64,000 nt of DNA from Haloarcula sp. DT43. Its GTDB lineage: Archaea > Halobacteriota > Halobacteria > Halobacteriales > Haloarculaceae. The notes beneath the pieces were generated by a model. The model was not told the origin of the DNA, searched no databases, and worked only from the letters and a program-made list of their open reading frames with translations. Positions 1 through 64,000 of this stretch are shown piece by piece. Every line of letters starts with the position of its first letter. Position 1 is the first letter of the stretch. The translations under genes were made by a program, and so were the position numbers. The stretch is taken from NCBI RefSeq assembly GCF_037078405.1, contig NZ_JAYMGZ010000001.1:310001-374000 (forward strand), read 5' to 3'.

Positions 1-654
1 TGGGGCGAAGAGTGTATCGAACCGCTGACGACGCTCACCGACGCCGGCCTGGATATCACGGTGGCGACGCCGACCGGCGAGCCGCCGGTGCTCGACGAGC
101 GCTCCGTCGACCCCGAGGACGTTGGCGAGGAACTGGCGGCACACGTCCGGGAGGTCCACGAGACCGACGAGCGGCTGAACGACCCAATTGCGCTGGCCCA
201 GGCCGACGCCGACGACTACGACACCGTCGTGTTCCCCGGCGGTCACGGCGCGGAGTGGGACGTCACGCAGGACACACACGCCCGTGCACTGCTGCGTGAG
301 ACCGTCGCCGGCGACGACGGCACGGCCCTCGTCGTCTGTCACACCGTCGGGATTCTGGCCTTCACCCGCGACAGCGACGGCGCGTTCCTCGTCGACGGCC
401 GCTCGGTCACCGGCTTCCCGAACGCCTGGGAGGAGGGCATCGTCGACGAGAACGACCTGCTCCCCGACGGCCGGAAGCTCCCGTACTGGGTCGAAGACGA
501 GGTGAAAGCCGCCGGCGCGGACTGGGACGCCGAGCTCGACGCCGACACCAGCGTCACCGTCGACGGCGACCTTATCACGGCCCGCGGCCCGTCCTCCTCG
601 GCCGAGGCCGCCCGGACGCTGCTGGACGAACTCGGCATCGAGACGCCCGCCTAG
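1..654 (+). CDS. DJ-1/PfpI family protein (5' end outside window)
   Basis: The reading frame is open from base 1 and ends with TAG at 652-654, so the N-terminus lies before the window; 217 residues are visible. The class I glutamine-amidotransferase-like fold is indicated by the strand VVFPGGHGAEWD, then VCHTVGILAF with the expected nucleophile cysteine (codon 337-339), and a late GRSVTGFPNAWEE segment. The opening WGEECIEPL resembles the start of Hsp31/PfpI-like members. These proteins act as small-molecule or protein deglycases, glyoxalases or stress chaperones; which one applies cannot be read here. The internal GTG at 61 is not the start because conserved sequence precedes it. Confidence 0.85.
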   Translation, partial: WGEECIEPLTTLTDAGLDITVATPTGEPPVLDERSVDPEDVGEELAAHVREVHETDERLNDPIALAQADADDYDTVVFPGGHGAEWDVTQDTHARALLRETVAGDDGTALVVCHTVGILAFTRDSDGAFLVDGRSVTGFPNAWEEGIVDENDLLPDGRKLPYWVEDEVKAAGADWDAELDADTSVTVDGDLITARGPSSSAEAARTLLDELGIETPA

Positions 655-851
655 AGGGCCGTCGTGACGATACGTTGGAAGTATAGATTGCAGTGAATGT
701 GTCGAAAAGTATTATTTCTCACCTCGCCGCCTTTTCACGTTCGGGCCCCGTCCGGTGAATCACTCTGTCACACGCTATCGAACAATATAGTCAAATAGCG
801 ACTGTATACTAGCTAACATTCTTGAATACCCCGTGCAATGTAGACATACGT

Positions 852-1898
852 ATGACTAACAACTCCACGCGTAGGCGGTTCCTCAAGACAGCGGGCGTCG
901 CAGGTGTTGCGGCTCTCGCCGGCTGTGGCGGTGGCGGCGACGGTGGCGACGGTGGCGACGGTGGCGACGGCGGCATGACCGAGACGGAAGGCGACGGTGG
1001 CGACGGTGGCGACGGTGGCATGACCGAGACGGAAGCCGAGGTAGACACTCGCCTCTCGTGGCACGCCGGCGGCACCGGCGGGACCTACTTCCCGCTCTCG
1101 AACGAGTTCAAGACCATCGTCGAGGACAACACGGACTTCACGCTGAACGTTCAGTCGACCGGTGCGAGCGTCGAGAACGTCGGCAGCCTCGCCAGCGGCG
1201 ACGCCGACTTCGCGCTCATCCAGAACGACATCGCGTACTTCGCGAAGAACGGGACCGGCATCGACGCCTTCCAGGACAACGCCATCGAGAACCTGCGCGG
1301 CGTCGCCACGCTGTACCCCGAGACCATCACCGTCGTCACGCTCGGTGACACCGATATCACCCAGCTCTCGGACCTCTCCGGTGCGACGATAAACACCGGC
1401 GACCTCGGCAGCGGTACCCAGGTCAACGCGAACCAGATACTCGAGGCGGTCGGCATCACCGACTTCACCGAGCAGAACGCCTCGTTCTCTCAGGCCGCCG
1501 ACCAGCTCCGGAACGGCGACATCGACGCCGCGTTCGTCGTCGGCGGCTGGCCGGTCGGCGCTATCGAGGACCTCGCCAACACCAACGACCTCGTCATCGT
1601 CCCCATCGAGGGCGACAACCGCGAGGCCGTCAAGGACGCCGCCTCGTGGTTCGCCGACGACACTATCCCGTCGGGTACGTACACGGGCGTCGACAGCGCC
1701 ACGGAGACCGTCGCCGTTCAGGCGATGATTGCGACGAACGCCGAACAGCCCGAACAGACGGTCGAGACAGTCACCGGCGCTATCTTCGACAACGTCGACG
1801 ACCTGTCCATCAAGACGGACTTCATCAGCGCGGACTCCGCACAGGACGGGATGTCCATCGAACTCCACCCCGGCGCGGCGGCCTACTTCGACGCGTAA
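852..1898 (+). CDS. TRAP transporter solute-binding lipoprotein, TAXI family
   Basis: This is the extracellular substrate-capture subunit of a tripartite (TRAP) uptake system; the TAXI family often takes carboxylates, but the ligand is not deducible. The ATG at 852 is chosen over an in-frame TTG at 822 because it places a twin-arginine motif (RRRFLKT) at residues 6-12, followed by a lipobox LAGC, so the protein is exported folded by Tat and lipid-anchored. After the cysteine comes a Gly/Asp-rich linker made of a 15-residue duplication, then a periplasmic-binding-type domain starting near LSWHAGGTGGTYFPL and containing LASGDADFALIQND, as in TAXI receptors. It is followed by DUF1850 and the fused permease on the same strand, forming an operon. 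Confidence 0.93.
   Translation: MTNNSTRRRFLKTAGVAGVAALAGCGGGGDGGDGGDGGDGGMTETEGDGGDGGDGGMTETEAEVDTRLSWHAGGTGGTYFPLSNEFKTIVEDNTDFTLNVQSTGASVENVGSLASGDADFALIQNDIAYFAKNGTGIDAFQDNAIENLRGVATLYPETITVVTLGDTDITQLSDLSGATINTGDLGSGTQVNANQILEAVGITDFTEQNASFSQAADQLRNGDIDAAFVVGGWPVGAIEDLANTNDLVIVPIEGDNREAVKDAASWFADDTIPSGTYTGVDSATETVAVQAMIATNAEQPEQTVETVTGAIFDNVDDLSIKTDFISADSAQDGMSIELHPGAAAYFDA
945..1034 (+). repeat. 45-bp tandem duplication inside the TAXI receptor gene
   Basis: Two adjacent 45-bp units, 945-989 and 990-1034, differ at a single base (C at 971, T at 1016). Each encodes GDGGDGGDGG followed by MTETE, so the repeat lengthens the flexible linker between lipid anchor and binding domain without changing the frame. 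The near identity suggests a recent slippage or duplication. Confidence 0.9.
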
Positions 1899-1955
1899 CG
1901 CCGCCTGCCGCCACCCGTATTGCCCGCTAACCGTTTTCTATCACCCAAAACCGGA

Positions 1956-2444
1956 ATGAGACGACGATACGCCGCCGTCGCAGTGCTCGTCGCGCTCCTC
2001 CTCGTCGGGACCGTAGCGGCGCTGCCCGGCGGCCGCGCGCTGGTCGTCGAGGACGCCGAGACCGGCGACCGCTACCTGACGGTCCCGGTCGAGAACGGGA
2101 CGACCGTCGCCTTAGAGTACACCCACAGCGTCGAGAAGACCCGCGTCTACGACGAGTACACGGTCCGTGGCGACCACCTGGAGATGACCCGCATGGAGTT
2201 CGAGTCGTTCGGCTGGGGCCTGCCAAGCGGCGCGAACGTCACTCGGGAGGACGGTGTGTACGTCTTCGACCCGCCGGGGAACTACACGCAAGTGACAGTC
2301 TCTCCCGGTGATGTCGCGGGACACAAACTTCACGTCGGAGCCGACACCTACGACTTGGTAGCCCGCACCGACGGGCGCTCGGTCGACATCCACGTGACCC
2401 GGCGCTCGGCGTTCGGTGCGATGACAGACCAGCTCAACACATGA
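1956..2444 (+). CDS. DUF1850 domain protein, TRAP operon accessory
   Basis: This is a 162-residue protein with an N-terminal hydrophobic segment (about residues 5-24, ending VAAL) that could be a signal peptide or membrane anchor. The rest carries DUF1850 hallmarks: LTVPVENGTTVALEYTHSV early, then FESFGWGLPSG and a C-terminal beta-rich part. The ATG at 1956 is chosen over an upstream TTG at 1920 because it starts directly before the hydrophobic segment. The gene lies between the TAXI receptor and the fused permease; its stop overlaps the permease start (ATGA at 2441-2444), implying translational coupling. DUF1850 proteins recur in TAXI-type TRAP loci, but their biochemical role is not established. 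Confidence 0.85.
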   Translation: MRRRYAAVAVLVALLLVGTVAALPGGRALVVEDAETGDRYLTVPVENGTTVALEYTHSVEKTRVYDEYTVRGDHLEMTRMEFESFGWGLPSGANVTREDGVYVFDPPGNYTQVTVSPGDVAGHKLHVGADTYDLVARTDGRSVDIHVTRRSAFGAMTDQLNT

Positions 2445-5152
2445 CTGACGACACACCACCTGACGACGGCGGAGAGGCCGTATCGGACGAGGAAGTCGAC
2501 CAAGTGCTCCAGGAGATAGAGCGAAAGCGGTCGCTCACAGGCTGGGCCGTCGTGGCCGTCGCGCTCATCGGCATCTCGTTTTCGGTGTTCCAGATGTGGC
2601 TCGCGGCGAAGGGGTTCGTCCTCTCGATTTCGCTCCCGGGCGTGGGCGACGTCGTGTTCGCGTCGCTGCAACTGCTCCAGATTAACGCCGTCCACGTCTC
2701 CTTCGGCCTCATCCTGACGTTCCTGCTGTATCCGGGGACCACCGGCGACGGACCGCTGTCCCGTCGCTGTATCGCGCTCGGGTCGCTGGTCGACGAGAAG
2801 CTCGGCGCGGACCATCCGGCGTCCCGCGCCGTCCACGCCGTCGGGGCCGCCCTCTCGTGGGCGTTCCTCGACTCTGAGATGGACCGCGTGACGCCGTCCG
2901 ACCTCGCCTTCAGCGCCCTGGCGGTGCTGTCGGCCGCGTACTTCATCACCGACTTCCAGGAGATACAGCGGATGCGTGCCCTGGGACTCGAACGCGGCCG
3001 GCCGATTCAGGAAGTGTTCACCTTCCTCGAGCCGGCCGCGGGGCTGCTCGGGCCCCTCGCCGACACCTCCTACGCGTTCGTGCTGGGCGTGCTCGGCGTC
3101 CTGCTCGTCCTCGAAGCGACCCGCCGGGCCATCAGCCTCTGGCTGATGGTCATCGTCGCGGCCTTCGTGGTCTACGCCCGCTTCGGCGTCCTCATCCCGC
3201 AGGACGCCGCCTACGTCGGCGTGCTCTCCATCCCGGAACTGTCCTGGCCCTCCATCATCCAGAACCTCTGGTACAACACGGAAAACGGGGTGTTCGGGAT
3301 TCCGGTCACCGTCTCCGTGCAGTTCATCTACATCTTCATCCTCTTCGGCGCGTTCCTTGAGATGTCCGGCGCTGGGCAGTGGTTCATCGACCTCGCCTAC
3401 GGCGTGACGGGCACCCGGAAGGGCGGCCCGGCGAAGGCCTCTATCCTCGCCAGCGGCTTCATGGGGACCATCTCCGGCTCGTCCATCGCCAACACGGTCA
3501 CGACCGGGGCGTTCACCATCCCGCTGATGAAGCGGTCGGGGTACTCGCCGGAGTTCTCCGGCGGCGTCGAGTCGTCGGCCTCCTCGGGCGGTCAGATTCT
3601 CCCGCCGGTGATGGGGGCCGCCGCCTTCCTCATCGTCCAGTACACGGCGACGCCGTTCGCCGACGTCATCGTCGTCGCCACCATCCCCGCCATCGTCTTC
3701 TTCTTCGGCATCTGGGTGATGGTCCACTTCGAGGCGGTCAAGGAGAACATCGGCGGCCTCGACCCCTCGGAGTTGGTCGACATCCGCAGCCACTTCCGCA
3801 GCGGGTGGTTCTACCTCGCGCCGATTTTCCTCCTGCTGTACTATCTCATCGTCGAGCGGCTGTCGGTCTCCCGCTCGGCGTGGTTCACGCTCATCGCCAT
3901 CGGGGCGCTCATCACGCTCGTCGCGGCCTACGGCGACGAGACGCGCACCCGGCTCGGGGCGATTCTCGGCGTGCTGTTCGGCGCGTCGTTCCTCTCGCAG
4001 TTCCTGTTCGGTGCCGGCGTCCTCGGCGCGCTGGCCGGCGACGGAACCGGGAGCCAGTCGCTCATGGCCGCGTTCTCGGCCACCGTCGGCGAACTCGGGA
4101 CGATAGTGATACTCGCGGGCGTCCTCACGCTCGCCACCCGGCCGCGGCTCGACGCGCCGCTGCTGTCCTTCGACGGAGCCGTCGACGACACCGCCGAGAC
4201 GACCGCCGACGCCGTCGGCCGCCCGGAACTGGCCTCGAACGGGCTGTACAAGCTCGGCGTCTTCCTCGGGAAGTCGATGGAGAACGGGGCCAGAACCGCG
4301 GTCCCGGTCGTCATCGCTGTCGCCGCCGCCGGCATCATTCCGGGCGTCATCAGCGTCTCCGGCCTCGGGCCGAACCTCGTATCGCTCATCACGGCCGTCG
4401 CCGGCGGGTCGCTGGTCCTGCTGTTGCTCGTCACCGCCGTCTCCTCGATAATCCTCGGGATGGGGATGCCGACGACGGTGACCTACATCATCCTCGTCTC
4501 GCTGCTCGCGCCGGCGCTGACCGAGTTCGGCGTCCCGCTGCTGGCGGCACACCTGTTCATCCTCTATTTCGGCGTCATCGCCGACATCACGCCGCCGGTC
4601 GCGGTCGCCGCCTACGCCGCCTCCGGCGTCGCCAAGTCGGACGCCTTCGAGACCGGCATCGAGGCGTTCTCGCTGTCGCTGAACAAGGCCATCGTCCCGT
4701 TCGCGTTCATCGTCACGCCGGGCATCATCCTGCTGCGGCGCAACCCCAACGCCGCCGACCTCGACGTCGGTGACAAGTACCGGGTCGTCGAAGTCGCCGA
4801 CCTGCTCGACGTCGGCTACGCCGTCCCGGAGATACTGATACCCGTCATCGGCGTCTTCCTGGGTGTCATCGCGCTCGCGGCGACGGTCATCGGGTTCGCG
4901 TACGCCCCGGTCTCGCGGGGCGAACGGGTGGCGTTCTCGTTCAGTTCGCTCCTCCTGATGGCTCCCGGCCTCGCGGTGTCGGGCACCTACGACGTGCTCG
5001 GGCTGGTCGGCATCAGCGGCGGCGAGATGACGGTGCTGCTCGACGTCGTGCTTCGCGGCGTCGGTCTCGTCCTGTTCCTCTTCCTCATGGCCAAGAACCG
5101 CCAGCGCGGCGGTGACCCCGCGACGCAGGCTGGCACGCCCGAGCCGGCCTGA
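2441..5152 (+). CDS. TRAP transporter fused 4TM/12TM permease
   Basis: The 903-residue integral membrane protein combines the small (DctQ-like) and large (DctM-like) TRAP subunits in one chain. After a charged N-terminus of about 35 residues, many hydrophobic segments follow. The large-subunit signature is clear in GSSIANTVTTGAFTIPLMKR and SSASSGGQILPPVMGAAAF near residues 345-400, and again in IILGMGMPTTVTYI and PPVAVAAYAASGVA in the second half. The chain ends with extra membrane segments after the usual DctM core. With the upstream lipoprotein it should form a secondary, ion-gradient-driven uptake system, probably sodium-coupled as in known TRAP systems. The start overlaps the DUF1850 stop. 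Confidence 0.95.
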   Translation: MTDDTPPDDGGEAVSDEEVDQVLQEIERKRSLTGWAVVAVALIGISFSVFQMWLAAKGFVLSISLPGVGDVVFASLQLLQINAVHVSFGLILTFLLYPGTTGDGPLSRRCIALGSLVDEKLGADHPASRAVHAVGAALSWAFLDSEMDRVTPSDLAFSALAVLSAAYFITDFQEIQRMRALGLERGRPIQEVFTFLEPAAGLLGPLADTSYAFVLGVLGVLLVLEATRRAISLWLMVIVAAFVVYARFGVLIPQDAAYVGVLSIPELSWPSIIQNLWYNTENGVFGIPVTVSVQFIYIFILFGAFLEMSGAGQWFIDLAYGVTGTRKGGPAKASILASGFMGTISGSSIANTVTTGAFTIPLMKRSGYSPEFSGGVESSASSGGQILPPVMGAAAFLIVQYTATPFADVIVVATIPAIVFFFGIWVMVHFEAVKENIGGLDPSELVDIRSHFRSGWFYLAPIFLLLYYLIVERLSVSRSAWFTLIAIGALITLVAAYGDETRTRLGAILGVLFGASFLSQFLFGAGVLGALAGDGTGSQSLMAAFSATVGELGTIVILAGVLTLATRPRLDAPLLSFDGAVDDTAETTADAVGRPELASNGLYKLGVFLGKSMENGARTAVPVVIAVAAAGIIPGVISVSGLGPNLVSLITAVAGGSLVLLLLVTAVSSIILGMGMPTTVTYIILVSLLAPALTEFGVPLLAAHLFILYFGVIADITPPVAVAAYAASGVAKSDAFETGIEAFSLSLNKAIVPFAFIVTPGIILLRRNPNAADLDVGDKYRVVEVADLLDVGYAVPEILIPVIGVFLGVIALAATVIGFAYAPVSRGERVAFSFSSLLLMAPGLAVSGTYDVLGLVGISGGEMTVLLDVVLRGVGLVLFLFLMAKNRQRGGDPATQAGTPEPA

Positions 5153-5213
5153 CTCTCGGCGGTCCGTCCCGAAACCTCTCGAAACAGTTACAGCCGACGG
5201 TGTGAGTGAGAAC

Positions 5214-5222
5214 CGTTTAACC
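5214..5222 (+). promoter_or_regulatory. TATA element of upp
   Basis: The sequence GTTTAACC lies about 28 bases before the upp ATG. This spacing is what a haloarchaeal core promoter needs to give a leaderless or nearly leaderless transcript; no Shine-Dalgarno-like motif is present. Confidence 0.6.
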
Positions 5223-5245
5223 TATCGGCGGTCAACGGGCACGAT

Positions 5246-5923
5246 ATGCCAATCGAACAGCGCGGCGACGCCTCCGTCGTCACGCACGCGCTGGCGCGAG
5301 ACGAACTGACGCGGATACGAAACGTCGAGACCGAACAGGTCGCCTTCCGCAAGGGGCTGGTCCGGCTCGGCCGTATCTGTGGCTACGAAATCATCGACGG
5401 GCGGATGGAGACCGAGTACACGGAGATACAGACGCCCCTGACCACCACGATGGGCGAGCGCGTCAAGGGCCTCGACGACGTGGTCATCGTCAACGTCCTC
5501 CGTGCGGCGACGCCGTTCGTCGAGGGACTGCTCAAGGCCTTCCCCCGCGCCAGACAGGGCGTCATCTCCGCCAGCCGCGACGAGGAGGCCGGAATGAACG
5601 ACGACGGCGAGTTCCCGATTTCCGTCGAGTACGTCAAACTGCCGGAGATAACCGAGGAGGACACCGTCATCATCGCGGACCCGATGCTCGCGACCGGGTC
5701 GACGATGACGACCGTGCTCGAGTACATCGCCTCGGAGAAGACAGAGCCCGAGAACCTGCTCGTCCTCGCCGCCGTCTCCGCGCCCGAGGGCATCGTCCGC
5801 GTCTCGGAAGCCGAGCCGGACGCCGACATCATCAGCGTCGCTATCGACGACGAACTCGACGAGGACGGGTTCATCGTCCCGGGTCTGGGCGACGCCGGCG
5901 ACCGGGCCTTCCGGACGACGTGA
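5246..5923 (+). CDS. upp: uracil phosphoribosyltransferase
   Basis: Converts uracil and PRPP to UMP in pyrimidine salvage. The 225-residue length fits the family. The PRPP-binding loop reads [13 protein letters not shown] near residue 145, and the upstream stretch [19 protein letters not shown] with GVISASRDE is typical of UPRTases. The [12 protein letters not shown] tail matches the uracil-binding C-terminus, where the amide backbone around GDAGDR contacts the base. It is a single gene with its own TATA element. pyrE, which makes OMP de novo, is at 50.7 kb, so both routes to UMP are represented. Confidence 0.96.
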
Positions 5924-6169
5924 CCTGCGCGGTCGCCTGAGAGGCGAAACCCTTTTATCTCCCGACCGAATCAGCCGATGATGTCGCGTTTTTCGAGTTC
6001 ACTCCGACCGCTGTACCCCATCGCTTCAACTGGAAACCGACAGACAGCGACGCAATTTCTGTGCAGGTGAAACGATTGGAGCGGCCGTAGGCCGGCCCGC
6101 GCCGACGTGGGGTCCCGGCGACCAGTCACGGACCGGGAGGCTTTCGTACCGACGGGACACCAACCCGGT

Positions 6170-6607
6170 ATGGCCCGACGCCGATACCGAATCGCGGACA
6201 CCGCCCAGCAGCTCGTCGGGGGGTTCCTGCTCGCGGGACCGTTCGTCGTGACCGAGGAGGTCTGGGTGCTGGCCGAGAACATGTCCTGGTATCACGCGGT
6301 ACTCGTCGTCGGTATCGTGTTCGCTATCGGCTACGGAGCGCTGTACAAGGCCGACGCCGACCGTGACGTCGACACCGAGGCGGAAGTCGTCGGCATCCCG
6401 ATACGGTTCGTCTCGCTGATGGGTGTCGCGTTCGGCTCGGTCGCCATCCTCGCGGTGGCGTTGACCGCCCCGGACACGTTCCTCGTCGACGGCGGGATTC
6501 TCCCGTCGCCGACGCCGATGGCGGTGTTCCTGACGACGCTGAAAGCCATCACCGTCGGTGCCATCTTCAGCGTCGTCGGGGCCGCGACGGCGGACAGCGT
6601 GTTCTGA
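6170..6607 (+). CDS. DUF2391 family membrane protein
   Basis: A 145-residue integral membrane protein with about four hydrophobic helices (near residues 14-32, 42-62, 80-100, 120-142) and a short polar N-terminus. It resembles the DUF2391 (TIGR02587-like) family of putative membrane proteins with no known function. The ATG at 6170 is preferred to an in-frame start at 6107 because the upstream extension is Arg/Pro-rich and non-acidic, unlike haloarchaeal protein. It is preceded by about 245 bases without a convincing gene, which hold a TATA-like CTTTTATC near 5952. Confidence 0.7.
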   Translation: MARRRYRIADTAQQLVGGFLLAGPFVVTEEVWVLAENMSWYHAVLVVGIVFAIGYGALYKADADRDVDTEAEVVGIPIRFVSLMGVAFGSVAILAVALTAPDTFLVDGGILPSPTPMAVFLTTLKAITVGAIFSVVGAATADSVF

Positions 6608-6620
6608 CCGGGACCCGCAC

Positions 6621-6628
6621 ACTTAATT
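6621..6628 (+). promoter_or_regulatory. TATA-like element of the RecA-like gene
   Basis: CTTAATTG lies about 28 bases before the ATG at 6654, the spacing expected for a leaderless haloarchaeal transcript. This placement supports the 6654 start over the earlier in-frame start at 6627. Confidence 0.5.
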
Positions 6629-6653
6629 GGGTTCCACTCTCGTTGATGTGCAT

Positions 6654-7238
6654 ATGGAGTATACGCTGGCTATCGACAACGCGCCGGAGACCGTCCCGGG
6701 TGGCACGGGGGTACTGCTCCTGCATCCGAGCACCGGCGAGACGGACCGACTGGACACGGACTTTCTCTCGACCGACACGGACTCGATGCTCGTCATCTCC
6801 ACCCGGACCACCGCCCGGGAGGTCAAGCAGAAACTGGAGTACTACGAGGTCGACGAGTCGAAAGCGACCATCCTCGATACGCTGTCGGTCGAGCGCGGCT
6901 ACACCCGCCGTCGCTCCGAGGGCGTCCGCTACGTCTCCGCGCCGGACGACCTGTCCGGCATCGTCGCCGAGACCGAGAGCTTCCTGCGGGACCACGACGG
7001 CAAGCTCCGGGTGACCTTCGACTCGCTGACGGAACTCATCTACTACGCCGACGAGGAGGGCGCGCTCTCGGCCGTCGAGGACATCCTCGACCTGCTCGAT
7101 GAGTACGACGCCGTCGGGATGTTCCACCTCGCCGACGAGGTCCACGACGAGGCGACGGTCGCGACGTTCCGGGACCTCTTCGACGGGGTCATCGAGCTGT
7201 CCGAGGACGGCACCATCACGAGTTCCTTCGGGGAGTGA
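6654..7238 (+). CDS. RecA/KaiC-like haloarchaeal protein (HTR-like, DUF7090 type)
   Basis: A 194-residue soluble protein. The start ENAPETVPGGTGVLLLHP looks like the N-terminal strand and loop of a KaiC/RecA-type domain, but the P-loop lysine and serine/threonine of a Walker A motif are absent, so ATP binding is doubtful. The order of strands (MLVISTRTTAREV, KLRVTFDSLTELIYY, AVGMFHLADEVHDE) follows that fold. Haloarchaeal homologues are annotated HTR-like or DUF7090. The family assignment is from memory and the cellular role is unknown. Confidence 0.65.
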   Translation: MEYTLAIDNAPETVPGGTGVLLLHPSTGETDRLDTDFLSTDTDSMLVISTRTTAREVKQKLEYYEVDESKATILDTLSVERGYTRRRSEGVRYVSAPDDLSGIVAETESFLRDHDGKLRVTFDSLTELIYYADEEGALSAVEDILDLLDEYDAVGMFHLADEVHDEATVATFRDLFDGVIELSEDGTITSSFGE

Positions 7239-7407
7239 CCGGCCGCGCTCCCGGAACCGCCGCTCCTTCGTGCGGTTCGTGACACCGATATTTCAATTCG
7301 ACCCCTCAGAACGGTTCGACGCGCTCGAACCAACCGGTGTTTTCCCCCGGCAGCGACGCCAACGCCCGCGTATGTGAACTCTTACCAGACCAACAACAAT
7401 TAAGAGG

Positions 7408-7432
7408 GTATAACCCACATACAGGGTTGTAT
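7408..7432 (+). promoter_or_regulatory. inverted repeat spanning the start of a small zinc-finger gene
   Basis: AACCC (7412-7416) and GGGTT (7424-7428) form an inverted repeat with a 7-base spacer. Wobble pairs extend it outward to include the ATG at 7431. An AT-rich CAATTAAG lies about 30 bases before the ATG as probable TATA element, so the repeat occupies the space between TATA and start. It could be an operator in DNA, or, if a leader is transcribed, a hairpin that hides the start codon. Confidence 0.5.
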
Positions 7433-7589
7433 GCCGGAATGCCAGAACTGTGGTAATTTTGTAACGGCTGACTACGCGCGTGTGTTCACGCCGAACGGGG
7501 TCGAAAAGCCCAGGGTCTGTCCCCAGTGCGAAGACAAGATTCGTGACGGGGCGGACGTCCGTGAGGCCCGGTCCACGCGTCGCGGATAG
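7431..7589 (+). CDS. small zinc-finger protein (DUF7563-like)
   Basis: A 52-residue protein. Two CxxC knuckles, CQNC at residues 4-7 and CPQC at about 32-35, frame a short VTADYARVFTPNG segment, so one zinc ion is expected. The tail is basic and charged (KIRDGADVREARSTRRG). A second gene of the same architecture sits at 11353-11502 (MPECDHCG, CPNC). Haloarchaea encode many such two-knuckle mini-proteins, annotated as DUF7563 or zinc finger; roles in regulation are known for a few but not for this one. Confidence 0.75.
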   Translation: MPECQNCGNFVTADYARVFTPNGVEKPRVCPQCEDKIRDGADVREARSTRRG

Positions 7590-7672
7590 AACCGGTCTGG
7601 AACTGCCGCCCTGTGACCTGGCGGTTGCGGGGGCCGCTCTCTTCTCCGCTCGTAACCGCTGTTTTCCGCGGT

Positions 7673-8989
7673 CTAGCGTCGCGCGTCGGCCAGGAGCGCC
7701 CGTGCCTCGTCGAGCACCGCGTCGGCACGGTCCGAGGTACGGGCCTCGGCGGTAATCCGAACGAGCGGCTGGGTGCCGCTGGCCCGGAGGAGGAACCACG
7801 CGTCGCCGAGGTCGACGCGGACGCCGTCCAGCGTCGTCACGTCGTCGTAGGCGTCGGTCACCGACTCCCGGACGCGGTCCATCACCGCCGCCTTCTCGTC
7901 GGTCTCGACGCTGTCCCGGCGGATGGGGTAGTCCGGCACGTCGGCGGCACGCTCGCCGAGCGGCCGCTCGCTGTCCAGTGCCACGGCGGTACAGGCCGCC
8001 AGCGGGCCGTCCGGACACAGCGTCCGCTCGGGCCATATCCACGCGCCGCTTGGCTCCCCGCCGAAGGCGACGCCCTCGGCGCTGGCGGCCTCGGCGACGT
8101 ACACGTCCCCGACCGGCGTGTACTCGACGCCCACGTCGATGTCGTTGAGGTGGTCCGCGACGGCGAGGCTCGTGTCGACTGGGACGGCGACGCGCTCGCC
8201 CGGCGACGCCACGGCGCGGGCGAACACGGCCAGCAACACGTCGCCCGAGAGGAAGGTCCCGTCGGCCGCCACCGCGCGCATCCGGTCCGCGTCCCCGTCG
8301 TGTGCGATCCCGAGGTCCGCGTCGGACTCGGCCACCAGCGTCGCCAGCGACTCGCAGTTCTCCGCCTTCGGCTCCGAGGGCCGCCCGGGGAACGCGCCGT
8401 CGGGTTGGCCGTTCAGCGTCTCGACGGCACAGCCCAGTTCCGAGAGGGCGTCGACGCTGACCCGGCCCGCGCCGTTGCCGAGGTCGACGACGACGTGACT
8501 GTCGAGGTCTGCGTCCCCGAGTTCCGCGACCAGCGCATCGACGTGGCGCTGGCCGGCGTCCCAGGATTCCTGGCCGCCGCTCTCGTCCCACGCCGCCGGC
8601 TCGAACGCCCCGTCGGCCAGTCGCCCTTCGATGGTCGCCCGCAGGTCCGCGTCGAAGGCCTGTCCGCTGGGCTGCCAGAGCTTGATACCGTTGTCCTCCG
8701 GCGGGTTGTGGCTAGCTGTCACCGCGACGCCCGCGTCGGCGTCCTGCCAGGCCACCGCCCGGCCGATGGTGGGCGTCGCCGCGGTGCCGAGGTCGACCAC
8801 GTCGACGCCGCTCTCCCGGAGGCCGGCCACCAGCGCCGCCTGCAGGTACTCGCCGCTCGCCCGCGGGTCCCGCCCCACGACCACTCGCTCGCAGTCGATT
8901 CCGAGCGCCCGTCCCACCGACAGCGCCAACTCGGCCGTCACCGTCTCGCCGACGGGGCCGCGAATGCCGCTCGTTCCGAACTGTGTCAT
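7673..8989 (-). CDS. alpha-D-phosphohexomutase (phosphomannomutase/phosphoglucosamine mutase family)
   Basis: Interconverts 1- and 6-phosphorylated hexoses through a phosphoserine enzyme. All four family motifs are present in 438 residues: the start FGTSGIRG, the active-site serine loop TASHNPPEDNG, the metal-binding loop IAHDGDADRM, the sugar-binding loop GGEPSGAW and the phosphate-binding loop RASGTQPLVRI. GGEPSG, with proline instead of the second glutamate of GEESG, and ASGTQP instead of PSGTEP, point to a diverged sugar specificity. Likely roles are precursor supply for glycosylation, but substrate choice cannot be read. Two further family members lie at 11943 and 49269. Confidence 0.9.
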   Translation of the reverse strand: MTQFGTSGIRGPVGETVTAELALSVGRALGIDCERVVVGRDPRASGEYLQAALVAGLRESGVDVVDLGTAATPTIGRAVAWQDADAGVAVTASHNPPEDNGIKLWQPSGQAFDADLRATIEGRLADGAFEPAAWDESGGQESWDAGQRHVDALVAELGDADLDSHVVVDLGNGAGRVSVDALSELGCAVETLNGQPDGAFPGRPSEPKAENCESLATLVAESDADLGIAHDGDADRMRAVAADGTFLSGDVLLAVFARAVASPGERVAVPVDTSLAVADHLNDIDVGVEYTPVGDVYVAEAASAEGVAFGGEPSGAWIWPERTLCPDGPLAACTAVALDSERPLGERAADVPDYPIRRDSVETDEKAAVMDRVRESVTDAYDDVTTLDGVRVDLGDAWFLLRASGTQPLVRITAEARTSDRADAVLDEARALLADARR

Positions 8990-9070
8990 TACCGTCCCTG
9001 CGTCGGCATCCCCCTAAAACCCAACCGGCATCCGCCGGACATCGCTGGCCGCCGGTGGCGGCGCGTTCCG

Positions 9071-9247
9071 CTACCGGTCCGGCGACCACTCGCAGGCCGT
9101 GCCGGTGGTCAGGTCGGCCGCGTCGATGTGGGCCGCCAGACAGCCGTAGTTACAGAACTGCCCCGTCGGCTTTCCTCCGGGCGATTCGCTGACGAACACG
9201 GGGTCGTGGGCCTCGACCGGACAGCCACAGTACGTGCAGTCGGTCAT
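9071..9247 (-). CDS. small zinc-binding protein
   Basis: A 58-residue protein starting MTDCTYCGCPVEAHDPVF. CTYC at the N-terminus and CNYGC at about residue 35, with a nearby histidine (AAHID), make a treble-clef or zinc-ribbon site likely. The ATG at 9247 is used; the longer in-frame extension through 9820 is antisense to rpiA and not credible. It lies head-to-head with rpiA (start 9306) with 58 bases between, so the two may share a promoter region. Function unknown. Confidence 0.7.
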   Translation of the reverse strand: MTDCTYCGCPVEAHDPVFVSESPGGKPTGQFCNYGCLAAHIDAADLTTGTACEWSPDR

Positions 9248-9305
9248 ACGGGTGTTTGCGGTCGGGAGAACAAACGTTTTGTCCGCGTCTGTCGACCCAC
9301 CGCAC

Positions 9306-9986
9306 ATGAAACAGGGCGGCTCTGACGCGGCCAAGCGGGCAGCGGGGGAATCGGCGGCAGAGGCGGTCGAGGACGGCATGGTGGTCGGCCTCGGGACCGG
9401 GTCGACGGCGGCCCACGCCATCCGCGCCATCGGCCGGGCGGTCGACGCCGGACTCGACGTGGTCGGCGTCCCAACTTCCTTCCAGTCGCGCGAACTGGCC
9501 CGCGACTGCGGGATTCCGCTCGCGGATCTCGACGACGTCTCGGTCGACCTCGCCATCGACGGGGCCGACGAGGTGGCCGGCGGCGACCTCATAAAGGGCG
9601 GCGGCGCGGCCCACGCCCGAGAGAAGGTCGTCGACGCGAGCGCCGACCGCTTTCTCGTCGTCGCCGACCCGACGAAGGAAGCCGAGGTGCTCGCACACCC
9701 CGTCCCCGTGGAAGTCCTCCCGATGGCCCGCTCGACGGTCGCCGCGGCGGTCGAGGACCTGGGCGGCGACCCCCAGCTCCGCCGTGCGGAGCGCAAGGAC
9801 GGCCCGGTCGTCACCGACAACGGGAACCTCGTGCTCGACTGTGACTTCGGTGCTATCGAGGGCCCCGCCGGGCTCGCCGGCGACCTCGCTGGAGTGCCCG
9901 GCGTCGTCGAGCACGGGCTGTTCGTCGATATGGCTGACGAGATTCACGTCGGCAGTCCCGACGGCGTCGCCGTTCGAACGCCGTAG
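9306..9986 (+). CDS. rpiA: ribose-5-phosphate isomerase A
   Basis: Interconverts ribose 5-phosphate and ribulose 5-phosphate, supplying ribose for PRPP. The 226-residue protein has the RpiA motifs in order: GLGTGSTAAHAI (phosphate-binding loop), GVPTSFQSRELA, DLAIDGADEV with the catalytic aspartates, LIKGGGAAHAREK with the catalytic lysine region, and TDNGNLVLDCDF. The ATG at 9306 matches the family N-terminus, so the in-frame 9234 start is not used. The gene's product feeds the phosphoribosyltransferases Upp and PyrE found in this window. Confidence 0.96.
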   Translation: MKQGGSDAAKRAAGESAAEAVEDGMVVGLGTGSTAAHAIRAIGRAVDAGLDVVGVPTSFQSRELARDCGIPLADLDDVSVDLAIDGADEVAGGDLIKGGGAAHAREKVVDASADRFLVVADPTKEAEVLAHPVPVEVLPMARSTVAAAVEDLGGDPQLRRAERKDGPVVTDNGNLVLDCDFGAIEGPAGLAGDLAGVPGVVEHGLFVDMADEIHVGSPDGVAVRTP

Positions 9987-10037
9987 ACAGCTGTCGCTGG
10001 TCGGTTCGCGTCCAAAAAAACGCTGCTCGGAGTGACC

Positions 10038-10205
10038 TTACAGGTCGCGCGGCTGGACCGTCTTCCGGTCGTTCTCGTCGGCGCGGCGGGCTGCGTCCTG
10101 AAGCAGCTCTTCGACTTCCTCGTCGAGCGCGTCGTAGAAGTCGGACGCTACGTTCATGTCGTTGAGCTCTTCCTTAACAGCGGCTTTGACGATTAGGTCT
10201 GCCAT
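10038..10205 (-). CDS. 55-residue histone-fold protein (DUF1931-like)
   Basis: Encodes MADLIVKAAVKEEL as first helix, a central long acidic helix (FYDALDEEVEELLQDAARRA) and the ending NDRKTVQPRDL. The last segment resembles loop 2 of histone folds, where an R-T pair binds DNA (RKTVQP compared with RKTV/I in archaeal histones). At 55 residues it is shorter than typical archaeal histones (about 66-70) and stops before the third helix is complete. The strongly acidic surface suits the haloarchaeal cytoplasm. It could be a small chromatin or transcription-associated protein. A clear promoter lies upstream, suggesting good expression. Confidence 0.75.
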   Translation of the reverse strand: MADLIVKAAVKEELNDMNVASDFYDALDEEVEELLQDAARRADENDRKTVQPRDL

Positions 10206-10232
10206 ACAGACGGGGTATCGACGGGGGTTGCT

Positions 10233-10244
10233 TATATACTTTCT
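10233..10244 (-). promoter_or_regulatory. TATA/BRE promoter of the histone-fold gene
   Basis: On the minus strand the sequence reads GAAAGTATATAAG: a purine-rich BRE followed by a near-ideal TATA box. It lies about 28-33 bases before the ATG at 10205, so the transcript should be leaderless. This is the strongest consensus promoter in the window. Confidence 0.75.
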
Positions 10245-10299
10245 CCAATTAGTTCGCTCTCGCCGCTATTCCCGGCAGTTTGAGGGCCTGTGCGGCACG

Positions 10300-10420
10300 T
10301 AACCCCTTATAAATCCATGATTGTGTCCTCCCGGCCCCGTCAAAAGGGGCCGTTCCCGACGCAACGGGCGGCCAGTGTCGCGTAAATCCGGTCGAGCGTC
10401 GCTCACGCGCGCTCGAACGG
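10300..10420 (+). other. hairpin-rich intergenic stretch upstream of larB
   Basis: The 280-base gap between the histone-fold gene and larB holds a TATA-like TTATAAAT at 10307-10314, a perfect 7-bp hairpin (CGGCCCC 10332-10338, GGGGCCG 10346-10352, loop GTCAAAA) and a second 7-bp inverted repeat (TCGAGCG 10392-10398, CGCTCGA 10410-10416). If the TATA element is used on the plus strand, transcription would start near 10338, giving larB a leader of about 150 bases, unusual for this group. A small RNA is an alternative. No coding potential seen. Confidence 0.4.
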
Positions 10421-10485
10421 GGCCGACCGCGGACCGGCGACTCCGGACCGACGGATAGGAGTGGCCGGGTCCCTCAGTGGGTCCC

Positions 10486-11250
10486 ATGCGCGACATACTC
10501 GATTCGGTTGCGGCGGGCGACCTCTCCCCGGCGGAGGCCGAGGCGGCGCTTGCGGGCTACGCGACCAGCGGGGCCGGTCGGTTCGACGCCGCTCGGGAGG
10601 ACCGCGCCGGCGTCCCCGAGGCCGTGCTGGCGGACGGGAAGACGCCGGCAGAGATAGCGGACCTGGCGGCGACGGCCATCGAGACGACGGAGCGGGCCAT
10701 CGTGACGCGGCTCGACGCGGCCGACGCGACCGCGGTCCGAGAGCGACTGACCGAGACTGCCCCCGACGCGACGGTCCGGTGGGACGACCGCTCGAACTGG
10801 CTGGTGGCGACGACGCCCGCCTTCGAGCGCCCGTCGCTGGACGCGACGGTGGGCATCGTCACTGCCGGGACTTCAGACGCCGTGCCGGCCGGCGAGGCCG
10901 CCCTCATCGCCGAGGAGATGGGGGCCACCGTGACCCGCATCGACGACGTCGGCGTGGCGAGCCTCGCCCGGACGATTGACGCGGTCGACGCCTTCCGGGA
11001 CCAGGACGTGCTCATCGTCGCTGCCGGCCGCGAGGGCGCGCTCCCGACGGTCGTCGCCGGCCTCGTGGACGTGCCGGTCATCGGCCTGCCGGTCTCGACC
11101 GGTTACGGCCACGGCGGCGCGGGCGAGGCCGCCCTCTCGGGCCTGCTCCAGTCCTGTACCGCCCTCTCCGTGGTGAACATCGACGCCGGGTTCACCGCCG
11201 GCACCCAGGCCGGCCTCATCGCCAGACAGCTCGACGATGCGCGGACGTAG
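10486..11250 (+). CDS. larB: nickel-pincer cofactor biosynthesis protein LarB
   Basis: LarB carboxylates and hydrolyses nicotinic acid adenine dinucleotide to start synthesis of the nickel-pincer nucleotide cofactor of lactate racemase-type enzymes. The 254-residue protein has an N-terminal helical part (ILDSVAAGDLSPAEAEAAL) and a C-terminal PurE-like domain with VGIVTAGTSDAVPAGEAA, VAAGREGALPTVVAGL, GLPVSTGYGHGG and VVNIDAGFTAG, all LarB signatures. The ATG at 10486 is chosen over GTG at 10477. The partners larC and larE are not in this window, so the cofactor user cannot be inferred. Confidence 0.93.
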   Translation: MRDILDSVAAGDLSPAEAEAALAGYATSGAGRFDAAREDRAGVPEAVLADGKTPAEIADLAATAIETTERAIVTRLDAADATAVRERLTETAPDATVRWDDRSNWLVATTPAFERPSLDATVGIVTAGTSDAVPAGEAALIAEEMGATVTRIDDVGVASLARTIDAVDAFRDQDVLIVAAGREGALPTVVAGLVDVPVIGLPVSTGYGHGGAGEAALSGLLQSCTALSVVNIDAGFTAGTQAGLIARQLDDART

Positions 11251-11272
11251 GCACCCCCGGCGGCCGCGGGCA

Positions 11273-11290
11273 TACCCAAGTATTTGGGTA
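11273..11290. promoter_or_regulatory. 18-bp palindromic site
   Basis: TACCCAA (11273-11279) and TTGGGTA (11284-11290) form a perfect 7-bp inverted repeat with the 4-base spacer GTAT. It lies 23 bases after the larB stop and 62 bases before the next small gene. The AT-rich centre and lack of a T-tract fit an operator for a dimeric regulator better than a terminator. Confidence 0.5.
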
Positions 11291-11323
11291 AAGAGCTATG
11301 AGAACCACGCGCGTACGCGTATA

Positions 11324-11346
11324 CGTCGGCGGTGGTGTCGCCGACG
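11324..11346 (+). promoter_or_regulatory. 8-bp inverted repeat just before a zinc-finger gene
   Basis: CGTCGGCG (11324-11331) and CGCCGACG (11339-11346) are perfectly complementary with the 7-base spacer GTGGTGT, ending six bases before the ATG at 11353. A weak TATA-like GTATACG lies at about 11318-11324. The placement resembles the inverted repeat at the start of the related gene at 7431. Confidence 0.5.
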
Positions 11347-11352
11347 AACACG

Positions 11353-11502
11353 ATGCCTGAATGTGATCATTGCGGCGCGCACGTCTCAGACCAGTTCGCC
11401 CGAGTGTTCGCTGACGAACGCGGACATATCCGGGCGTGTCCGAACTGCTCGGCGAACGCTGGCATCGCCGAGGTATCGAGAGAGCGCGCTCAACAAGTGT
11501 GA
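11353..11502 (+). CDS. small zinc-finger protein (DUF7563-like), second copy
   Basis: A 49-residue protein with CDHC at residues 4-7 and CPNC at about 31-34 flanking VSDQFARVFADERG, the same layout and spacing as the 52-residue product at 7431 (both begin MPEC and share ARVF). One zinc-binding site is expected. The tail REVSRERAQQV style is charged and non-conserved. It is followed 27 bases later by a GIY-YIG gene. Function unknown; DNA or RNA binding is plausible for this fold but not shown. Confidence 0.72.
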   Translation: MPECDHCGAHVSDQFARVFADERGHIRACPNCSANAGIAEVSRERAQQV

Positions 11503-11529
11503 GGCCTGCTGGGCCACCAGCATCGTGCG

Positions 11530-11814
11530 ATGACTACCGCGCGGAGCCCTTACCACGTGTACGTCCTCCGTTGTAGCGACAACACCTTTTACACCGGCTA
11601 CACGACCGACGTGGAGCGCCGTGTCCGCGAACACGACGCCGGCGACGGCGCGAAGTACACGCGCGGTCGGACGCCGGTGGATCTCGTCCACGTCGAGTCG
11701 TTCGACTCACAGTCGGCGGCGATGAGCCGTGAGTACGAGATAAAACAGTACACCAGAGCGGCGAAGGAACGACTCGTCGAGTCCAGCGACGCCGAGACGG
11801 CCTTCGACGTCTGA
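11530..11814 (+). CDS. GIY-YIG domain protein (UPF0213/UvrC-like, single domain)
   Basis: A 94-residue protein consisting only of a GIY-YIG nuclease domain. YHVYVLRCSDNTFYTGYTTD holds the paired VYV...YTGYT (GIY-YIG) strands, followed by the arginine helix VERRVREHDAG and the KYTRGRTPVDLVHVE strand; EYEIKQ near residue 70 supplies the metal-binding glutamate expected in the family. Stand-alone members are annotated as putative endonucleases, and their substrates are mostly unknown. Confidence 0.88.
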   Translation: MTTARSPYHVYVLRCSDNTFYTGYTTDVERRVREHDAGDGAKYTRGRTPVDLVHVESFDSQSAAMSREYEIKQYTRAAKERLVESSDAETAFDV

Positions 11815-11942
11815 GCGGCCGCCACGTCGGTTCCACGGGCCGTCGGCCGCCGCCTTGGGGGTCCGAATCCACCCCGAGGACCGCGACGTGACAGCTCGCC
11901 GATGGGCGTGATTTTTTGTCGAGGGGCCGAGAACCGCGGGCC

Positions 11943-13340
11943 ATGGACAACGACGCGGATGCCGACGCAGGTGCAATCGCCTTCGGGACGGACGGCTGGC
12001 GGGCGACGCTGGACGTGTTCACGAAACCGCGGGTCCGGATGGTGGGCCAGGCCGTCGCCACGACGCTCGCCGAGCGCGGGGCGAGCGGGACCGTCGCCAT
12101 CGGGTACGACGCCCGCGAGACCTCCCCCGGGTTCGCCGACGAACTCGCGCACGTCCTGCGTGCGAACGGCTTCGACGTCCTCCTGCCCGAGCGGGACACA
12201 CCGACGCCAGTCGTCGCCTGGACGGTCAAGGACCGCGACCTCGCCGGCGCGCTCCAGATTACGGCCAGCCACAACCCGCCGGAGTACAACGGCGTGAAGT
12301 TCATCCCCGGCGACGGGTCGCCGGCGCTGCCGGACTGGACGGCCGCCTTCGAGGAGAACCTCGCCGTGCTCGACCCGCTGCCTGAGGACGAGTGGGGCGA
12401 GCGAACGGAAGCGGACCTCGTCGCTCCGTACGAAGAGCACGCGCTGGACTACGTCGACGCCGACCTCGACGGCCTGCCCGTCGCTTACGACGCGCTGTAC
12501 GGGAGCGGCCGCGGCGTCACCGACGCCCTCCTGACCGCCGCCGGGGCCGACGTGACGCGACTCAACTGCGAGCAGGACCCCGAGTTCGGCGGCGGGTCGC
12601 CGGAGCCGTCGGCGGAAAACGCTGAGGGGCTCGTCGAGCACGTCTGCGACGGCGACGCCGCACTAGGGATTATCAACGACGGCGACGCCGACCGCATTGG
12701 CGTCGTCACGCCGGCGCGGGGCTACCTCGACCCCAATCTGTTCTTCGCCGCGATGTACGACTTCCTGCTCGAAGACGGGACGGGCGACGTGGTCCGGACG
12801 GTCTCCACGTCGAGCATCGTCGACCGCGTCGCCGAGGCCCACGGGCAGGCCGTCCACGAGGTCGCCGTCGGCTTCAAGTGGGTCGCCGAGGCGATGGCCG
12901 ACCACGACGCGCTGTTCGGCGGCGAGGAGTCCGGCGGCTTCGGCCTGCCGGACCACCTCCGGAACAAGGACGGCGTCATCATGGCGCTGGCCGCGGCCGC
13001 CGCCGAGCGCGAGGAACCGCTCGACGCCCGCGTCGACCGCCTGCTCGCCGAACACGGCGAAATCCATCAGGACCGCATCAGCGTCGACTGCCCCGACGAC
13101 CGGAAAGCGGCCGTCCTCGAAGACCTCGAAGTCGCCCTCCCCGATTCCCTCGCCGGCGTGGCGGTCGACGGCGTCAACACCGTCGACGGCTTCAAGATTC
13201 GCCTCGAAGACGGGACCTGGGTGCTCGTCCGGCCCTCGGGGACGGAGCCGAAACTCCGCGTCTACGCCGAGGCCGGCAGCGACGAGCGCGTCGACGAACT
13301 GCTATCGGCGGGCCGGGACCTGGTCGAGCCGCTCGTCTGA
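11943..13340 (+). CDS. phosphoglucomutase/phosphomannomutase family protein
   Basis: Second of three phosphohexomutases. The 465-residue protein has FGTDGWRA at the start, ITASHNPPEYNG with the phosphoserine, GIINDGDADRIG for the metal, GGEESGGFG for sugar binding and VRPSGTEPKLRVYAE for phosphate binding, so all catalytic loops are canonical. The FGTDGWR start and overall length place it with the phosphoglucomutase/phosphomannomutase branch rather than GlmM. ATG 11943 is used. It is transcribed alone and meets the RDD gene tail-to-tail with two bases between. Confidence 0.93.
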   Translation: MDNDADADAGAIAFGTDGWRATLDVFTKPRVRMVGQAVATTLAERGASGTVAIGYDARETSPGFADELAHVLRANGFDVLLPERDTPTPVVAWTVKDRDLAGALQITASHNPPEYNGVKFIPGDGSPALPDWTAAFEENLAVLDPLPEDEWGERTEADLVAPYEEHALDYVDADLDGLPVAYDALYGSGRGVTDALLTAAGADVTRLNCEQDPEFGGGSPEPSAENAEGLVEHVCDGDAALGIINDGDADRIGVVTPARGYLDPNLFFAAMYDFLLEDGTGDVVRTVSTSSIVDRVAEAHGQAVHEVAVGFKWVAEAMADHDALFGGEESGGFGLPDHLRNKDGVIMALAAAAAEREEPLDARVDRLLAEHGEIHQDRISVDCPDDRKAAVLEDLEVALPDSLAGVAVDGVNTVDGFKIRLEDGTWVLVRPSGTEPKLRVYAEAGSDERVDELLSAGRDLVEPLV

Positions 13341-13342
13341 GT

Positions 13343-13918
13343 TCAGCCGTCCGTGCTGACGACGTACGTGCCGGCCACGCGGTCGCCGAGCCGCTGGGCG
13401 TCGTCGCTCGCGAACATGACGGCTGCTTCGACGAGGAGCCACCCGCCCATGAGAACGAGCGCGAAGAGGAACCCGAAGCCGCCGAGGACGCCGCCAAGCA
13501 GGAGCATAACCGGGAACGGCGCGAGCAACACCGCCGTTCGGACCAGCCGGGCACGCTGGCTCGGTTGCGCCCCCGTCTCGTCGACGACCGCGACGTTCCG
13601 GGACCGCTTCCCGACCGTCTCGTTGTCCGTCGCGTAGTACCCGAAGTAGTAGACGAGCACCGCGCCGATGGCGAGCCACAGAGCGAAGTTGATGAGGATA
13701 CCCACGAGTCCCACGGCCAGCATCGACCCGCCGCCCATCGCGCCCGGGCTCTCGGGGGTGGCGGCGGCCATCGCGCCCACCGAGAGGACCGTGTTGAGTA
13801 CGAACGTGACGAGCCACAGGGCGAACGCGACGGCGCTCAGGAGGGTGAAGTCGATGAGGTAGGCCACGACCCGGTCGCCCGTGGCCTCGGCGGCGTTCTC
13901 GGGGACAGTTGCTGACAT
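13343..13918 (-). CDS. RDD family membrane protein
   Basis: A 191-residue membrane protein. The N-terminal GDRVVAYLIDFTLLSAVAF matches the RDD domain (Arg-x-x-Ala-x-x-Ile-Asp in the first helix), and three to four further hydrophobic helices follow (near 50-75, 85-110, 140-165). A charged loop, NETVGKRSRNVAVVDETG, lies between helices 2 and 3, as usual in the family. Some bacterial RDD proteins transport sodium or protons in salt stress, but that cannot be transferred with confidence. A TTTTAAAAT tract lies immediately before the ATG. Confidence 0.8.
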   Translation of the reverse strand: MSATVPENAAEATGDRVVAYLIDFTLLSAVAFALWLVTFVLNTVLSVGAMAAATPESPGAMGGGSMLAVGLVGILINFALWLAIGAVLVYYFGYYATDNETVGKRSRNVAVVDETGAQPSQRARLVRTAVLLAPFPVMLLLGGVLGGFGFLFALVLMGGWLLVEAAVMFASDDAQRLGDRVAGTYVVSTDG

Positions 13919-13989
13919 CGTTTTAAAATCGTTCTCGAAACTGTATGAAAAATGTTACGACGGCGACGCCCGCCGCGCGACCGGAGCCG

Positions 13990-14376
13990 CTACGCGCGTT
14001 CGCCCCGGAAGCGGTCGGGTTCCGCCAGCGGTGTCACGTCGAACTCCAGTCGCTCGTAGAACGGCCGCACGTCCGCGTCGAAGTCGGCGGTGAGCCGGTC
14101 CCGGCGGTCGAGCGCGGCCTCGATGAGCGCCGTCCCGATGCCCTGTCCGCGGCGGCGGCGACGGACCGCCACGGCCGCGACCCGGTCGCCGTCGAGAACG
14201 AGTGCGCCGAGGACGCGGTCGTTCTCGGTCCCCGCACCGTCGCCCGAGACCGCGACGAGCGTGCCGTCGCCGGCGATTCCCGCGCGGACCGTCGTCACGT
14301 CGATTTCGAGGGCCGCGCCGTCGAGGACGTTCATCGCGGCCGGCAGGTCGCCCTCGGTGGCCTCGCGGACGCGCAT
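13990..14376 (-). CDS. GNAT family N-acetyltransferase
   Basis: A 128-residue minimal acetyltransferase fold. [18 protein letters not shown] is the first strand-helix, [19 protein letters not shown] is the central hairpin, [12 protein letters not shown] is the acetyl-CoA pyrophosphate loop (R/QxxGxG), and [12 protein letters not shown] is the C-terminal substrate/CoA helix. It starts two bases after the stop of the upstream SAMP2 gene, so the two are almost certainly co-transcribed. The acceptor is unknown; linkage to a ubiquitin-like modifier is suggestive but not proof of a shared pathway. Confidence 0.88.
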
Positions 14377-14378
14377 CG

Positions 14379-14579
14379 CTACCCGCCCTTGATGAGTCGC
14401 ACGACGCGGACGCGGTCGGCCGTCACAGGCTGGTCGGTCGGGACGTGCTCGCCGTCGACGAGGACCGACACCTCGTGGGGGCTCAGGTCGACGGGTGCGA
14501 GCAGGTCGGCGTAGGTCGCGTCCTCGCCCACCTCCAGTTCGTGGGTGTCTTCCCCGGCGATGTCGACAGTGACGCGCAT
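14379..14579 (-). CDS. samp2: ubiquitin-like small archaeal modifier protein SAMP2
   Basis: A 66-residue beta-grasp protein ending in Lys-Gly-Gly ([10 protein letters not shown]). The diglycine tail is adenylated by the E1-like UbaA and used both for isopeptide conjugation to lysines and as sulfur carrier for tRNA thiolation in Haloferax volcanii. The internal [17 protein letters not shown] matches my memory of haloarchaeal SAMP2. It is the first gene of a two-gene unit with a GNAT acetyltransferase and lies head-to-head with rfcS, 78 bases apart. Confidence 0.88.
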
Positions 14580-14657
14580 GCCCGGCGTTGGCCGCCGACG
14601 CACCTGAGACTGTCGACTCTCGCGGGGTTTAAGACCGGGCCGCGCCTCGATTTGCCC

Positions 14658-15635
14658 ATGAGCGAGGCCGAGTCCGAGTCGCGGGCGGGACGCGAGGAAG
14701 TGTGGATAGAGAAGTACCGCCCCCAGACACTCGACGACGTGATGGGCCACGAGAACATCGTCGGTCGCCTCCAGAGCTACGTCGCTCGCAACGACCTGAG
14801 TCACATGCTCTTCTCCGGGCCGGCGGGGACGGGAAAGACGACCTGCGCCACGGCCATCGCCCGCGAACTGTACGGCGAGGACTGGCGCGAGCACTTCCTC
14901 GAACTGAACGCCTCCGACGAGCGCGGCATCGACGTGGTCCGGGACCGCATCAAGAACTTCGCGCGGACCAGTTTCGGCGGCGTCGAGTACCGCATCATCT
15001 TCCTGGACGAGGCCGACGCCCTCACGAGCGACGCCCAGTCCGCGCTGCGCCGGACGATGGAGCAGTTCTCGAACAACGTCCGCTTCATCCTCTCGTGTAA
15101 CTACTCCAGCCAGATTATCGACCCCATCCAGTCCCGGTGTGCGGTCTTTCGCTTCTCGCCGCTGGCCGACGACGCCGTCGCCGCGGAGATACGCCACATC
15201 GCCGCCGAGGAGGACATCGAACTGACCGAGGACGGGCTTGACGCGCTCGTCTACGCCGCCGACGGCGACATGCGAAAGGCCATCAACGGCCTTCAGGCCG
15301 CCTCCATCAGCGGCGACACGGTCGACGAGGCGGCGGTGTACGCCATCACCTCGACGGCCCGGCCCGAGGAGATACGGGAGATGGTCCAGTCGGCGCTGGA
15401 CGGCGACTTCACCGCCTCGCGGGCGACCCTCGACCGCCTGCTGACCGAGGAGGGCATCGCCGGCGGCGACATCATCGACCAGCTCCACCGCTCCATCTGG
15501 GAGTTCGACGTCAGCGACGAGGCGGCCGTCCGCGTGCTGGAACGCATCGGCGAGACCGACTACCGCATCACTCGCGGCGCGAACGAGCGGGTCCAGCTGG
15601 AAGCGATGCTGGCCTCGCTCGCCCAGGGCGAGTAA
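14658..15635 (+). CDS. rfcS: replication factor C small subunit
   Basis: ATPase subunit of the clamp loader that opens PCNA on primed DNA. The 325-residue protein shows RFC boxes in order: [17 protein letters not shown] (box II), [11 protein letters not shown] (Walker A), [10 protein letters not shown] (Walker B), [19 protein letters not shown] (sensor 1 and the SRC arginine finger), and [12 protein letters not shown] (sensor 2). There is no intein, although many haloarchaeal rfcS genes carry them. The ATG at 14658 is used; the much longer upstream extension overlaps the divergent SAMP2 gene. The large subunit gene is not in the window. Confidence 0.97.
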
Positions 15636-15714
15636 GGACGGCTCCGGTGGCACCCGGCGTTTGCCACCCGTCGGCAGTGACATACGGGGTTCGGTGCTCG
15701 AACCTTCGGAACAG

Positions 15715-15722
15715 TTTTAGGC
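15715..15722 (+). promoter_or_regulatory. TATA-like element of alaS
   Basis: GTTTTAGG sits about 28 bases before the alaS ATG, consistent with a leaderless transcript initiated independently of rfcS. Confidence 0.5.
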
Positions 15723-15745
15723 GAACGTGGGCCAACTGAACACCA

Positions 15746-18529
15746 ATGAGCGACCTCGACGAGGCCTACCAGCTCGAATACTTCGAAGCGGAAGGCTTCC
15801 ACAGACAGGAGTGTAGCTCCTGTGGCGACATGTTCTGGTCCCGTGTCGAGCGCGAGACCTGCGGCGAACCGCCGTGTGCGGAGTACGACTTCATCGACAA
15901 CCCCGGGTTCGACGAACCCCACTCGCTGACGGAGATGCGCGAGGCGTTCCTCTCCTTCTTCGAGGAGCGCGACCACGAGCGCATCGACCCGTACCCGGTG
16001 GCGGCGAACCGCTGGCGCGACGACGTCCTCCTGACCCAGGCGTCCATCTACGACTTCCAGCCGCTGGTCACCTCCGGGACGACGCCGCCGCCGGCGAACC
16101 CGCTGTGCATCAGCCAGCCTTGCATCCGGATGCAGGACATCGACAACGTCGGCAAGACCGGGCGGCACACGATGGCCTTCGAGATGATGGCCCACCACGC
16201 GTTCAACGCCCGCGAGGACATCGAGGACCCCGAACAGTACGCCTACCAGGGCGAGGTGTACTGGAAAGACGAGACGGTCCAGCTCTGTGACGAACTGTTC
16301 GAGGAGATGGGGGCGAACTTGGACGAAATCGTCTACATCGAGGACCCGTGGGTCGGCGGCGGCAACGCCGGCCCGGCCATCGAGGTCATCTACCGCGGGG
16401 CCGAACTCGCCACGCTCGTCTTTATGTCCATGGAGCAAGACCCCGACGGCGAGTACGAGATGAAGGACGGCAACCGCTACTCGCCGATGGACACCTACAT
16501 CGTCGACACCGGCTACGGGCTGGAGCGGTGGACCTGGATGAGCCAGGGGACGCCGACCGTGTACGAGGCCGTCTACCCGGACATGATAGCCTTCCTCAAG
16601 GACAACGCGGGCATCGAGCTCACCGACGAGGAGGAGCGAATCGTCCACGAGGCCGCGAAGCTCGCGGGCCGGATGGACATCGACGAGGCCGAGGACATCG
16701 AGGCCGAGCGGGACACCATCGCCGCCGAGGTCGGCGTCGGGGTCGCGGAACTGCGCGAACTGATGGCTCCGCTGGAGGACATCTACGCTATCGCCGACCA
16801 TTGCCGGACGCTGGCGTACATGCTCGGCGACGGCATCGTCCCCTCGAACGTCGGAACGGGCTACCTGGCGCGGATGGTCCTGCGGCGCACGAAGCGGCTG
16901 GTCGACGGCGTCGGCGTCGACGCGCCGCTGGACGAACTCGTCGACATGCAGGCCGAGCGGCTGGGCTACGAGAACCGCGACACCATCCGCGATATCGTCC
17001 GAACCGAGGTCGAGAAGTACCGCGAGACGCTGGACCGCGGCGGCCGGCGCGTCCGCCAGCTGGCCGAGGAGTACGCCGAGAAGGGCGAGCCGATACCGAC
17101 CGAGGAACTGGTCGAACTGTACGACTCCCACGGCATCCAGCCGGACATGGTCGAGGAAATCGCCGCCGAGAAGGGGGTCGCGGTCGACGTGCCCGACGAC
17201 TTCTACGCGGTGGTCGCCCAGCGCCACGGCGGCGGCGACGCGGCGACCGAGGAGTCGGAGACGCCCTACGCGGAGCGCCTGGCGGAACTGCCCGAGACCG
17301 ACCGGCTCTACTACGAGGACCAGCAGCGGACCGAGTTCGAGGCCGTCGTCCTGGAGGTGTTCGACCGCGACGACGGGGACTTCGACGTGGTACTGGACCA
17401 GACGATGTTCTACCCGGAGGGCGGGGGCCAGCCGCCGGACGAGGGGACGCTGTCGACCGACGACGTCTCCGCCGAGGTGACCGACGTCCAGCAGTACGGC
17501 GACGTCATCGTCCACACCTGCGACGACGACCCCGGCAAGGGTGAGTTCGTCCGCGGGCAGGTCGATGCCACCCGCCGCCAGCGCCTGATGCAACACCACA
17601 CGGCGACCCACATCGTCATCCACAGCGCCCGGCAGGTGCTTGGCGAGCACGTCAGGCAGGCCGGTGCTCAGAAGGGGACCGACTCCGCCCGCATCGACAT
17701 CCGCCACTACGAGTCGGTGAGCCGCGAGGCGGTCAAGGAGATAGAACGCCTCGCCAACGACATCGTCCAGGACAACATCACCGTCAGCCAGGAGTGGCCC
17801 GACCGCAACGAGGCCGAGGAACGGTACGGCTTCGACCTCTACCAGGGCGGCATCCCGGCGGGCGAACAGATTCGGCTCATCACCGTCGGCGACGACGTAC
17901 AGGCCTGTGGCGGCACCCACGTCGCCCGCACCGGCGACATCGGGGCCGTCAAGCTCCTGAACACCGAGCGGATTCAGGACGGCGTCATCCGCCTGACCTT
18001 CGCGGCGGGCAACGCCGCCATCGAGGCCACCCAGCGCACCGAGGACGCGCTCACCGAGGCGGCCGACGTGCTGGACGTCGCGCCGGAGGCGGTTCCCGAG
18101 ACTGCCGCGCGGTTCTTCGACGAGTGGAAGGCCCGCGGCAAGGAGATAGAACAGCTCAAGGAACAGCTCGCGGAGGCCCGTGCGGGCGGCGGCGACGACA
18201 GCGAGGAGGTCGACGTGGGCGAGGCGACCGCCGTCGTCCAGCGCATCGACGCCGACATGGACGAACTCCGCGCCCAGGCCAACGCCGTCGTCGAGCAGGG
18301 CAACATCGCGGTGCTGGGCTCCGGGCTCGACGGCGCGCAGTTCGTCGTCTCCGTCCCCGAGGGCGTCGACGTCGACGCCGGCGAGGTCGTCGGCGAACTG
18401 GCCGGCCGCGTCGGCGGCGGCGGCGGCGGTCCGCCGGACTTCGCACAGGGCGGCGGCCCCGACGCGGCGGCGCTTGACGACGCACTCGACGACGCGCCGG
18501 AAATCCTCAGAACCGTCGCCAACGCCTGA
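15746..18529 (+). CDS. alaS: alanyl-tRNA synthetase
   Basis: Charges tRNA-Ala with alanine. The 927-residue protein is of the archaeal AlaRS-A type, with the N-terminal zinc-like motif CSSCGDMFW and the extended start ECSSCG before the class II catalytic core ([16 protein letters not shown], then [24 protein letters not shown]). The editing domain has the [17 protein letters not shown] zinc motif and later [14 protein letters not shown] coiled segment ([20 protein letters not shown]) precedes a C-terminal glycine-rich domain with [15 protein letters not shown], as in the family. It is monocistronic. Confidence 0.97.
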
Positions 18530-18533
18530 GCGC

Positions 18534-18552
18534 CGTTCCGCAGTTCGGAACG
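18534..18552 (+). terminator. stem-loop after alaS
   Basis: CGTTCCG (18534-18540) and CGGAACG (18546-18552) form a 7-bp stem with a 5-base loop, beginning four bases after the alaS stop codon. CCCGTTTTCCC with a short T-run follows at about 18570. Archaeal termination depends mainly on T-tracts, so this is only a candidate terminator or 3'-end stabiliser. Confidence 0.4.
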
Positions 18553-18743
18553 ACAGCGTTCGATTCGGCCCGTTTTCCCGCTCGCTCGACCGGTGAGCCG
18601 CGCTGCCGGGTCCCACCGTTCGAGCGGTTGCAACGAGCAGGTGTTCGATTCGACGGCGAGTTTCCGTTCGAATGTGTCGCCGTCGGCCCGCGAATACAAT
18701 TACATTTACTGATATAAGGTGTATGTGGATATCCTTCCAAAAG

Positions 18744-18753
18744 TGTTTTTAGT
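18744..18753 (+). promoter_or_regulatory. TATA-like element of a small zinc-finger gene
   Basis: GTTTTTAGTA lies about 26 bases before the ATG at 18775, inside an unusually AT-rich stretch (18690-18760) that separates alaS from the next gene. Confidence 0.5.
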
Positions 18754-18774
18754 AAGTGCCCGTTCATCAGAGAT

Positions 18775-18930
18775 ATGAGCGGGAAACCTGAGATGTCGCA
18801 CGTTCAGTCCCACACGGAGTACGTTCGGTCACGCCGGACGTGCCCGGGCTGTGGGACCGGCGTGCCTGTCGAGTCGAGCCGCGCCGCCGTATCGCTGTGT
18901 GAGAACTGCCGCCCGAAGCCCTCCGCCTGA
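18775..18930 (+). CDS. small zinc-finger protein
   Basis: A 51-residue protein, MSGKPEMSHVQSHTEY followed by CPGC at residues 26-29 and CENC at about 43-46, so a two-knuckle zinc site is expected. The intervening segment (GTGVPVESSRAAVSL) is short, as in rubredoxin-like or zinc-ribbon minis. It is followed three bases later by a second small gene (18934), forming a probable two-gene transcript. Function unknown. Confidence 0.7.
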   Translation: MSGKPEMSHVQSHTEYVRSRRTCPGCGTGVPVESSRAAVSLCENCRPKPSA

Positions 18931-18933
18931 CTC

Positions 18934-19125
18934 ATGAGTGTTACCACCGAGCCCCCGTCGGACACAGAACTGAACGAGACGCCGGAGTTCGAACTGGACT
19001 GCCTGTACGACGACCCCGAGAACCCCTCGGAGCTGACAATCTTCCCTTCGGACCTCCAGCAGTCCGTGACCGAGTGGGTCACCGCGGACCGGTCGGCGGC
19101 CGTCTCCCTCGACGAACTGCGCTGA
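18934..19125 (+). CDS. small acidic protein (DUF7511-like)
   Basis: A 63-residue, very acidic protein. The pattern ELDCLYDDPENPSELTIFPSDL then VTEWVTADRSAAVSLDELR resembles the haloarchaeal DUF7511 group, whose members end with a W(L/V)(T/S)-A/V-D motif. Two more small genes at 54167 and 54418 share the same ending pattern (NWLAVSSDCLVALEDV and QWLSVDADFPVSTL). Family naming is from memory, and no function is known. It is convergent with the antiporter gene, one base apart. Confidence 0.6.
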   Translation: MSVTTEPPSDTELNETPEFELDCLYDDPENPSELTIFPSDLQQSVTEWVTADRSAAVSLDELR

Positions 19126-19126
19126 C

Positions 19127-20989
19127 CTATTCGCCCTGACACAGCCGCCGGGCGTCCCGCATCGCCTCGTTCGTCTCACAGACCAGCGTCAGGTGGTCGC
19201 CGTCCGCGAGGCGGAAGTCGCTGTCGGGGACCCGGTCGTCCCCGTTGCGGCTCACCATCGCCACCAGACAGCCCTCGGGCAGTTTCTCCGCGGTCTCCGA
19301 TATCGTCCGGTCGACCAGCGCGTCGTTCCCGAGTTCGACCTCCAGTACGTCCCCCGTCCGCCCGGAGTCCGACAGCCAGCGGGCCAGCGCCGGCCGCTCG
19401 ACCGCGTCGTCGATGGCGTCGGCGACGGCAAAGCCCGCGGAGATGGTCTCGACGTCGAGGTCCTCGAAGGCTGCGACGTTGTCCGGCTGGTTCGCCCTGG
19501 CGACCACGGTCTCGACGCCGAAGCGTGTCGTCGCCAGCTGTGCGACGAGGAGGTTCACGTCGTCGTCGGCTGTCGCGGCGACCACGACGGACGCGCGGTC
19601 CGCTCCCGCTTCTTCGAGGACGGTCGCGTTCGTCGCGTCACCGTGGACGACGCGGTGGCCCTCCGCGCGGGCCCGCTCGACCGTCCCTGCGTCCTCGTCG
19701 ACGAGGACGACTTCTTCGCCGCGCGATTCGTAGCGGACCGCCAGTTCCCGGCCGACTCGGCCGCCGCCGACGATGAGTGTTTGCATGGGCAGGATATCGA
19801 GCGCTTGCGCGAAGTGACGGGCCAGCCCGCCTTGAAAGATGACGGTCGCGAAGATGACCAGAAAGACGGTCCCGACGAGGACCGTCGCGGCCGCGGGCTC
19901 GTCGGGCCGCAGTTCGATGGCAAACAGCGTGGCAACGCTGGCAGGGACGATACCCCGCGGCCCCATCGCGCCGACGAACGCCCGCTCGCGGAGCGTGAGC
20001 CGCCCGCCCAGCGTCGAGAGGAACACGCCCAGCGGGCGGACGAGCGCGGCGACGGCGATGACGACGACGAGGCCGCCGACCCCGAGCGCGCGCAGGTCGC
20101 CGAGCGACAGCTGTGCGGCCAGCACGATGAACACGAACGAGAGGACGAACAGCGTGATACCGCCCTTGAAACCGGCTATCTCGTCCTCGTGAGGGATGTC
20201 GGCGTTGCCCAGTATGATGCCGGCGACGGCGGCGGCCGCGATGCCGGCCTCCGAGAGCCACATCCCGCCCAGCGCGTACGCCAGCAGCGCCGCCGTCAGG
20301 ACCACGACCCGGGCGTTCTGCAGGGCGTTGTCCGCCGAGAGGGGCCACCGCCGGAGCAGGAGCGCGATGCCGCCGCCGACGGCGACGCCGACGACGAGGC
20401 CCACGGCCAGGCGGGCGACGAACGCCTCGACGACGGCCACCGGCGAGGACTGGGCCGCGACGACGAACTCGAAGGTCGCCACCGCGAGGACGGCGGCGGT
20501 CACGTCGTTGACGATACCCTCCGTTTCCAGTGCGGCGGCGACCCTGTCACGAACAGGCACTACCTGCATGATTGGCGTGATGACCGTCGGACCGGTGGCG
20601 ATGAGCAGGCTCCCGACGAGGACGGCGACCGGCCACGTCGTCCCGAACACGATCTCGACGGCGACGGCGGTTCCCGCCAGCGAGACGAACGCGCCGACGG
20701 TGACGAGCCCCAGCGCCTCCCGCGACGCCTCGCGGACCCGCTCGGCGGTGAGGTGGAAGGCCCCCTCGAAGACGATGATACCGACGCTGAGGCCGACGAT
20801 GGCCTGGAGCCCAGTCCGGCCGAACGTCGCGGGGTCGACGAGGTCGAGCGCCTGCGGGCCGACGAGGACGCCGGCCACAAGCAGGAAGGCGACGCTCGGA
20901 ATCCGGAGCCAGTCGGCGACCAGCTGCGCGGCGACGCCCAGGCTCGCGACCAGCACGACCACGCCGATGAGTGACGCTGCTCCGGACAC
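19127..20989 (-). CDS. cation/proton antiporter with C-terminal TrkA-N and TrkA-C domains
   Basis: A 620-residue CPA-type antiporter, probably exchanging Na+ or K+ for H+ across the membrane. About 12 hydrophobic segments span residues 5-390. The transport core is marked by ATGPTVITPIMQ and EGIVNDVTAAVL (the ND pair) near residues 135-170. The cytoplasmic half holds an RCK/TrkA-N Rossmann domain (VGGGRVGRELAVRY, then VLVDEDAGTVERA and VHGDATNATVLEEAGAD) and a final TrkA-C domain ending ADGDHLTLVCE. These domains normally gate transport by binding NAD(H), nucleotides or c-di-AMP. The start is GTG at 20989. Confidence 0.92.
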   Translation of the reverse strand: MSGAASLIGVVVLVASLGVAAQLVADWLRIPSVAFLLVAGVLVGPQALDLVDPATFGRTGLQAIVGLSVGIIVFEGAFHLTAERVREASREALGLVTVGAFVSLAGTAVAVEIVFGTTWPVAVLVGSLLIATGPTVITPIMQVVPVRDRVAAALETEGIVNDVTAAVLAVATFEFVVAAQSSPVAVVEAFVARLAVGLVVGVAVGGGIALLLRRWPLSADNALQNARVVVLTAALLAYALGGMWLSEAGIAAAAVAGIILGNADIPHEDEIAGFKGGITLFVLSFVFIVLAAQLSLGDLRALGVGGLVVVIAVAALVRPLGVFLSTLGGRLTLRERAFVGAMGPRGIVPASVATLFAIELRPDEPAAATVLVGTVFLVIFATVIFQGGLARHFAQALDILPMQTLIVGGGRVGRELAVRYESRGEEVVLVDEDAGTVERARAEGHRVVHGDATNATVLEEAGADRASVVVAATADDDVNLLVAQLATTRFGVETVVARANQPDNVAAFEDLDVETISAGFAVADAIDDAVERPALARWLSDSGRTGDVLEVELGNDALVDRTISETAEKLPEGCLVAMVSRNGDDRVPDSDFRLADGDHLTLVCETNEAMRDARRLCQGE

Positions 20990-21071
20990 GGAATTGCCGG
21001 CCCTTCGACAGCCAGCGCCAAAGGCCTATCCACCGAAAGAGACACACCGCCGGCGCGGGAATGCACCGACG

Positions 21072-21833
21072 ATGCCGACCGCACGCAACCGCGACGTGTC
21101 CCTCTACTACGAGGCCGACGGCGACGGTCCGACTGTCGTGTTCGTCAACGACGTGGGATACGGGGCCTGGCTCTGGGGCTGGCACTACGACGCCGTCGCC
21201 GGCCCCTACGAGACGGTGGTGTGGGACCTCCGCGGGACCGGCCGGTCCGACGCGCCGGCGGGGCCGTACGACGTGGGGACGCTGGCGGCCGGCCTCGACG
21301 CCGTCCTGGCCGACCACGACGTCGGCAGCGCCCACCTCGTCGGGGCCGGCCTCGGCGGGATGGTCGCGCTCGACTACGCCCACCGGTACGGCCGCGCCCG
21401 TTCGCTGACGCTGTACTGTACGGCCGGGTCCGGCGACGCCGTCGACCGGGCCGCGCTCGATTCGCTCGCGCTCGACGAGCCGGACTCGCTCGACGGGGCG
21501 TTCTCGCCGGCGTTCCGCGACCACGACCCGGACCTGCTGGAGCGGATTGCGGACTGGCGCGCCGACGAGGACGCGACCGGCGACGCCCGCGCGGCGCAGG
21601 CCGCGGCGATGGCCTCCTTCGACGCGCCGCCGCTGTACGAGATTACCCAGCCGACGGAGGTGTACTACGGGCTGGACGACCCAGTCGTCGCACCCGACGC
21701 CGCGCAGTCGCTGGCGGCGGACCTGCCACGCGGGACCGGGGAGGCCGTCGAGGGCCGGCACTGTTGTTACGTCGAACACGCGCCGGCAGTGACCGACCGG
21801 CTGCTGGCGATGCTGGACGAGCACACCGAGTGA
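21072..21833 (+). CDS. alpha/beta-hydrolase fold protein without nucleophile serine
   Basis: A 253-residue alpha/beta-hydrolase. WDLRGTGRSDAP, LVGAGLGGMVALDYAHRYG, YYGLDDPVVAPDAA and RHCCYVEHAP align with the expected strand-turn motifs, the acid (Asp near 210) and the catalytic histidine. At the nucleophile elbow the usual G-x-S-x-G reads G-A-G-L-G (residues 91-95), so glycine 93 stands where serine should be. The canonical oxyanion-loop HG is also replaced by NDVGYG. Hydrolysis by the standard mechanism is therefore unlikely; a lyase, a perhydrolase-like or a binding role is possible. The ATG at 21072 is used, and the gene is divergent from the antiporter. Confidence 0.82.
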   Translation: MPTARNRDVSLYYEADGDGPTVVFVNDVGYGAWLWGWHYDAVAGPYETVVWDLRGTGRSDAPAGPYDVGTLAAGLDAVLADHDVGSAHLVGAGLGGMVALDYAHRYGRARSLTLYCTAGSGDAVDRAALDSLALDEPDSLDGAFSPAFRDHDPDLLERIADWRADEDATGDARAAQAAAMASFDAPPLYEITQPTEVYYGLDDPVVAPDAAQSLAADLPRGTGEAVEGRHCCYVEHAPAVTDRLLAMLDEHTE

Positions 21834-21898
21834 GACCCCGGCGCTCCTGTCTTCCACCGGACGCAATCCACAAATACGCGGCCTGATAGGGGCTAGGT

Positions 21899-22486
21899 AT
21901 GACCGACCGGACGGCGGCCGTCACGCGAACGACGGCCGAGACGGACATCGAGGTCACGCTCGACGTGGACGGCGACGGCGACAGCACCGTCGACACCGGC
22001 ATCGGCTTCTTCGACCACATGCTCGACGCCTTCTCGACGCACGGGCTGTTCGACCTGACCGTGCAGTGCGACGGCGACCTGGAGATAGACGACCACCACA
22101 CCGTCGAGGACGTGGCCATCACGCTCGGCGAGGCGTTCACCGAGGCGCTCGGGGACAAGCGGGGCATCCGCCGGTTCGCCGACCGCAAGGTGCCGCTGGA
22201 CGAGGCTGTCGCGAGCGTCGTCGTCGACATCTCCGGCCGGCCGTACTTCGAGTTCGACGGCGAGTTCTCGCAGGCCGCGGTCGGCGGGATGACCAGCCAC
22301 ATGGCGAAGCACTTCTGTCGCTCGCTCTCGACCAACGCTGGGCTGACGCTGCACTGCGAGGTCGAGGGGGAGAACGCCCACCACGAGATAGAGGCGCTGT
22401 TCAAGGGGTTGGCGCGCGCGCTCGACGACGCGACCCGCATCGACGAGCGCCGGTCCGACGTGGCGAGCACCAAAGGCGAGCTCTAA
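21899..22486 (+). CDS. hisB: imidazoleglycerol-phosphate dehydratase
   Basis: Catalyses the sixth step of histidine synthesis, dehydrating imidazoleglycerol phosphate to imidazole acetol phosphate. The 195-residue protein is monofunctional, without the phosphatase domain found in enterobacterial HisB. Manganese-binding motifs are present: [30 protein letters not shown], and [12 protein letters not shown] with the later [15 protein letters not shown]. The other histidine genes in the window, hisA (43.1 kb, minus) and hisI (47.8 kb, plus), are far away, so the pathway is not an operon here. Confidence 0.97.
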
Positions 22487-22552
22487 CCGACCGCGACACG
22501 CCGTTTCGGACGCTGTCGGCACCGATTAGTGGCCCCGCGTCCACCACCCTGT

Positions 22553-23056
22553 ATGTTCGACGAGATTATGCAGAAGTTCGAGGACTCCCCCGGCCAGCAG
22601 GACGTCATCCGCCTGCTGCTGGAGCGGGGGTTCTCGGTCAACGAGGACGGCCGCGTCGTCTCGGGCGGCATCGAGATTCCGAACACGGGCATCGCCCGCG
22701 AGGCCGGTGTCGACCGCCGGGTGGTCAACGCCACGACGGACGCGATTCTCGCCGACGACGACCTGCGGCGCATCTTCCGCAACATCTCCTCCGTGCCGAG
22801 CCTGCTCGACCTCGCGCCCGTCCTCGACCTGCACGCGGTGACGGTCACCGTTCGGGCCGCCGACGAGTCCGGCATCGTCTCGACGGTGACTTCGGCCATC
22901 GCCGACCGCGACATCTCCATCCGGCAGGTCCTGAGCGAGGACCCCGAGTTCACCGACGAGCCGAAACTCTATGTCATCACCGACGAGGAACTGCCCGGCG
23001 ACCTCATCAACGAAATCCGCCGCCTGGCGTTCGTCCGGACCATCGAACTGGCCTGA
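22553..23056 (+). CDS. ACT-domain regulator of amino acid metabolism (COG2150-like)
   Basis: A 167-residue protein with an N-terminal helical, HTH-like half (QDVIRLLLERGFSVNEDGRVVSGGIEIPNTGIAREAGVDRRVV) and a C-terminal ACT domain (VTVTVRAADESGIVSTVTSAIADRDISIRQVLSED), the fold that binds free amino acids. IARE(A/I)GVDRRVV looks like a DNA-recognition helix. This architecture matches the archaeal regulator group COG2150. Its position 66 bases after hisB suggests a tie to amino acid synthesis, but the effector and targets are unknown. Confidence 0.82.
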   Translation: MFDEIMQKFEDSPGQQDVIRLLLERGFSVNEDGRVVSGGIEIPNTGIAREAGVDRRVVNATTDAILADDDLRRIFRNISSVPSLLDLAPVLDLHAVTVTVRAADESGIVSTVTSAIADRDISIRQVLSEDPEFTDEPKLYVITDEELPGDLINEIRRLAFVRTIELA

Positions 23057-23095
23057 CGCCGGCCGACTTTTGCCGGTCCCCGCCCACGGTCCAGT

Positions 23096-23449
23096 ATGCA
23101 TCCGCGAACGCTCGTCCGGCTCGAAGGCGCGCTCGTCGGGGCCGGGGCCACCGCACTCTACGTCCTGCAGGGGCGGTCGCTCCTCCTCTTTCTCGCCCTG
23201 ATTCTGGCACCCGACCTCTCGATGGCGGGCTATCTCCATAGCACGCGTGTCGGAGCAGCCAGCTACAACGCGGTCCACACGTACCTCGGTCCGGGGCTGC
23301 TGGCCGTGGCAGGGGTCGTCGCTGCGGGTGACCTCGCTGTCGGCGCGGCGCTCGTCTGGACAGCCCACATCGGGGCGGACCGCCTGTTCGGCTTCGGGCT
23401 GAAGTACGCCGACCGTGAGTTCGGCGACACGCACGTCCAGCGCCTCTGA
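23096..23449 (+). CDS. DUF4260 family membrane protein
   Basis: A 117-residue membrane protein with four hydrophobic helices. It shows the DUF4260 pattern: RLEGALVGAGATALYVLQG at the start, APDLSMAGYLHSTRVGAASYNAVHTYLGPGLL in the middle and HIGADRLFGFGLKYADREFGDTHVQRL at the C-terminus. The conserved histidines and acidic residues in the loops suggest an enzymatic or metal-binding role, but none is known. Two bases separate it from the next gene, so translation may be coupled. Confidence 0.85.
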   Translation: MHPRTLVRLEGALVGAGATALYVLQGRSLLLFLALILAPDLSMAGYLHSTRVGAASYNAVHTYLGPGLLAVAGVVAAGDLAVGAALVWTAHIGADRLFGFGLKYADREFGDTHVQRL

Positions 23450-23451
23450 CC

Positions 23452-23787
23452 ATGCCGGCGACGCTCACCGTCGAGACGCCCGCGGGCGAGATACACGAAC
23501 TCACCGCCGAACCCGGAGCAGTCCTCCGGGACGTGTTACTCGACGCCGACCTCTCGCCACACGGCCGCTACGCGACGCGGGTCAACTGCGGCGGCCGCGG
23601 CATCTGTGCCACCTGCGGGGTCCGCCTCGCCGACGCGCCCGCCCCCGACCACTGGCACGACGACCTCGCCGACCGGTTTGGCTACCCCCGGCTCTCCTGT
23701 CAGCTCCGGGTCCGGGACGGCATGGCGGTGAAACTGCTCGACAAGCGGGTCTGGGGCGCGCGCCGGCCCGACGGCGGCCCGGACTGA
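23452..23787 (+). CDS. [2Fe-2S] ferredoxin-like protein
   Basis: A 111-residue plant-type ferredoxin fold. Cluster ligands are visible as NCGGRGICATCGV (C-x5-C-x2-C) and the distal cysteine in RLSCQLRV. The N-terminal half is a beta-grasp (LTVETPAGEIHELTAEPGAVL). It is less acidic than the ferredoxin at 46252 and has a C-terminal RRPDGGPD tail. It probably transfers electrons for a partner not obvious from the context; the neighbouring DUF4260 membrane protein, two bases upstream, may be its partner. Confidence 0.9.
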   Translation: MPATLTVETPAGEIHELTAEPGAVLRDVLLDADLSPHGRYATRVNCGGRGICATCGVRLADAPAPDHWHDDLADRFGYPRLSCQLRVRDGMAVKLLDKRVWGARRPDGGPD

Positions 23788-23833
23788 CCCGCCAACGGCA
23801 AACGCTATTCGGCCGCCGCGCCTACGCCGGCCC

Positions 23834-24436
23834 GTGACGGACAGCTACCTGACCGTTCCGGGCCGCGGCGAGGCGCGCTTCGAGGTGCGGGGCTCGGAGT
23901 TCATCGGCCACGTCGCGCCGGCGGCGACCGTCGAAGACGCCGAGGCGTTCGTCGACGCCGTCGGCGAGGAGTACGCCGACGCGACCCACAACGTCCCCGC
24001 CTACCGCGTCCGGTCCGACCCCTTCCGGGAGTACTCCAGCGACGATGGCGAGCCGAGCGGCAGCGCCGGCGACCCCGCGCTGAACGTCCTCCAGCAACGC
24101 GAGGTCGAGAACGTCGTCGCCGTCGTCACGCGCTACTACGGCGGGACGAACCTCGGCGTCGGCGGGTTAGCCAGTACCTACTCCAGAGCGGTGAAAGACG
24201 GCGTCGACGACGCGGGCGTCGTCGAGGAGGTGCCCCACGAGCGGTTCACCGTGACCGTCGCCTACGACGATTCGGGCAGCGTCCGGAGCCTGCTCGAATC
24301 GGCGGGCGTCGAGTTCGAGGCCGACTACGCGGCCGAGGTGGTCTTCGAGGTCCGCGTGCCCACGGCGGAGGGGAGCGCCCTGCGGGACCGGATTCGGAGC
24401 GCGACCAGCGGGCGGGCCGCCATCGAGAGTGAGTGA
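23834..24436 (+). CDS. YigZ/IMPACT family protein
   Basis: A 200-residue protein with a UPF0029 (IMPACT) N-terminal domain. FIGHVAPAATVEDAEAFV, THNVPAYRV, YSSDDGEPSGSAGDPALNVL and VTRYYGGTNLGVGGLASTY are the hallmark motifs of YigZ proteins. A ferredoxin-like C-terminal domain (FTVTVAYDDSGSVRSLLES) follows. YigZ-type proteins bind ribosomes or nucleic acid and IMPACT inhibits GCN2 in eukaryotes, but the archaeal role is unclear. The start is GTG at 23834, consistent with the family N-terminus. Confidence 0.9.
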   Translation: MTDSYLTVPGRGEARFEVRGSEFIGHVAPAATVEDAEAFVDAVGEEYADATHNVPAYRVRSDPFREYSSDDGEPSGSAGDPALNVLQQREVENVVAVVTRYYGGTNLGVGGLASTYSRAVKDGVDDAGVVEEVPHERFTVTVAYDDSGSVRSLLESAGVEFEADYAAEVVFEVRVPTAEGSALRDRIRSATSGRAAIESE

Positions 24437-24442
24437 CGCCCG

Positions 24443-25528
24443 CTACTCGTAGGCCGGGAGCCGCGCCGACTGCGCCGACCCGTCGATAAAGGGCAGGTCG
24501 ACTTGCTGTGCGCTGACCGGGTCGCCGTCGACGCGGACGGTCAGTGACGCCTCGGGGCGCTCCCAGGCGAGGGTCGCCAGCGCAATCGGGGCCTCGCGCA
24601 TCGGACTCTGTGCGGCGCGGGTCACGTCGCCGACGTGCTCGTCGCCGGCGAACACCGCCGCACCGGGCTCCGGCACATCTCCGACGGCGAGGCCGACCAG
24701 CCGCTGGGTCGGGTGGCCGCGGTTCTCGACCCGCGAGACGACCTCCTGACCGACGTAACACCCCTTCTCGAAGTCGAGCGCGTTGCGCAGACCCAGGTCG
24801 TTCGGGAGCGCGCCCTCGACCTCGCTGTCGAACAGCGGCGTCCCGGCCTCCAGGGTCAGTGTCTCCCAGGTCCGGTAGCCGAAGGGGACGGCGTTGAGCC
24901 CGCGGTTGACCAGCGTGTCGAAGACGGGCTCGGCGTCGTCGGCGCTACAGACCACGTCGTAGCTCTCCTCGCCGGCGAGGTTGTCCGTTCGGATGACGGA
25001 GACGCCGGCGTCGCCGAGTTCGCCCCGCTCGAAGGTCAGTACGTCTTCGGGCGTCCCGGTCTGGTGGAGGACGCTGGCGATTTTCTCGGTCGCTTTCGGC
25101 CCGTGGACGCCGAAGACGGCGAAGTCGTCGGTCGCCACCTCGAACTCGACGTCCTGGATGAAGGTCTTGTCCGCCCACTCCGCGGCCAGGTCGTCGGCCT
25201 TCTGTGGCGGCGTGAACACGAGCAGGCGCTCGCCGGCGTTGTACACGTACATGTCCGTGCTGACCCGGCCGTCGGGGTCCAGCAGGAGCGCGTAACAGCC
25301 CGCGCCGTCCTCGTCCGGCACGCGGTTCGAGACGGCGTTGTCGACGTAGTCGACGCGGTCCTCACCGGTGACGACGATGACGCCGTAGCCGTACTCCATC
25401 GCCCCGACGACGTTCCGAACCGCGCGGTGGGTCCGCTCCGGTCGGCCGTAGCTGTCGACGACGCGGCGACCGCCGACCTCCCTGAACGTCGCTCCGTGGG
25501 CCTCGTGGACGGACTCGAGAACAGTCAT
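24443..25528 (-). CDS. folate-binding YgfZ/GcvT-like protein
   Basis: A 361-residue GcvT-fold protein. The YgfZ signature KGCYVGQEVVSR lies near residue 255, with the conserved cysteine, and is absent from true glycine-cleavage T proteins. The N-terminal GRRVVDSYGRPERTHRAVRN and the folate-domain strands (VFGVHGPKATEKIASVLH) agree. YgfZ/IBA57 proteins use tetrahydrofolate to help maintain or assemble iron-sulfur clusters, which would suit a cell that relies on several ferredoxins, as encoded nearby. GcvT cannot be fully excluded. Convergent with YigZ. Confidence 0.87.
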   Translation of the reverse strand: MTVLESVHEAHGATFREVGGRRVVDSYGRPERTHRAVRNVVGAMEYGYGVIVVTGEDRVDYVDNAVSNRVPDEDGAGCYALLLDPDGRVSTDMYVYNAGERLLVFTPPQKADDLAAEWADKTFIQDVEFEVATDDFAVFGVHGPKATEKIASVLHQTGTPEDVLTFERGELGDAGVSVIRTDNLAGEESYDVVCSADDAEPVFDTLVNRGLNAVPFGYRTWETLTLEAGTPLFDSEVEGALPNDLGLRNALDFEKGCYVGQEVVSRVENRGHPTQRLVGLAVGDVPEPGAAVFAGDEHVGDVTRAAQSPMREAPIALATLAWERPEASLTVRVDGDPVSAQQVDLPFIDGSAQSARLPAYE

Positions 25529-25566
25529 TGCACGGTCATGCGGCCCTCGCGGGGAAAAACGTCCCG

Positions 25567-26808
25567 TTAGCGTCGCCGGCGAGCCAGGACGGCCACCGCG
25601 ACCAGCGCGGCAATCGTCAGCGCGACAGTAAAGCCCGGCCCGCTACCGGCCGACGTTTCGGTCGCCGTGGCCGTCCGGTCCGGCGTCGTGGCCGCCCCGC
25701 CCGTCGTCGTCTCCTCGCCCGGCCTGAACGCGGTGACGGTCGTCGTCGCGGTGAGGTCCCCCGACGCCGCGGTGAACGTGACGTTCCCGGCCGTCGGGAC
25801 CGTCGCGGTTAGCTCCCCGTCTGCGTCCGTCGCTCCGACCTCGGTCCCGTTCCGGGTCACGGTCGCGTTCGCCACCGGTTCGTCGTACTCGTCGGTGACG
25901 GTCAGCCGGACAGTCGCGTCGACGACGACCTGCCTGTTGTCCGGCGTGAGCGAAATCTCGGGGGTCCGCTGGATAGCCACGTCGAGTGACTCCTCCTGCT
26001 CGCCGACCCTGACGCGTCGCTCGACGGTCTCGTAGCCCTCCTTCGTCACTGTGACGTCGTAGCGGTCGTTGACCGGCACGCTGACCGACGCCGTCCCGTC
26101 GGAGAGCGTCGGCACGGCCCCGTCGAACCCGCTGTCCGACTCGATTCGGACGGTCGCGTCACGAATCGGCCTGGAGTCGTCGTAGCGGTCGTCGACGACC
26201 GAGGCCTGCAACAGGACCGACCCCTCGCTGATACGGACGGTCGTCGTCGTCTCGCCGGAGACGGTTACGGCGGTCAGGTTGCGGTAGAACCCCGGCTTGG
26301 TGACGATGACGCTGTACTCGCCTTCCTCGATGGGCCGCGTCGTGACGGTCCCGTCGCCGCCCGCGTTCCTGTCGACCACGTAGTTCCCGTCCCGGTACAG
26401 CCGAACGCGGGCGTCCACGGCCGGTTGACCGGTCTCGTTCACGGCGCTGACCGTGGCGGTCGCCGACTCCGAGACCTGCACTTCGATGGCCTCGGTCTCG
26501 GCGTCCGTGACGACGTACGGGACGTTTCGGACGTACTCGTCGTCGCGTATTTCGAGCGTGACGTTCGCCCCCTCGGGCACGTCGACGAGGGCCTGCCCGT
26601 TCGCCCGCGTCGTCTCGTTGGTCGGCCCGCCCGCGCCGTCGTCCCACGTCGCCGAGATGTCGATTCCGCTGAGCGGGTCGCCGTCCCCGTCGACAACGGT
26701 GACGGTGAGGGTCACCTGTGACTGCGCGGCGGCCGTTCCCGCCACCGCTCCGGCCCCCACAAGCAGTGCCAGGACGCCGACAGTGAACGCGCGACGATGG
26801 TTTGTCAT
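25567..26808 (-). CDS. secreted surface protein with carboxypeptidase-regulatory-like repeats and PGF-CTERM-type tail
   Basis: A 413-residue exported protein. The signal peptide is FTVGVLALLVGAGAVAGTAAAQS (residues 8-30). Several beta-sandwich repeats follow, each like carboxypeptidase regulatory or PEGA domains (LTVTVVDGDGDPLSGIDI, VSAVNETGQPAVDARVRLY, DRYDVTVTKEGYETVERRV, LTVTDEYDEPVANATV). A Thr/Ala-rich stalk leads to the tail PGFTVALTIAALVAVAVL with RRRR, a PGF-CTERM-like sorting signal recognised by archaeosortase A, which links substrates to lipid in the S-layer region. It is probably glycosylated (many N-x-T sites). The binding partner is unknown. Confidence 0.85.
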   Translation of the reverse strand: MTNHRRAFTVGVLALLVGAGAVAGTAAAQSQVTLTVTVVDGDGDPLSGIDISATWDDGAGGPTNETTRANGQALVDVPEGANVTLEIRDDEYVRNVPYVVTDAETEAIEVQVSESATATVSAVNETGQPAVDARVRLYRDGNYVVDRNAGGDGTVTTRPIEEGEYSVIVTKPGFYRNLTAVTVSGETTTTVRISEGSVLLQASVVDDRYDDSRPIRDATVRIESDSGFDGAVPTLSDGTASVSVPVNDRYDVTVTKEGYETVERRVRVGEQEESLDVAIQRTPEISLTPDNRQVVVDATVRLTVTDEYDEPVANATVTRNGTEVGATDADGELTATVPTAGNVTFTAASGDLTATTTVTAFRPGEETTTGGAATTPDRTATATETSAGSGPGFTVALTIAALVAVAVLARRRR

Positions 26809-26859
26809 ACCTGATTAATAAACTAGTAGACGTAAATCAGTACTGGCGGTAGGCACCTC

Positions 26860-27804
26860 CTACGGCCGTCTAGACCGCTGTGAATCGACGAGGCGCGAGA
26901 CTTCGGACGGCTCCAGGGGCGTCAACGGTCCGGTCATCGTCCGGGCGAGCGCCGCCGCCGCGACGCCGTGGGTCAGTGCCTCGTCCGTGTCTGCTCCGGC
27001 GGCCAGTCGCTGGAGCGTCGCGCCGATGAAGGCCCCGTGTTGCCCCGATTCGTCGACTGCGGTCGTCTCGATGGCGTCCTGCTCGTGGACGACGCCGTCG
27101 TGGTACGCGACGGCGCCGTACTCGCTGCGCGTGAGGACCACGCGGGTGAGGTCGTACTCCGTCGCGAGCGTGTGGACGATTTCCCGGGGTCCCCCGGTCG
27201 TGTCGAACACCGCGGAGACCTGCTCCTCGGCGGCAAAGAGGGTGTCGACGGCCGGCAGCAGGTCGGCGAGCGCGGCCCGCGCGTCGTCGGCGTCCCACAG
27301 CCCGGGGTGGAAATCGAGGTCGAGCGCCCGCATCCCAGCCGCCGCTCTGAGCAGCGCCCCCGTCGTGTCCGCGGCCGTCTCCGAGAGCGCGAGGGTCGCG
27401 CCGGAGGTGAACACCACGTCGGCGCTCTGTATCTCGCCCATCGGCAACTCGCCGGGCGTCAGCGTCGCCATCGCGGTGTCGCCGCGGTCCTGGAGCAGCC
27501 GCTCTGTACGGGGCGGGGCGGCGTCCTCGTGGAAGGTGAGTCCCTGCCGGCCGGTGTCCGGGTCCGCCCAGACGACCTCCGTCTCCAGACCGAACTCGTG
27601 GAGTTCCGCGACGACGCGCCGTCCGAGCGGCGTGTCCGGGACCTTCGAGAGCCACCGCGCGTCGGCCCCGAGCCGCCCGGCCGTCGCCGCGACGCTGCTC
27701 GGGGTCCCGTCGACGCGAATCGACGCCTCTCTGGCCGTTTCGAACCGCTGTCCGTCGGGGGGCGCGAATCTGAGCGCGGTCTCGCCGAACGTTACGAGTG
27801 ACAT
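26860..27804 (-). CDS. PfkB-family carbohydrate kinase-like protein with altered active site
   Basis: A 314-residue ribokinase-like protein resembling 2-keto-3-deoxygluconate kinases (start VTFGETALRFAPPDGQ). The signature that normally reads D-x-x-G-A-G-D-A-F is DESGQHGAF (residues 251-259), so the catalytic aspartate position is Gly257 and the anion-hole glycine is His256. The first PfkB motif, normally GGA-x-x-N, reads DGTPSSV, and the substrate-binding D-x-N-x-R reads DLDFH. The fold is certain, but canonical kinase activity is doubtful. A regulator or a kinase of altered mechanism are alternatives. Confidence 0.78.
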   Translation of the reverse strand: MSLVTFGETALRFAPPDGQRFETAREASIRVDGTPSSVAATAGRLGADARWLSKVPDTPLGRRVVAELHEFGLETEVVWADPDTGRQGLTFHEDAAPPRTERLLQDRGDTAMATLTPGELPMGEIQSADVVFTSGATLALSETAADTTGALLRAAAGMRALDLDFHPGLWDADDARAALADLLPAVDTLFAAEEQVSAVFDTTGGPREIVHTLATEYDLTRVVLTRSEYGAVAYHDGVVHEQDAIETTAVDESGQHGAFIGATLQRLAAGADTDEALTHGVAAAALARTMTGPLTPLEPSEVSRLVDSQRSRRP

Positions 27805-27868
27805 ACCGCGTGCATCGAGAGACGTAGGCTTAGTTTAATCGGCTGTATCGACTGCTGTGTCGCGCCCG

Positions 27869-30001
<2,133 letters not shown>

Positions 30002-30132
30002 ACGTGCCCCCGCATGTGACTGCTACCGGCTAACGGGCGAAGCGACTTGATACTGTCTGCCCTCGACTGGCCCTATCTTCCCATGAAAACAGTTAACACG
30101 GACCAGTCCTGCCCTCCGCATGGTGACGACGC

Positions 30133-30276
30133 ATGTGCCACCACAGAGAACGCTCCTGGACCGAAGCGACGGCGGACGACGAGGCGACTGACGAGGACGA
30201 GGCGGAACTGCCGTCCTTCCTCAACGAGGCGGCGACCGAGACCGAGGTGCTGACCGACGGGGGCGACGAGGCGTAG
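30133..30276 (+). CDS. small acidic protein, haloarchaeal unknown
   Basis: A 47-residue acidic protein: MCHHRERSWTEATADDE, an Asp/Glu-rich middle, PSFLNEAATETEVLTDGG near the end. The start CHH could bind a metal but is not a known motif. I recall similar small haloarchaeal proteins with LPSFLNEE and VLTDGG, so it is probably real, although no family is assigned. It is divergent from mutL, and the start ATG 30133 is the only one in frame. Function unknown. Confidence 0.6.
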   Translation: MCHHRERSWTEATADDEATDEDEAELPSFLNEAATETEVLTDGGDEA

Positions 30277-30388
30277 CCGCGTCCCGCCAGTGGCGTCGGC
30301 GAACCAGCCGTTTTTCGTCGGACGCGAGTCCCAATCCGATAGCTAAAGTGCGCTCGCCGTCAGTCGCCACTATCCTGTGGACCTCGAC

Positions 30389-31645
30389 ATGGAACAATAC
30401 GACCAACTCTACCGGCTGTACGAGAGCGTAGACACGACGACGTTGCGGGGGTATCAGGAGTTCGTCGACCTGTTCCCCCCGCTCAGTTCGACCGTCGCGC
30501 TGGAACAGTGGGAGACCGCCAGCGACCGCCTCGACGACCTCAAGGCCGACATCACCGCGGAGTTCCCCGGGACCGGCGAGACCTACGCGGAAATCGCGGC
30601 CCGGCTGACCCGCGACGAGGCCTTCACCGCGCTTGACCTCTACTCGAAGTACGGCCGGTCGGCGAACGTCCTCGTGCTGGACGTCGACGAGACGCTCCGG
30701 TCGGCCGGCGACACCGACAACGAAATCCCCCGCGATACGCTGTATCTGCTGACGCAGTTCCACGAGGCGGGCGTCCCAATCGTCGTCTGTACCGGCCAGA
30801 CCCTCGAAAACGTCAAGGGGTTCATGATCCAGGGGCTGGGCAACGACCTCGTCTCCTCTGGGGGGATGAGCATCGTCTACGAGTCCGGCAACGGCGTGTT
30901 CACGCCCAAGCACGGCGAGGACACCAAGCGACTGCTGTACGAGCGCCTCGACGGCGCGGTCGTGGACGTGTTCGAGTACGTCCGTCGGCGGGTCCTCTCG
31001 GAAGCCCCCGACGCCGTCGGCAAGCGCTGTCACCTCCAGGGCAACGAGTTCAACGTCACGCTGAAACCGAACGCCGAAATCGGCAGCGACAACGCCGTCG
31101 AAATCATCGACGAGTCGCTGCGCTATCTCTGTGGGCTGGTCGGCGACGCCGTCGCCGCGCAGGTCGACGCCGAGGTCGACGACCCCGCGGGCTACGCTCG
31201 GGCGTACTTCAGCCGCGACCCCGAGATTATGGACGTCCTCGAAGCCGGCGACCTCTCGACCGACGCCGACGTCAACGACGCGCCCGACGCCTTCCGCGAC
31301 ATCCTCGAACGCGTCGACCTGGGCTATTACGAGGGCGACGCGGCCGAACTCGTGAGCCTCGAACTGGACAAGTCCGCCGGCGTCGAGGAGGCCTTCGACG
31401 TGCTCGGCATCGACGACCCGTTCGCGCTCGTGATGGGCGACAGCAAGAGCGACCTGCGGGTGATGCGCTGGATAGACGACACCGACGCCGGCATCGCCGC
31501 CGCCCCCGCCCACTCCTCGTCGGACGTGCTCGACCACGTCAGTTCGCGGGACGACCTGGTGTACGAGGCCGGCGACGCCAGCACGGTCCTGCGGACCGTC
31601 TACGGCCTCCGGCTCATCGAGCAGTTGGACGAGCACGGCGAGTGA
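30389..31645 (+). CDS. HAD-superfamily phosphatase-like protein
   Basis: A 418-residue protein with an N-terminal acidic helical region (residues 1-90, YDQLYRLYESVDTTTLRGYQEFVDLFPP) and a C-terminal HAD hydrolase: VLVLDVDETLRSAG (motif I, D-x-D-x-T), VVCTGQTLENVK (motif II), and ALVMGDSKSDLRVMR (motif IV). The large inserted region between motifs II and IV is a type-II-like cap, as in Cof or sucrose-phosphatase relatives. Substrate unknown. The ATG at 30389 is preferred to GTG at 30377 because only four unconserved residues would be added. Confidence 0.85.
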   Translation: MEQYDQLYRLYESVDTTTLRGYQEFVDLFPPLSSTVALEQWETASDRLDDLKADITAEFPGTGETYAEIAARLTRDEAFTALDLYSKYGRSANVLVLDVDETLRSAGDTDNEIPRDTLYLLTQFHEAGVPIVVCTGQTLENVKGFMIQGLGNDLVSSGGMSIVYESGNGVFTPKHGEDTKRLLYERLDGAVVDVFEYVRRRVLSEAPDAVGKRCHLQGNEFNVTLKPNAEIGSDNAVEIIDESLRYLCGLVGDAVAAQVDAEVDDPAGYARAYFSRDPEIMDVLEAGDLSTDADVNDAPDAFRDILERVDLGYYEGDAAELVSLELDKSAGVEEAFDVLGIDDPFALVMGDSKSDLRVMRWIDDTDAGIAAAPAHSSSDVLDHVSSRDDLVYEAGDASTVLRTVYGLRLIEQLDEHGE

Positions 31646-31788
31646 GCTGGCGACTCAGCCGCTCTCGGCGTCGCTGTACAGTCGGCCGTGATTCGTGGAG
31701 GGCATCGCCTGGAACGTCCGCATCCGCTGGCATATGTATTCTGGTGGGGGCACCCAACAGTTAGGCCGCCGCCGACCGAACTGCCGCC

Positions 31789-32295
31789 ATGAGTCTCGAT
31801 ACCGTGTTCGGGCAGGTGCCGGACCCGCAGTCGTACTCCTTCCCGGACTACTCGCTCCCGCAGGGCGACCCGGTCAAACCGGTCGCGCTGACCGACGACG
31901 AACTGACCGCGCTGCTGGATCTGTACGACGCGTTCGCCGCCGTGGACCCGACGGGCATGGACTCGAACCCGTTCCTTCGGGCGACCAGCGAGTTCCTCCA
32001 GCAGTCACTCGGCGCGCCGCTGTCCCGTCCTGACGAGCAACTGAACGACGACATCGCCGCCTTGCTCAACGACTTCTCGGACGACCTGGGCGGGCGGGCC
32101 ATGGGCGTCGTCGACGCGACGCCGGCCCACCACCGGACGCTGTACTTCTTCCTGACCGGCTGCAAGGCCTATCACGTGGCCCCGCACCTGCAGTTCGACC
32201 CCGACCCGGCCGCCGTCGAGACGCTGTACGCCGTCTACGAGCGCGTTACCGACCAGGCGTTCTATCTCAAGCGGCCAAAGAGCGTCCTCGAATGA
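31789..32295 (+). CDS. hypothetical acidic protein
   Basis: A 168-residue soluble, acidic protein without a recognised domain. It is predicted to be largely helical after residue 40 (ELTALLDLYDAFAAVD, HHRTLYFFLTGCKAYHV, VETLYAVYERVTDQAFYL). A single HH and one Cys give no clear metal site. Codon usage matches the neighbours and no membrane segment or signal is present. It is transcribed with a short gap (49 bases) to the next small gene. I do not recognise the family. Confidence 0.75.
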   Translation: MSLDTVFGQVPDPQSYSFPDYSLPQGDPVKPVALTDDELTALLDLYDAFAAVDPTGMDSNPFLRATSEFLQQSLGAPLSRPDEQLNDDIAALLNDFSDDLGGRAMGVVDATPAHHRTLYFFLTGCKAYHVAPHLQFDPDPAAVETLYAVYERVTDQAFYLKRPKSVLE

Positions 32296-32344
32296 GAGCC
32301 CGTGGTCCGGTCCGTTTATCGGGGAGCGTCGTAAACTGCGGCCA

Positions 32345-32545
32345 ATGACACCCGACCAGCCAGAGATTCCGGTCGTCTGCGAGGCCTGCGGGACGCGCAC
32401 GTCGGTCGCGTTCGAGGACGTCGAGGACGCCGTCGCGCGCCACAACGAGCAGCTCCACGACGGCGACCCGGTCGCCGAGGTCGACCCCGCTGTCCTGGAG
32501 GAACTCACCGACCGCCTGGCGAAGGACATCGGCCTGCTGGAGTAG
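32345..32545 (+). CDS. small protein with a single CxxC motif
   Basis: A 66-residue acidic protein. VVCEACGTRTSVAFEDVEDAV at the N-terminus provides one CxxC, and HNEQLHDGD places two histidines about 22 residues later, so a mixed Cys2His2 zinc site is possible. The C-terminus is a helix (DPAVLEELTDRLAKDIGLL). The stop codon abuts the stop of the convergent minus-strand gene. Function unknown. Confidence 0.65.
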   Translation: MTPDQPEIPVVCEACGTRTSVAFEDVEDAVARHNEQLHDGDPVAEVDPAVLEELTDRLAKDIGLLE

Positions 32546-32995
32546 TCACTCCCCCAGCGGGAGCCGCTCGTAGGCCTCGCGGTCGGCACCGGCGTCGAGC
32601 GCCCGCGGCCGAAGCCGGCAGACGTTCTTCACAGTTCGGGGGCCGAGCACGCGGGGCGAGACGAACCGCGGCCGCCCCGGCTCGGTCCCGGGCCCGTCGC
32701 CCAGCGCGAGCACTGCCCCGGTGAGGTCGGCGAGCGGGATACACGCCAGGTCACCCCCGGCCGATTCGAACTGGACGTGGGTCGTCTCGCCGGGCATCGC
32801 CGCCGCCTCCAGCAGGTCGAACACGTCGATACCGGTGTACTCGCGCTCGATGCGGTCGCCGGAGGCACACTCGAAGGCGACCGGCCCGCGGACGACGTCG
32901 AACGGGAGCGTTTCGGGGGCCACGTCCCAGGGGAGCACCAGCGGGTCGGCCCCGTCGATGCGGACCGTCGGACGGCCGGTCGGCGTCTGTCCCAT
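32546..32995 (-). CDS. small sulfite-oxidase-fold (molybdopterin-binding-like) protein
   Basis: A 149-residue protein whose layout matches one sulfite-oxidase molybdopterin domain: an early strand VRGPVAFECASGD with the candidate cysteine ligand C43, then YTGIDVFDLLEAA, VQFESAGGDLACIPLADL, and RFVSPRVLGPRTVKNVCRLR near the end, which resembles the usual P-x-R-L-v-x-P-x-x-x-G-x-K segment. Family enzymes are usually longer (over 170 residues in the core) and carry more arginine ligands. It could be a minimal enzyme subunit or a cofactor-free relative. I see no molybdenum genes nearby. Confidence 0.6.
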   Translation of the reverse strand: MGQTPTGRPTVRIDGADPLVLPWDVAPETLPFDVVRGPVAFECASGDRIEREYTGIDVFDLLEAAAMPGETTHVQFESAGGDLACIPLADLTGAVLALGDGPGTEPGRPRFVSPRVLGPRTVKNVCRLRPRALDAGADREAYERLPLGE

Positions 32996-33058
32996 GGCCC
33001 TGTGTTCCCGCCCGACGGCCTTCAGCGGTTCGGACCCGCCGGGCTCGCGGGACCGCCC

Positions 33059-33370
33059 TCACTCCCTGGAGTGCAGCGAGTACGCGATAAAGAGGACGCC
33101 GACGAACTGGAACGCGCGGGTGACGAGCGTGAGCGGTTGCTGGAACCGGCCGGCGAGCAGGCCCTGCTGCAGGAGGAGCGACCCGGCGAACGCGACGACG
33201 AAGGCCACCGCCGTGAGGCAGAACAGCCCGACCGAGAGGTACTGCATCGCCCGACTGTCGTGGCGACGATACCCCCGGTAGGCCTGGTAGCCGACGTACC
33301 CACCTAGTACTGTCGAGCCGAACGCCAGGACGGTGATGAGCCAGTTCATGAGCGTCTCGATGGCGACCAT
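33059..33370 (-). CDS. small membrane protein (DUF7521-like)
   Basis: A 103-residue membrane protein with three hydrophobic helices (about residues 9-26, 45-72, 83-98): TVLAFGSTVLGGYVGYQAYRGYRRHDSRAMQYLSVGLFCL and FQFVGVLFIAYSL. It follows the winged-helix regulator with its start (33370) one base after that gene's stop, so both are in one unit. This HTH plus small-membrane-protein pairing recurs in haloarchaea and is annotated DUF7521. Biochemical role unknown; a membrane sensor feeding the regulator is possible. Confidence 0.75.
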   Translation of the reverse strand: MVAIETLMNWLITVLAFGSTVLGGYVGYQAYRGYRRHDSRAMQYLSVGLFCLTAVAFVVAFAGSLLLQQGLLAGRFQQPLTLVTRAFQFVGVLFIAYSLHSRE

Positions 33371-33371
33371 C

Positions 33372-33743
33372 TCAGAGGTTCTCCCACATTTTCGTGAATC
33401 TGTCCGCGGTGTCCTGTTCGTCCTGTCCCGGGAACGCCGGCGGCTCCGTCCGCTCGACGTCGGTCTCGAAGTCGCCGTCGGCGAGTGCAAGCGAGAACTC
33501 CGAGAGCGTGGCGGCGAACACGCTGTAGTCGTTGCCGCCCGTCTCTATCCGTGTCTGTTCCTCGATGAGGCCGTGCTCCCGGAGCCACTCGACCCGTCTG
33601 TAGACGGTCGGTTGTGACATCTCACACTGGTCGGCGAGCTGTTTCGCGGACATGGGTTTGACACTCGTTGCTGCGAGGATGTCCCGGGCGTACTCGTCAC
33701 TGAGCAGGTCGAGGATGTCGCCCACGGCCGGGTCCTCACTCAC
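33372..33743 (-). CDS. winged-helix transcriptional regulator (ArsR/TrmB-like)
   Basis: A 123-residue protein with an N-terminal winged helix: AVGDILDLLSDEYARDILAATSVKPMSAKQLADQCEMSQPTVYRRVEWLREHGLIEEQTRIE. MSQPTVYRR is the recognition helix, and the wing GGNDYSVF follows. The C-terminal part is acidic and helical (FSLALADGDFETDVERTE). The GTG at 33743 is chosen over TTG at 33755 because the conserved start is SEDPAVGDIL and the upstream TATA lies 28 bases away. Target and ligand unknown; it probably regulates the co-transcribed DUF7521 gene. Confidence 0.85.
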   Translation of the reverse strand: MSEDPAVGDILDLLSDEYARDILAATSVKPMSAKQLADQCEMSQPTVYRRVEWLREHGLIEEQTRIETGGNDYSVFAATLSEFSLALADGDFETDVERTEPPAFPGQDEQDTADRFTKMWENL

Positions 33744-33768
33744 GTATCGGCCCAACGGTCCGTCCCTG

Positions 33769-33776
33769 AATAAAAG
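33769..33776 (-). promoter_or_regulatory. TATA element of the winged-helix regulator gene
   Basis: On the minus strand CTTTTATTC centres 29 bases before the GTG at 33743, a typical leaderless promoter. This shows that the regulator gene has its own promoter, so the structured stretch before it is not needed as a leader. Confidence 0.6.
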
Positions 33777-33780
33777 GTCC

Positions 33781-34010
33781 CGTCAGTTTCCGAGTCAGAA
33801 GCAAGCCACGGGACAGTGTCAGCGGAGACCGGCGCTGTCAGGGGGTTCCCCAGGCAGGGCAGTCGGGGCAGGGGACCGCTTCGCGGGCGGCTGGCCCACA
33901 GCACCCTCAGGGTGGCCGCCCCGGGAAGCCCCGGGGCGTGTGGTGGACAGACAGCGGCCGCGGCCGGAGGGCGTCGGTGGCACGGTGGTTCAGGGCCGCT
34001 GCATTCCAAT
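33781..34010 (-). ncRNA. candidate structured non-coding RNA, class unknown
   Basis: The 334-base gap between two minus-strand genes (33756-34089) is not coding in any frame: the longest translated stretch is Pro/Arg/Ala-rich and not acidic. It packs five or six stems into about 200 bases: a 9-bp GC stem with tetraloop (33917-33925 with 33930-33938), an 8-bp long-range stem (33952-33959 with 33994-34001), CACCC/GGGTG (33902-33906, 33910-33914), CCGC/GCGG (33876-33886) and CAGCG/CGCTG (33820-33837). A TATA element precedes it on the minus strand and a T-rich tract follows. SRP and RNase P RNA motifs were looked for and not found. Strand and boundaries are inferred. Confidence 0.45.
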
Positions 34011-34024
34011 CGAGGGGCGGTTCC

Positions 34025-34034
34025 ATAATATAAC
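34025..34034 (-). promoter_or_regulatory. TATA-like element upstream of the structured region
   Basis: On the minus strand GTTATATTAT is the only strongly AT-rich stretch in this gap. Transcription would begin near 34003-34007, directly before the first stem of the structured region. Confidence 0.5.
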
Positions 34035-34089
34035 GCACCACCGAACTTCTGACCCAGAAAACGGCGGCCTGATGTGCTCGCGCGGGCGG

Positions 34090-35259
34090 TCACTCGCCGA
34101 CGGGACAGCCGATTGACTGGCCCACTGCGACCAGTCGGTCCGTCGAGACGCCCTCGCCACGGACCGTGTACCGGTAGCGCTCACAGCTCCAGGAGACCGA
34201 CGGCGTCAGGTCGCGGCTGACCTGTGCCGGCCGCCCGTCGATTGTCACGCCGGCGTTTCCCTCCGCCCCGGCGGCCGGCCGGTCGTACTTGGCGACGGTG
34301 AGCAGACTCGTCCGGTTCGCGTAGCGGAGGCCCACCCCGCGAATCTGGCCCTCCGTCCGGGTCGCGGCCTGCAGTTCGTAGCTTGGCGGGATGTCGGGGT
34401 CTGGGACCCGCATCTCCGCCGCGGCTTCGAGGGCGCTGACCGACTCGTAGGTCAGGGTCTCGGGCGTCTCCGGGACGGTGACAGTCGTCCCGGCCGGGAA
34501 CTCGGGAGTGAACGCGTCCGCCGACACGCCGGTGTCGTAGCTGACGTTCGTGTACGTCGTCGTCACGACCGTCCGCTCGCCGCCCGCCGTCCAGGCGGTG
34601 CGCTTTTTGACCGGGAAGAACCGCTCCGTGTCGACCCAGAGCGTCTGCTCGTAGGCCGCGTCGGCTTCCGGCGCGAGGTGGACGACGTACGCGTCGCGCC
34701 CGTCGACGGACGCCGTGCCGCGGTAGCTGACGGTCATCGGCCCGGCGGGAGCGGCCGGCCGCGCCCCGGCGCGGGGTACGACCGGTAACGGCTCGACCGA
34801 CCGGGTTTCGGTCGCCGTGGCCATGTCGAGCGTGGCGAACAGGCGCTGGAGCCGCTCGCCCCGGTCGGCCTCGCTCCCGCTGAGCGAGAGACGCGTGGCG
34901 TTCGCGCGGTCCCGGTCGTACAGCCACAGCGTCGGCCCGTTCGACACCCGCAGGTCGTACCGCCGCGTGGTGGCGTCGACGAGTTCCAGCCGCTTCTTCG
35001 GGGTCCCCGGCTGGAGCGTGGCGTCGTAGGTCGTCCGGCTCGCGACCGTCCCGTTCCGGGTAATCGTCGTCGTCTGGGTCGCGCTGACGCCGTCTATCGC
35101 CGCGTAGCGTTGCGTCACGTCCGCGTCGACCTGTAGCTGGTCGGCGGTCCCGGTGCTCGTGAACACGAGCGACCACGTCGCAACGGCCAGCACGCCGACG
35201 ACGACCACCGTCGCAACGGTGAGGACGAGTCGTTCCGATGTGAGGTGTCGAGTGACCAT
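34090..35259 (-). CDS. membrane-anchored LolA-like/DUF4367-like protein
   Basis: A 389-residue protein with one N-terminal membrane segment (about residues 10-34, VLTVATVVVVGVLAVATWSLVF) and an outside domain. The middle, with YDATLQPGTPKKRLEL, GPTLWLYDRDRANATRLSL and YEQTLWVDTERFFPVKKRTAW, resembles the LolA/LppX beta-sheet fold; the C-terminus resembles DUF4367. There is no outer membrane, so lipid or lipoprotein handling at the surface is only a guess. It is the last gene of a minus-strand run after the ABC exporter, 85 bases downstream, and may share a transcript. Confidence 0.72.
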   Translation of the reverse strand: MVTRHLTSERLVLTVATVVVVGVLAVATWSLVFTSTGTADQLQVDADVTQRYAAIDGVSATQTTTITRNGTVASRTTYDATLQPGTPKKRLELVDATTRRYDLRVSNGPTLWLYDRDRANATRLSLSGSEADRGERLQRLFATLDMATATETRSVEPLPVVPRAGARPAAPAGPMTVSYRGTASVDGRDAYVVHLAPEADAAYEQTLWVDTERFFPVKKRTAWTAGGERTVVTTTYTNVSYDTGVSADAFTPEFPAGTTVTVPETPETLTYESVSALEAAAEMRVPDPDIPPSYELQAATRTEGQIRGVGLRYANRTSLLTVAKYDRPAAGAEGNAGVTIDGRPAQVSRDLTPSVSWSCERYRYTVRGEGVSTDRLVAVGQSIGCPVGE

Positions 35260-35344
35260 GTCTTGGGGGTACAGGGCGGCGCTGCGTGCGCTCCGAGCGG
35301 TTACCTATCACATAACCGGGACTGCAAGTAAAACCTCCTGTCCG

Positions 35345-36178
35345 TCAGTAGTCTCCGAGCACGCCGAGGCGTCTGGCCCGCCGGGTCGCGGACTGGAACA
35401 CGACGTACCCGAACAGGACGTACCCGACCGCGACGCCGACGAGCAGCGCCAGGTCGACGGCGGAGAACTGCCAGAGCCGAGTCCCGTCGACCATGGCCCG
35501 CTGTAACAGCGCGCTCCCGTGGGCGAGCGGGAGGACCCGCGTCCAGCCGAGCTCGAACACGGGCGCGGAGATGAGAACGATGAACCCGAACTGGAGCAGA
35601 TTGAGCCAGTTCCCGATGCGCTTGTACAGCACCGCGACCCCGCCGGCGGCGAACCCCAGCCCGAGCACCGACGCGATGGTCAGCGACGCGACGACGACGA
35701 CGGTGAGGACGTTCAACTGGAGGCTCGTCCCGGTAATCGCCAGCATCACCGCCAGCACCACCGTCGAGGTGATGAACGTCCGCACGACCTTGGCGACGCC
35801 CTTGCAGAACGCCACCGGCGCGAAGCCAAACGGCGTCATAACGTGCCGTTCCAGGGTCCCCCACTGGGCCTCGCTGCCGATGTCGCTCGAAATCGACTGG
35901 TAGGCACCGACCGAGAGCGACCACAGGAAGTAGCCGACGATGATGCCCTCGATGGAGTCGGTTATCGCCCGCCCGGCGAGCATCCGGCCGCCGTAGAACA
36001 GCAGGCCGAAGAAGAACACCGAGATGACGATGCCCCCGACGGCGTTGGCCGGGTAGCGGACGAAGATGAGGTACTCGCGGTACAGCACCGCCCGCGCGAG
36101 GTCGAGATACCCCGCCCGCATGGCGTCGTCAGCGCCCGTGTCAGCGCTCGTGGTCGACGGGCCGTCCGGCCCTCTCAT
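35345..36178 (-). CDS. ABC-2 type exporter permease
   Basis: A 277-residue integral membrane subunit with six hydrophobic helices (around 45-65, 80-105, 130-160, 165-190, 200-220, 245-270). LYREYLIFVRYPANAVGGIVISVFFFGLLFY and the elbow GSEAQWGTLERHVMTPFGFAPVAFCKG are typical of ABC-2 permeases. Its ATG overlaps the stop of the ATP-binding gene (36175-36178), so the two are translationally coupled and form one exporter, probably for drugs, lipids or polysaccharide; the substrate is not deducible. Confidence 0.9.
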   Translation of the reverse strand: MRGPDGPSTTSADTGADDAMRAGYLDLARAVLYREYLIFVRYPANAVGGIVISVFFFGLLFYGGRMLAGRAITDSIEGIIVGYFLWSLSVGAYQSISSDIGSEAQWGTLERHVMTPFGFAPVAFCKGVAKVVRTFITSTVVLAVMLAITGTSLQLNVLTVVVVASLTIASVLGLGFAAGGVAVLYKRIGNWLNLLQFGFIVLISAPVFELGWTRVLPLAHGSALLQRAMVDGTRLWQFSAVDLALLVGVAVGYVLFGYVVFQSATRRARRLGVLGDY

Positions 36179-37191
36179 CGTCTCTGCCCCGTGATTTCGA
36201 CGAACACGTCTTCGAGGTCCGGTTCGACGGTGCCGACGCCGGTCAGCGTCACGCCGCGGTCCCGACACAGGTCCAGCAGGCGGTAGAACCCGTCGCTGTC
36301 GGTCGCCACCTCGACGCGCCGGCCACGCTCGACGCTCGCCACGTCGACCACCTCGAAGCGCTCCCGGATAGTCCCCAGCAGGGCGTCGGTGATGTCGGGG
36401 CTGGTGACGGCGAAGGCGGTCGCGGTGAACTGGTCGAGGACGGCCGAGACGCTGTCGTCGGCGATGATATGTCCCTCGTTCATGATGATGACGCGGTCAC
36501 AGACGTCCTCGATGACGTCCATGTCGTGGCTGCTGACCACCGCCGTGAGGTCGCGCTCGTCGACGACCCGCCGAAGTTCCCGCCGCAGCGTCAGCGAACT
36601 CTCCACGTCCAGCCCCAGCGTCGGCTCGTCGAGGAACACCAGGTCCGACTCGCTTGCCAGCACGCTCGCCAGCGACACCTTCTGTTTCATCCCCCGGGAG
36701 AGGTCCCGGACCGGCTCGTCGGCCTTCTCCGAGAGGTCAAGCTTCGCCAGCAGCCGCTCGTGGCGGTCGGCGACGGCGTCGGGTTTGACGCCCTTGATAG
36801 TCGAGAAGTAGCGGAGGTTCTCCCGCACGGTCAGCCGCCAGTAGTCGTTTCGCGCCCCTTCGAGCATCCCGTCGACGTGGCGGTAGGCCGCCCGCGGGTG
36901 CTCGCTCATGTCGATGCCCTGTACGCGAACCCGGCCGGAGTCGGGCAACACGAGCCCGAGAATCGACTTTATCGTCGTCGTCTTGCCCGCACCGTTGGGG
37001 CCGAGCAGCCCGACGACCGTCCCCTGCTCGATGCGAAACGACACGTCGTCGACGGCCGTCACCGCGTCCGCACCGCTGCCGAACTGCTTCGACAGCCCCT
37101 CGACGGCGAGTGCGGGGGGCGGACCGTCCCCCGTCGAAGCCGACTGCTCGGCGGACCGCGAGCCCGACTGGTGGGGCCGCTGGGATGCCAT
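36175..37191 (-). CDS. ABC exporter ATP-binding protein
   Basis: A 338-residue ATPase subunit. The nucleotide-binding domain has LLGPNGAGKTTTIK (Walker A), a Q-loop region (HVDGMLEGARND, with Glu in place of the usual Gln), LSRGMKQKVSLASVL (signature), LVFLDEPTLGLD (Walker B) and VSSHDMDVIEDV (H-loop). A C-terminal extension of about 80 residues (FEVVDVASVERGRRVEV and following) is of the DrrA/CcmA type. The first 30 residues are low-complexity. ATG 37191 is chosen over an upstream start at 37230. Confidence 0.93.
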   Translation of the reverse strand: MASQRPHQSGSRSAEQSASTGDGPPPALAVEGLSKQFGSGADAVTAVDDVSFRIEQGTVVGLLGPNGAGKTTTIKSILGLVLPDSGRVRVQGIDMSEHPRAAYRHVDGMLEGARNDYWRLTVRENLRYFSTIKGVKPDAVADRHERLLAKLDLSEKADEPVRDLSRGMKQKVSLASVLASESDLVFLDEPTLGLDVESSLTLRRELRRVVDERDLTAVVSSHDMDVIEDVCDRVIIMNEGHIIADDSVSAVLDQFTATAFAVTSPDITDALLGTIRERFEVVDVASVERGRRVEVATDSDGFYRLLDLCRDRGVTLTGVGTVEPDLEDVFVEITGQRR

Positions 37192-37240
37192 TACCGACTG
37201 TGAGGGCTTCACAACCAAAAGGACAGTCACGCCTCGTCGC

Positions 37241-39181
37241 TCAGGCGGGGTCGAGACCGGTCACCTCGAACCGCGCGCCGCCGGCCTCGCTCTCGGTCGC
37301 CGTGACCGTCCAGCCGTGGACCTCGGCGACTCGCTGGACGATTTTGAGCCCGAACCCGGTCCCGTCCTCGCCGGTCGAGTATCCGCCTTCGAACACCTGC
37401 TCACGGTCCTCGGGCGCGATGCCCGGGCCGTCGTCGGCAACGTAGAACCCCTGACGGTCCGGGTCGTCGATGATGCCGACTCGCACCGTCGTCCGCGCCG
37501 GTCCGCGTTCGGCGGTGTCGCCCGGCGGCGTCCGGCCGCCTGTGGCCCCGTGTTCCACGCTGTTTCGCAGGAGGTTCGCCAACAGCCGTCGGAGCTTCGC
37601 CGCGTCGGCCCGCACCTCGCGGTCGGCCTTGACGACGAGCGTGGCGTCGTCGGCCGCGACGGTCTCCCAGCACTCCTCGACGATGTTCCCGAGCGCGACG
37701 GGTTCGGGGTCGGTCGTCGTCTCGCCGGCGCGCGCGAACGTCAGGAGGTCGTCTATCAGCGCCCGCATCCGGTCGTGGGCGCGCGCCACCTCGTCCAGCG
37801 AGTCGCTGTCGTGCTCCGCCCGGACCAGTTCCAGGTAGCCCTCCGCGACGGTCAGCGGGTTCCGGAGGTCGTGGCTGACGATACTGGTGAACTCGTCGAG
37901 GCGCTCGTTCTGCCGCTCCAGGCGCTGCTCGTAGGCCTTGCGCCGGGAGATGTCCCGCCCGATGCCGACCACGCCGGCTCTCTCCCCGTCGGCGTCGGTC
38001 AGCCGGACGCCGGTGAGTTCGTAGGGGACCAGCTCCCCGTCGGCGGTCCGGAGGTCGGCTTCGAGGCTCGTCCGTTCGTGGTGCAGCGCCTGGTCTATCG
38101 CCTCGTAAATCCGCTCGCGCTCCTCGTCGGGGAAGAACTCACAGACCTCCATGTCGGCGATTTCCTCGTCGCTGTACCCCGTCACCTCGGGGAAGCGGCT
38201 GTTCCACCGCCGGAGGCGCCCGTCCGCGTCGACGACGTAGAACAGGTCGTCGAGCGTGTCCAACGCCTGGTCGATGAACTCCCGCTCCTCGCGGAGCGTT
38301 CGCTCGCGGCCGAGGCGGTTGAGCGCCGCCGTCGCGTGCACCGAGAGCGTCCGTGCCAGCGTGACGTCCGTCTCGTCGAACGCGTCGGCGTCGCAGGACC
38401 CGACGAGGAGGACTCCGTGGTCACCGAGCGGGAGGAGGATTTCGCTCCGGATGTCCGTCTCCGGGTTGTGCCGGTCCGGGTTCGACGTGATGTCGTCGTG
38501 GACGCGCGTCTCGCCGGCCTCGAAGGCCTGCCACGCGAGGCTGTCCCCGGGTTCGAACACCGGCGGCGTCCCGATGAGTTCCTCGACCCGTTCGGTCCAG
38601 GCGGCCGGGGTCAGGCCGTCGTCGTCGGCGAGGTGGACCGCGTTGGCCGGCATGTTGAGGATGGTTCGGGCCGCGTCCACCGTGACCCGGGCGATGGCGT
38701 CCTCGGTCGTGGCCCGCATGAACGCCCTCGCCGTCGTGTGTAGCTCCTCGATGGCGCGCCCGCGCCGTGTGTCGCCGCTGTGGGCAGTCCCGTCGGCCGT
38801 CCGTTCGGCGGCGTCGACGACGCTGTGGGCGAGTCGTGCGTACGGTGCGGCCCCGCTGTCCGCCCGGAAGTACTCGGTGACGCCGGCGGAAATCGCGTCG
38901 CTGGCGGCCGCCTCGCTCCCCTCGCTGGTGAACAGGACGAACGGCAGGTCCGGCTCCCGCTTGCGGACCGCGTCGAGGAACTCGACGCCGGTCCGCTCTG
39001 GCAGGTCGTAGCCGGCGACGACGCAGTCGAACGGCTCCTCGTCGAGGCGTTCGAGGCCGTCGGCGACGGTCCGCTCGGTCTCGACCGTGATACCGCAGTG
39101 CTCCCGCTCGAGAGCGGTCGCCGCCGAATCGACGACAGACGGATCGTCGTCGACGTGGAGAACGCGGATACGGTCGGGCAT
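37241..39181 (-). CDS. hybrid sensor histidine kinase: degenerate receiver, GAF, PAS, HisKA, HATPase
   Basis: A 646-residue soluble kinase without membrane segments. Residues 1-125 form a receiver domain (VLHVDDDPSVVD), but the phosphoacceptor position in FDCVVAGYDLP is Gly57 and the usual C-terminal lysine is absent (EYFRADSG), so it cannot be phosphorylated normally. A GAF domain (about 140-295) and a PAS domain (about 300-420; FYVVDADGRLRRWNSRF) follow. The kinase core has FTSIVSHDLRNPLTVAEGY (H box), LLRNSVEHG (N box), VADDGPGI (G1) and GTGFGLKIV (G2). No response regulator lies next to it; signal unknown. Confidence 0.92.
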   Translation of the reverse strand: MPDRIRVLHVDDDPSVVDSAATALEREHCGITVETERTVADGLERLDEEPFDCVVAGYDLPERTGVEFLDAVRKREPDLPFVLFTSEGSEAAASDAISAGVTEYFRADSGAAPYARLAHSVVDAAERTADGTAHSGDTRRGRAIEELHTTARAFMRATTEDAIARVTVDAARTILNMPANAVHLADDDGLTPAAWTERVEELIGTPPVFEPGDSLAWQAFEAGETRVHDDITSNPDRHNPETDIRSEILLPLGDHGVLLVGSCDADAFDETDVTLARTLSVHATAALNRLGRERTLREEREFIDQALDTLDDLFYVVDADGRLRRWNSRFPEVTGYSDEEIADMEVCEFFPDEERERIYEAIDQALHHERTSLEADLRTADGELVPYELTGVRLTDADGERAGVVGIGRDISRRKAYEQRLERQNERLDEFTSIVSHDLRNPLTVAEGYLELVRAEHDSDSLDEVARAHDRMRALIDDLLTFARAGETTTDPEPVALGNIVEECWETVAADDATLVVKADREVRADAAKLRRLLANLLRNSVEHGATGGRTPPGDTAERGPARTTVRVGIIDDPDRQGFYVADDGPGIAPEDREQVFEGGYSTGEDGTGFGLKIVQRVAEVHGWTVTATESEAGGARFEVTGLDPA

Positions 39182-39250
39182 TGTGGTCTAGCAGTGACAA
39201 CTCCCGTATCCCTTTTGCGGCGCGAGTATCTTCAATGAGAATCGGGGCCG

Positions 39251-41986
39251 TTACTCGTCGTCCAGCTCGGCCTGCCACTCCTGGACTTTCGCCATCAGCT
39301 CGACCGGCGGCGTCTCGGTGACGTCCAGGCCCGTCAGCTCCGAGAGGACGGCTTCGGCCTCGGGGTCGAGCGACGCCGTGGGGTCGTCACCGCCGCTCCC
39401 GGTCCCGGGCGCGTGTTCGGGACTCCCGTCGGTCGCTACCGGCTCGCCGGTCCCGGCGTCTTCCGACGCGCCCTTGAACTGCCCCGAGTCCAGGTCGAAG
39501 ACGGCCTGTGTCGTCCCGCCGCCGGCCCCCTCGCTGCCCCGCACCTCGATGGCCTTGTCGTCGCGAAGGCGGTCCAGCACCTCCTGTGAGCGGGCGACGA
39601 CCGGCTCGGGGACGCCGGCGAGGTCGGCGACGTGGACGCCGTAGGAGCGGTCGGTCGGCCCCTCACGCACCGTCCGGAGGAAGGTCACATCGCCGTCCCC
39701 GTCCGCGGCGCGGGGCTCGCCGTCGACCGCGACGTGGACGTTCTCGACGGCCGGCAGCTCCTCGCCCAACGCGGTCAGCTCGTGGTAGTGGGTCGCAAAC
39801 AGCGTCTTCGACCGGACGGAGTTGACGATGTACTCCGTGGCCGCCCAGGCTATCGAGATGCCGTCGAAGGTGGCCGTCCCGCGACCCACCTCGTCAAGTA
39901 TCACGAGTGATTCTTCGGTCGCCGAGTGGAGGATGTTCGACAGCTCCTGCATCTCGACCATGAACGTCGAGCGCCCCTGTGCGAGTTCGTCCAGCGCGCC
40001 GACGCGGGTGAAGATGCCGTCGACCATCCCGACCGTCGCCGACCGCGCCGGCACGAAACTGCCCACCTGGGCGAGTAGCGTGATGAGCGCGGCCTGGCGC
40101 ATGTACGTGGACTTCCCGCTCATGTTCGGGCCGGTGACGATGAGGAACTGCCGGTCAGCGCCCATGTAGAGGTCGTTCGGGACGAACTCGGTGGTCTGTT
40201 CGACGACCGGGTGGCGGCCGGCCTCGATGGCGAGCTCGTCGCCCTCGACGACCGCCGGCCGGGTCCAGTCGTTCTCGACGGCGTGGACCGAAAGCGACGC
40301 GAACGCGTCCAGTTCCGCCAGCGCCCGGCCCACGTCTTGTAGCAGCGTCGCGCGCTCGGCCACTCGCTCGCGGAGTTCCTGAAAGCGCTCGTACTCCATG
40401 TCGTGGCGGCGCTCCTCCAAGCGCAGCACGTCCCGCTCCTTCTCGTCGAGTTCGGGCGTGGTGTAGCGCTTGGAGTTTTTCAGCGTCTTGACGTGCTGGT
40501 ACTCCTCGGGAACGGCGTCGGTCTCGCTCTTGCCGACCTGGATGTAGTAGCCGTCGGTCTTGTTCCGGTCGACCGAGAGGTGGGTGATGCCGGTCCGCTC
40601 CTTCTCGCGGTCCGGCAGCGTCTCCAGCCACTCCAGGGCGGCCTCGTGCTCGTCGATGACCTCGTCGAGGTCGGCGTCGTACCCTCGCTCGAACAGGCCG
40701 CCCTGGCGCACCGTCCCCGGCGGGTCCGCGACCAACGCGCCGTCCAGCTCCGCGGCCAGCGCGTCGGCCGCCTCGCGGTCAGCGCCGTCGAGAGCGTCGG
40801 CAAGCGGCGACTCGGCCAGCCGCTCGGTCTCGGCGACGGTGTCTGCGACCCGGCCCAGCAGCGCCAGCGTCTCCTGGACCGCCCGCAGGTCCCGCGCGTC
40901 GGCGCTCCCGGAGGTGGCCCGGGCGGCCAGCCGTTCGAGGTCGTAGGCGTCCGCCAGCGTCTCCCGAATCCGCTCGCGGGCCATCGCCGCCTCCGACAGC
41001 GCCGCCACGCAGGACTGCCGCCGCCGGAGTTCGGCCCGGTTGCGCCGGGGTCGCTGGAGCCACTGCCGGAGCAGTCGCCCGCCGGCGGCCGTGACGGTGT
41101 GGTCGATGGTGTCGAACAGCGACCCCGAACTGTCGCCCTGCATCGTCTCGGTGAGTTCGAGGTTGCGCTGGGTCGTCGCGTCGAGATCGACGTGGTCGCG
41201 CTCGCCGTACGCCTGCAGGCGCGTGACCGCCGCCAGCGTGCCGACGCCGGTGTCCTCAACGTAGGACAGCACCGCGCCCGCGGCCCGCACCGCGGCGTCC
41301 TGCTCGCCGATGCCGACGCTGTCGACCGTCTCGCTCCCGAACTGCTCGCGGACGGTGTGGCTCGCCCGCCCCGGCTCGAACGACGCCGAATCGTGCAGGG
41401 TCAGCGCCGCGTCCGTCCGCTCGCGCAGGCGGTCGAGGAACGCGTCGTCGTTGCGCAACTCCGGTCCGGGGAGGATTTCGGCCGGCGCGAACGTGTACAA
41501 CTCCGTCAGCGCCTCGCCCGCGTCGGCGTCGTCCAGTTGCGTGACCTGGAACTGGCCGGTGGTCACGTCCGTCGCGGCGATGCCGTAGGTGTCACCGCCG
41601 TCCCGGCCGGCCTCTCGAACCACTGCGGCGAGGTACTGCGCCGACTCGTCGCCGGTCTCTAGGTGTGTCCCGGGTGTGACGACCCGCGTTATCTCCCGGG
41701 CGTGGCCGCTCTCGGTCTCGTGCTGGTCGGCGACGGCGACCCGGTAGCCCCGCTCGACTAGCGCGGAGACGTACGGCGTCAGGTCGTCGACCGGCACCCC
41801 CGCCATCGGGTACGACGAGCCGTGGGAGGACTTCTGGCTCACCTTCAGGTCGAGCTCGTCGGCGACGATTTCGGCGTCCTCGGCGAAGAACTCGTAGAAG
41901 TCGCCACACTGCATCGCCAGCAGGTCCGCGTCGGTCCCCTCCTTGAGCGAGAGAAACTCCCCGACGATTCCCGTCGCCTCTGTCAT
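39251..41986 (-). CDS. mutS: DNA mismatch repair protein MutS
   Basis: Recognises mismatches and small loops and starts repair with MutL. The 911-residue protein is of the MutS1 type: domain I has DLLAMQCGDFYEFFAEDAE with the F-x-E wedge motif, then the connector and lever regions, and an ATPase with VTGPNMSGKSTYMRQAAL (Walker A), LVILDEVGRGTATFDG (Walker B) and FATHYHELTALGEE. The ATG at 41986 (MTEATGIVGEFL) is used; a longer upstream extension would overlap the divergent small gene. The C-terminal tail is acidic. It is followed 69 bases later by the histidine kinase gene. Confidence 0.97.
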   Translation of the reverse strand: MTEATGIVGEFLSLKEGTDADLLAMQCGDFYEFFAEDAEIVADELDLKVSQKSSHGSSYPMAGVPVDDLTPYVSALVERGYRVAVADQHETESGHAREITRVVTPGTHLETGDESAQYLAAVVREAGRDGGDTYGIAATDVTTGQFQVTQLDDADAGEALTELYTFAPAEILPGPELRNDDAFLDRLRERTDAALTLHDSASFEPGRASHTVREQFGSETVDSVGIGEQDAAVRAAGAVLSYVEDTGVGTLAAVTRLQAYGERDHVDLDATTQRNLELTETMQGDSSGSLFDTIDHTVTAAGGRLLRQWLQRPRRNRAELRRRQSCVAALSEAAMARERIRETLADAYDLERLAARATSGSADARDLRAVQETLALLGRVADTVAETERLAESPLADALDGADREAADALAAELDGALVADPPGTVRQGGLFERGYDADLDEVIDEHEAALEWLETLPDREKERTGITHLSVDRNKTDGYYIQVGKSETDAVPEEYQHVKTLKNSKRYTTPELDEKERDVLRLEERRHDMEYERFQELRERVAERATLLQDVGRALAELDAFASLSVHAVENDWTRPAVVEGDELAIEAGRHPVVEQTTEFVPNDLYMGADRQFLIVTGPNMSGKSTYMRQAALITLLAQVGSFVPARSATVGMVDGIFTRVGALDELAQGRSTFMVEMQELSNILHSATEESLVILDEVGRGTATFDGISIAWAATEYIVNSVRSKTLFATHYHELTALGEELPAVENVHVAVDGEPRAADGDGDVTFLRTVREGPTDRSYGVHVADLAGVPEPVVARSQEVLDRLRDDKAIEVRGSEGAGGGTTQAVFDLDSGQFKGASEDAGTGEPVATDGSPEHAPGTGSGGDDPTASLDPEAEAVLSELTGLDVTETPPVELMAKVQEWQAELDDE

Positions 41987-42091
41987 ACACGTCCGTGCGA
42001 CCGTCCGCGGCGTAAGGATTGCGGGTCGGGACAGTGCGGTCGCGGCCGCCGGCGGGAGCCAGTGAAGGGGCTGGAGGCCGTGGGACCGAGT

Positions 42092-42484
42092 ATGAACGCG
42101 ACCGAGACAATCGAGGCCTACTACGCGGCGCTCCGGGCCGGCGACCCGCTCGGCCCCTTCTTCGCCGCTGACGGCGACCGCGAGGTCGTCAAGTTCGGCA
42201 TCTCCGAGCGGCTGGTCGGGACCGAGGCCGTCCGCGCGGGCCTGCGGGGACAGACCGAGACGACGACGGACTGGACCGTCGAGAGCCGCGCGCTCCGGGT
42301 GACAGAGCGCGAGGGCTACGCGTGGTTCAGCGACGACGTGCGACTGTGCTGGACCGACGCCGAGGGTGGGGACCGTCACGAGTACGACACGCGCTGGAGC
42401 GGGACGCTCGAAGCCACCGGCCGGGAGCGGCCGTGGCAGTTCGTCGGCATGCACGTCAGCACCGCCGACGACCTGCGCGGGTGA
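42092..42484 (+). CDS. SnoaL/NTF2-like protein
   Basis: A 130-residue cone-shaped alpha+beta protein. The N-terminal helix ATETIEAYYAALRAGDPLGPFFAADGD and the later strands (TTTDWTVESRALRVTEREGYAWFSDDVRLCW, WQFVGMHVSTADD) match the NTF2/SnoaL superfamily, often described as ketosteroid-isomerase-like. The fold hosts cyclases, isomerases and pure binding proteins, and no catalytic set is recognisable. It lies divergent from mutS, 105 bases apart, and convergent with the methyltransferase gene, one base apart. Confidence 0.8.
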   Translation: MNATETIEAYYAALRAGDPLGPFFAADGDREVVKFGISERLVGTEAVRAGLRGQTETTTDWTVESRALRVTEREGYAWFSDDVRLCWTDAEGGDRHEYDTRWSGTLEATGRERPWQFVGMHVSTADDLRG

Positions 42485-42485
42485 C

Positions 42486-43088
42486 TCAGTCCGCGGCGAG
42501 CGTGGCGAAGACGAACTCGCTGTCGCTCCCCAGCGGGTCCGTCGCAGTGACCGTCTCCGTCCCGGTGAAGCCGGCGTCGGCCAGCTGGTCGAGGGTCGCC
42601 CGCCGGCCAGGGGCCGAGAAGAACATCGACCCGCCCATCCAGCCCCGCCGGACGGTCTCGAACCGCCCGCTCGGGAGCGTCATCAACACGGTGCCGCCCG
42701 GCCGGAGCACGCGGGCGAACTCCCGGTATACGGCCGGGTGCTGGTCCCGTGGGACGTGGAAGACGGCGTGGTAGGCCGTGACCGCGTCGACGCTGTCGGT
42801 CGCGAGTGGCAGTGCCGTCATGTCCCCCTGCACGAGCCGGCTCTCGGGCACCGTCTCGGCGGCGAGGGCGAGCCCGACGCGCGAGAAGTCGAGGCCGACG
42901 CTGCCCGGCGGGAGGTTCGCCAGAGTCCGCGCGCCGTCGCCACAGCCCACGTCGAGGACTGTCGGCGCGTCGGGAAGCCGTTCGAGCAGATCGTCGAGCA
43001 GGGCGGCGTCCGACCCGGAAGGGTCACGCCGCTCGGCGTAGGCCTCGGAGACGCTGTCCCACGCCCGACGCACCTCGTTGCGGTCCAT
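42486..43088 (-). CDS. class I SAM-dependent methyltransferase
   Basis: A 200-residue enzyme with a seven-strand Rossmann methyltransferase fold. Motif I reads TVLDVGCGDGARTL near residue 45, motif II is VGLDFSRVGLALA, motif III includes LVQGDMTALPLATDSVDAVTAYHAVFHV, and motif IV VLRPGGTVLMTLPSG. The pattern fits Methyltransf_11/UbiE-like small-molecule enzymes. The acceptor substrate cannot be inferred. It lies just upstream of hisA on the same strand (47-base gap), possibly co-transcribed. Confidence 0.9.
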   Translation of the reverse strand: MDRNEVRRAWDSVSEAYAERRDPSGSDAALLDDLLERLPDAPTVLDVGCGDGARTLANLPPGSVGLDFSRVGLALAAETVPESRLVQGDMTALPLATDSVDAVTAYHAVFHVPRDQHPAVYREFARVLRPGGTVLMTLPSGRFETVRRGWMGGSMFFSAPGRRATLDQLADAGFTGTETVTATDPLGSDSEFVFATLAAD

Positions 43089-43134
43089 ACCTCTTGTGAG
43101 TGCGCCACACAGTTATGCGTTCAGCCACCCCGAC

Positions 43135-43875
43135 CTAGTCCGATGACTCGCCGAGCGCGGCCATCGCCGCCGCGAGCGTGAACTGCCCCTCGTAGAGGGC
43201 GCTGCCGACGACGACGGCGGCGGCCCCGGCCGACCGGAGCGCCAGCACGTCGTCGACGGTCGCCACGCCGCCGCTGGCGACGACCGGGACGTCGACGGCT
43301 TCGACCAGCCGGCGGACCGGGTTGGTGCGAACCCCCTCCAGCTGTCCCTCCACGTCCACGTCGGTAAAGAGGATGCCGCCGGCCCCGAGGTCGGCGTAGC
43401 GACCGGCGGCCTCGGCGGGGTCGAGTCCCGTGCCTTCGGTCCAGCCCGACACCACGACTTCGCCGCCTTTCGCGTCGAGGCTCACGAGCACGCTGCCGGG
43501 GTGTGCCTCGCTGATTTCGCCGACGATTTCGGGCGTCTCGACGGCGGCGGTCCCGAGGATGACGCGGTCCAGCCCGCGGTCGAGCAGCGAGACGGCGTCC
43601 TCGGCGGTCCGGATACCCCCGCCCAGCTGTACGTCGGCGTCGTCTCCCACCGCGTCGAGGACGGCGTCGATGGCCGCCGCGTTCTGGCGCTCGCCCTCGA
43701 ACGCGCCGTCGAGGTCGACGAGGTGGAGCGTCCGCGCGCCGGCGTCGACCCACCGCCGTGCGGCCTCGACCGGGTCGCCGTAGGTCTTCTCGGTGCCGCG
43801 CTCGCCGCCGACCAGCTGGACCACCTGTCCGTCCTGCATGTCGACCGCGGGGACGACCTCGAACTCGGGAAACAT
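43135..43875 (-). CDS. hisA: HisA, ProFAR isomerase
   Basis: Isomerises ProFAR to PRFAR, the fourth step of histidine synthesis. The 246-residue (beta/alpha)8 barrel has VVPAVDMQDGQVVQL with the first catalytic aspartate, LVDLDGAFEG, VQLGGGIRTAED and VSLDAKGGEVVVSGWTE, and ILFTDVDVEGQLEG with the second aspartate, then VVASGGVATVDDV with the second phosphate site. It is separated from hisB and hisI by many kilobases. Confidence 0.97.
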   Translation of the reverse strand: MFPEFEVVPAVDMQDGQVVQLVGGERGTEKTYGDPVEAARRWVDAGARTLHLVDLDGAFEGERQNAAAIDAVLDAVGDDADVQLGGGIRTAEDAVSLLDRGLDRVILGTAAVETPEIVGEISEAHPGSVLVSLDAKGGEVVVSGWTEGTGLDPAEAAGRYADLGAGGILFTDVDVEGQLEGVRTNPVRRLVEAVDVPVVASGGVATVDDVLALRSAGAAAVVVGSALYEGQFTLAAAMAALGESSD

Positions 43876-43955
43876 GGGCAGTGGTCCGGCGGCGGCCGTC
43901 GAAAGCGTGTCGGTCCGGTTCTCGCTCGGTGCGCGACTTCCCGGCCGACCCCCAT

Positions 43956-43965
43956 CCTTTTACGG
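43956..43965 (+). promoter_or_regulatory. TATA-like element of the coiled-coil membrane protein gene
   Basis: CCTTTTACGG lies about 26 bases before the ATG at 43986 and suggests a leaderless transcript. Confidence 0.5.
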
Positions 43966-43985
43966 TGTGCTGGGAAAGGTCCGCT

Positions 43986-44846
43986 ATGGGTACTGCCACA
44001 GTCGTCCTCACACCGCTGGCCCGTCGGCTCGAAGCAGTCATGTTCGGGCCCTACGAGCGCGAGTACCGGCTGTTCGAACGGGCCGTGCTGGTCGTCGCTG
44101 CCGGCCTGACGTTGGCTTGGGGGCTGTCCGCGTTCGGCGTCCTGTCGCTAGAGGCCGGTACGGCCTCGCTGCTCGCGGGCGCGGCGAGCGTCGCCATCTC
44201 GGCGTTCGTCGTCGTCGGCATCCTGCAGTTCCTCGTCCTCGCGAACGTCCTCCAACGGACCAACGAGGACATCGCCACCAAGGCCGCCGAACTCGAAGCG
44301 GCCGCGGAGCAACTGGAGACGACCGCCGAGGAACTGGAGACGACCGCCGACGAAGTCGAGACCGCCGCGGAGACGGTCGACGAGGCCGCTGACGACGTCG
44401 AGCAGACCGCCGACGAGGTCGAACGGACGGCCGGCGAGGTGGAGCGGACCGCGGACGAGGTGGAGGAAACCGTCGACGAGGTCGAGCAGACGGCCGAGAC
44501 GGTCGAACAGACCGCGACCCAAACGGGCGACGAGGACGCTGCCGAGACGGTCACCGACGTGAAAGACAGAACGACCGAAGTGAAAGACAGGACGACCGAG
44601 GTCAAGGACAAGGCGACGGAAGCGAAAGACAGGACGACTGCGGTCAGGGGCAAGACGACCGAGGTCAGAGACAGGACCAGCGACGCGAAGCGGACCGCCG
44701 AATCGGTCACAGACGAGGTCGAGGCGGCCAAGGAGACGGCCAGCGAGGTCGAGGAGACGGCGGCGGCGGTCGAGGAGACGGTTCCGGCCGACGACCCCGG
44801 GGACGAGGGCGGCGAATCCGGCACCGACGGCGAGCGGTCGTCGTAG
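43986..44846 (+). CDS. membrane-anchored protein with long heptad-repeat coiled coil
   Basis: A 286-residue protein. Two hydrophobic helices near residues 33-53 and 66-88 anchor it, with both termini presumably on the cytoplasmic side. From about residue 92 to 180 the sequence is a run of acidic heptads (TADEVEQ, TAGEVER, TVDEVEQ and similar). After a short break, six more heptads of a mixed-charge type follow (VKDRTTE, VKDKATE, VRGKTTE), and then a disordered Gly/Ser/Glu tail. The pattern predicts a long parallel coiled coil, possibly extending from the membrane. I recognise no family; resemblance to LEA-like or tether proteins is superficial. Confidence 0.85.
   Translation: MGTATVVLTPLARRLEAVMFGPYEREYRLFERAVLVVAAGLTLAWGLSAFGVLSLEAGTASLLAGAASVAISAFVVVGILQFLVLANVLQRTNEDIATKAAELEAAAEQLETTAEELETTADEVETAAETVDEAADDVEQTADEVERTAGEVERTADEVEETVDEVEQTAETVEQTATQTGDEDAAETVTDVKDRTTEVKDRTTEVKDKATEAKDRTTAVRGKTTEVRDRTSDAKRTAESVTDEVEAAKETASEVEETAAAVEETVPADDPGDEGGESGTDGERSS
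44559..44684 (+). repeat. six copies of a 21-bp tandem repeat
   Basis: Six in-phase 21-bp units start at 44559, 44580, 44601, 44622, 44643 and 44664, each encoding a V/A-K-D-R-T-T-E type heptad. The first two differ at only two positions, and the later ones are more diverged. Such arrays expand and contract by slippage, so copy number is likely to vary between strains. The acidic heptads before it (about 44310-44520) also have 21-bp periodicity, but less similarity. Confidence 0.85.
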
Positions 44847-44885
44847 GGGCAGCCCCGGCGGGGCAAACGACTGCCCGTTCGGTAC

Positions 44886-44893
44886 GTTTTAAC
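44886..44893 (+). promoter_or_regulatory. TATA element of pit
   Basis: GTTTTAAC lies about 26 bases before the ATG at 44916. The phosphate transporter therefore has its own promoter and is not only transcribed with the coiled-coil gene. Confidence 0.6.
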
Positions 44894-44915
44894 GGGGTGA
44901 GGGACTGGCACCTGT

Positions 44916-46124
44916 ATGGTCGAAGTTCTCTTTGCCCTCGGTGTTCTGGTGGCTATCTTCGTCGGTTTCAACATCGGGGGGTCCTCCACGGGTGTCGCGT
45001 TCGGGCCCGCGGTCGGGTCGAACACGCTCTCGAAGCTCTCGGCGGCGGCCCTGATGACCGTCTTCGCCATGGCCGGCGGGCTCCTCGTCGGGCCGGCCGT
45101 CGTCCAGAGCCTGGGCAGCGACCTCGTGGCGACGCAGTTCTCGCCGCTTATCAGCATCGTCGTCCTGTTTTTCATCGGCGTCGCCCTGTTCCTCTCGAAC
45201 GTGGTCGGGGTCCCGGCGTCGACATCGATGACGGCCGTCGGCGCTATCGCCGGGCTCGGCCTCGCCCGCGGGACGCTGAACGCCGCCCTGATGCTCGAAA
45301 TCGTCTCCTGGTGGCTCGTCTCGCCCATCATCGCGTTCTGGGTCAGCGGCGTCATCGGCCGGTACTTCTACCCGCGGCTCGTCGAGCTGTTCGCCGTCTC
45401 ACAGAGCGACGGCGCGTTGCTCGATTTCGACCGCTCCGGCGCGATACCTCGCCCCTCGCTGGGCGACAACACGACTCTCCGTGAGTTCGTCGGGACCGTC
45501 GTCGTCATCGGCATCGGCTGTTACATGGGCTTCTCGGCGGGCGCGTCGAACGTCGCCAACGCCGTCGCGCCCCTCGTGGGGAACGGCTCGCTGGACCTGT
45601 ACCCGGCCATCCTGCTGGGCGGCGGCGCCATCGGCCTCGGCGCGTTCACCATCGCCCGACGGACGATGGACACGGTCGGCAACGACCTGACCGACCTCCC
45701 GCTGGTCGCCGCTATCGTCGTCGCGGCCGTGGCCTCCACCATCGTCACCTTCCTGTCGGCGCTTGGCATCCCGGCGAGTTTCGTCATCATCGCCACGATG
45801 AGCATCGTCGGGCTCGGCTGGGGCCGCGCGACTCGGACGACGAGTCTCTCCGACACCGTCCAGGGGGAGACCCCCGTGGCGTCGGTCGGCGCGCTGACCA
45901 CCGACGCAGAGGCCGCGGACGCCCCGACCGTCGGCGGCAAGAAGGGGACGCCGAAGCCGGCCGAGACCGAGCCGATAGGCGAGGAGTCCCGGGATGACAT
46001 CCCGTCGGCGTCGGACCTGTTCGAACCGGGGACCACCGCCCGCGTCATCTTCCTCCAGAACGTCGTCCCCTCGATTGCGACGCTCGCGGCGTATCTGGTG
46101 TTCCGGTTCCTGCCGGTGTTCTGA
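44916..46124 (+). CDS. pit: inorganic phosphate transporter, PiT family
   Basis: Low-affinity, cation-coupled phosphate uptake. The 402-residue membrane protein carries the duplicated PiT signature: FVGFNIGGSSTGVAFGPAVGS near residue 20 in the first half and MGFSAGASNVANAVAPLVG in the second, although the first copy departs from the usual GANDVANA. About ten membrane helices are predicted, with a hydrophilic loop at 300-370 (acidic, with KKGTPKPAETEP). The last helix is ARVIFLQNVVPSIATLAAYLVF. It lies 69 bases after the coiled-coil membrane protein gene. Confidence 0.93.
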   Translation: MVEVLFALGVLVAIFVGFNIGGSSTGVAFGPAVGSNTLSKLSAAALMTVFAMAGGLLVGPAVVQSLGSDLVATQFSPLISIVVLFFIGVALFLSNVVGVPASTSMTAVGAIAGLGLARGTLNAALMLEIVSWWLVSPIIAFWVSGVIGRYFYPRLVELFAVSQSDGALLDFDRSGAIPRPSLGDNTTLREFVGTVVVIGIGCYMGFSAGASNVANAVAPLVGNGSLDLYPAILLGGGAIGLGAFTIARRTMDTVGNDLTDLPLVAAIVVAAVASTIVTFLSALGIPASFVIIATMSIVGLGWGRATRTTSLSDTVQGETPVASVGALTTDAEAADAPTVGGKKGTPKPAETEPIGEESRDDIPSASDLFEPGTTARVIFLQNVVPSIATLAAYLVFRFLPVF

Positions 46125-46251
46125 CCCGTTGGCTATTCCTGCACGGATACCGTCGATTTTCCGACGAATCCCCGCGTTGTCCCTCATTATTTTGCACGAC
46201 CTAAACCCGAAGGGCAAAGTCTAACAGGGCGGGGTTCAAACCAGCCAGGTG

Positions 46252-46641
46252 ATGCCCACGGTAGAGTACCTTAACTACGAAGTAGTGGACGACAACGGCT
46301 GGGACATGTACGACGACGACGTCTTCGCAGAGGCGTCGGACCTCGACCTCGACGACGAGGACCACGGGTCCCTTGACGTGAACGAAGGCGAGTACATCCT
46401 CGAAGCCGCCGAGGCGCAGGGCTACGACTGGCCCTTCTCGTGCCGCGCCGGGGCCTGTGCGAACTGTGCCGCCATCGTTCTCGAAGGCGACATCGACATG
46501 GACATGCAGCAGATCCTCAGCGACGAGGAGGTCGAAGACAAGAACGTCCGACTGACCTGCATCGGCAGCCCGGACGCCGACGAGGTCCGGATCGTCTACA
46601 ACGCGAAGCATCTCGACTACCTGCAGAACCGCGTCATCTAA
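46252..46641 (+). CDS. fer: [2Fe-2S] ferredoxin, haloarchaeal type
   Basis: The main electron carrier of haloarchaea, which accepts electrons from 2-oxoacid:ferredoxin oxidoreductases. The 129-residue protein has the acidic N-terminal extension unique to this group ([22 protein letters not shown]) and the ligands [13 protein letters not shown] plus the distal cysteine in LTCIGSP. From memory it is almost identical to the crystallised Haloarcula marismortui ferredoxin (start [17 protein letters not shown]), which is the basis for the taxonomic inference in the summary. The ATG at 46252 is used in preference to GTG at 46249. Citrate synthase further along points to the same central metabolism. 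Confidence 0.97.
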
Positions 46642-46726
46642 CGCGGCCCCTGCAGCGAACTGCCTTTTTCCCCACGTAGCGACTGCTTCGGACAGCCGTC
46701 GTATCGGAACCATTAGGGGCACCGCT

Positions 46727-47761
46727 GTGTTGCGTACAGCCGTGCTCGGGTCGATACCGGACCTGCTTCGGCTGGTCGCCGTCCCGGTGTTCGGGTGGGC
46801 GGCCTACCGCGACGTGAAGACCCGTCGGGTGCCAAACCGGACCTGGACCCCGCTGGCCGCGCTGGCGGTCGCCCTCCTTCTGTGGGACGCCTACGCTGTC
46901 TGGACCGGCCCGACCGCGGTCGGCCAGCGGCTGTTCCTCATCAGGGTCGCTATCAGCCTCGGCTTCGTCGTCCCGCTGTCGTACGGCTTCTGGCTCGTCG
47001 GCGGGTTCGGCGGGGCCGACGCGAAGGCGTTCATGCTCGTCGCCGTCCTCTTCCCCGTCTATCCGGTGTACTACCTGCCGACCGTCGCCCTGCCGCTCCA
47101 GCAAAGCGCCATCGGCGTCTTCTCGCTGACAGTGCTCTCGAACACCGTCCTGGCCGGCGTCGCCTACCCGCTGGCCGTCGCCGCCGGCAACCTCTCCCGG
47201 GGCCGGTTCTCGCTGGCGATGTTCATCGGCCGGCCCGTCCCCGCAAGCGCCGTCACCGAGGAGTACGGCCGCCTGCTCGAATCGCCCGACGGGTTCGACC
47301 GCAGCGGTCTCGACCTCGACGCCCTCCGGATGTACCTGCGCTGGCGGGGCTGCTCGCTGGCCGACGTCCGTGCCGACCCCGACCGGCACCGCCGCCCCGC
47401 CTCGCTGCCGGCGGTCCCGAACGACCCCGGCGACGGCTCGCTGGCGACCGACGGCGGCGAGGTAGCCGACGACGGGGACGGGACCGGCCGCGGCGACGCC
47501 CCCGCCCAGGCGGTGGCTGACCGCTCCGACGCCGTCGACGACCCCTGGGGTGCCGAGCGGTTCCTCGACGACATCGACCATTCGGCCTACGGCACGTCGC
47601 CGGCCCAGCTCCGCGACGGCCTGGAGGTGCTCGCCGAGCGAGACGAGGTGTGGATTTCGCCCGGCATCCCCTTCCTCGTCCCGATGTTCGCCGGGCTGGT
47701 CGTCTCGCTCACCTACGGCGACGTGCTGTTCGCGCTGTTGCAGGCGGTCGGGCTGGCCTGA
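46727..47761 (+). CDS. prepilin/preflagellin peptidase (A24 family)
   Basis: Membrane aspartic protease that cleaves the signal of type IV pilins and archaellins. The 344-residue protein has two catalytic aspartates, D29 in [13 protein letters not shown] and D98 in [11 protein letters not shown], a variant of the GxGD motif. Six to seven membrane helices span residues 10-160 and 320-340. Between them lies a soluble acidic loop of about 130 residues ([21 protein letters not shown]), longer than in Sulfolobus-type PibD. The start is GTG at 46727 (TTG at 46730 is an alternative). No pilin gene is next to it. Confidence 0.88.
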
Positions 47762-47803
47762 CTTAGCAGAAGACCTATTTTTCGGACACGCCTCCGCCCG
47801 AGT

Positions 47804-48166
47804 ATGACCGACGTCGACCTCGCGTTCGACGAGCAGGAGTACATCCCGGCCGTCGCCCAGGACGCCGACACCGGCGAGGTGCTCATGCTCGCCTACGTCA
47901 CCGAGGAAGCGCTCGAACGGACCCGGGAGACGGGGGAGGCCCACTACTACTCGCGGAGCCGGGACGAACTCTGGCACAAGGGGGCCACGAGCGGCCACAC
48001 GCAGGCCGTCGAGGAGGTGCGGGTCGACTGCGACGGGGACGCCTTGCTGTACGTGGTCGACCAGGCCGGCGGGGCCTGCCACACCGGCTACGAGTCCTGC
48101 TTCCACCGGACCGTCGACGGGGAGACGGTCGGCGAGCGAGTGTTCGACCCCGACGACGTGTACTGA
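47804..48166 (+). CDS. hisI: phosphoribosyl-AMP cyclohydrolase
   Basis: Opens the ring of PR-AMP in the third step of histidine synthesis. The 120-residue protein is monofunctional (no HisE domain). It shows the substrate and metal motifs [47 protein letters not shown] and [13 protein letters not shown], in which conserved cysteines and histidine bind zinc. The stop overlaps the start of the next gene by one base (TGATG at 48164-48168), so translation may be coupled. Confidence 0.96.
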
Positions 48167-49284
48167 TGGCGCGACCCGACGCCGTGGCACGACTCGAATC
48201 GGCCGCCGACGCCCACGACCGGGCACAGGAACGCGTCGAGGCGGTCGGCGCGGACGCGCTGCGCGACTGCCGCGAGGTCTACGACGAACTCGAACGGCTG
48301 CTCGACAGCTACGACGGCCGGGCCACCGGCGGCGGCGACTTCGAGGCGTTCATGGAATTCCAGGGGCAGGTCGGGACGCTGACCGAGGACCTCCCGGAGG
48401 ACCTGCCCGAGCGGGACACGTTCGAAGAACTCGACGACTTCCTCCAGCAGCGGCGGCTCACCGAGGGCGACTTCGAGCGGGCCCGCGAGATGCTGGCCCC
48501 GGTCGGCGACCTCGTCGGGCGGCTGGACGAACTCGACGACGCGCGCGAGCAGTACAAGAAAGCCCGGACGGCCGCCGGCCGGCGACGCGAGGAACTCGAC
48601 GAGCGCATCGACGACTTGGAACGGCTCCGGCGGCTCGGCGAGGCCGACCTTGACGCGCCGGTCGAACGGCTCCGCGACCCCATCGAGCGGTACAACGACG
48701 CCGTCACCGAGGCGTTCACCGACTTCCGCCGTAACACGCCCGCCAGGGACGTCCTGGCGGTCATCGAGCGGGCGGACGCGTACCCGCTGGTCGGGTTCCG
48801 CTCCCCGCCCGCGGAGCTGTTGACCTACGTCCGCGAGCACGACACCGGCCGGGAGCCGATTCCGAAGCTCCTGGAGTACGCCGACTACTCCGCCTCGAAA
48901 CTGGACCACTACGTCGACGATGCCACGGCGCTGCGGAGCGCCGTCGCCACCCGGCAGACGTACCTGCGGCGGCTCGACGCCGAGCCGGTCCGAATCGACT
49001 GGCCGCCGCCGTCGGCCGACGCCCTGCCGTGGTACTGCCGGGCCTACCGCGCCGTCGTCGCCCGCTTCGCCGAGGAGGCCGTCGTCGCGGCGCTGCGGGA
49101 CGTGCGCGCCCTCGCCGACCGGGACGACTACGAGCGGCTCCGGGAGAGCGCCGTCGCTCGTGCGGAACTCACCGACGCCGAGCGAGAACGGCTGGCGAGC
49201 GGCGCCGTCGAAGAAGAACTGGCGACTGCCCGCGAGGACCGGGCGGCTATCGAGACGGCGCTGGAGACCTATCCGCCGCTGTAG
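48166..49284 (+). CDS. coiled-coil protein of unknown function (DUF7118-like)
   Basis: A 372-residue acidic, largely helical protein. Heptad-rich stretches (AHDRAQERVEAVGADALRDCREVYDELERLL; ELDDAREQYKKARTAAGRRREELDERIDDLERL) predict coiled coils in the first half. The second half has a RIDWPPPSADALPWYCRAYRAVVARFAEEAVV segment. No enzymatic motif is visible. The start overlaps the hisI stop, and the last 16 bases overlap the convergent phosphohexomutase gene. The DUF name is from memory. Confidence 0.7.
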   Translation: MARPDAVARLESAADAHDRAQERVEAVGADALRDCREVYDELERLLDSYDGRATGGGDFEAFMEFQGQVGTLTEDLPEDLPERDTFEELDDFLQQRRLTEGDFERAREMLAPVGDLVGRLDELDDAREQYKKARTAAGRRREELDERIDDLERLRRLGEADLDAPVERLRDPIERYNDAVTEAFTDFRRNTPARDVLAVIERADAYPLVGFRSPPAELLTYVREHDTGREPIPKLLEYADYSASKLDHYVDDATALRSAVATRQTYLRRLDAEPVRIDWPPPSADALPWYCRAYRAVVARFAEEAVVAALRDVRALADRDDYERLRESAVARAELTDAERERLASGAVEEELATAREDRAAIETALETYPPL

Positions 49285-50645
49285 TTCGTCTGCCGGGTCG
49301 CCCGGCTGACCATCGTCTCGGCGAGTTCCTCGGCCCGGTCGAGCGACCGCGCCTCGGCGTAGACGCGGACGACGGGCTCGGTCCCGGAGGGACGGGCCAG
49401 CACCCAGCCGTCGCCGTAGTCGAGGCGGTAGCCGTCCGTCGTGTCGAGGTCAGCCGTCGCGTCGTTCGCGTGGGCCTCGATGCCCTCGAGCATCGCCTCG
49501 CGCTCGTCCTCGGTCCCGTATTCGAGGTTCCGCCGGACGTTGTAGTAGTCGTCGTAGTCCGCGGCGACCTCGCTCGCGGGCCGCTCGGCGACGAGTTCGA
49601 GGAACTTCGCGGCGGTGAACGCGCCGTCCCTGGCGATGCGGTAGTCGGGGAAGAGGATGCCGCCGTTGCCCTCGCCGGCGATGGCGACGTGCGTCCCCTC
49701 GCGCTGCAGTTTGCGGATGCGGCTGACGATGTACGTTGAGCCGATGGGGGTAAGCGAGAGGGTCGCGCCGGCGTCCTCGACCACGTCGACCAGCCGCTGG
49801 GAGGCGTTGACCGCCGAGACGACGCCGTCGCCGGCCTCGAGTTCCGCCGCTGCGAGCGCGGCCAGCGCGGCGTCGCCCTCGACGTGGGTCCCGGTCTCGT
49901 CGACGAACATCCCGCGGTCGGCGTCGCCGTCGTGTGCGACCCCGAGGTCGGCGTCGGTCGCGCGGACGAACGACCGCAGGTCTTCGAGGTTCTCGGCGAC
50001 GGGCTCGGGGTCGCGGCCGGGGAAGTGGCCGTCGGGCTGGGTGTTGACGGTGTGGACCTCACAGCCGAGTTCCCGGAACAGGTCGGGACTGGTCAGCGAC
50101 CCCGCGCCGTGGCCCGGGTCGACGACGACGGTGAGGTCGGCGTCGGCGATGCGGTCGCGGTCGACGGCGGCGAGGACTCCCTCGCGGTACCGGCGGCGGG
50201 CGCTGTCGACCACGGTGTCGGACCCGATGGTCTCCCAGTCCGCATACGCCGGCGCGTCCGCACGGAGCGCGGCTTCGACGTGGTCGAGCGTCCGCCGCGT
50301 CAGCTCGACGCCTTCGGGGCCGACGAGCTTGACGCCGTTGTACGCGGCCGGGTTGTGGCTTGCGGTAATCATCACGCCGGGGACCCCCTCGCGCTCGCAG
50401 TAGGCCTGCAGCCCTGGCGTCGGGACGACGCCGAGCCGGTCGACGTCGAACCCGACCCCCGTCAGCCCGCTGGTCGCGGCGTTGATGAACGTCCGGCCGG
50501 TCGTCCGCGTGTCCCGGGCGATTGCCACGCGGTCGTGGTCGTCACGCCAGACGTCCCCGGCGGCCTGTGCAACCCGAAGGACGTACCGCGGTGTCAGCTC
50601 CTCGCCCGCGACACCTCGGACGCCGCTCGACCCGAACACTTGCAT
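49269..50645 (-). CDS. glmM: phosphoglucosamine mutase-like phosphohexomutase
   Basis: Third phosphohexomutase in the window. The 458-residue protein has FGSSGVRG, MITASHNPAAYNGVKL with the phosphoserine, GVAHDGDADRGMFV, AGEGNGGILFPD and ARPSGTEPVVRVYAE. The FGSSGVRG start and the GNGGI form of the sugar loop resemble archaeal GlmM/ManB enzymes, which act on glucosamine or mannose phosphate. Glycosyl precursors for S-layer glycoproteins or lipids are a likely use. Only the family, not the substrate, is certain. The 3' end overlaps the plus-strand gene by 16 bases. Confidence 0.85.
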   Translation of the reverse strand: MQVFGSSGVRGVAGEELTPRYVLRVAQAAGDVWRDDHDRVAIARDTRTTGRTFINAATSGLTGVGFDVDRLGVVPTPGLQAYCEREGVPGVMITASHNPAAYNGVKLVGPEGVELTRRTLDHVEAALRADAPAYADWETIGSDTVVDSARRRYREGVLAAVDRDRIADADLTVVVDPGHGAGSLTSPDLFRELGCEVHTVNTQPDGHFPGRDPEPVAENLEDLRSFVRATDADLGVAHDGDADRGMFVDETGTHVEGDAALAALAAAELEAGDGVVSAVNASQRLVDVVEDAGATLSLTPIGSTYIVSRIRKLQREGTHVAIAGEGNGGILFPDYRIARDGAFTAAKFLELVAERPASEVAADYDDYYNVRRNLEYGTEDEREAMLEGIEAHANDATADLDTTDGYRLDYGDGWVLARPSGTEPVVRVYAEARSLDRAEELAETMVSRATRQTNYSGG

Positions 50646-50739
50646 TCGAGCGAGTGTCTGAGTGCGAAGGGCTTAGGAATGTCGCCATTCGCCCGCCTGA
50701 TTCCAACAGCCATTAGCCACACCGCCGTCCAGTGGACGT

Positions 50740-51291
50740 ATGGCAAACGACGACCTCATCGCGGCGCTGCGGGACGCCGACGCCGTCAAGTTCGGGGAGT
50801 TCGAGCTCTCCCACGGCGGCACGTCGAACTACTACGTCGACAAGTACGTCTTCGAGACCGACCCCGACTGTCTGGCGCACATCGCCGCGGCCTTCGCCGA
50901 GCGTATCGCCGAGTGGGACACCGACGCCACGCTCGCCGGCGTCGCCCTCGGCGCGGTCCCGCTGGTGGCCGTCACAAGCGTCGAGACGGGCATCCCCTAC
51001 GTCATCGCCCGCAAGCAGGCCAAGGAGTACGGCACGGGCAACCGCATCGAGGGGGACCTGCCCGACGGCGAGGAGGTCATCATCCTCGAAGACATCGCCA
51101 CCACCGGCCAGAGCGCGGTCGACGCCGCCGAGGCGCTGCGGGAGGCCGGTGCCGTCGTCGACCGCGTCCTCGTCGTCGTCGACCGCGAGGAGGGCGCTCG
51201 GGAGAACCTCGCGGACCACGACCTCGAACTCGCCTCGCTGGTGACCGCGTCGGACCTGCTCGCCGACGCGCCCGACGACGTCGACGCGTAG
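50740..51291 (+). CDS. pyrE: orotate phosphoribosyltransferase
   Basis: Makes OMP from orotate and PRPP in de novo pyrimidine synthesis. The 183-residue protein has the OPRT pattern [24 protein letters not shown] at the N-terminus, [16 protein letters not shown] and the PRPP loop [19 protein letters not shown]. The lysine K in RKQAKEYG and the loop aspartates are in place. It is transcribed alone and divergent from the phosphohexomutase gene; together with upp it covers both routes to UMP. Confidence 0.95.
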
Positions 51292-51366
51292 CGACACGCC
51301 GCTGCTGCACGGGCGGGACACACCACCGATGTGTTCTTGACGGTGGACCCATTATCCGGTGGTGCA

Positions 51367-51615
51367 ATGGCTACCCTGGAACTCTACGAACTCGAAGGCT
51401 GTCCGTACTGTGCGAAGGTAATCGACAAGCTCGACGAGCTCGGGCTGGACTACGAGTCGCACATGGTCCCGCGGTCCCACGACGAGCGGACCGAAGTCAA
51501 GGAGGTCTCGGGCCAGACTGGCGTCCCCGTCCTCGTCGACGAGGACAACGGCGTCGACGGGATGTCCGAGTCCGACGACATCGTCGAGTACCTCGAAGAG
51601 ACCTACGGGCAGTAG
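51367..51615 (+). CDS. glutaredoxin-like / GST N-terminal domain protein
   Basis: An 82-residue thioredoxin-fold protein. LYELEGCPYCAKVIDKLDELG contains a CPYC active site at residues 12-15, and QTGVPVLVDEDNGVDGMSESDDIVEYLEETY supplies the cis-proline (GVPV) and the S/D-E-S-x-x-I motif that binds glutathione-like thiols in GST-N proteins. Haloarchaea use gamma-glutamylcysteine, so that would be the expected thiol. The ATG at 51367 is preferred to GTG at 51331 because it starts right before the first strand. Confidence 0.9.
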   Translation: MATLELYELEGCPYCAKVIDKLDELGLDYESHMVPRSHDERTEVKEVSGQTGVPVLVDEDNGVDGMSESDDIVEYLEETYGQ

Positions 51616-51640
51616 TCCTTTTGCGCCCGCCAGCGCCGGC

Positions 51641-52609
51641 TCAGGCCACTTCCTCGCGGTCCTCGCCGCGCTCCATAATCAGGTCCCGCAGGTCGACTGC
51701 GTCCTGGATGTCCGCCATCTCGTCTTTCTCGATGAGGGCGGTCCCCTCGACGGACTCCCGGCGGAGTTCGTCGACGACGTACACCGACCGGGTCCGGGTC
51801 ACCTCGCCGACCGAGGACATGATGCGCGCCCGCTTCTCCGCGGTTTCGGTGAACGCGGAGTGACCGGCGAGTATCTGCTCGCGCTGGTCCTCGCTCTCGT
51901 TGACGCTCTTGAACGGGGCGCGGTCCGTCGGGTGGACCTCGAAGCCGATGCGGGTGAACACCGTCACGATTGGCTCGTCTTCCGGGGCCACGTCGGGGTC
52001 GTCCGGCGTCGGCTCGTCGTCGCGGACCTCGTCGGCACCGTCGAGGACGCTCACCGGCGAGGTCAGCGGCGCGTCGAACAGGTCTTCGAGTTCGGCGGCG
52101 ACCTCGACGGACGCGTCCATCCCGTCCTCGTACTTCGAGACCGTCCGCCGGGAGACGCCCAGTTCCTTCGCCAGGCGGCCCAGCGACCAGTCGCGCTCCT
52201 CGCGGACGTCCGCCAGGATTTCCGAGTCGATGTTGACGTAGAGCCCGCCCGGCGCGGCGTAGATGAGCGGCGGGACCTCCTCGACGAACAGGTCCATCGC
52301 GGTGTCGGGCGACAGCACCGGGACGCCGTGGCGGAAGTAGACGACGCCGGGTTTCAGCTCCTCGTCCCGGGTCCGGAGCCCTATCACAATCGGCGTGGCG
52401 TTCAGGTAGGTGCCCAGTCGTCGCATCTCGCCCCCGGTCTGTGCGTCGAAGGCGTCGATGTTGCCCAGTATCTTCAGGAGTAACACGTCCTCGCCGCGAC
52501 GGGCAGCGATGTCGAAACTCTTCGGGCGAATCGCACAGCGGTCGCTGACGAGGAAGCCAGCGTCCTCGAGCATCGCCATGACGTTTTCCACCAGCGCCGA
52601 CCGTGACAT
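51641..52609 (-). CDS. COG1395-type HTH transcriptional regulator
   Basis: A 322-residue regulator. The N-terminal part (residues 1-120) is a nuclease-like or sensor region ([21 protein letters not shown], then [20 protein letters not shown]), and an XRE helix-turn-helix follows near residues 125-180: [31 protein letters not shown]. The C-terminal half contains [20 protein letters not shown]. The layout corresponds to the archaeal COG1395 family of putative HTH regulators. A palindrome in its own promoter hints at autoregulation. Targets unknown. Confidence 0.87.
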
Positions 52610-52629
52610 AGTACTCTGTACCTCTACTG

Positions 52630-52656
52630 GGTCTAGACCGTTCACCCATTATATGC
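52630..52656 (-). promoter_or_regulatory. TATA element and palindrome upstream of the COG1395 regulator
   Basis: On the minus strand GCATATAATG (52647-52656) is a good TATA box, placing the transcription start near 52625. A perfect 10-bp palindrome, GGTCTAGACC (52630-52639), lies between the TATA and that start, a classical repressor position. The regulator itself could bind here. Confidence 0.5.
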
Positions 52657-52737
52657 ATTGCGCCGCTCGTTGAGCCGTCAGGGCGGTACCGCGGCCGTGA
52701 CGAAAGGGGTTTGACCGCCTCGGGGCTACAGCGTAGC

Positions 52738-54003
52738 GTGACTGTCGTGGGCCTCGACGATACGGACTCGCGCGAACGAGGGATGTGCACTACCTACGCC
52801 GCCGCCACCCTCGCGGCGTCGATACGGGACGCCGGGGGGACCGTCGAGCGCCTGCTCCTCGTCCGGCTGAACCCCGCAGTCGAGCACAAGACCCGCGGGA
52901 ACGCGGCGCTGGCCGTCCATACCGACCTCGACGCCGACGCGGCGCGAACTCTGGTCGAGGACGTGCTCGACATGGCCGAGACCGACGACCCCCGCACCAA
53001 CCCCGGCGCGGTCGTCGCCGACTGCGACCCCGACGCCGTCCCACCGCAGGTCGAGACGTTCGCCCGCGAGGCGATTCAATCGATACAGGCCCCGACCGCC
53101 GCGACGACGCTGGCCGACGTGGTCGGCTTCGCTCGTTGCCAGCGGGGCAACGGCCGCGGGCTGGTCGGCGCGCTCGCGGCGGTCGGGGCCTGGGCCGCGC
53201 TGTCGGACTGGACCTACGAACACATCGCGTACCGCGAGCGGGAGCGCTGGGGGACCGAGCGGACGGTCGACACGGAGAGCGTCCGGGCCGCGGCCGACGA
53301 GCACTACCCGACCGTGTGGGACACCGTCGACCGCGAATCCGGCTACCCGGTCTGTGTCCCGCGGACGCCGTGTCCGATTCTCTACGGGATTCGCGGCGAC
53401 GACCCCGGCGCCTGCCGCGCCGCCGCCGACGCCATCGAGAGCGAACCCATCGCCCGGCGGGCGACGTTCGTGACGAACCAGGGGACGGACGTGCACCTGC
53501 AGGACGCCCCGCTTGACGCAGTCGAGGCCGACAGCGCCTACCGCGTCACCGGCGACGTGGCCGTCGCGCCCGAGACGCGGGCGGGGGGCCACGTGTTCGT
53601 CACGCTCGAAGGCGACGGTGCGACCCTCGACTGTGCGGCCTTCGAACCGACGAAGGGATTCCGCGACCGCGTCCGCTCGCTCCGGGTCGGCGACCGGGTC
53701 ACCGCCTGTGGCGAGGTCAGCGACGGGACGCTCAAACTGGAGAAGTTCGCCGTCCGGGACCTCGTCCGGACCGAGCCCGTCACGCCGGACTGCCCGGACT
53801 GTGGCCGGTCGATGAAATCCGCCGGCCGGACCCAGGGCTACCGGTGCCGGGACTGCGGGACCAGCGCCGACGGCAAGGTCGACCGTCCCGTCGAACGGGC
53901 CCTCGAACGCGGGTGGTACGAGGTGCCCCCGGTCGCGCGCCGCCACATCGCCAAGCCGCTGGTCCGGGGCGGGTTCGACGCCCCAACCCACCCGGCCCGC
54001 TGA
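52738..54003 (+). CDS. tiaS: tRNA(Ile2) 2-agmatinylcytidine synthetase TiaS
   Basis: Modifies C34 of tRNA-Ile2 with agmatine so that it reads AUA codons. The 421-residue protein starts GLDDTDSRERGMCTTY, the TiaS N-terminal motif, followed by NPAVEHKTRGNAALAVH and CQRGNGRGLVGALAAVG (kinase-like core). An OB-fold region (VFVTLEGDGATLDCAAFEPTKGFRDRVRSLRVGDRVTACG) precedes the C-terminal zinc ribbon (CPDCGRSMKSAG and CRDCG). The GTG at 52738 is chosen over an in-frame TTG at 52711 because it directly precedes the conserved TVVGLDDTDS. Confidence 0.96.
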   Translation: MTVVGLDDTDSRERGMCTTYAAATLAASIRDAGGTVERLLLVRLNPAVEHKTRGNAALAVHTDLDADAARTLVEDVLDMAETDDPRTNPGAVVADCDPDAVPPQVETFAREAIQSIQAPTAATTLADVVGFARCQRGNGRGLVGALAAVGAWAALSDWTYEHIAYRERERWGTERTVDTESVRAAADEHYPTVWDTVDRESGYPVCVPRTPCPILYGIRGDDPGACRAAADAIESEPIARRATFVTNQGTDVHLQDAPLDAVEADSAYRVTGDVAVAPETRAGGHVFVTLEGDGATLDCAAFEPTKGFRDRVRSLRVGDRVTACGEVSDGTLKLEKFAVRDLVRTEPVTPDCPDCGRSMKSAGRTQGYRCRDCGTSADGKVDRPVERALERGWYEVPPVARRHIAKPLVRGGFDAPTHPAR

Positions 54004-54166
54004 GTCGATACCGTCGTGTGAACTTCACGGCCGGCGGCCGTCCCGGCTGGGTGCGCGGTTCGAACCGACTACCGGCGGGTAAGCACGGCGAACGGTCGAG
54101 TAATACGGGGATATACCACGATTTAGCCGCCGGATAACAAGGTCCCGAGCACTGGTACTCGCGGGC

Positions 54167-54373
54167 GTGAGCGACGAGATGACGGACACGCAACAGCGGA
54201 ATACGACGGACGGCGGTCGCACGGAGAAACTACTGACCGTCGAACACGAGCCGGCCGCCGACGGCGGTCAGCGTTCGATTCTGTATCCACCGGGCCTGTC
54301 GGACGCCGAATCGAAGACGAACTGGCTGGCCGTTTCCTCGGACTGTCTCGTCGCCCTCGAAGACGTTCAATAG
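54167..54373 (+). CDS. small acidic protein (DUF7511-like), tandem copy 1
   Basis: A 68-residue protein from GTG 54167 (ATG 54179 is an alternative). The part VEHEPAADGGQRSILYPPGLSDAESKTNWLAVSSDCLVALEDV aligns by eye with the next gene (PDGSERLICYAPDVEATDVEDQWLSVDADF) and with the 18934 gene, sharing a charged turn, an I/L-C/L-Y-x-P segment and W(L)(A/S)V. It is probably a domain of about 45 residues found in haloarchaea as DUF7511. Function unknown. A TATA-like GATATACC lies near 54110. Confidence 0.6.
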   Translation: MSDEMTDTQQRNTTDGGRTEKLLTVEHEPAADGGQRSILYPPGLSDAESKTNWLAVSSDCLVALEDVQ

Positions 54374-54417
54374 CCCTTACGCCCGATAATCCACTGGTAA
54401 CAATAGTAACACCTGTC

Positions 54418-54633
54418 GTGAGCCGAGACATGGACTCCGATACCCGGTCGACGAGCGAGGCGACGGCGGCGACGGACGCCGACGAGGGGGTGCTACCCGC
54501 CGTGGTGCGCTCCCGCCCCGACGGCAGCGAGCGACTCATCTGCTACGCCCCGGACGTCGAGGCGACAGACGTAGAGGACCAGTGGCTCTCCGTCGACGCC
54601 GACTTCCCGGTCTCGACGTTGCTGATGCGGTAG
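54418..54633 (+). CDS. small acidic protein (DUF7511-like), tandem copy 2
   Basis: A 71-residue protein from GTG 54418 (ATG 54430 is an alternative), 44 bases after copy 1. The N-terminus SRDMDSDTRSTSEATAATDADE is Ser/Thr/Asp-rich, and the C-terminal half VRSRPDGSERLICYAPDVEATDVEDQWLSVDADFPV repeats the domain of copy 1. Both genes share an opening GTGAGC codon pair, which supports tandem duplication. The 44-base spacer holds two GTAACA repeats. Confidence 0.6.
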   Translation: MSRDMDSDTRSTSEATAATDADEGVLPAVVRSRPDGSERLICYAPDVEATDVEDQWLSVDADFPVSTLLMR

Positions 54634-54744
54634 GTCAGTCTCCCGAGCAGCGCGGCAACCACGTCCTCGTCGTCCTGGAGTTCTCCCCCGCTCTTCTGAC
54701 CCGGCGAGCCGGCAGCCGTGTGGACGCGGCGAAACAAGCGACGG

Positions 54745-55701
54745 TCAGTACGTGTCGACGTTCGTCCCGACGGAACAGACGTACTCGCCGGTGGCGACCT
54801 GCGGGAGCCGACGGGCGCGCCAGAACACGCCGCTGGAGTCGGCGGTGATTTCGGCCTTGGGCTCGCCGAACACGTCGGTCACCTCGAACAGCGTCTCGCC
54901 GCGGGAGACGCGGTCGCCGAGGTCGGGCTTGAGGTCGAGGAGGCCGCCCACGGGGGAGCCGTACTGTTCGAACCCGGAGGCGCGGGTCTGCGGGCGGGTG
55001 TCGTGGTGCCCGTCGAGGAAGCCGTAGTAGCGCAACACGTTGAACACGCCGTCGACGCCCCGCTGGATGGACTGCTCGTCCCAGCCGACACAGCCGCCGA
55101 GCTCGGGGTCGATTGTCGGGACGCCCTCGTCGGGCGCGGCGCGGGCCAACTGTCCGTCGGGCCCCTTCTGGTCGAGGATGTAGCCACAGCCGAACACCTT
55201 CGCCAGTTCGAGACACTCGTCGTGGAGGCGATGCCGGGTGCCACACCGGACCCGAACCTCGTCTATCATCCGGGAGGTCGACCCCTGGTGTAAGTCGAGC
55301 ACGTAGTCGGCGCTGATGGCGGCGTCGAACGTCGCCGCGGCGATGCGCTCGCTGGACGTCCCGGTCTTGTCGCCCGGGTACGCCCGGTTCATCTTCGTGT
55401 CGTCGATGGGGTTGCGGTGCTCGGCGACCTGGAAGGCGTGGTAGTTGACGACGCCACAGACCAGAATCGTCCCGGACAGCTCCGTCGGGTCGAGTTTCGG
55501 GAGCGTCCGCTGGATGACGCCGACGCCGTTCAGTTCGTCGCCGTCGCTGGCCGCCTGTATGTAGAGGGTCCGTCCGTCGTCGACGCCGTTGACGACGGCG
55601 ACCGGTAGCCCGAACGCCGACCCGTCGCGGGTCTCACCGACCTCCAGCCGCCCCGTGTCCTTCTCACCGGGGGCGGCGGTCGCCGTACCGAAAGTAACCA
55701 T
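54745..55701 (-). CDS. succinylglutamate desuccinylase/aspartoacylase-like protein with altered zinc ligand
   Basis: A 318-residue M14-related amidohydrolase fold. In GRTLYIQAASDGDELNGVGV the metal site normally reads H-G-x-E, but here S-D-G-D-E has Asp53 where histidine is expected; Glu56 and the distal histidine in YVLDLHQGS remain. NPIDDTKMNRAYPG supplies the substrate-binding arginine region. The C-terminal half is a beta-rich domain with a biotinyl-like turn. The ATG at 55701 is used. A different metal or loss of activity is possible. It is flanked by unrelated small genes. Confidence 0.82.
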   Translation of the reverse strand: MVTFGTATAAPGEKDTGRLEVGETRDGSAFGLPVAVVNGVDDGRTLYIQAASDGDELNGVGVIQRTLPKLDPTELSGTILVCGVVNYHAFQVAEHRNPIDDTKMNRAYPGDKTGTSSERIAAATFDAAISADYVLDLHQGSTSRMIDEVRVRCGTRHRLHDECLELAKVFGCGYILDQKGPDGQLARAAPDEGVPTIDPELGGCVGWDEQSIQRGVDGVFNVLRYYGFLDGHHDTRPQTRASGFEQYGSPVGGLLDLKPDLGDRVSRGETLFEVTDVFGEPKAEITADSSGVFWRARRLPQVATGEYVCSVGTNVDTY

Positions 55702-55800
55702 TGTTCTCACGTTTGCCCTGGGAGCCTTTACTGGTTCGGATTTCACCGGCGGTTGCGACGGACCGACGGCATCTTGAGGCCGCCGTCCCTACCCGTCGGT

Positions 55801-56052
55801 GTGTCCCAGTCCGAGCCACGGAGCGGCAAAGCGGCGATGGTCGCGGCGCTGAACGTGCCACGCAACGCGAAGCTCGGCTTCGCGCTCGCCGGCCTGTTCA
55901 CGGCCGGGCTGTTCGCCCTCTTCGTCCTGCCCGGGACCGCGCGCCCGATGGGCTTCTACGTCGGGCTGGCGTTCGTCCTCGCTGTCTCCCTGGGCGGCCT
56001 GCTGACGGCGCTTCTCACGGTCGTGTCGGCCGTTCGACTCGCCAGACAGTAG
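55801..56052 (+). CDS. small membrane protein (DUF7536-like)
   Basis: An 83-residue protein from GTG 55801. After a short polar N-terminus (SQSEPRSGKAAMVAALNVPRNAKLGF) come two hydrophobic helices, AGLFTAGLFALFVLPGT and GLAFVLAVSLGGLLTALLTVV. The conserved LNVPRNA motif before the first helix matches haloarchaeal DUF7536 proteins. The upstream in-frame extension to 55753 is Arg-rich and overlaps no conserved sequence. Function unknown. Confidence 0.72.
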   Translation: MSQSEPRSGKAAMVAALNVPRNAKLGFALAGLFTAGLFALFVLPGTARPMGFYVGLAFVLAVSLGGLLTALLTVVSAVRLARQ

Positions 56053-56056
56053 CGGG

Positions 56057-57280
56057 CTACTCGCCGCCGGTCAGGTCCGTGAGCCGGTCGCCGCCGGTTC
56101 GTGTCCCTTTCGCGATGAGCACGTCGCCGGTCCGAATCTCCGTCTCCGGCCCCGGCGAGATGACCCAGTCGCCGCCCTCCCGGCCGGTGCGCTCGCTCTC
56201 GCCGGCCGCCCGCCGGACGGCGATGATGCGCATGCCCGTCGCCGTCTTGACCGCCGCGTCGCCGATGGTCCGCCCGGCGAGGTCGCTGTCGGGGTACACC
56301 GTGGTCCGGACGATGACCTCGTCGGACTCCTGAACGGCCTCGGCGACGACCGGGTGGGTCGACAGCCCCCGCAGGACGCCCTCGCTCATCTCCAGCGCGG
56401 CGTCGGAGATGACCTCCGTCGACCGGGCTAGGTGGACGAGGCCCCGCAGCGACACCGGGTCGTCGATATCGGCGGCGGCCCGGAGCGTCCAGGCCTCGAA
56501 CCGGGACTGGAGCGCGTCGACCTCGGCTTCGAGTTCGACCACTTCTTCTGCGACCTCCGCGCTGTCGAACAGCACCGCCCCGTAGGCCAGGTCGACCGCC
56601 AGTTCGCCCATGTCCTTCATCAGCACGATGGAGTCGACGGCCCGTTCGAGGTCGCGGACGCCACCCTCCGGCGGCTCCGGCGGTTCGTACGCGTCGCCGG
56701 TCGCGTCCCGGTAGACCTCGGCGACGCCGGTCTCGGGGCCCCGGAACAGCACCACGTCGCCCGCTTCGAGGCGCGTCTCCCGGTCGGGGTTGAGCAGCCA
56801 GTTCCCCTGCCGGCGAACCGCCAGCGCGCGGACGCCGGTCTCGGTTTCGAGGTTCAGGCCCCCGAGCGTCTCGCCGGCCAGCGGCGAGTCCGACCCGATT
56901 GTCGCCCGCACGAGCGTCTCGACCGCCTCGGGCAGCGCCGCCCGCATCGTGTCCGGGAGGCCGATGTCCTCCAGTACGACCTTGGCGATGTCGCCGGCGG
57001 CGTCGCTTATCTTCTCCGCGGCCCCGACCATCCCCAGGACGGGGGCCAGCGCCTCCGCGTCCGCCGTCGACCGGCAGGCCATCAGGAGGCTCATGCGCGC
57101 GCGCAACTGGAGCACGTCCATCTTCTCCTCCAGTTCGAGCACCTCCGCGGCCACGTCGTCGCTCCCCAGCAGGACGGCCGAGTACGAGAGGTCGATGAGC
57201 AACTCGGCGGTGTCTTTCATCTCGGCCAGCACCTGCTTGACGCTGACCGGTTCGTACTCGACCGTCCCTGTCGGGTCCAT
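56057..57280 (-). CDS. tandem PhoU-like plus RCK_C (TrkA-C) protein
   Basis: A 407-residue soluble protein built as a duplicated unit: PhoU-like helical domain (residues 10-105, EMKDTAELLIDLSYSAVLLGSDDVAAEVLELEEKMDVLQLRARMSLL) plus TrkA-C domain (about 125-205, VRATIGSDSPLAGETLGGLNLETETGVRALAVRRQG), then the same pair again (PhoU from about 230, RCK_C from about 320). The pairing occurs in haloarchaeal and methanogen proteins near K+ or cation transporters and resembles KhtT-type regulatory chains. It probably senses a nucleotide or ion and controls a transporter encoded elsewhere. Confidence 0.88.
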   Translation of the reverse strand: MDPTGTVEYEPVSVKQVLAEMKDTAELLIDLSYSAVLLGSDDVAAEVLELEEKMDVLQLRARMSLLMACRSTADAEALAPVLGMVGAAEKISDAAGDIAKVVLEDIGLPDTMRAALPEAVETLVRATIGSDSPLAGETLGGLNLETETGVRALAVRRQGNWLLNPDRETRLEAGDVVLFRGPETGVAEVYRDATGDAYEPPEPPEGGVRDLERAVDSIVLMKDMGELAVDLAYGAVLFDSAEVAEEVVELEAEVDALQSRFEAWTLRAAADIDDPVSLRGLVHLARSTEVISDAALEMSEGVLRGLSTHPVVAEAVQESDEVIVRTTVYPDSDLAGRTIGDAAVKTATGMRIIAVRRAAGESERTGREGGDWVISPGPETEIRTGDVLIAKGTRTGGDRLTDLTGGE

Positions 57281-57426
57281 AGCCGCCGGTTCGACGGCCC
57301 CGAGCAAAAGCGTTCCTCACTGTGTGGAACGGTAGCGCGAATTCCGGCCTGGCGGGACGAACAGCGACGACGCACGGCCTGTACCCATTCCACGCTTCTT
57401 TTCAGTTCAGCGAAATTTGTCTTCAC

Positions 57427-57789
57427 ATGTCCGAGACAGCCGACATTATCCAGAACTTCGGGGACTCCAAGCCTCGCGTCGTCGCCGACCTCCACAGCAC
57501 CACCTTCGAAATCGAGCACATCCGCGACGACGTGGCGGGCAAGTACTCCGATAGCGACCTCGACGAAGCGTACAAGCTCATCATGGCACACACAGTCACG
57601 GGGGACGACTTCAAATCGCTCATCGGGGAGGGGCGGTTCAACGCACAGACGTTGTTTTTCGAGGACATCGTCGTGTTCGTCTTCCCCTCGAAGCGGTACG
57701 AGGGGGTCTTCGCGTCCTTCGATTACGACGACAGCTTCCCCGTGACCGAACTCGTGAGGACGGTCTCCGAAACGCGGTCGGACCGGTAG
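57427..57789 (+). CDS. hypothetical protein (DUF7522-like)
   Basis: A 120-residue acidic protein. The pattern FEIEHIRDDVAGKYSDSDLDEAYKLIMAHT, then GRFNAQTLFFEDIVVFVFPSKRYEGVFASFDYD, resembles haloarchaeal DUF7522 proteins, which share I-R-D-D-V and a F-E-D-x-V-x-F segment. The fold looks like a PAS- or GAF-sized alpha/beta domain, but no ligand motif is visible. The ATG at 57427 is preferred to the in-frame start at 57322. A hairpin follows its stop codon. Confidence 0.6.
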   Translation: MSETADIIQNFGDSKPRVVADLHSTTFEIEHIRDDVAGKYSDSDLDEAYKLIMAHTVTGDDFKSLIGEGRFNAQTLFFEDIVVFVFPSKRYEGVFASFDYDDSFPVTELVRTVSETRSDR

Positions 57790-57825
57790 CGGGCTCCCCG
57801 ACGGCGCGCCCAGTCGCCCCGACGG

Positions 57826-57856
57826 CGCTGTGACTACCGGCACCGCGGTCACAGCG
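57826..57856. other. 9-bp inverted repeat between DUF7522-like gene and citrate synthase
   Basis: CGCTGTGAC (57826-57834) and GTCACAGCG (57848-57856) are perfectly complementary with a 13-base spacer. It lies 37 bases after one stop codon and about 100 bases before the citrate synthase ATG. A terminator (no T-tract seen), an operator or a stabilising stem are all possible. Confidence 0.45.
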
Positions 57857-57956
57857 ACGGATAACTGAACGAACGTCCAGCCCTGCGGTCCTGACATTGT
57901 GGCACACACGCTTGGAAAGAAAATGTTTTTCCCGGCAGGTAGGGAACTGATTGCGT

Positions 57957-59102
57957 ATGTCCGACGACCTCAAGAAGGGACTCGAGGGTGTCATCGTCGC
58001 CGAGTCCGAACTCAGCGTTATCGACGGCGACGCTGGCAAACTCGTGTATCGGGGGTACACCATCGAGGACCTCGCCAAAGGTGCCAGCTACGAAGAGGTG
58101 CTGTACCTGCTCTGGCACGGCCACCTGCCCAACCGGGACGAACTCTCCGAGTTCAAGCGTGCGATGGTGGACGCACGCGAGGTGGACGACGACGTCATCT
58201 CGACGGTCCGCCAGCTCGCCGAGGCCGACGAGGACCCGATGGCGGCGCTCCGGACCGCCGTGTCGATGCTCTCGGCGTACGACCCCGCGCCCGAGGACGC
58301 CGAGCCGACCGACGAGACGGTCAACCTCGAGACGGGTCGCCGCATTACGGCCAAGATTCCGACAATCATCGCGGCGTTCACCCGCATCCGCGACGGCAAC
58401 GAGCCCGTCGAACCCCGGGACGACCTCGACCACGCGGCGAACTTCCTCTACATGCTCAACGGGGAGGAGCCCGACGACGTGCTGGCGGACGTGTTCGACC
58501 AGGCGCTCGTGCTCCACGCCGACCACGGGCTCAACGCCTCGACGTTCTCGGCCATCACGACGGCGTCGACGCTGTCGGACGTCCACAGCGCGGTCACCTC
58601 CGCCATCGGGACGCTGAAGGGACCGCTCCACGGCGGCGCGAACCAGGACGTTATGGAGATGCTAAAGGAGGTCGACGACGCCGAGTCCGACCCGCTGGAG
58701 TGGGTCAAAAACGCCCTCGACGAGGGCCGCCGTGTCTCCGGGTTCGGCCACCGCGTCTACAACGTCAAGGACCCCCGGGCGAAGATTCTCGGCGAGCGCT
58801 CGAAGGAACTCGGCGAGGCCGCCGGCACGCTCAAGTGGTACGAGATGTCGACCACCATCGAGGACTACCTCATGGAGGAGAAGGGGCTGGCCCCGAACGT
58901 CGACTTCTACTCGGCGTCGACGTACTACCAGATGGGCATCCCCATCGACATCTACACCCCCATCTTCGCGATGTCCCGCGTGGGCGGCTGGGTCGCCCAC
59001 GTCTTCGAGTACATCGAGGACAACCGCCTGATTCGACCCCGCGCCCGGTACGTCGGTGCGAAGCCGGAAGACACGACGTTCGTGCCGCTGGACGAGCGGT
59101 AA
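57957..59102 (+). CDS. citZ: citrate synthase
   Basis: Condenses acetyl-CoA and oxaloacetate, entering the TCA cycle. The 381-residue protein is of the small (type I/II, archaeal) kind. Catalytic residues are visible: the first histidine region LHADHGLNASTF, the second in GPLHGGANQDVMEM, GFGHRVYNVKDPRAKIL with the substrate arginine, and the catalytic aspartate in APNVDFYSASTYYQ. The start SDDLKKGLEGVIVAESELS is family-typical, and the ATG at 57957 is used rather than TTG at 57951. The upstream sequence holds GAAAATGTTTTTCC. Confidence 0.96.
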   Translation: MSDDLKKGLEGVIVAESELSVIDGDAGKLVYRGYTIEDLAKGASYEEVLYLLWHGHLPNRDELSEFKRAMVDAREVDDDVISTVRQLAEADEDPMAALRTAVSMLSAYDPAPEDAEPTDETVNLETGRRITAKIPTIIAAFTRIRDGNEPVEPRDDLDHAANFLYMLNGEEPDDVLADVFDQALVLHADHGLNASTFSAITTASTLSDVHSAVTSAIGTLKGPLHGGANQDVMEMLKEVDDAESDPLEWVKNALDEGRRVSGFGHRVYNVKDPRAKILGERSKELGEAAGTLKWYEMSTTIEDYLMEEKGLAPNVDFYSASTYYQMGIPIDIYTPIFAMSRVGGWVAHVFEYIEDNRLIRPRARYVGAKPEDTTFVPLDER

Positions 59103-59405
59103 GACGCTCTCTGGCCGCAGTTTTTCGAAGCCTGACCCGCTGTGTGGCCGTGAGAACGTTCCATCGCGCGAACCTCCGTCAGACCTCTGCTCTGACGGGC
59201 CTTCGCTCGCTTTGAGCACGAAGACGGGGAGGGCAGGACCTAGCGTCCGGCGGCGAAGCCGGAATCGCCGCCCCGCGGCGATTCCGACTTCTTCGCCCAC
59301 GTTTTTCGAGGAGCCGTCTCCGCAGCGAGCGGAGCGAGCGAGGAACGGCGACGACGAAAAAGGTGGTGGACAAATGGTTTAACCTCGGCCCGAGTAGACC
59401 CCGCT
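59103..59405. other. 303-base intergenic region with long imperfect hairpin
   Basis: No gene of credible composition lies between citrate synthase and the next gene. It contains a 6-bp stem-loop (GTCAGA 59178-59183, TCTGAC 59191-59196) and a strong long stem: GGAATCGCCG (59261-59270) with CGGCGATTCC (59276-59285, loop CCCCG), continued outward by GGCGAAG (59252-59258) with CTTCGCC (59291-59297) across small bulges. A T-run at 59301-59306 follows the stem, and then GC-rich GAGCGA-type repeats. It may be a terminator, or a remnant of a small repeat element. Confidence 0.5.
59377..59384 (+). promoter_or_regulatory. TATA element of the DUF5808 gene
   Basis: GTTTAACC, identical to the upp element, lies about 25 bases before the ATG at 59406. 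Confidence 0.55.
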
Positions 59406-59681
59406 ATGGCAGAAAAACCCCAGTCGGGAACCTTGTTCGGCGTGCCGTATAACTTCGAACGACCGAGCCTCAAGCGGTTGGTGTCGGCCTACTGGAAGCC
59501 GGGCGAGGACATGCTGGTCGAGAAGCCCTTCGGCATCGGCTACACGCTGAACCTGGCGAACTGGCGCTCGTGGGTCGTGCTGGCGGTCGCCGGCGTGATG
59601 CTGTATCTCGAACGCGGCGGCAGCGGCGAGGAGTTCGACTCCGAGAGCGAGGACGAGCCGGTCGAAGTCGTCGTCGACTGA
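59406..59681 (+). CDS. DUF5808 domain membrane protein
   Basis: A 91-residue protein. SGTLFGVPYNFERPSLKRLVSAYWKPGEDMLVEKPFGIGYTLNL carries the DUF5808 consensus (G-x-P-Y-D/N-F ... W-x-P ... P-F-G-x-G-x-T-x-N), followed by one hydrophobic helix (SWVVLAVAGVMLYLE) and an acidic tail. It is a small membrane-attached protein of unknown function. Confidence 0.85.
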   Translation: MAEKPQSGTLFGVPYNFERPSLKRLVSAYWKPGEDMLVEKPFGIGYTLNLANWRSWVVLAVAGVMLYLERGGSGEEFDSESEDEPVEVVVD

Positions 59682-59762
59682 CGCCCCCAGGGCGGAGCGG
59701 CCCCAACACTCGGACGAACGCCGTTTCGACGGCTCTTTTGTCGCCGGGCGCGGTGTGCCGGT

Positions 59763-60416
59763 ATGCTCAATTTCGTCACGACCAACCCCGGGAAGGTCCG
59801 GGAGGCGACCGAGTACCTCGACGACGACATCAGACAGTTCGACTTCGACTACCCGGAGGTCCAGGCCGACGACCTGAAATCGGTCGCGGCCGAGGGGGCG
59901 CGGGCGGCCTACCGGGCGGCGGACGGGCCGGTCATCGTCGACGACGCGGGGCTGTTCATCGACGCCTTCGACGGGTTCCCCGGCCCGTACTCCTCCTACG
60001 TCGAGGACACGGTCGGCGTCGAGCGCGTCTGGCGCATGACCGAACCGGAAGAGGACCGGGCGGCGGCGTTCAAGACGGTCATCGCCTACTGCGACGGCGA
60101 GGGCTTCGAGGCGACCCCCGACCCGGACGGCATCGACCGCGAGGACCGGCGCGGACAGGACCTGGCGGCCGACGACCGCGCTGCGGCGACGACGGACGAG
60201 CAGGTCGACGATGGCGAGACCGTGCCGGTGAAACTGTTCGAGGGCCGCGTGCCCGGCGACATCGTCGCGCCCCGCGGCGAGAGCGGGTTCGGCTTCGACC
60301 CTATCTTCGAACACGACGGGACGACCTTCGCGGAGATGAGCACCGAACAGAAGAACGCCATCTCCCACCGCGGGCGGGCGCTGGCGAAGTTCGCGGAGTG
60401 GTACGGTGAGCGGTAG
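59763..60416 (+). CDS. rdgB: non-canonical purine NTP (dITP/XTP) pyrophosphatase
   Basis: Removes ITP, XTP and dITP from the nucleotide pool. The 217-residue RdgB/HAM1 protein starts NFVTTNPGKVREA with the substrate and metal motif, then VIVDDAGLFIDAF with the catalytic aspartate, PGPYSSYVEDTVGVE, SGFGFDPIFEHDG and SHRGRALAKFAEW. An acidic insertion of about 35 residues (DPDGIDREDRRGQDLAADD and following) lies between strands and is absent in typical family members. The last 26 bases lie in a 29-bp direct repeat. Confidence 0.95.
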   Translation: MLNFVTTNPGKVREATEYLDDDIRQFDFDYPEVQADDLKSVAAEGARAAYRAADGPVIVDDAGLFIDAFDGFPGPYSSYVEDTVGVERVWRMTEPEEDRAAAFKTVIAYCDGEGFEATPDPDGIDREDRRGQDLAADDRAAATTDEQVDDGETVPVKLFEGRVPGDIVAPRGESGFGFDPIFEHDGTTFAEMSTEQKNAISHRGRALAKFAEWYGER

Positions 60417-60529
60417 CGAACCGTCCGTCGAGGGATGCGTCGCATCCCTCGGAAGTTCCAGCGGCCGGGGCGCGGCGCTGGAACCCGACGCGACGTCGAG
60501 TCGCGGAGTGGTACGGTGAGCGGTAGCGA
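60391..60529 (+). repeat. 29-bp direct repeat flanking an 81-bp insert with two hairpins
   Basis: A 29-base sequence occurs identically at 60391-60419 and 60501-60529. The copies are 110 bases apart and the bases directly before and after differ. The 81-base segment between them (60420-60500) holds an 11-bp palindrome with a 1-base centre (CGAGGGATGCG 60429-60439, CGCATCCCTCG 60441-60451) and a 9-bp stem (GTTCCAGCG 60455-60463, CGCTGGAAC 60476-60484, 12-base loop). The first copy contains the rdgB stop; the second contains the start of the broken SDR gene. Confidence 0.9.
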
Positions 60530-60926
60530 CGTGCCGGTCGTCGGTACCGGCGGGACCGCGCTGATAACCGGCGCGTCGGCTGGCATCGGCGAGGTGTTCG
60601 CCCGGGAGTTCGCCGCGCGCGGACACGACGTGATCAGCGAGGCACTGGCCGAGGAACACCGGGGGACACCGGTCGACGTGACGGTGGTCTGTCCCGGCCC
60701 CGTCGAGACGGGCTTTCAGGAACGGGCCGGGATGGCGGACTCGACCGTCGGGGCGGTCACCGCGAACACGCCCGACGCGGTCGCCGAGGCGGCCTACGAA
60801 GGGGCCGCCGCCGGCGAGGCGGTCGTGATTCCGCGACGGTCGATGCGACTGCTCGACCGACTGGTCAGGGTGACGCCGCGCCGGGTCGTCCGCCGCGTCT
60901 CCGCGCTGGTCAACCGCGGCCGGTAG
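60516..60926 (+). pseudogene. short-chain dehydrogenase/reductase with internal in-frame deletion
   Basis: Only 136 residues remain of a family usually about 250 or more. The Rossmann start GTGGTALITGASAGIGEVFAREFAARGHD is intact, then the frame jumps directly into the C-terminal part SEALAEEHRGTPVDVTVVCPGPVETGFQERAG. Missing between them are about 110-125 residues including the NNAG motif, the catalytic serine and the YxxxK pair, so no dehydrogenase activity is expected. The frame stays open. The junction lies near codon 40, around GACGTGATCAGC (60634-60645). GTG 60516 is the expected start, provided by the second copy of the direct repeat. Confidence 0.8.
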
Positions 60927-61028
60927 AGAATCAATTCCGAAAGCGGCATCCACAATACCGTCCCGAGGACCTCACGGTCCGGTTCTTTCGCCCCTTTCTT
61001 TTCAATCTCCGAGAATTAGACTGGAACC

Positions 61029-61037
61029 TTATTAAAC
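61029..61037 (+). promoter_or_regulatory. TATA element of the transducer gene
   Basis: TTATTAAAC lies about 25 bases before the ATG at 61058, a strong core promoter in an AT-rich stretch, giving a leaderless transcript. Confidence 0.6.
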
Positions 61038-61057
61038 ACTGTAAGAAAAAGGGGCGT

Positions 61058-62758
61058 ATGCTCACAGACCCGGTCGGACAGTACAAAGCGGTGATACGCG
61101 AATCACTCGAACTTTTCGGCGTCGCCGGCTCCGTCGAGCGGAAGGTGCTCGCGGCCGTCGGCCTGCAGTTCGCCGCGTCCGTCGCGCTGGCGGGTGTCTC
61201 TCTCGTCGCCAGCGGGACCGTCCGGTTCGTCGTCACGGGGGTGTTGCTCGTCGGTGCGGTCGTCGCGTTCGCCAACACGGTGTTCATCACCCGCGAGGAC
61301 TTCGTCGAACCCGTCACGGCGATGGCGGCGGGCGCGGACCACATCGCCTCCGGCGAACTCGACGTGGAACTGCCCGAGAGCGAGCGCGACGACGAGGTCG
61401 CCGAACTGCTCGCGTCGTTCCGGTCGATGCAGGCCTACCTGCTGACGGTGTCCGAGCAGGCCGACGCGCTCTCCCGGCAGGAGTTCGACGCCGAGGTTCT
61501 CGACGAGGACGTGCCCGGGACTTTCGGGCAGTCCCTGGAGAAGATGGCCGCCAGCATGGACGACTACACGACCGAACTCCAGGCGATGACCAGCGACCTC
61601 GAACGGCGGTCCCAGGCGCTCAACGACCTCGTCGTCGCCTTCGGCGACGCCGCCGAGCGGGCGAAAGACGGGGACCTGACGGCCACGATCGACGAGGACT
61701 TCGACGCCGACGACGAGCAGTTCGACGCCGTCGTCGAGAACTACAACGACCTCGTGACCACGCTGGGTGAGACGGTCGCCACCGTCGCGGCGTTCGCCGA
61801 GGACGTCGACGAGACGAGCGACCACGTCACCAGGAGCATCCAGGAGATAGACGACGCCAGCGACGAAATCTCGCGGTCGATACAGGAGATTTCGGCCGGT
61901 GCCAGCCAGCAGGCGTCCCGCCACGACGACGTCGCCTCCGAGATGAACACCCTGTCGGCCACCGTCGAGGAGATAGCCGCGACCGCGGAAAACGCCGCCG
62001 ACACCGCGGAGAAGGCGACACGGCGCGGCCGAGAGGGACGCGCGGACGCCGAACAGGCTATCGACGAACTCGACGAGATGGAGTCCCGCATCGACGACAT
62101 TGCCGTCGCGGTCGAGAGCCTGGTCGACCAGATAAGCGAAATCGACGACATCGTCGAGGTCATCACGGACATCGCCGAGCAGACCAACATGCTCGCGCTG
62201 AACGCCTCCATCGAGGCGGCCCGCGCGGACGTGAGCGGCGACGGGTTCGCCGTCGTCGCCGACGAGGTCAAGACCCTCGCCGAGGAGACCCGCGACGCCG
62301 CGACGGACGTGTCCGACCGCATCGAGGCCGTCCAGCAGGAGGCCGGCGAGACCGTCAGCGACGTCGAGGCGACGAACCAGCAGGTGACCGACAGCGTCGA
62401 GACCATCGAGTCGGCGCTGCGGGACTTCGAGGACATCGTCGACGTGCTCGGCGAGGTCAACGCCTCGATTCAGGAGATATCGGGAGCCACCGCCGAGCAG
62501 GCCGAGACCACCCAGGAGGTCGTCGACATGGTCGACGAAGTCGCGGCGGTGAGCGAGCAGACCAACGAGGAGTCCGAGGCCGTCGCCGCCGCCGCCGAGG
62601 AACAGACGGCGACGATTACCGAAGTGACAAACGAGGTTCGGGAGATGGCGGCCCAGACCGACGACCTGCGCGAGGTGCTCGCGGAGTTCGACGTCGCGGA
62701 GGGCGCGGCCGGGCCGTCGAGGACAGCTACGACGGCCGTGCCGTCGGCCGACGACTGA
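61058..62758 (+). CDS. methyl-accepting chemotaxis transducer (Htr type)
   Basis: A 566-residue transducer. Two closely spaced hydrophobic helices (about residues 26-45 and 50-72; VGLQFAASVALAGVSLVA and FVVTGVLLVGAVVAFANTVF) leave no outside sensor domain, so it should respond to a cytoplasmic or membrane-borne signal, or to light through a partner. A HAMP region (FVEPVTAMAAGADHIASGEL) and a long coil lead to the signalling tip IAEQTNMLALNASIEAARADVSGDGFAVVADEVKTLAEE, the CheA/CheW-binding hairpin. Gln/Glu pairs on both arms are potential methylation sites. No rhodopsin gene is adjacent. Confidence 0.94.
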   Translation: MLTDPVGQYKAVIRESLELFGVAGSVERKVLAAVGLQFAASVALAGVSLVASGTVRFVVTGVLLVGAVVAFANTVFITREDFVEPVTAMAAGADHIASGELDVELPESERDDEVAELLASFRSMQAYLLTVSEQADALSRQEFDAEVLDEDVPGTFGQSLEKMAASMDDYTTELQAMTSDLERRSQALNDLVVAFGDAAERAKDGDLTATIDEDFDADDEQFDAVVENYNDLVTTLGETVATVAAFAEDVDETSDHVTRSIQEIDDASDEISRSIQEISAGASQQASRHDDVASEMNTLSATVEEIAATAENAADTAEKATRRGREGRADAEQAIDELDEMESRIDDIAVAVESLVDQISEIDDIVEVITDIAEQTNMLALNASIEAARADVSGDGFAVVADEVKTLAEETRDAATDVSDRIEAVQQEAGETVSDVEATNQQVTDSVETIESALRDFEDIVDVLGEVNASIQEISGATAEQAETTQEVVDMVDEVAAVSEQTNEESEAVAAAAEEQTATITEVTNEVREMAAQTDDLREVLAEFDVAEGAAGPSRTATTAVPSADD

Positions 62759-62764
62759 CCCCCG

Positions 62765-63241
62765 CTACGCACGCGGGTCCCGGTCGGGTCCGGGGTACTC
62801 GCCTTCCTTGACGACGGGGTACAGCGACTCCGGGTCGAACAGGCGGGCGAAGGCGTCCGGCGGTCTGACGCTCACGGCCATGTGACGGTTGAGCGCGGCA
62901 CCGGTCCGGGCGCTCCGCAGTTCGGTATCGAACGAGAGCAACTGCTGTGCCCCGCCCCGGTAGGCCGCGGCCAGCGCGGGATGGTCGCCGGCCGGATGGT
63001 CGACGAGTTCGCAGTCGGGTTCGATACGCGCCCGCCAGTCGGCCGCCAGGTCGTCGTCGGCGAGGTCGGCGATGACGGCGGTCGCGTCGTCTAGCAGGTG
63101 GTCGCTGGCGACGAGCGTGACCCACGAGTGGCGGCGGACGTGGTCGAGTGCTGCGCGGGCGTCGCCGTCCGGCCCACACAGCAGGTCGGCGGCGAGGACG
63201 TCGGCGTCGGCGACGACGCGGGCCGGCGACGGCTCACGCAT
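62765..63241 (-). CDS. PIN-like domain protein (DUF7384-like)
   Basis: A 158-residue protein with features of a PIN nuclease: the first acidic strand RVVADADVLAADLLCG (Asp12, Asp14), an acidic helix with HLLDDATAVIADLADDD, and the later strand LLSFDTELRSARTG with a third aspartate. The spacing departs from classical PIN toxins and the family is better described as haloarchaeal DUF7384. It overlaps by eight bases the small gene upstream on the same strand (63234-63241), a toxin-antitoxin-like layout. RNase activity is a hypothesis only. Confidence 0.7.
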   Translation of the reverse strand: MREPSPARVVADADVLAADLLCGPDGDARAALDHVRRHSWVTLVASDHLLDDATAVIADLADDDLAADWRARIEPDCELVDHPAGDHPALAAAYRGGAQQLLSFDTELRSARTGAALNRHMAVSVRPPDAFARLFDPESLYPVVKEGEYPGPDRDPRA

Positions 63242-63338
63242 CGCCGTCCTCCGCCCGCCGCTCGTCGAGGGCCGTACGGACAGCGTCCACCGTGGTCTGG
63301 TAGTCCGTCGCGCGTTCGAACAGCGTCGCCCAGGTCAT
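63234..63338 (-). CDS. 34-residue partner protein of the PIN-like gene
   Basis: MTWATLFERATDYQTTVDAVRTALDERRAEDGDA is too short for usual gene callers but overlaps the PIN-like gene start (ATGCGTGA), so the two are translationally coupled. The composition (one amphipathic helix followed by a charged tail) fits a helical antitoxin or adaptor. I recall similar short ORFs next to DUF7384 genes in other haloarchaea. The ATG at 63338 is the only suitable start; a longer in-frame version from 63428 contains Arg/Gly-rich non-acidic sequence. Confidence 0.55.
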   Translation of the reverse strand: MTWATLFERATDYQTTVDAVRTALDERRAEDGDA

Positions 63339-63606
63339 ACAGGGGACAGTGCCCCGACGGGCAAAAGCCGTACCGTCTGTCGCCCGTCGGCCGTCCGTCT
63401 GACGGGCATTTATGAGGACCGGTAGCATTCCCCTCGATACGGGCGCGCTGCACGGCTGCAGTGGCTGTCGGTGACACTGCGTGCCATCCTATCCTCCCCA
63501 GGCGCGCCCGGACACCGCGATCCTCCCTTTCATATTCCACTTCCCCCCGGCTTCCGACGGAGGCGAGTGCTATCGACTGGAAAAGCCGCCGTCGAGACCC
63601 GGGCGC

Positions 63607-64000
63607 TCAGGCCGGTGCGTCGCCCCGGAGCGTCGCCCGGATGTCGTCCAGCCCGCCGGGGTCGGCCATGATGGCGACGCTGTCGCCGGGTTCGATTTCC
63701 GTCTGTGGCAGCGGAATCGTCATCGGCTCGTGGTTCTTGCCGTGAGCGTAGATGTGGGCGTCGCCGGGCAGTTCCACCTCGACGACCCGTTTCCCGACGA
63801 ACGGCGAGTCCTCGGGGATGCTGATGCTGGCGACCGAGAGCTGTTCGGTCAGGTCGGCGAGGACGTTGAAGTCCCCGCCCAGCAGCGCCGTCTTCGCGCC
63901 GGCCGCGCCCAGCCGCTCGGGGTAGATAATCTCGTCCACGTCGGCGGCGTACTTCTCGTAAATCTCCTCGCGGTAGTCGGCGTCGATGCGCAGCACGGTC
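63607..64000 (-). CDS. trkA: TrkA-type potassium uptake regulatory protein (start outside window)
   Basis: 131 residues of the C-terminal part are visible, and the frame stays open to the window end, so the N-terminus lies beyond 64000. It begins TVLRIDADYREEIYEKYAADVDEIIYPE, which is the second half of a Rossmann RCK domain, and ends with an RCK_C domain (VASISIPEDSPFVGKRVVEVELPGDAHIYAHGKNHEPMTIPLPQTEIEPGDSVAIMAD). It binds nucleotides and gates a TrkH-type potassium channel. The stop is TGA at 63607-63609. The PhoU/RCK_C protein and the antiporter in this window use related RCK parts. Confidence 0.9.
   Translation of the reverse strand, partial: TVLRIDADYREEIYEKYAADVDEIIYPERLGAAGAKTALLGGDFNVLADLTEQLSVASISIPEDSPFVGKRVVEVELPGDAHIYAHGKNHEPMTIPLPQTEIEPGDSVAIMADPGGLDDIRATLRGDAPA

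Follow-up and report, generated by a model that had tools for sequence, protein, structure and literature searches.

Results

The locus and its neighbours

Within the window, the whole 64,000-nucleotide stretch of Haloarcula sp. DT43 DNA analysed here, a gap (33756-34089) lies between two minus-strand genes, as originally noted. The upstream neighbour (34090-35259, minus strand) encodes a LolA/RseB-like exported protein, recognized through ortholog profiles and synteny. Its orthologs match LolA_like in 10 of 10 cases and MucB_RseB in 9 of 10, with a best E-value of 1e-7; the Pfam scores of the window's protein itself fall below the cut-offs, and an AlphaFold model of the LolA-like protein has a mean pLDDT of 42, too low for a fold search. 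In Haloarcula argentinensis a partial second copy of the LolA-like gene stands directly upstream of the intact copy (L072:552-1343). On the other side of the gap, a nearly leaderless gene (33372-33743, minus strand) encodes a winged-helix regulator, HTH_20/ArsR-like by Pfam and 123 amino acids long when read from a conserved GTG. At all loci examined it is followed directly on its 3′ side by a gene for a DUF7521 small membrane protein (33059-33370, minus strand; Pfam and synteny). The regulator also matches SdpR autorepressors weakly (E-value 5e-7), its 29.5 bits lying below the NCBIfam membership cut-off of 100.

That the gap is non-coding, as had been proposed, is borne out by 15 Haloarcula loci, where the homologous gaps measure 304-354 nt, differ by insertions and deletions that are not multiples of three, and have no frame open throughout. 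Readings as a plus-strand or small-protein gene were rejected because the reading frames are not conserved. A leaderless four-codon frame, A/G/CTG CAG CGG CCC followed by TGA or TAA, occurs at 33991-34005 and in the Haloarcula homologs, where the stop is kept while TGA changes to TAA; it was discarded as a coding sequence since its start codon or stop is lost outside Haloarcula.

Predicted promoter and anatomy of the RNA

All features of the gap are read on the minus strand. Operator 1, an exact match to the palindrome TTCTGGGTCAGAA (34047-34059), lies 13 nt upstream of a TATA box (TTATATTAT, 34033-34025) that is conserved in Haloarcula and across 392 genomes searched by pattern, and that corresponds to the TATA-like element originally noted on this strand. 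The predicted start, at about 34005, is 25-26 nt downstream of this box, and the predicted non-coding RNA is provisionally placed at 33800-34005 on the grounds of conservation, non-coding character and a covarying 5′ stem. The 5′ strand of that stem, P1 (GCAGCGGCC, 33994-34002), begins 3 nt from the predicted start, and its 3′ strand is GGCCGCTGT (33951-33959). Downstream of P1 follow a GC hairpin (33917-33938), partly conserved by pairing counts, and a conserved box (GGTCTCCGCTGACAC, 33816-33830; GGTCWCCGCTGACGC in other lineages) with the consensus GGTCtCCGCTGACrC. Operator 2 (TTCTGACTCGGAA, 33788-33800), a pattern match, precedes the regulator promoter, whose TATA box (CTTTTATTC, 33776-33768) is invariant in 14 Haloarcula and corresponds to the separate promoter already read for this gene at 33769. 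The T-rich stretch that had been thought to follow the RNA is in fact this same TATA box rather than a terminator. The window sequence holds no terminator-like T-run between the RNA and the next promoter, and read-through into the regulator gene is therefore possible.

Homologous gaps repeat this arrangement of TTCTGGGTCAGAA or a close variant, 12-13 nt, a TATA box, about 25 nt and then P1. However much its sequence differs, the 5′ strand of P1 always starts 3 nt away from the predicted start. With the operator and TATA box at a fixed distance from P1, the RNA has a predicted promoter of its own. Within Haloarcula the operators and TATA boxes rank with the best-conserved blocks of the gap; nucleotides 1-70 of the predicted RNA reach about the promoters' level of conservation, the 100 nt after them vary, and conservation returns at the box.

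Distribution and RNA class

When 60 related genomes were searched at the DNA level, the gap was present at 77-81% identity in 13 other Haloarcula genomes and in part in a 14th, the carriers including Haloarcula argentinensis, amylolytica, mannanilytica, japonica, sebkhae, salina and vallismortis. With the regulator as bait for loci of matching gene order, the same arrangement was recovered in five further genomes of the genus; the order LolA/RseB-like gene, gap, regulator, DUF7521 is also present in Haladaptatus, two Halogranum species, Halogeometricum, Haloprofundus and locus L080. The promoter pattern, run over the 392 genomes, and later a covariance model added members from other families. 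One pattern match, L117, has a cdc6-like gene on one side and a CRISPR-like array on the other; it was set aside as a chance resemblance.

A second clade, comprising Halogranum, Haladaptatus and relatives, contributes 17 distinct sequences of 104-113 nt in which the box comes directly after the P1 3′ strand. Its covariance model found three new loci (L154-L156, E-values 0.001-0.006) that carry a similar operator, TATA box and regulator gene, none of which had been used in the search. The Haloarcula copies give only chance-level matches to this model, so that their homology rests on position, promoter, P1 and box. By these comparisons the predicted RNA gene is conserved across several haloarchaeal families. 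Two genomes of the window's genus (L059 in G001 and L060 in G026) carry the Halogranum/Haladaptatus version of the entire locus, a sign that it may have moved between families in one piece.

Comparison with Rfam 15 gave no family above threshold, with no match in the window or for the one second-clade member compared; at a permissive threshold the gap region drew chance matches only, none near the gathering threshold. The sole matches of this genome to archaeal SRP RNA (RF01857; G000:C6:24269-24581) and archaeal RNase P RNA (RF00373; G000:C2:65509-65959) are on other contigs, in keeping with the claim that the gap is neither. The combination of no Rfam match, a conserved TATA box and compensatory changes in P1 across lineages supports the original proposal of a minus-strand RNA gene of a class absent from Rfam. 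The RNA is undescribed in the literature searched, where subscription papers were thinly covered.

Compensatory changes in stem P1

The two main stems of the original prediction, a 9-bp stem CGCCCCGGG-GCTT-CCCGGGGCG (33938-33917) and an 8-bp long-range stem pairing CAGCGGCC (34001-33994) with GGCCGCTG (33959-33952), are present exactly as drawn, and a G-U pair (34002/33951) lengthens the latter to give P1. The strands of P1 read GCAGCGG/CCGCTGT in Haloarcula, where the stem hardly varies, and GCAGCGG/CCGCTGC in L080. In the second clade they are of the type GCRATGGG/CCCATYGC, with GCGATGGG/CCCATCGC and GCAATGGG/CCCATTGC among the forms; Halogranum rubrum has ACGATGGG/CCCATCGT and genome G014 has GCGACGGA/TCCGTCGC. 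Within the second clade, with partner strands fixed by sequence alignment, 99.3% of cells are paired and there are 5 compensatory cells against 1.1 in shuffles (0/500) and 0-2 when the strands are slid. Over all lineages (20 distinct strand pairs) 6 of the 9 pairs show compensatory change; the 30 compensatory cells compare with 11.1 in shuffles (0/500) and with no more than 6 after sliding. Outside the 17-member clade, complementarity guided the choice of the 3′ strand, a procedure that favours pairing. Shuffle tests on single sequences gave 0.04 for the window, 0.00-0.08 in the second clade, 0.03-0.06 for L080 and L123 and 0.013 for L057 and L156; L015, L058, L061 and L105 did no better than chance.

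The GC hairpin behaves differently from the firmly covarying long-range stem: in Haloarcula 74.8% of its cells are paired, with three compensatory pairs and two broken in most sequences, so that its covariation is weak, it is kept only in part, and it is not the conserved core. The description of the gap as highly structured holds for evolution, in the compensatory changes of P1, and fails for free energy, since the minus strand folds no better than its dinucleotide shuffles (z -0.71, 42 of 200 shuffles as good) and the plus strand does no better (z -1.09). The compensatory changes in P1 mark the gap as a predicted structured non-coding RNA.

A rare palindrome at both promoters

The operator pattern TTCTGNNTCNGAA has only 7 matches in the 3.75 Mb genome, and two are inside this gap, one ahead of the RNA and the other ahead of the regulator TATA box at almost equal distance. 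Every homologous gap retains the palindrome in exact or closely similar form, and it also stands before the regulator gene in Haloarcula, G014, G008, G025 and Halorientalis. The orthologous regulators of Halorientalis (62-65% identity) have the site before their own promoter and no RNA. In paralogous regulators whose recognition helix reads STVSRR, not PTVYRR, the palindrome is altered to TGCTGGGTCAGCA, and this matched change of helix and site links the palindrome to the regulator. The shared rare site, the Halorientalis sites and the paralog palindrome together make the regulator itself the likely ligand. Because the rare palindrome occurs at both promoters, RNA and regulator probably form one autoregulated unit. 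The second clade has no obvious palindrome at the regulator's own promoter, and autoregulation there would use the distal site only.

Related arrangements occur elsewhere. At L112, L121, L124, L133, L135, L137 and L139 (genomes G030, G363, G077, G337, G266, G289 and G352), TGCTGGGTCAGCAAATCGG and a TATA box precede paralogous regulator-DUF7521 pairs, with palindrome and recognition helix both unlike those of the window's pair. Sites of the form TGCTG...CAGCA in seven genomes were rejected as members, as they precede a paralogous regulator without an RNA. At L129 and L138 a regulator-DUF7521 pair shares its upstream region with a divergent gene whose start resembles that of a membrane protein; only one palindrome of this type is present there, and it may serve two promoters. 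At L105:1501-1800 (G014:C1:2435362) a LolA-like gene without an adjacent regulator gene is preceded by a second operator, a TATA box and a GGTCCGCTGACGC box.

Discussion

Starting from the observed locus, its conservation and non-coding nature, the covarying P1 and the shared operator, we see about an even chance for the full explanation, in which a separate small structured regulatory RNA shares its operator with the regulator in an envelope-linked circuit. The RNA gene is probably transcribed, and its product would be a minus-strand transcript of ~110-200 nt beginning near 34005, with a 5′ end closed by P1. With the same palindromic operator at both promoters the regulator most likely controls both, that is, its own operon (regulator and DUF7521) and the RNA, for which we infer binding as well as direction. 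The membrane partner, perhaps with the LolA/RseB-like protein, would relay an envelope signal so that RNA and regulator change together; this sensing role is suggested by the weak similarities to SdpR and to LolA/RseB proteins. The box and the CUGAC repeats might then serve as a contact site for a target RNA or protein, with action in trans.

Comparison with possible RNA targets revealed none. Complements of the box number 18 genome-wide against 15 for the control, which is no enrichment, and duplexes of the RNA with the starts of the regulator or DUF7521 mRNAs are no better than those of shuffles. In Haloarcula the box pairs with the regulator start codon over an ungapped 11 of 13 positions, counting G-U, which is among the top few of 22184 placements; the match has no support from co-variation and is lost where both partners changed. 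Antisense action on the regulator mRNA found no support: only some lineages show the complementarity, it does not exceed that of shuffles, and L084 and L057 have lost it.

A different reading, possible though somewhat unlikely, is that the gap supplies the regulator-DUF7521 mRNA with a long 5′ leader under regulation, such that the distal promoter would yield a leadered transcript and the proximal one a nearly leaderless transcript, with the structure tuning translation in cis. The RNA lies on the same strand, always upstream of a gene of the module and with no intervening T-run, and in G014 the second operator and box (L105) precede a LolA-like gene that is also equipped with a proximal TATA box, all of which would fit a leader. 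Against this, the regulator keeps a conserved promoter of its own that is nearly leaderless, the distance from RNA to gene differs by tens of bases, P1 and the box stand at the end away from the gene, and the Halorientalis regulators, at 62-65% identity, manage without the RNA. Of the two readings, our preference is for a separate small regulatory RNA.

The repeated motif invites a further alternative, in which the CUGAC repeats sequester an RNA-binding protein as CsrB-type RNAs do with CsrA. CTGAC is present in 2-3 copies in most of these RNAs, against 0.2-0.8 expected, and the second clade keeps the motifs as CCTCTGACAGCAC and CCGCTGACGC; yet the copies are few, several members have a single one, L080 and L123 have none, and the protein partner is hypothetical, so that a decoy function appears improbable. 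Finally, it is very improbable that the gap is regulatory DNA with two promoters only, its conservation reflecting DNA-binding sites and its stem a by-product of GC-richness, since the strong conservation of operators and TATA boxes and the near-zero free-energy z in Haloarcula are set against RNA positions 1-70 about as conserved as the promoters and compensatory changes in P1 between lineages that DNA sites leave unexplained.

Beyond the original prediction, the present analysis adds an RNA family, a covarying stem and an operator common to RNA and regulator. Evolutionary evidence for structure and a likely controlling protein are available together for very few regulatory RNAs of archaea. 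As this RNA occurs in culturable Haloarcula and Halogranum and adjoins a probable regulator with two operator copies, it offers a compact, testable archaeal RNA circuit. A bolder proposal, which we regard as rather unlikely, is that the locus is an archaeal envelope-sensing unit, in which autoregulated winged-helix, membrane and RseB-like proteins would control a dedicated RNA as an independently evolved counterpart of the sigma-E small RNAs.

In bacteria the envelope-stress small RNAs MicA and RybB depend on sigma-E, which works with RseA and RseB. As in that system, a non-coding RNA is apparently under the regulator of a module containing an exported RseB/LolA-like protein and a membrane protein; here, however, the promoter is archaeal and the regulator a winged-helix protein with no sigma factor, the target is hypothetical and the RseB similarity is weak. 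The Bacillus SdpR/SdpI pair couples an autorepressor to a membrane protein, and the present locus likewise sets a small ArsR-type autoregulated helix-turn-helix protein beside a small membrane protein, although the regulator is under the family cut-off, DUF7521 is not SdpI, and an RNA gene belongs to the unit. CsrB and RsmZ, decoy RNAs of the CsrA type with repeated GGA motifs, share the feature of short motifs repeated in a structured RNA, but the motif here is CUGAC, not GGA, in 2-3 copies only, and a CsrA-like partner is hypothetical. Comparable in setting are the haloarchaeal intergenic small RNAs of Haloferax volcanii, H. mediterranei and a halite community, which have their own archaeal promoters and mostly unknown targets, those of the halite set being intergenic and 50-200 nt long (PMC3956466, PMC5852579, PMC7002113). 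Those RNAs were found by expression, whereas covariation and the shared operator led to the present RNA, which belongs with a single regulator locus.
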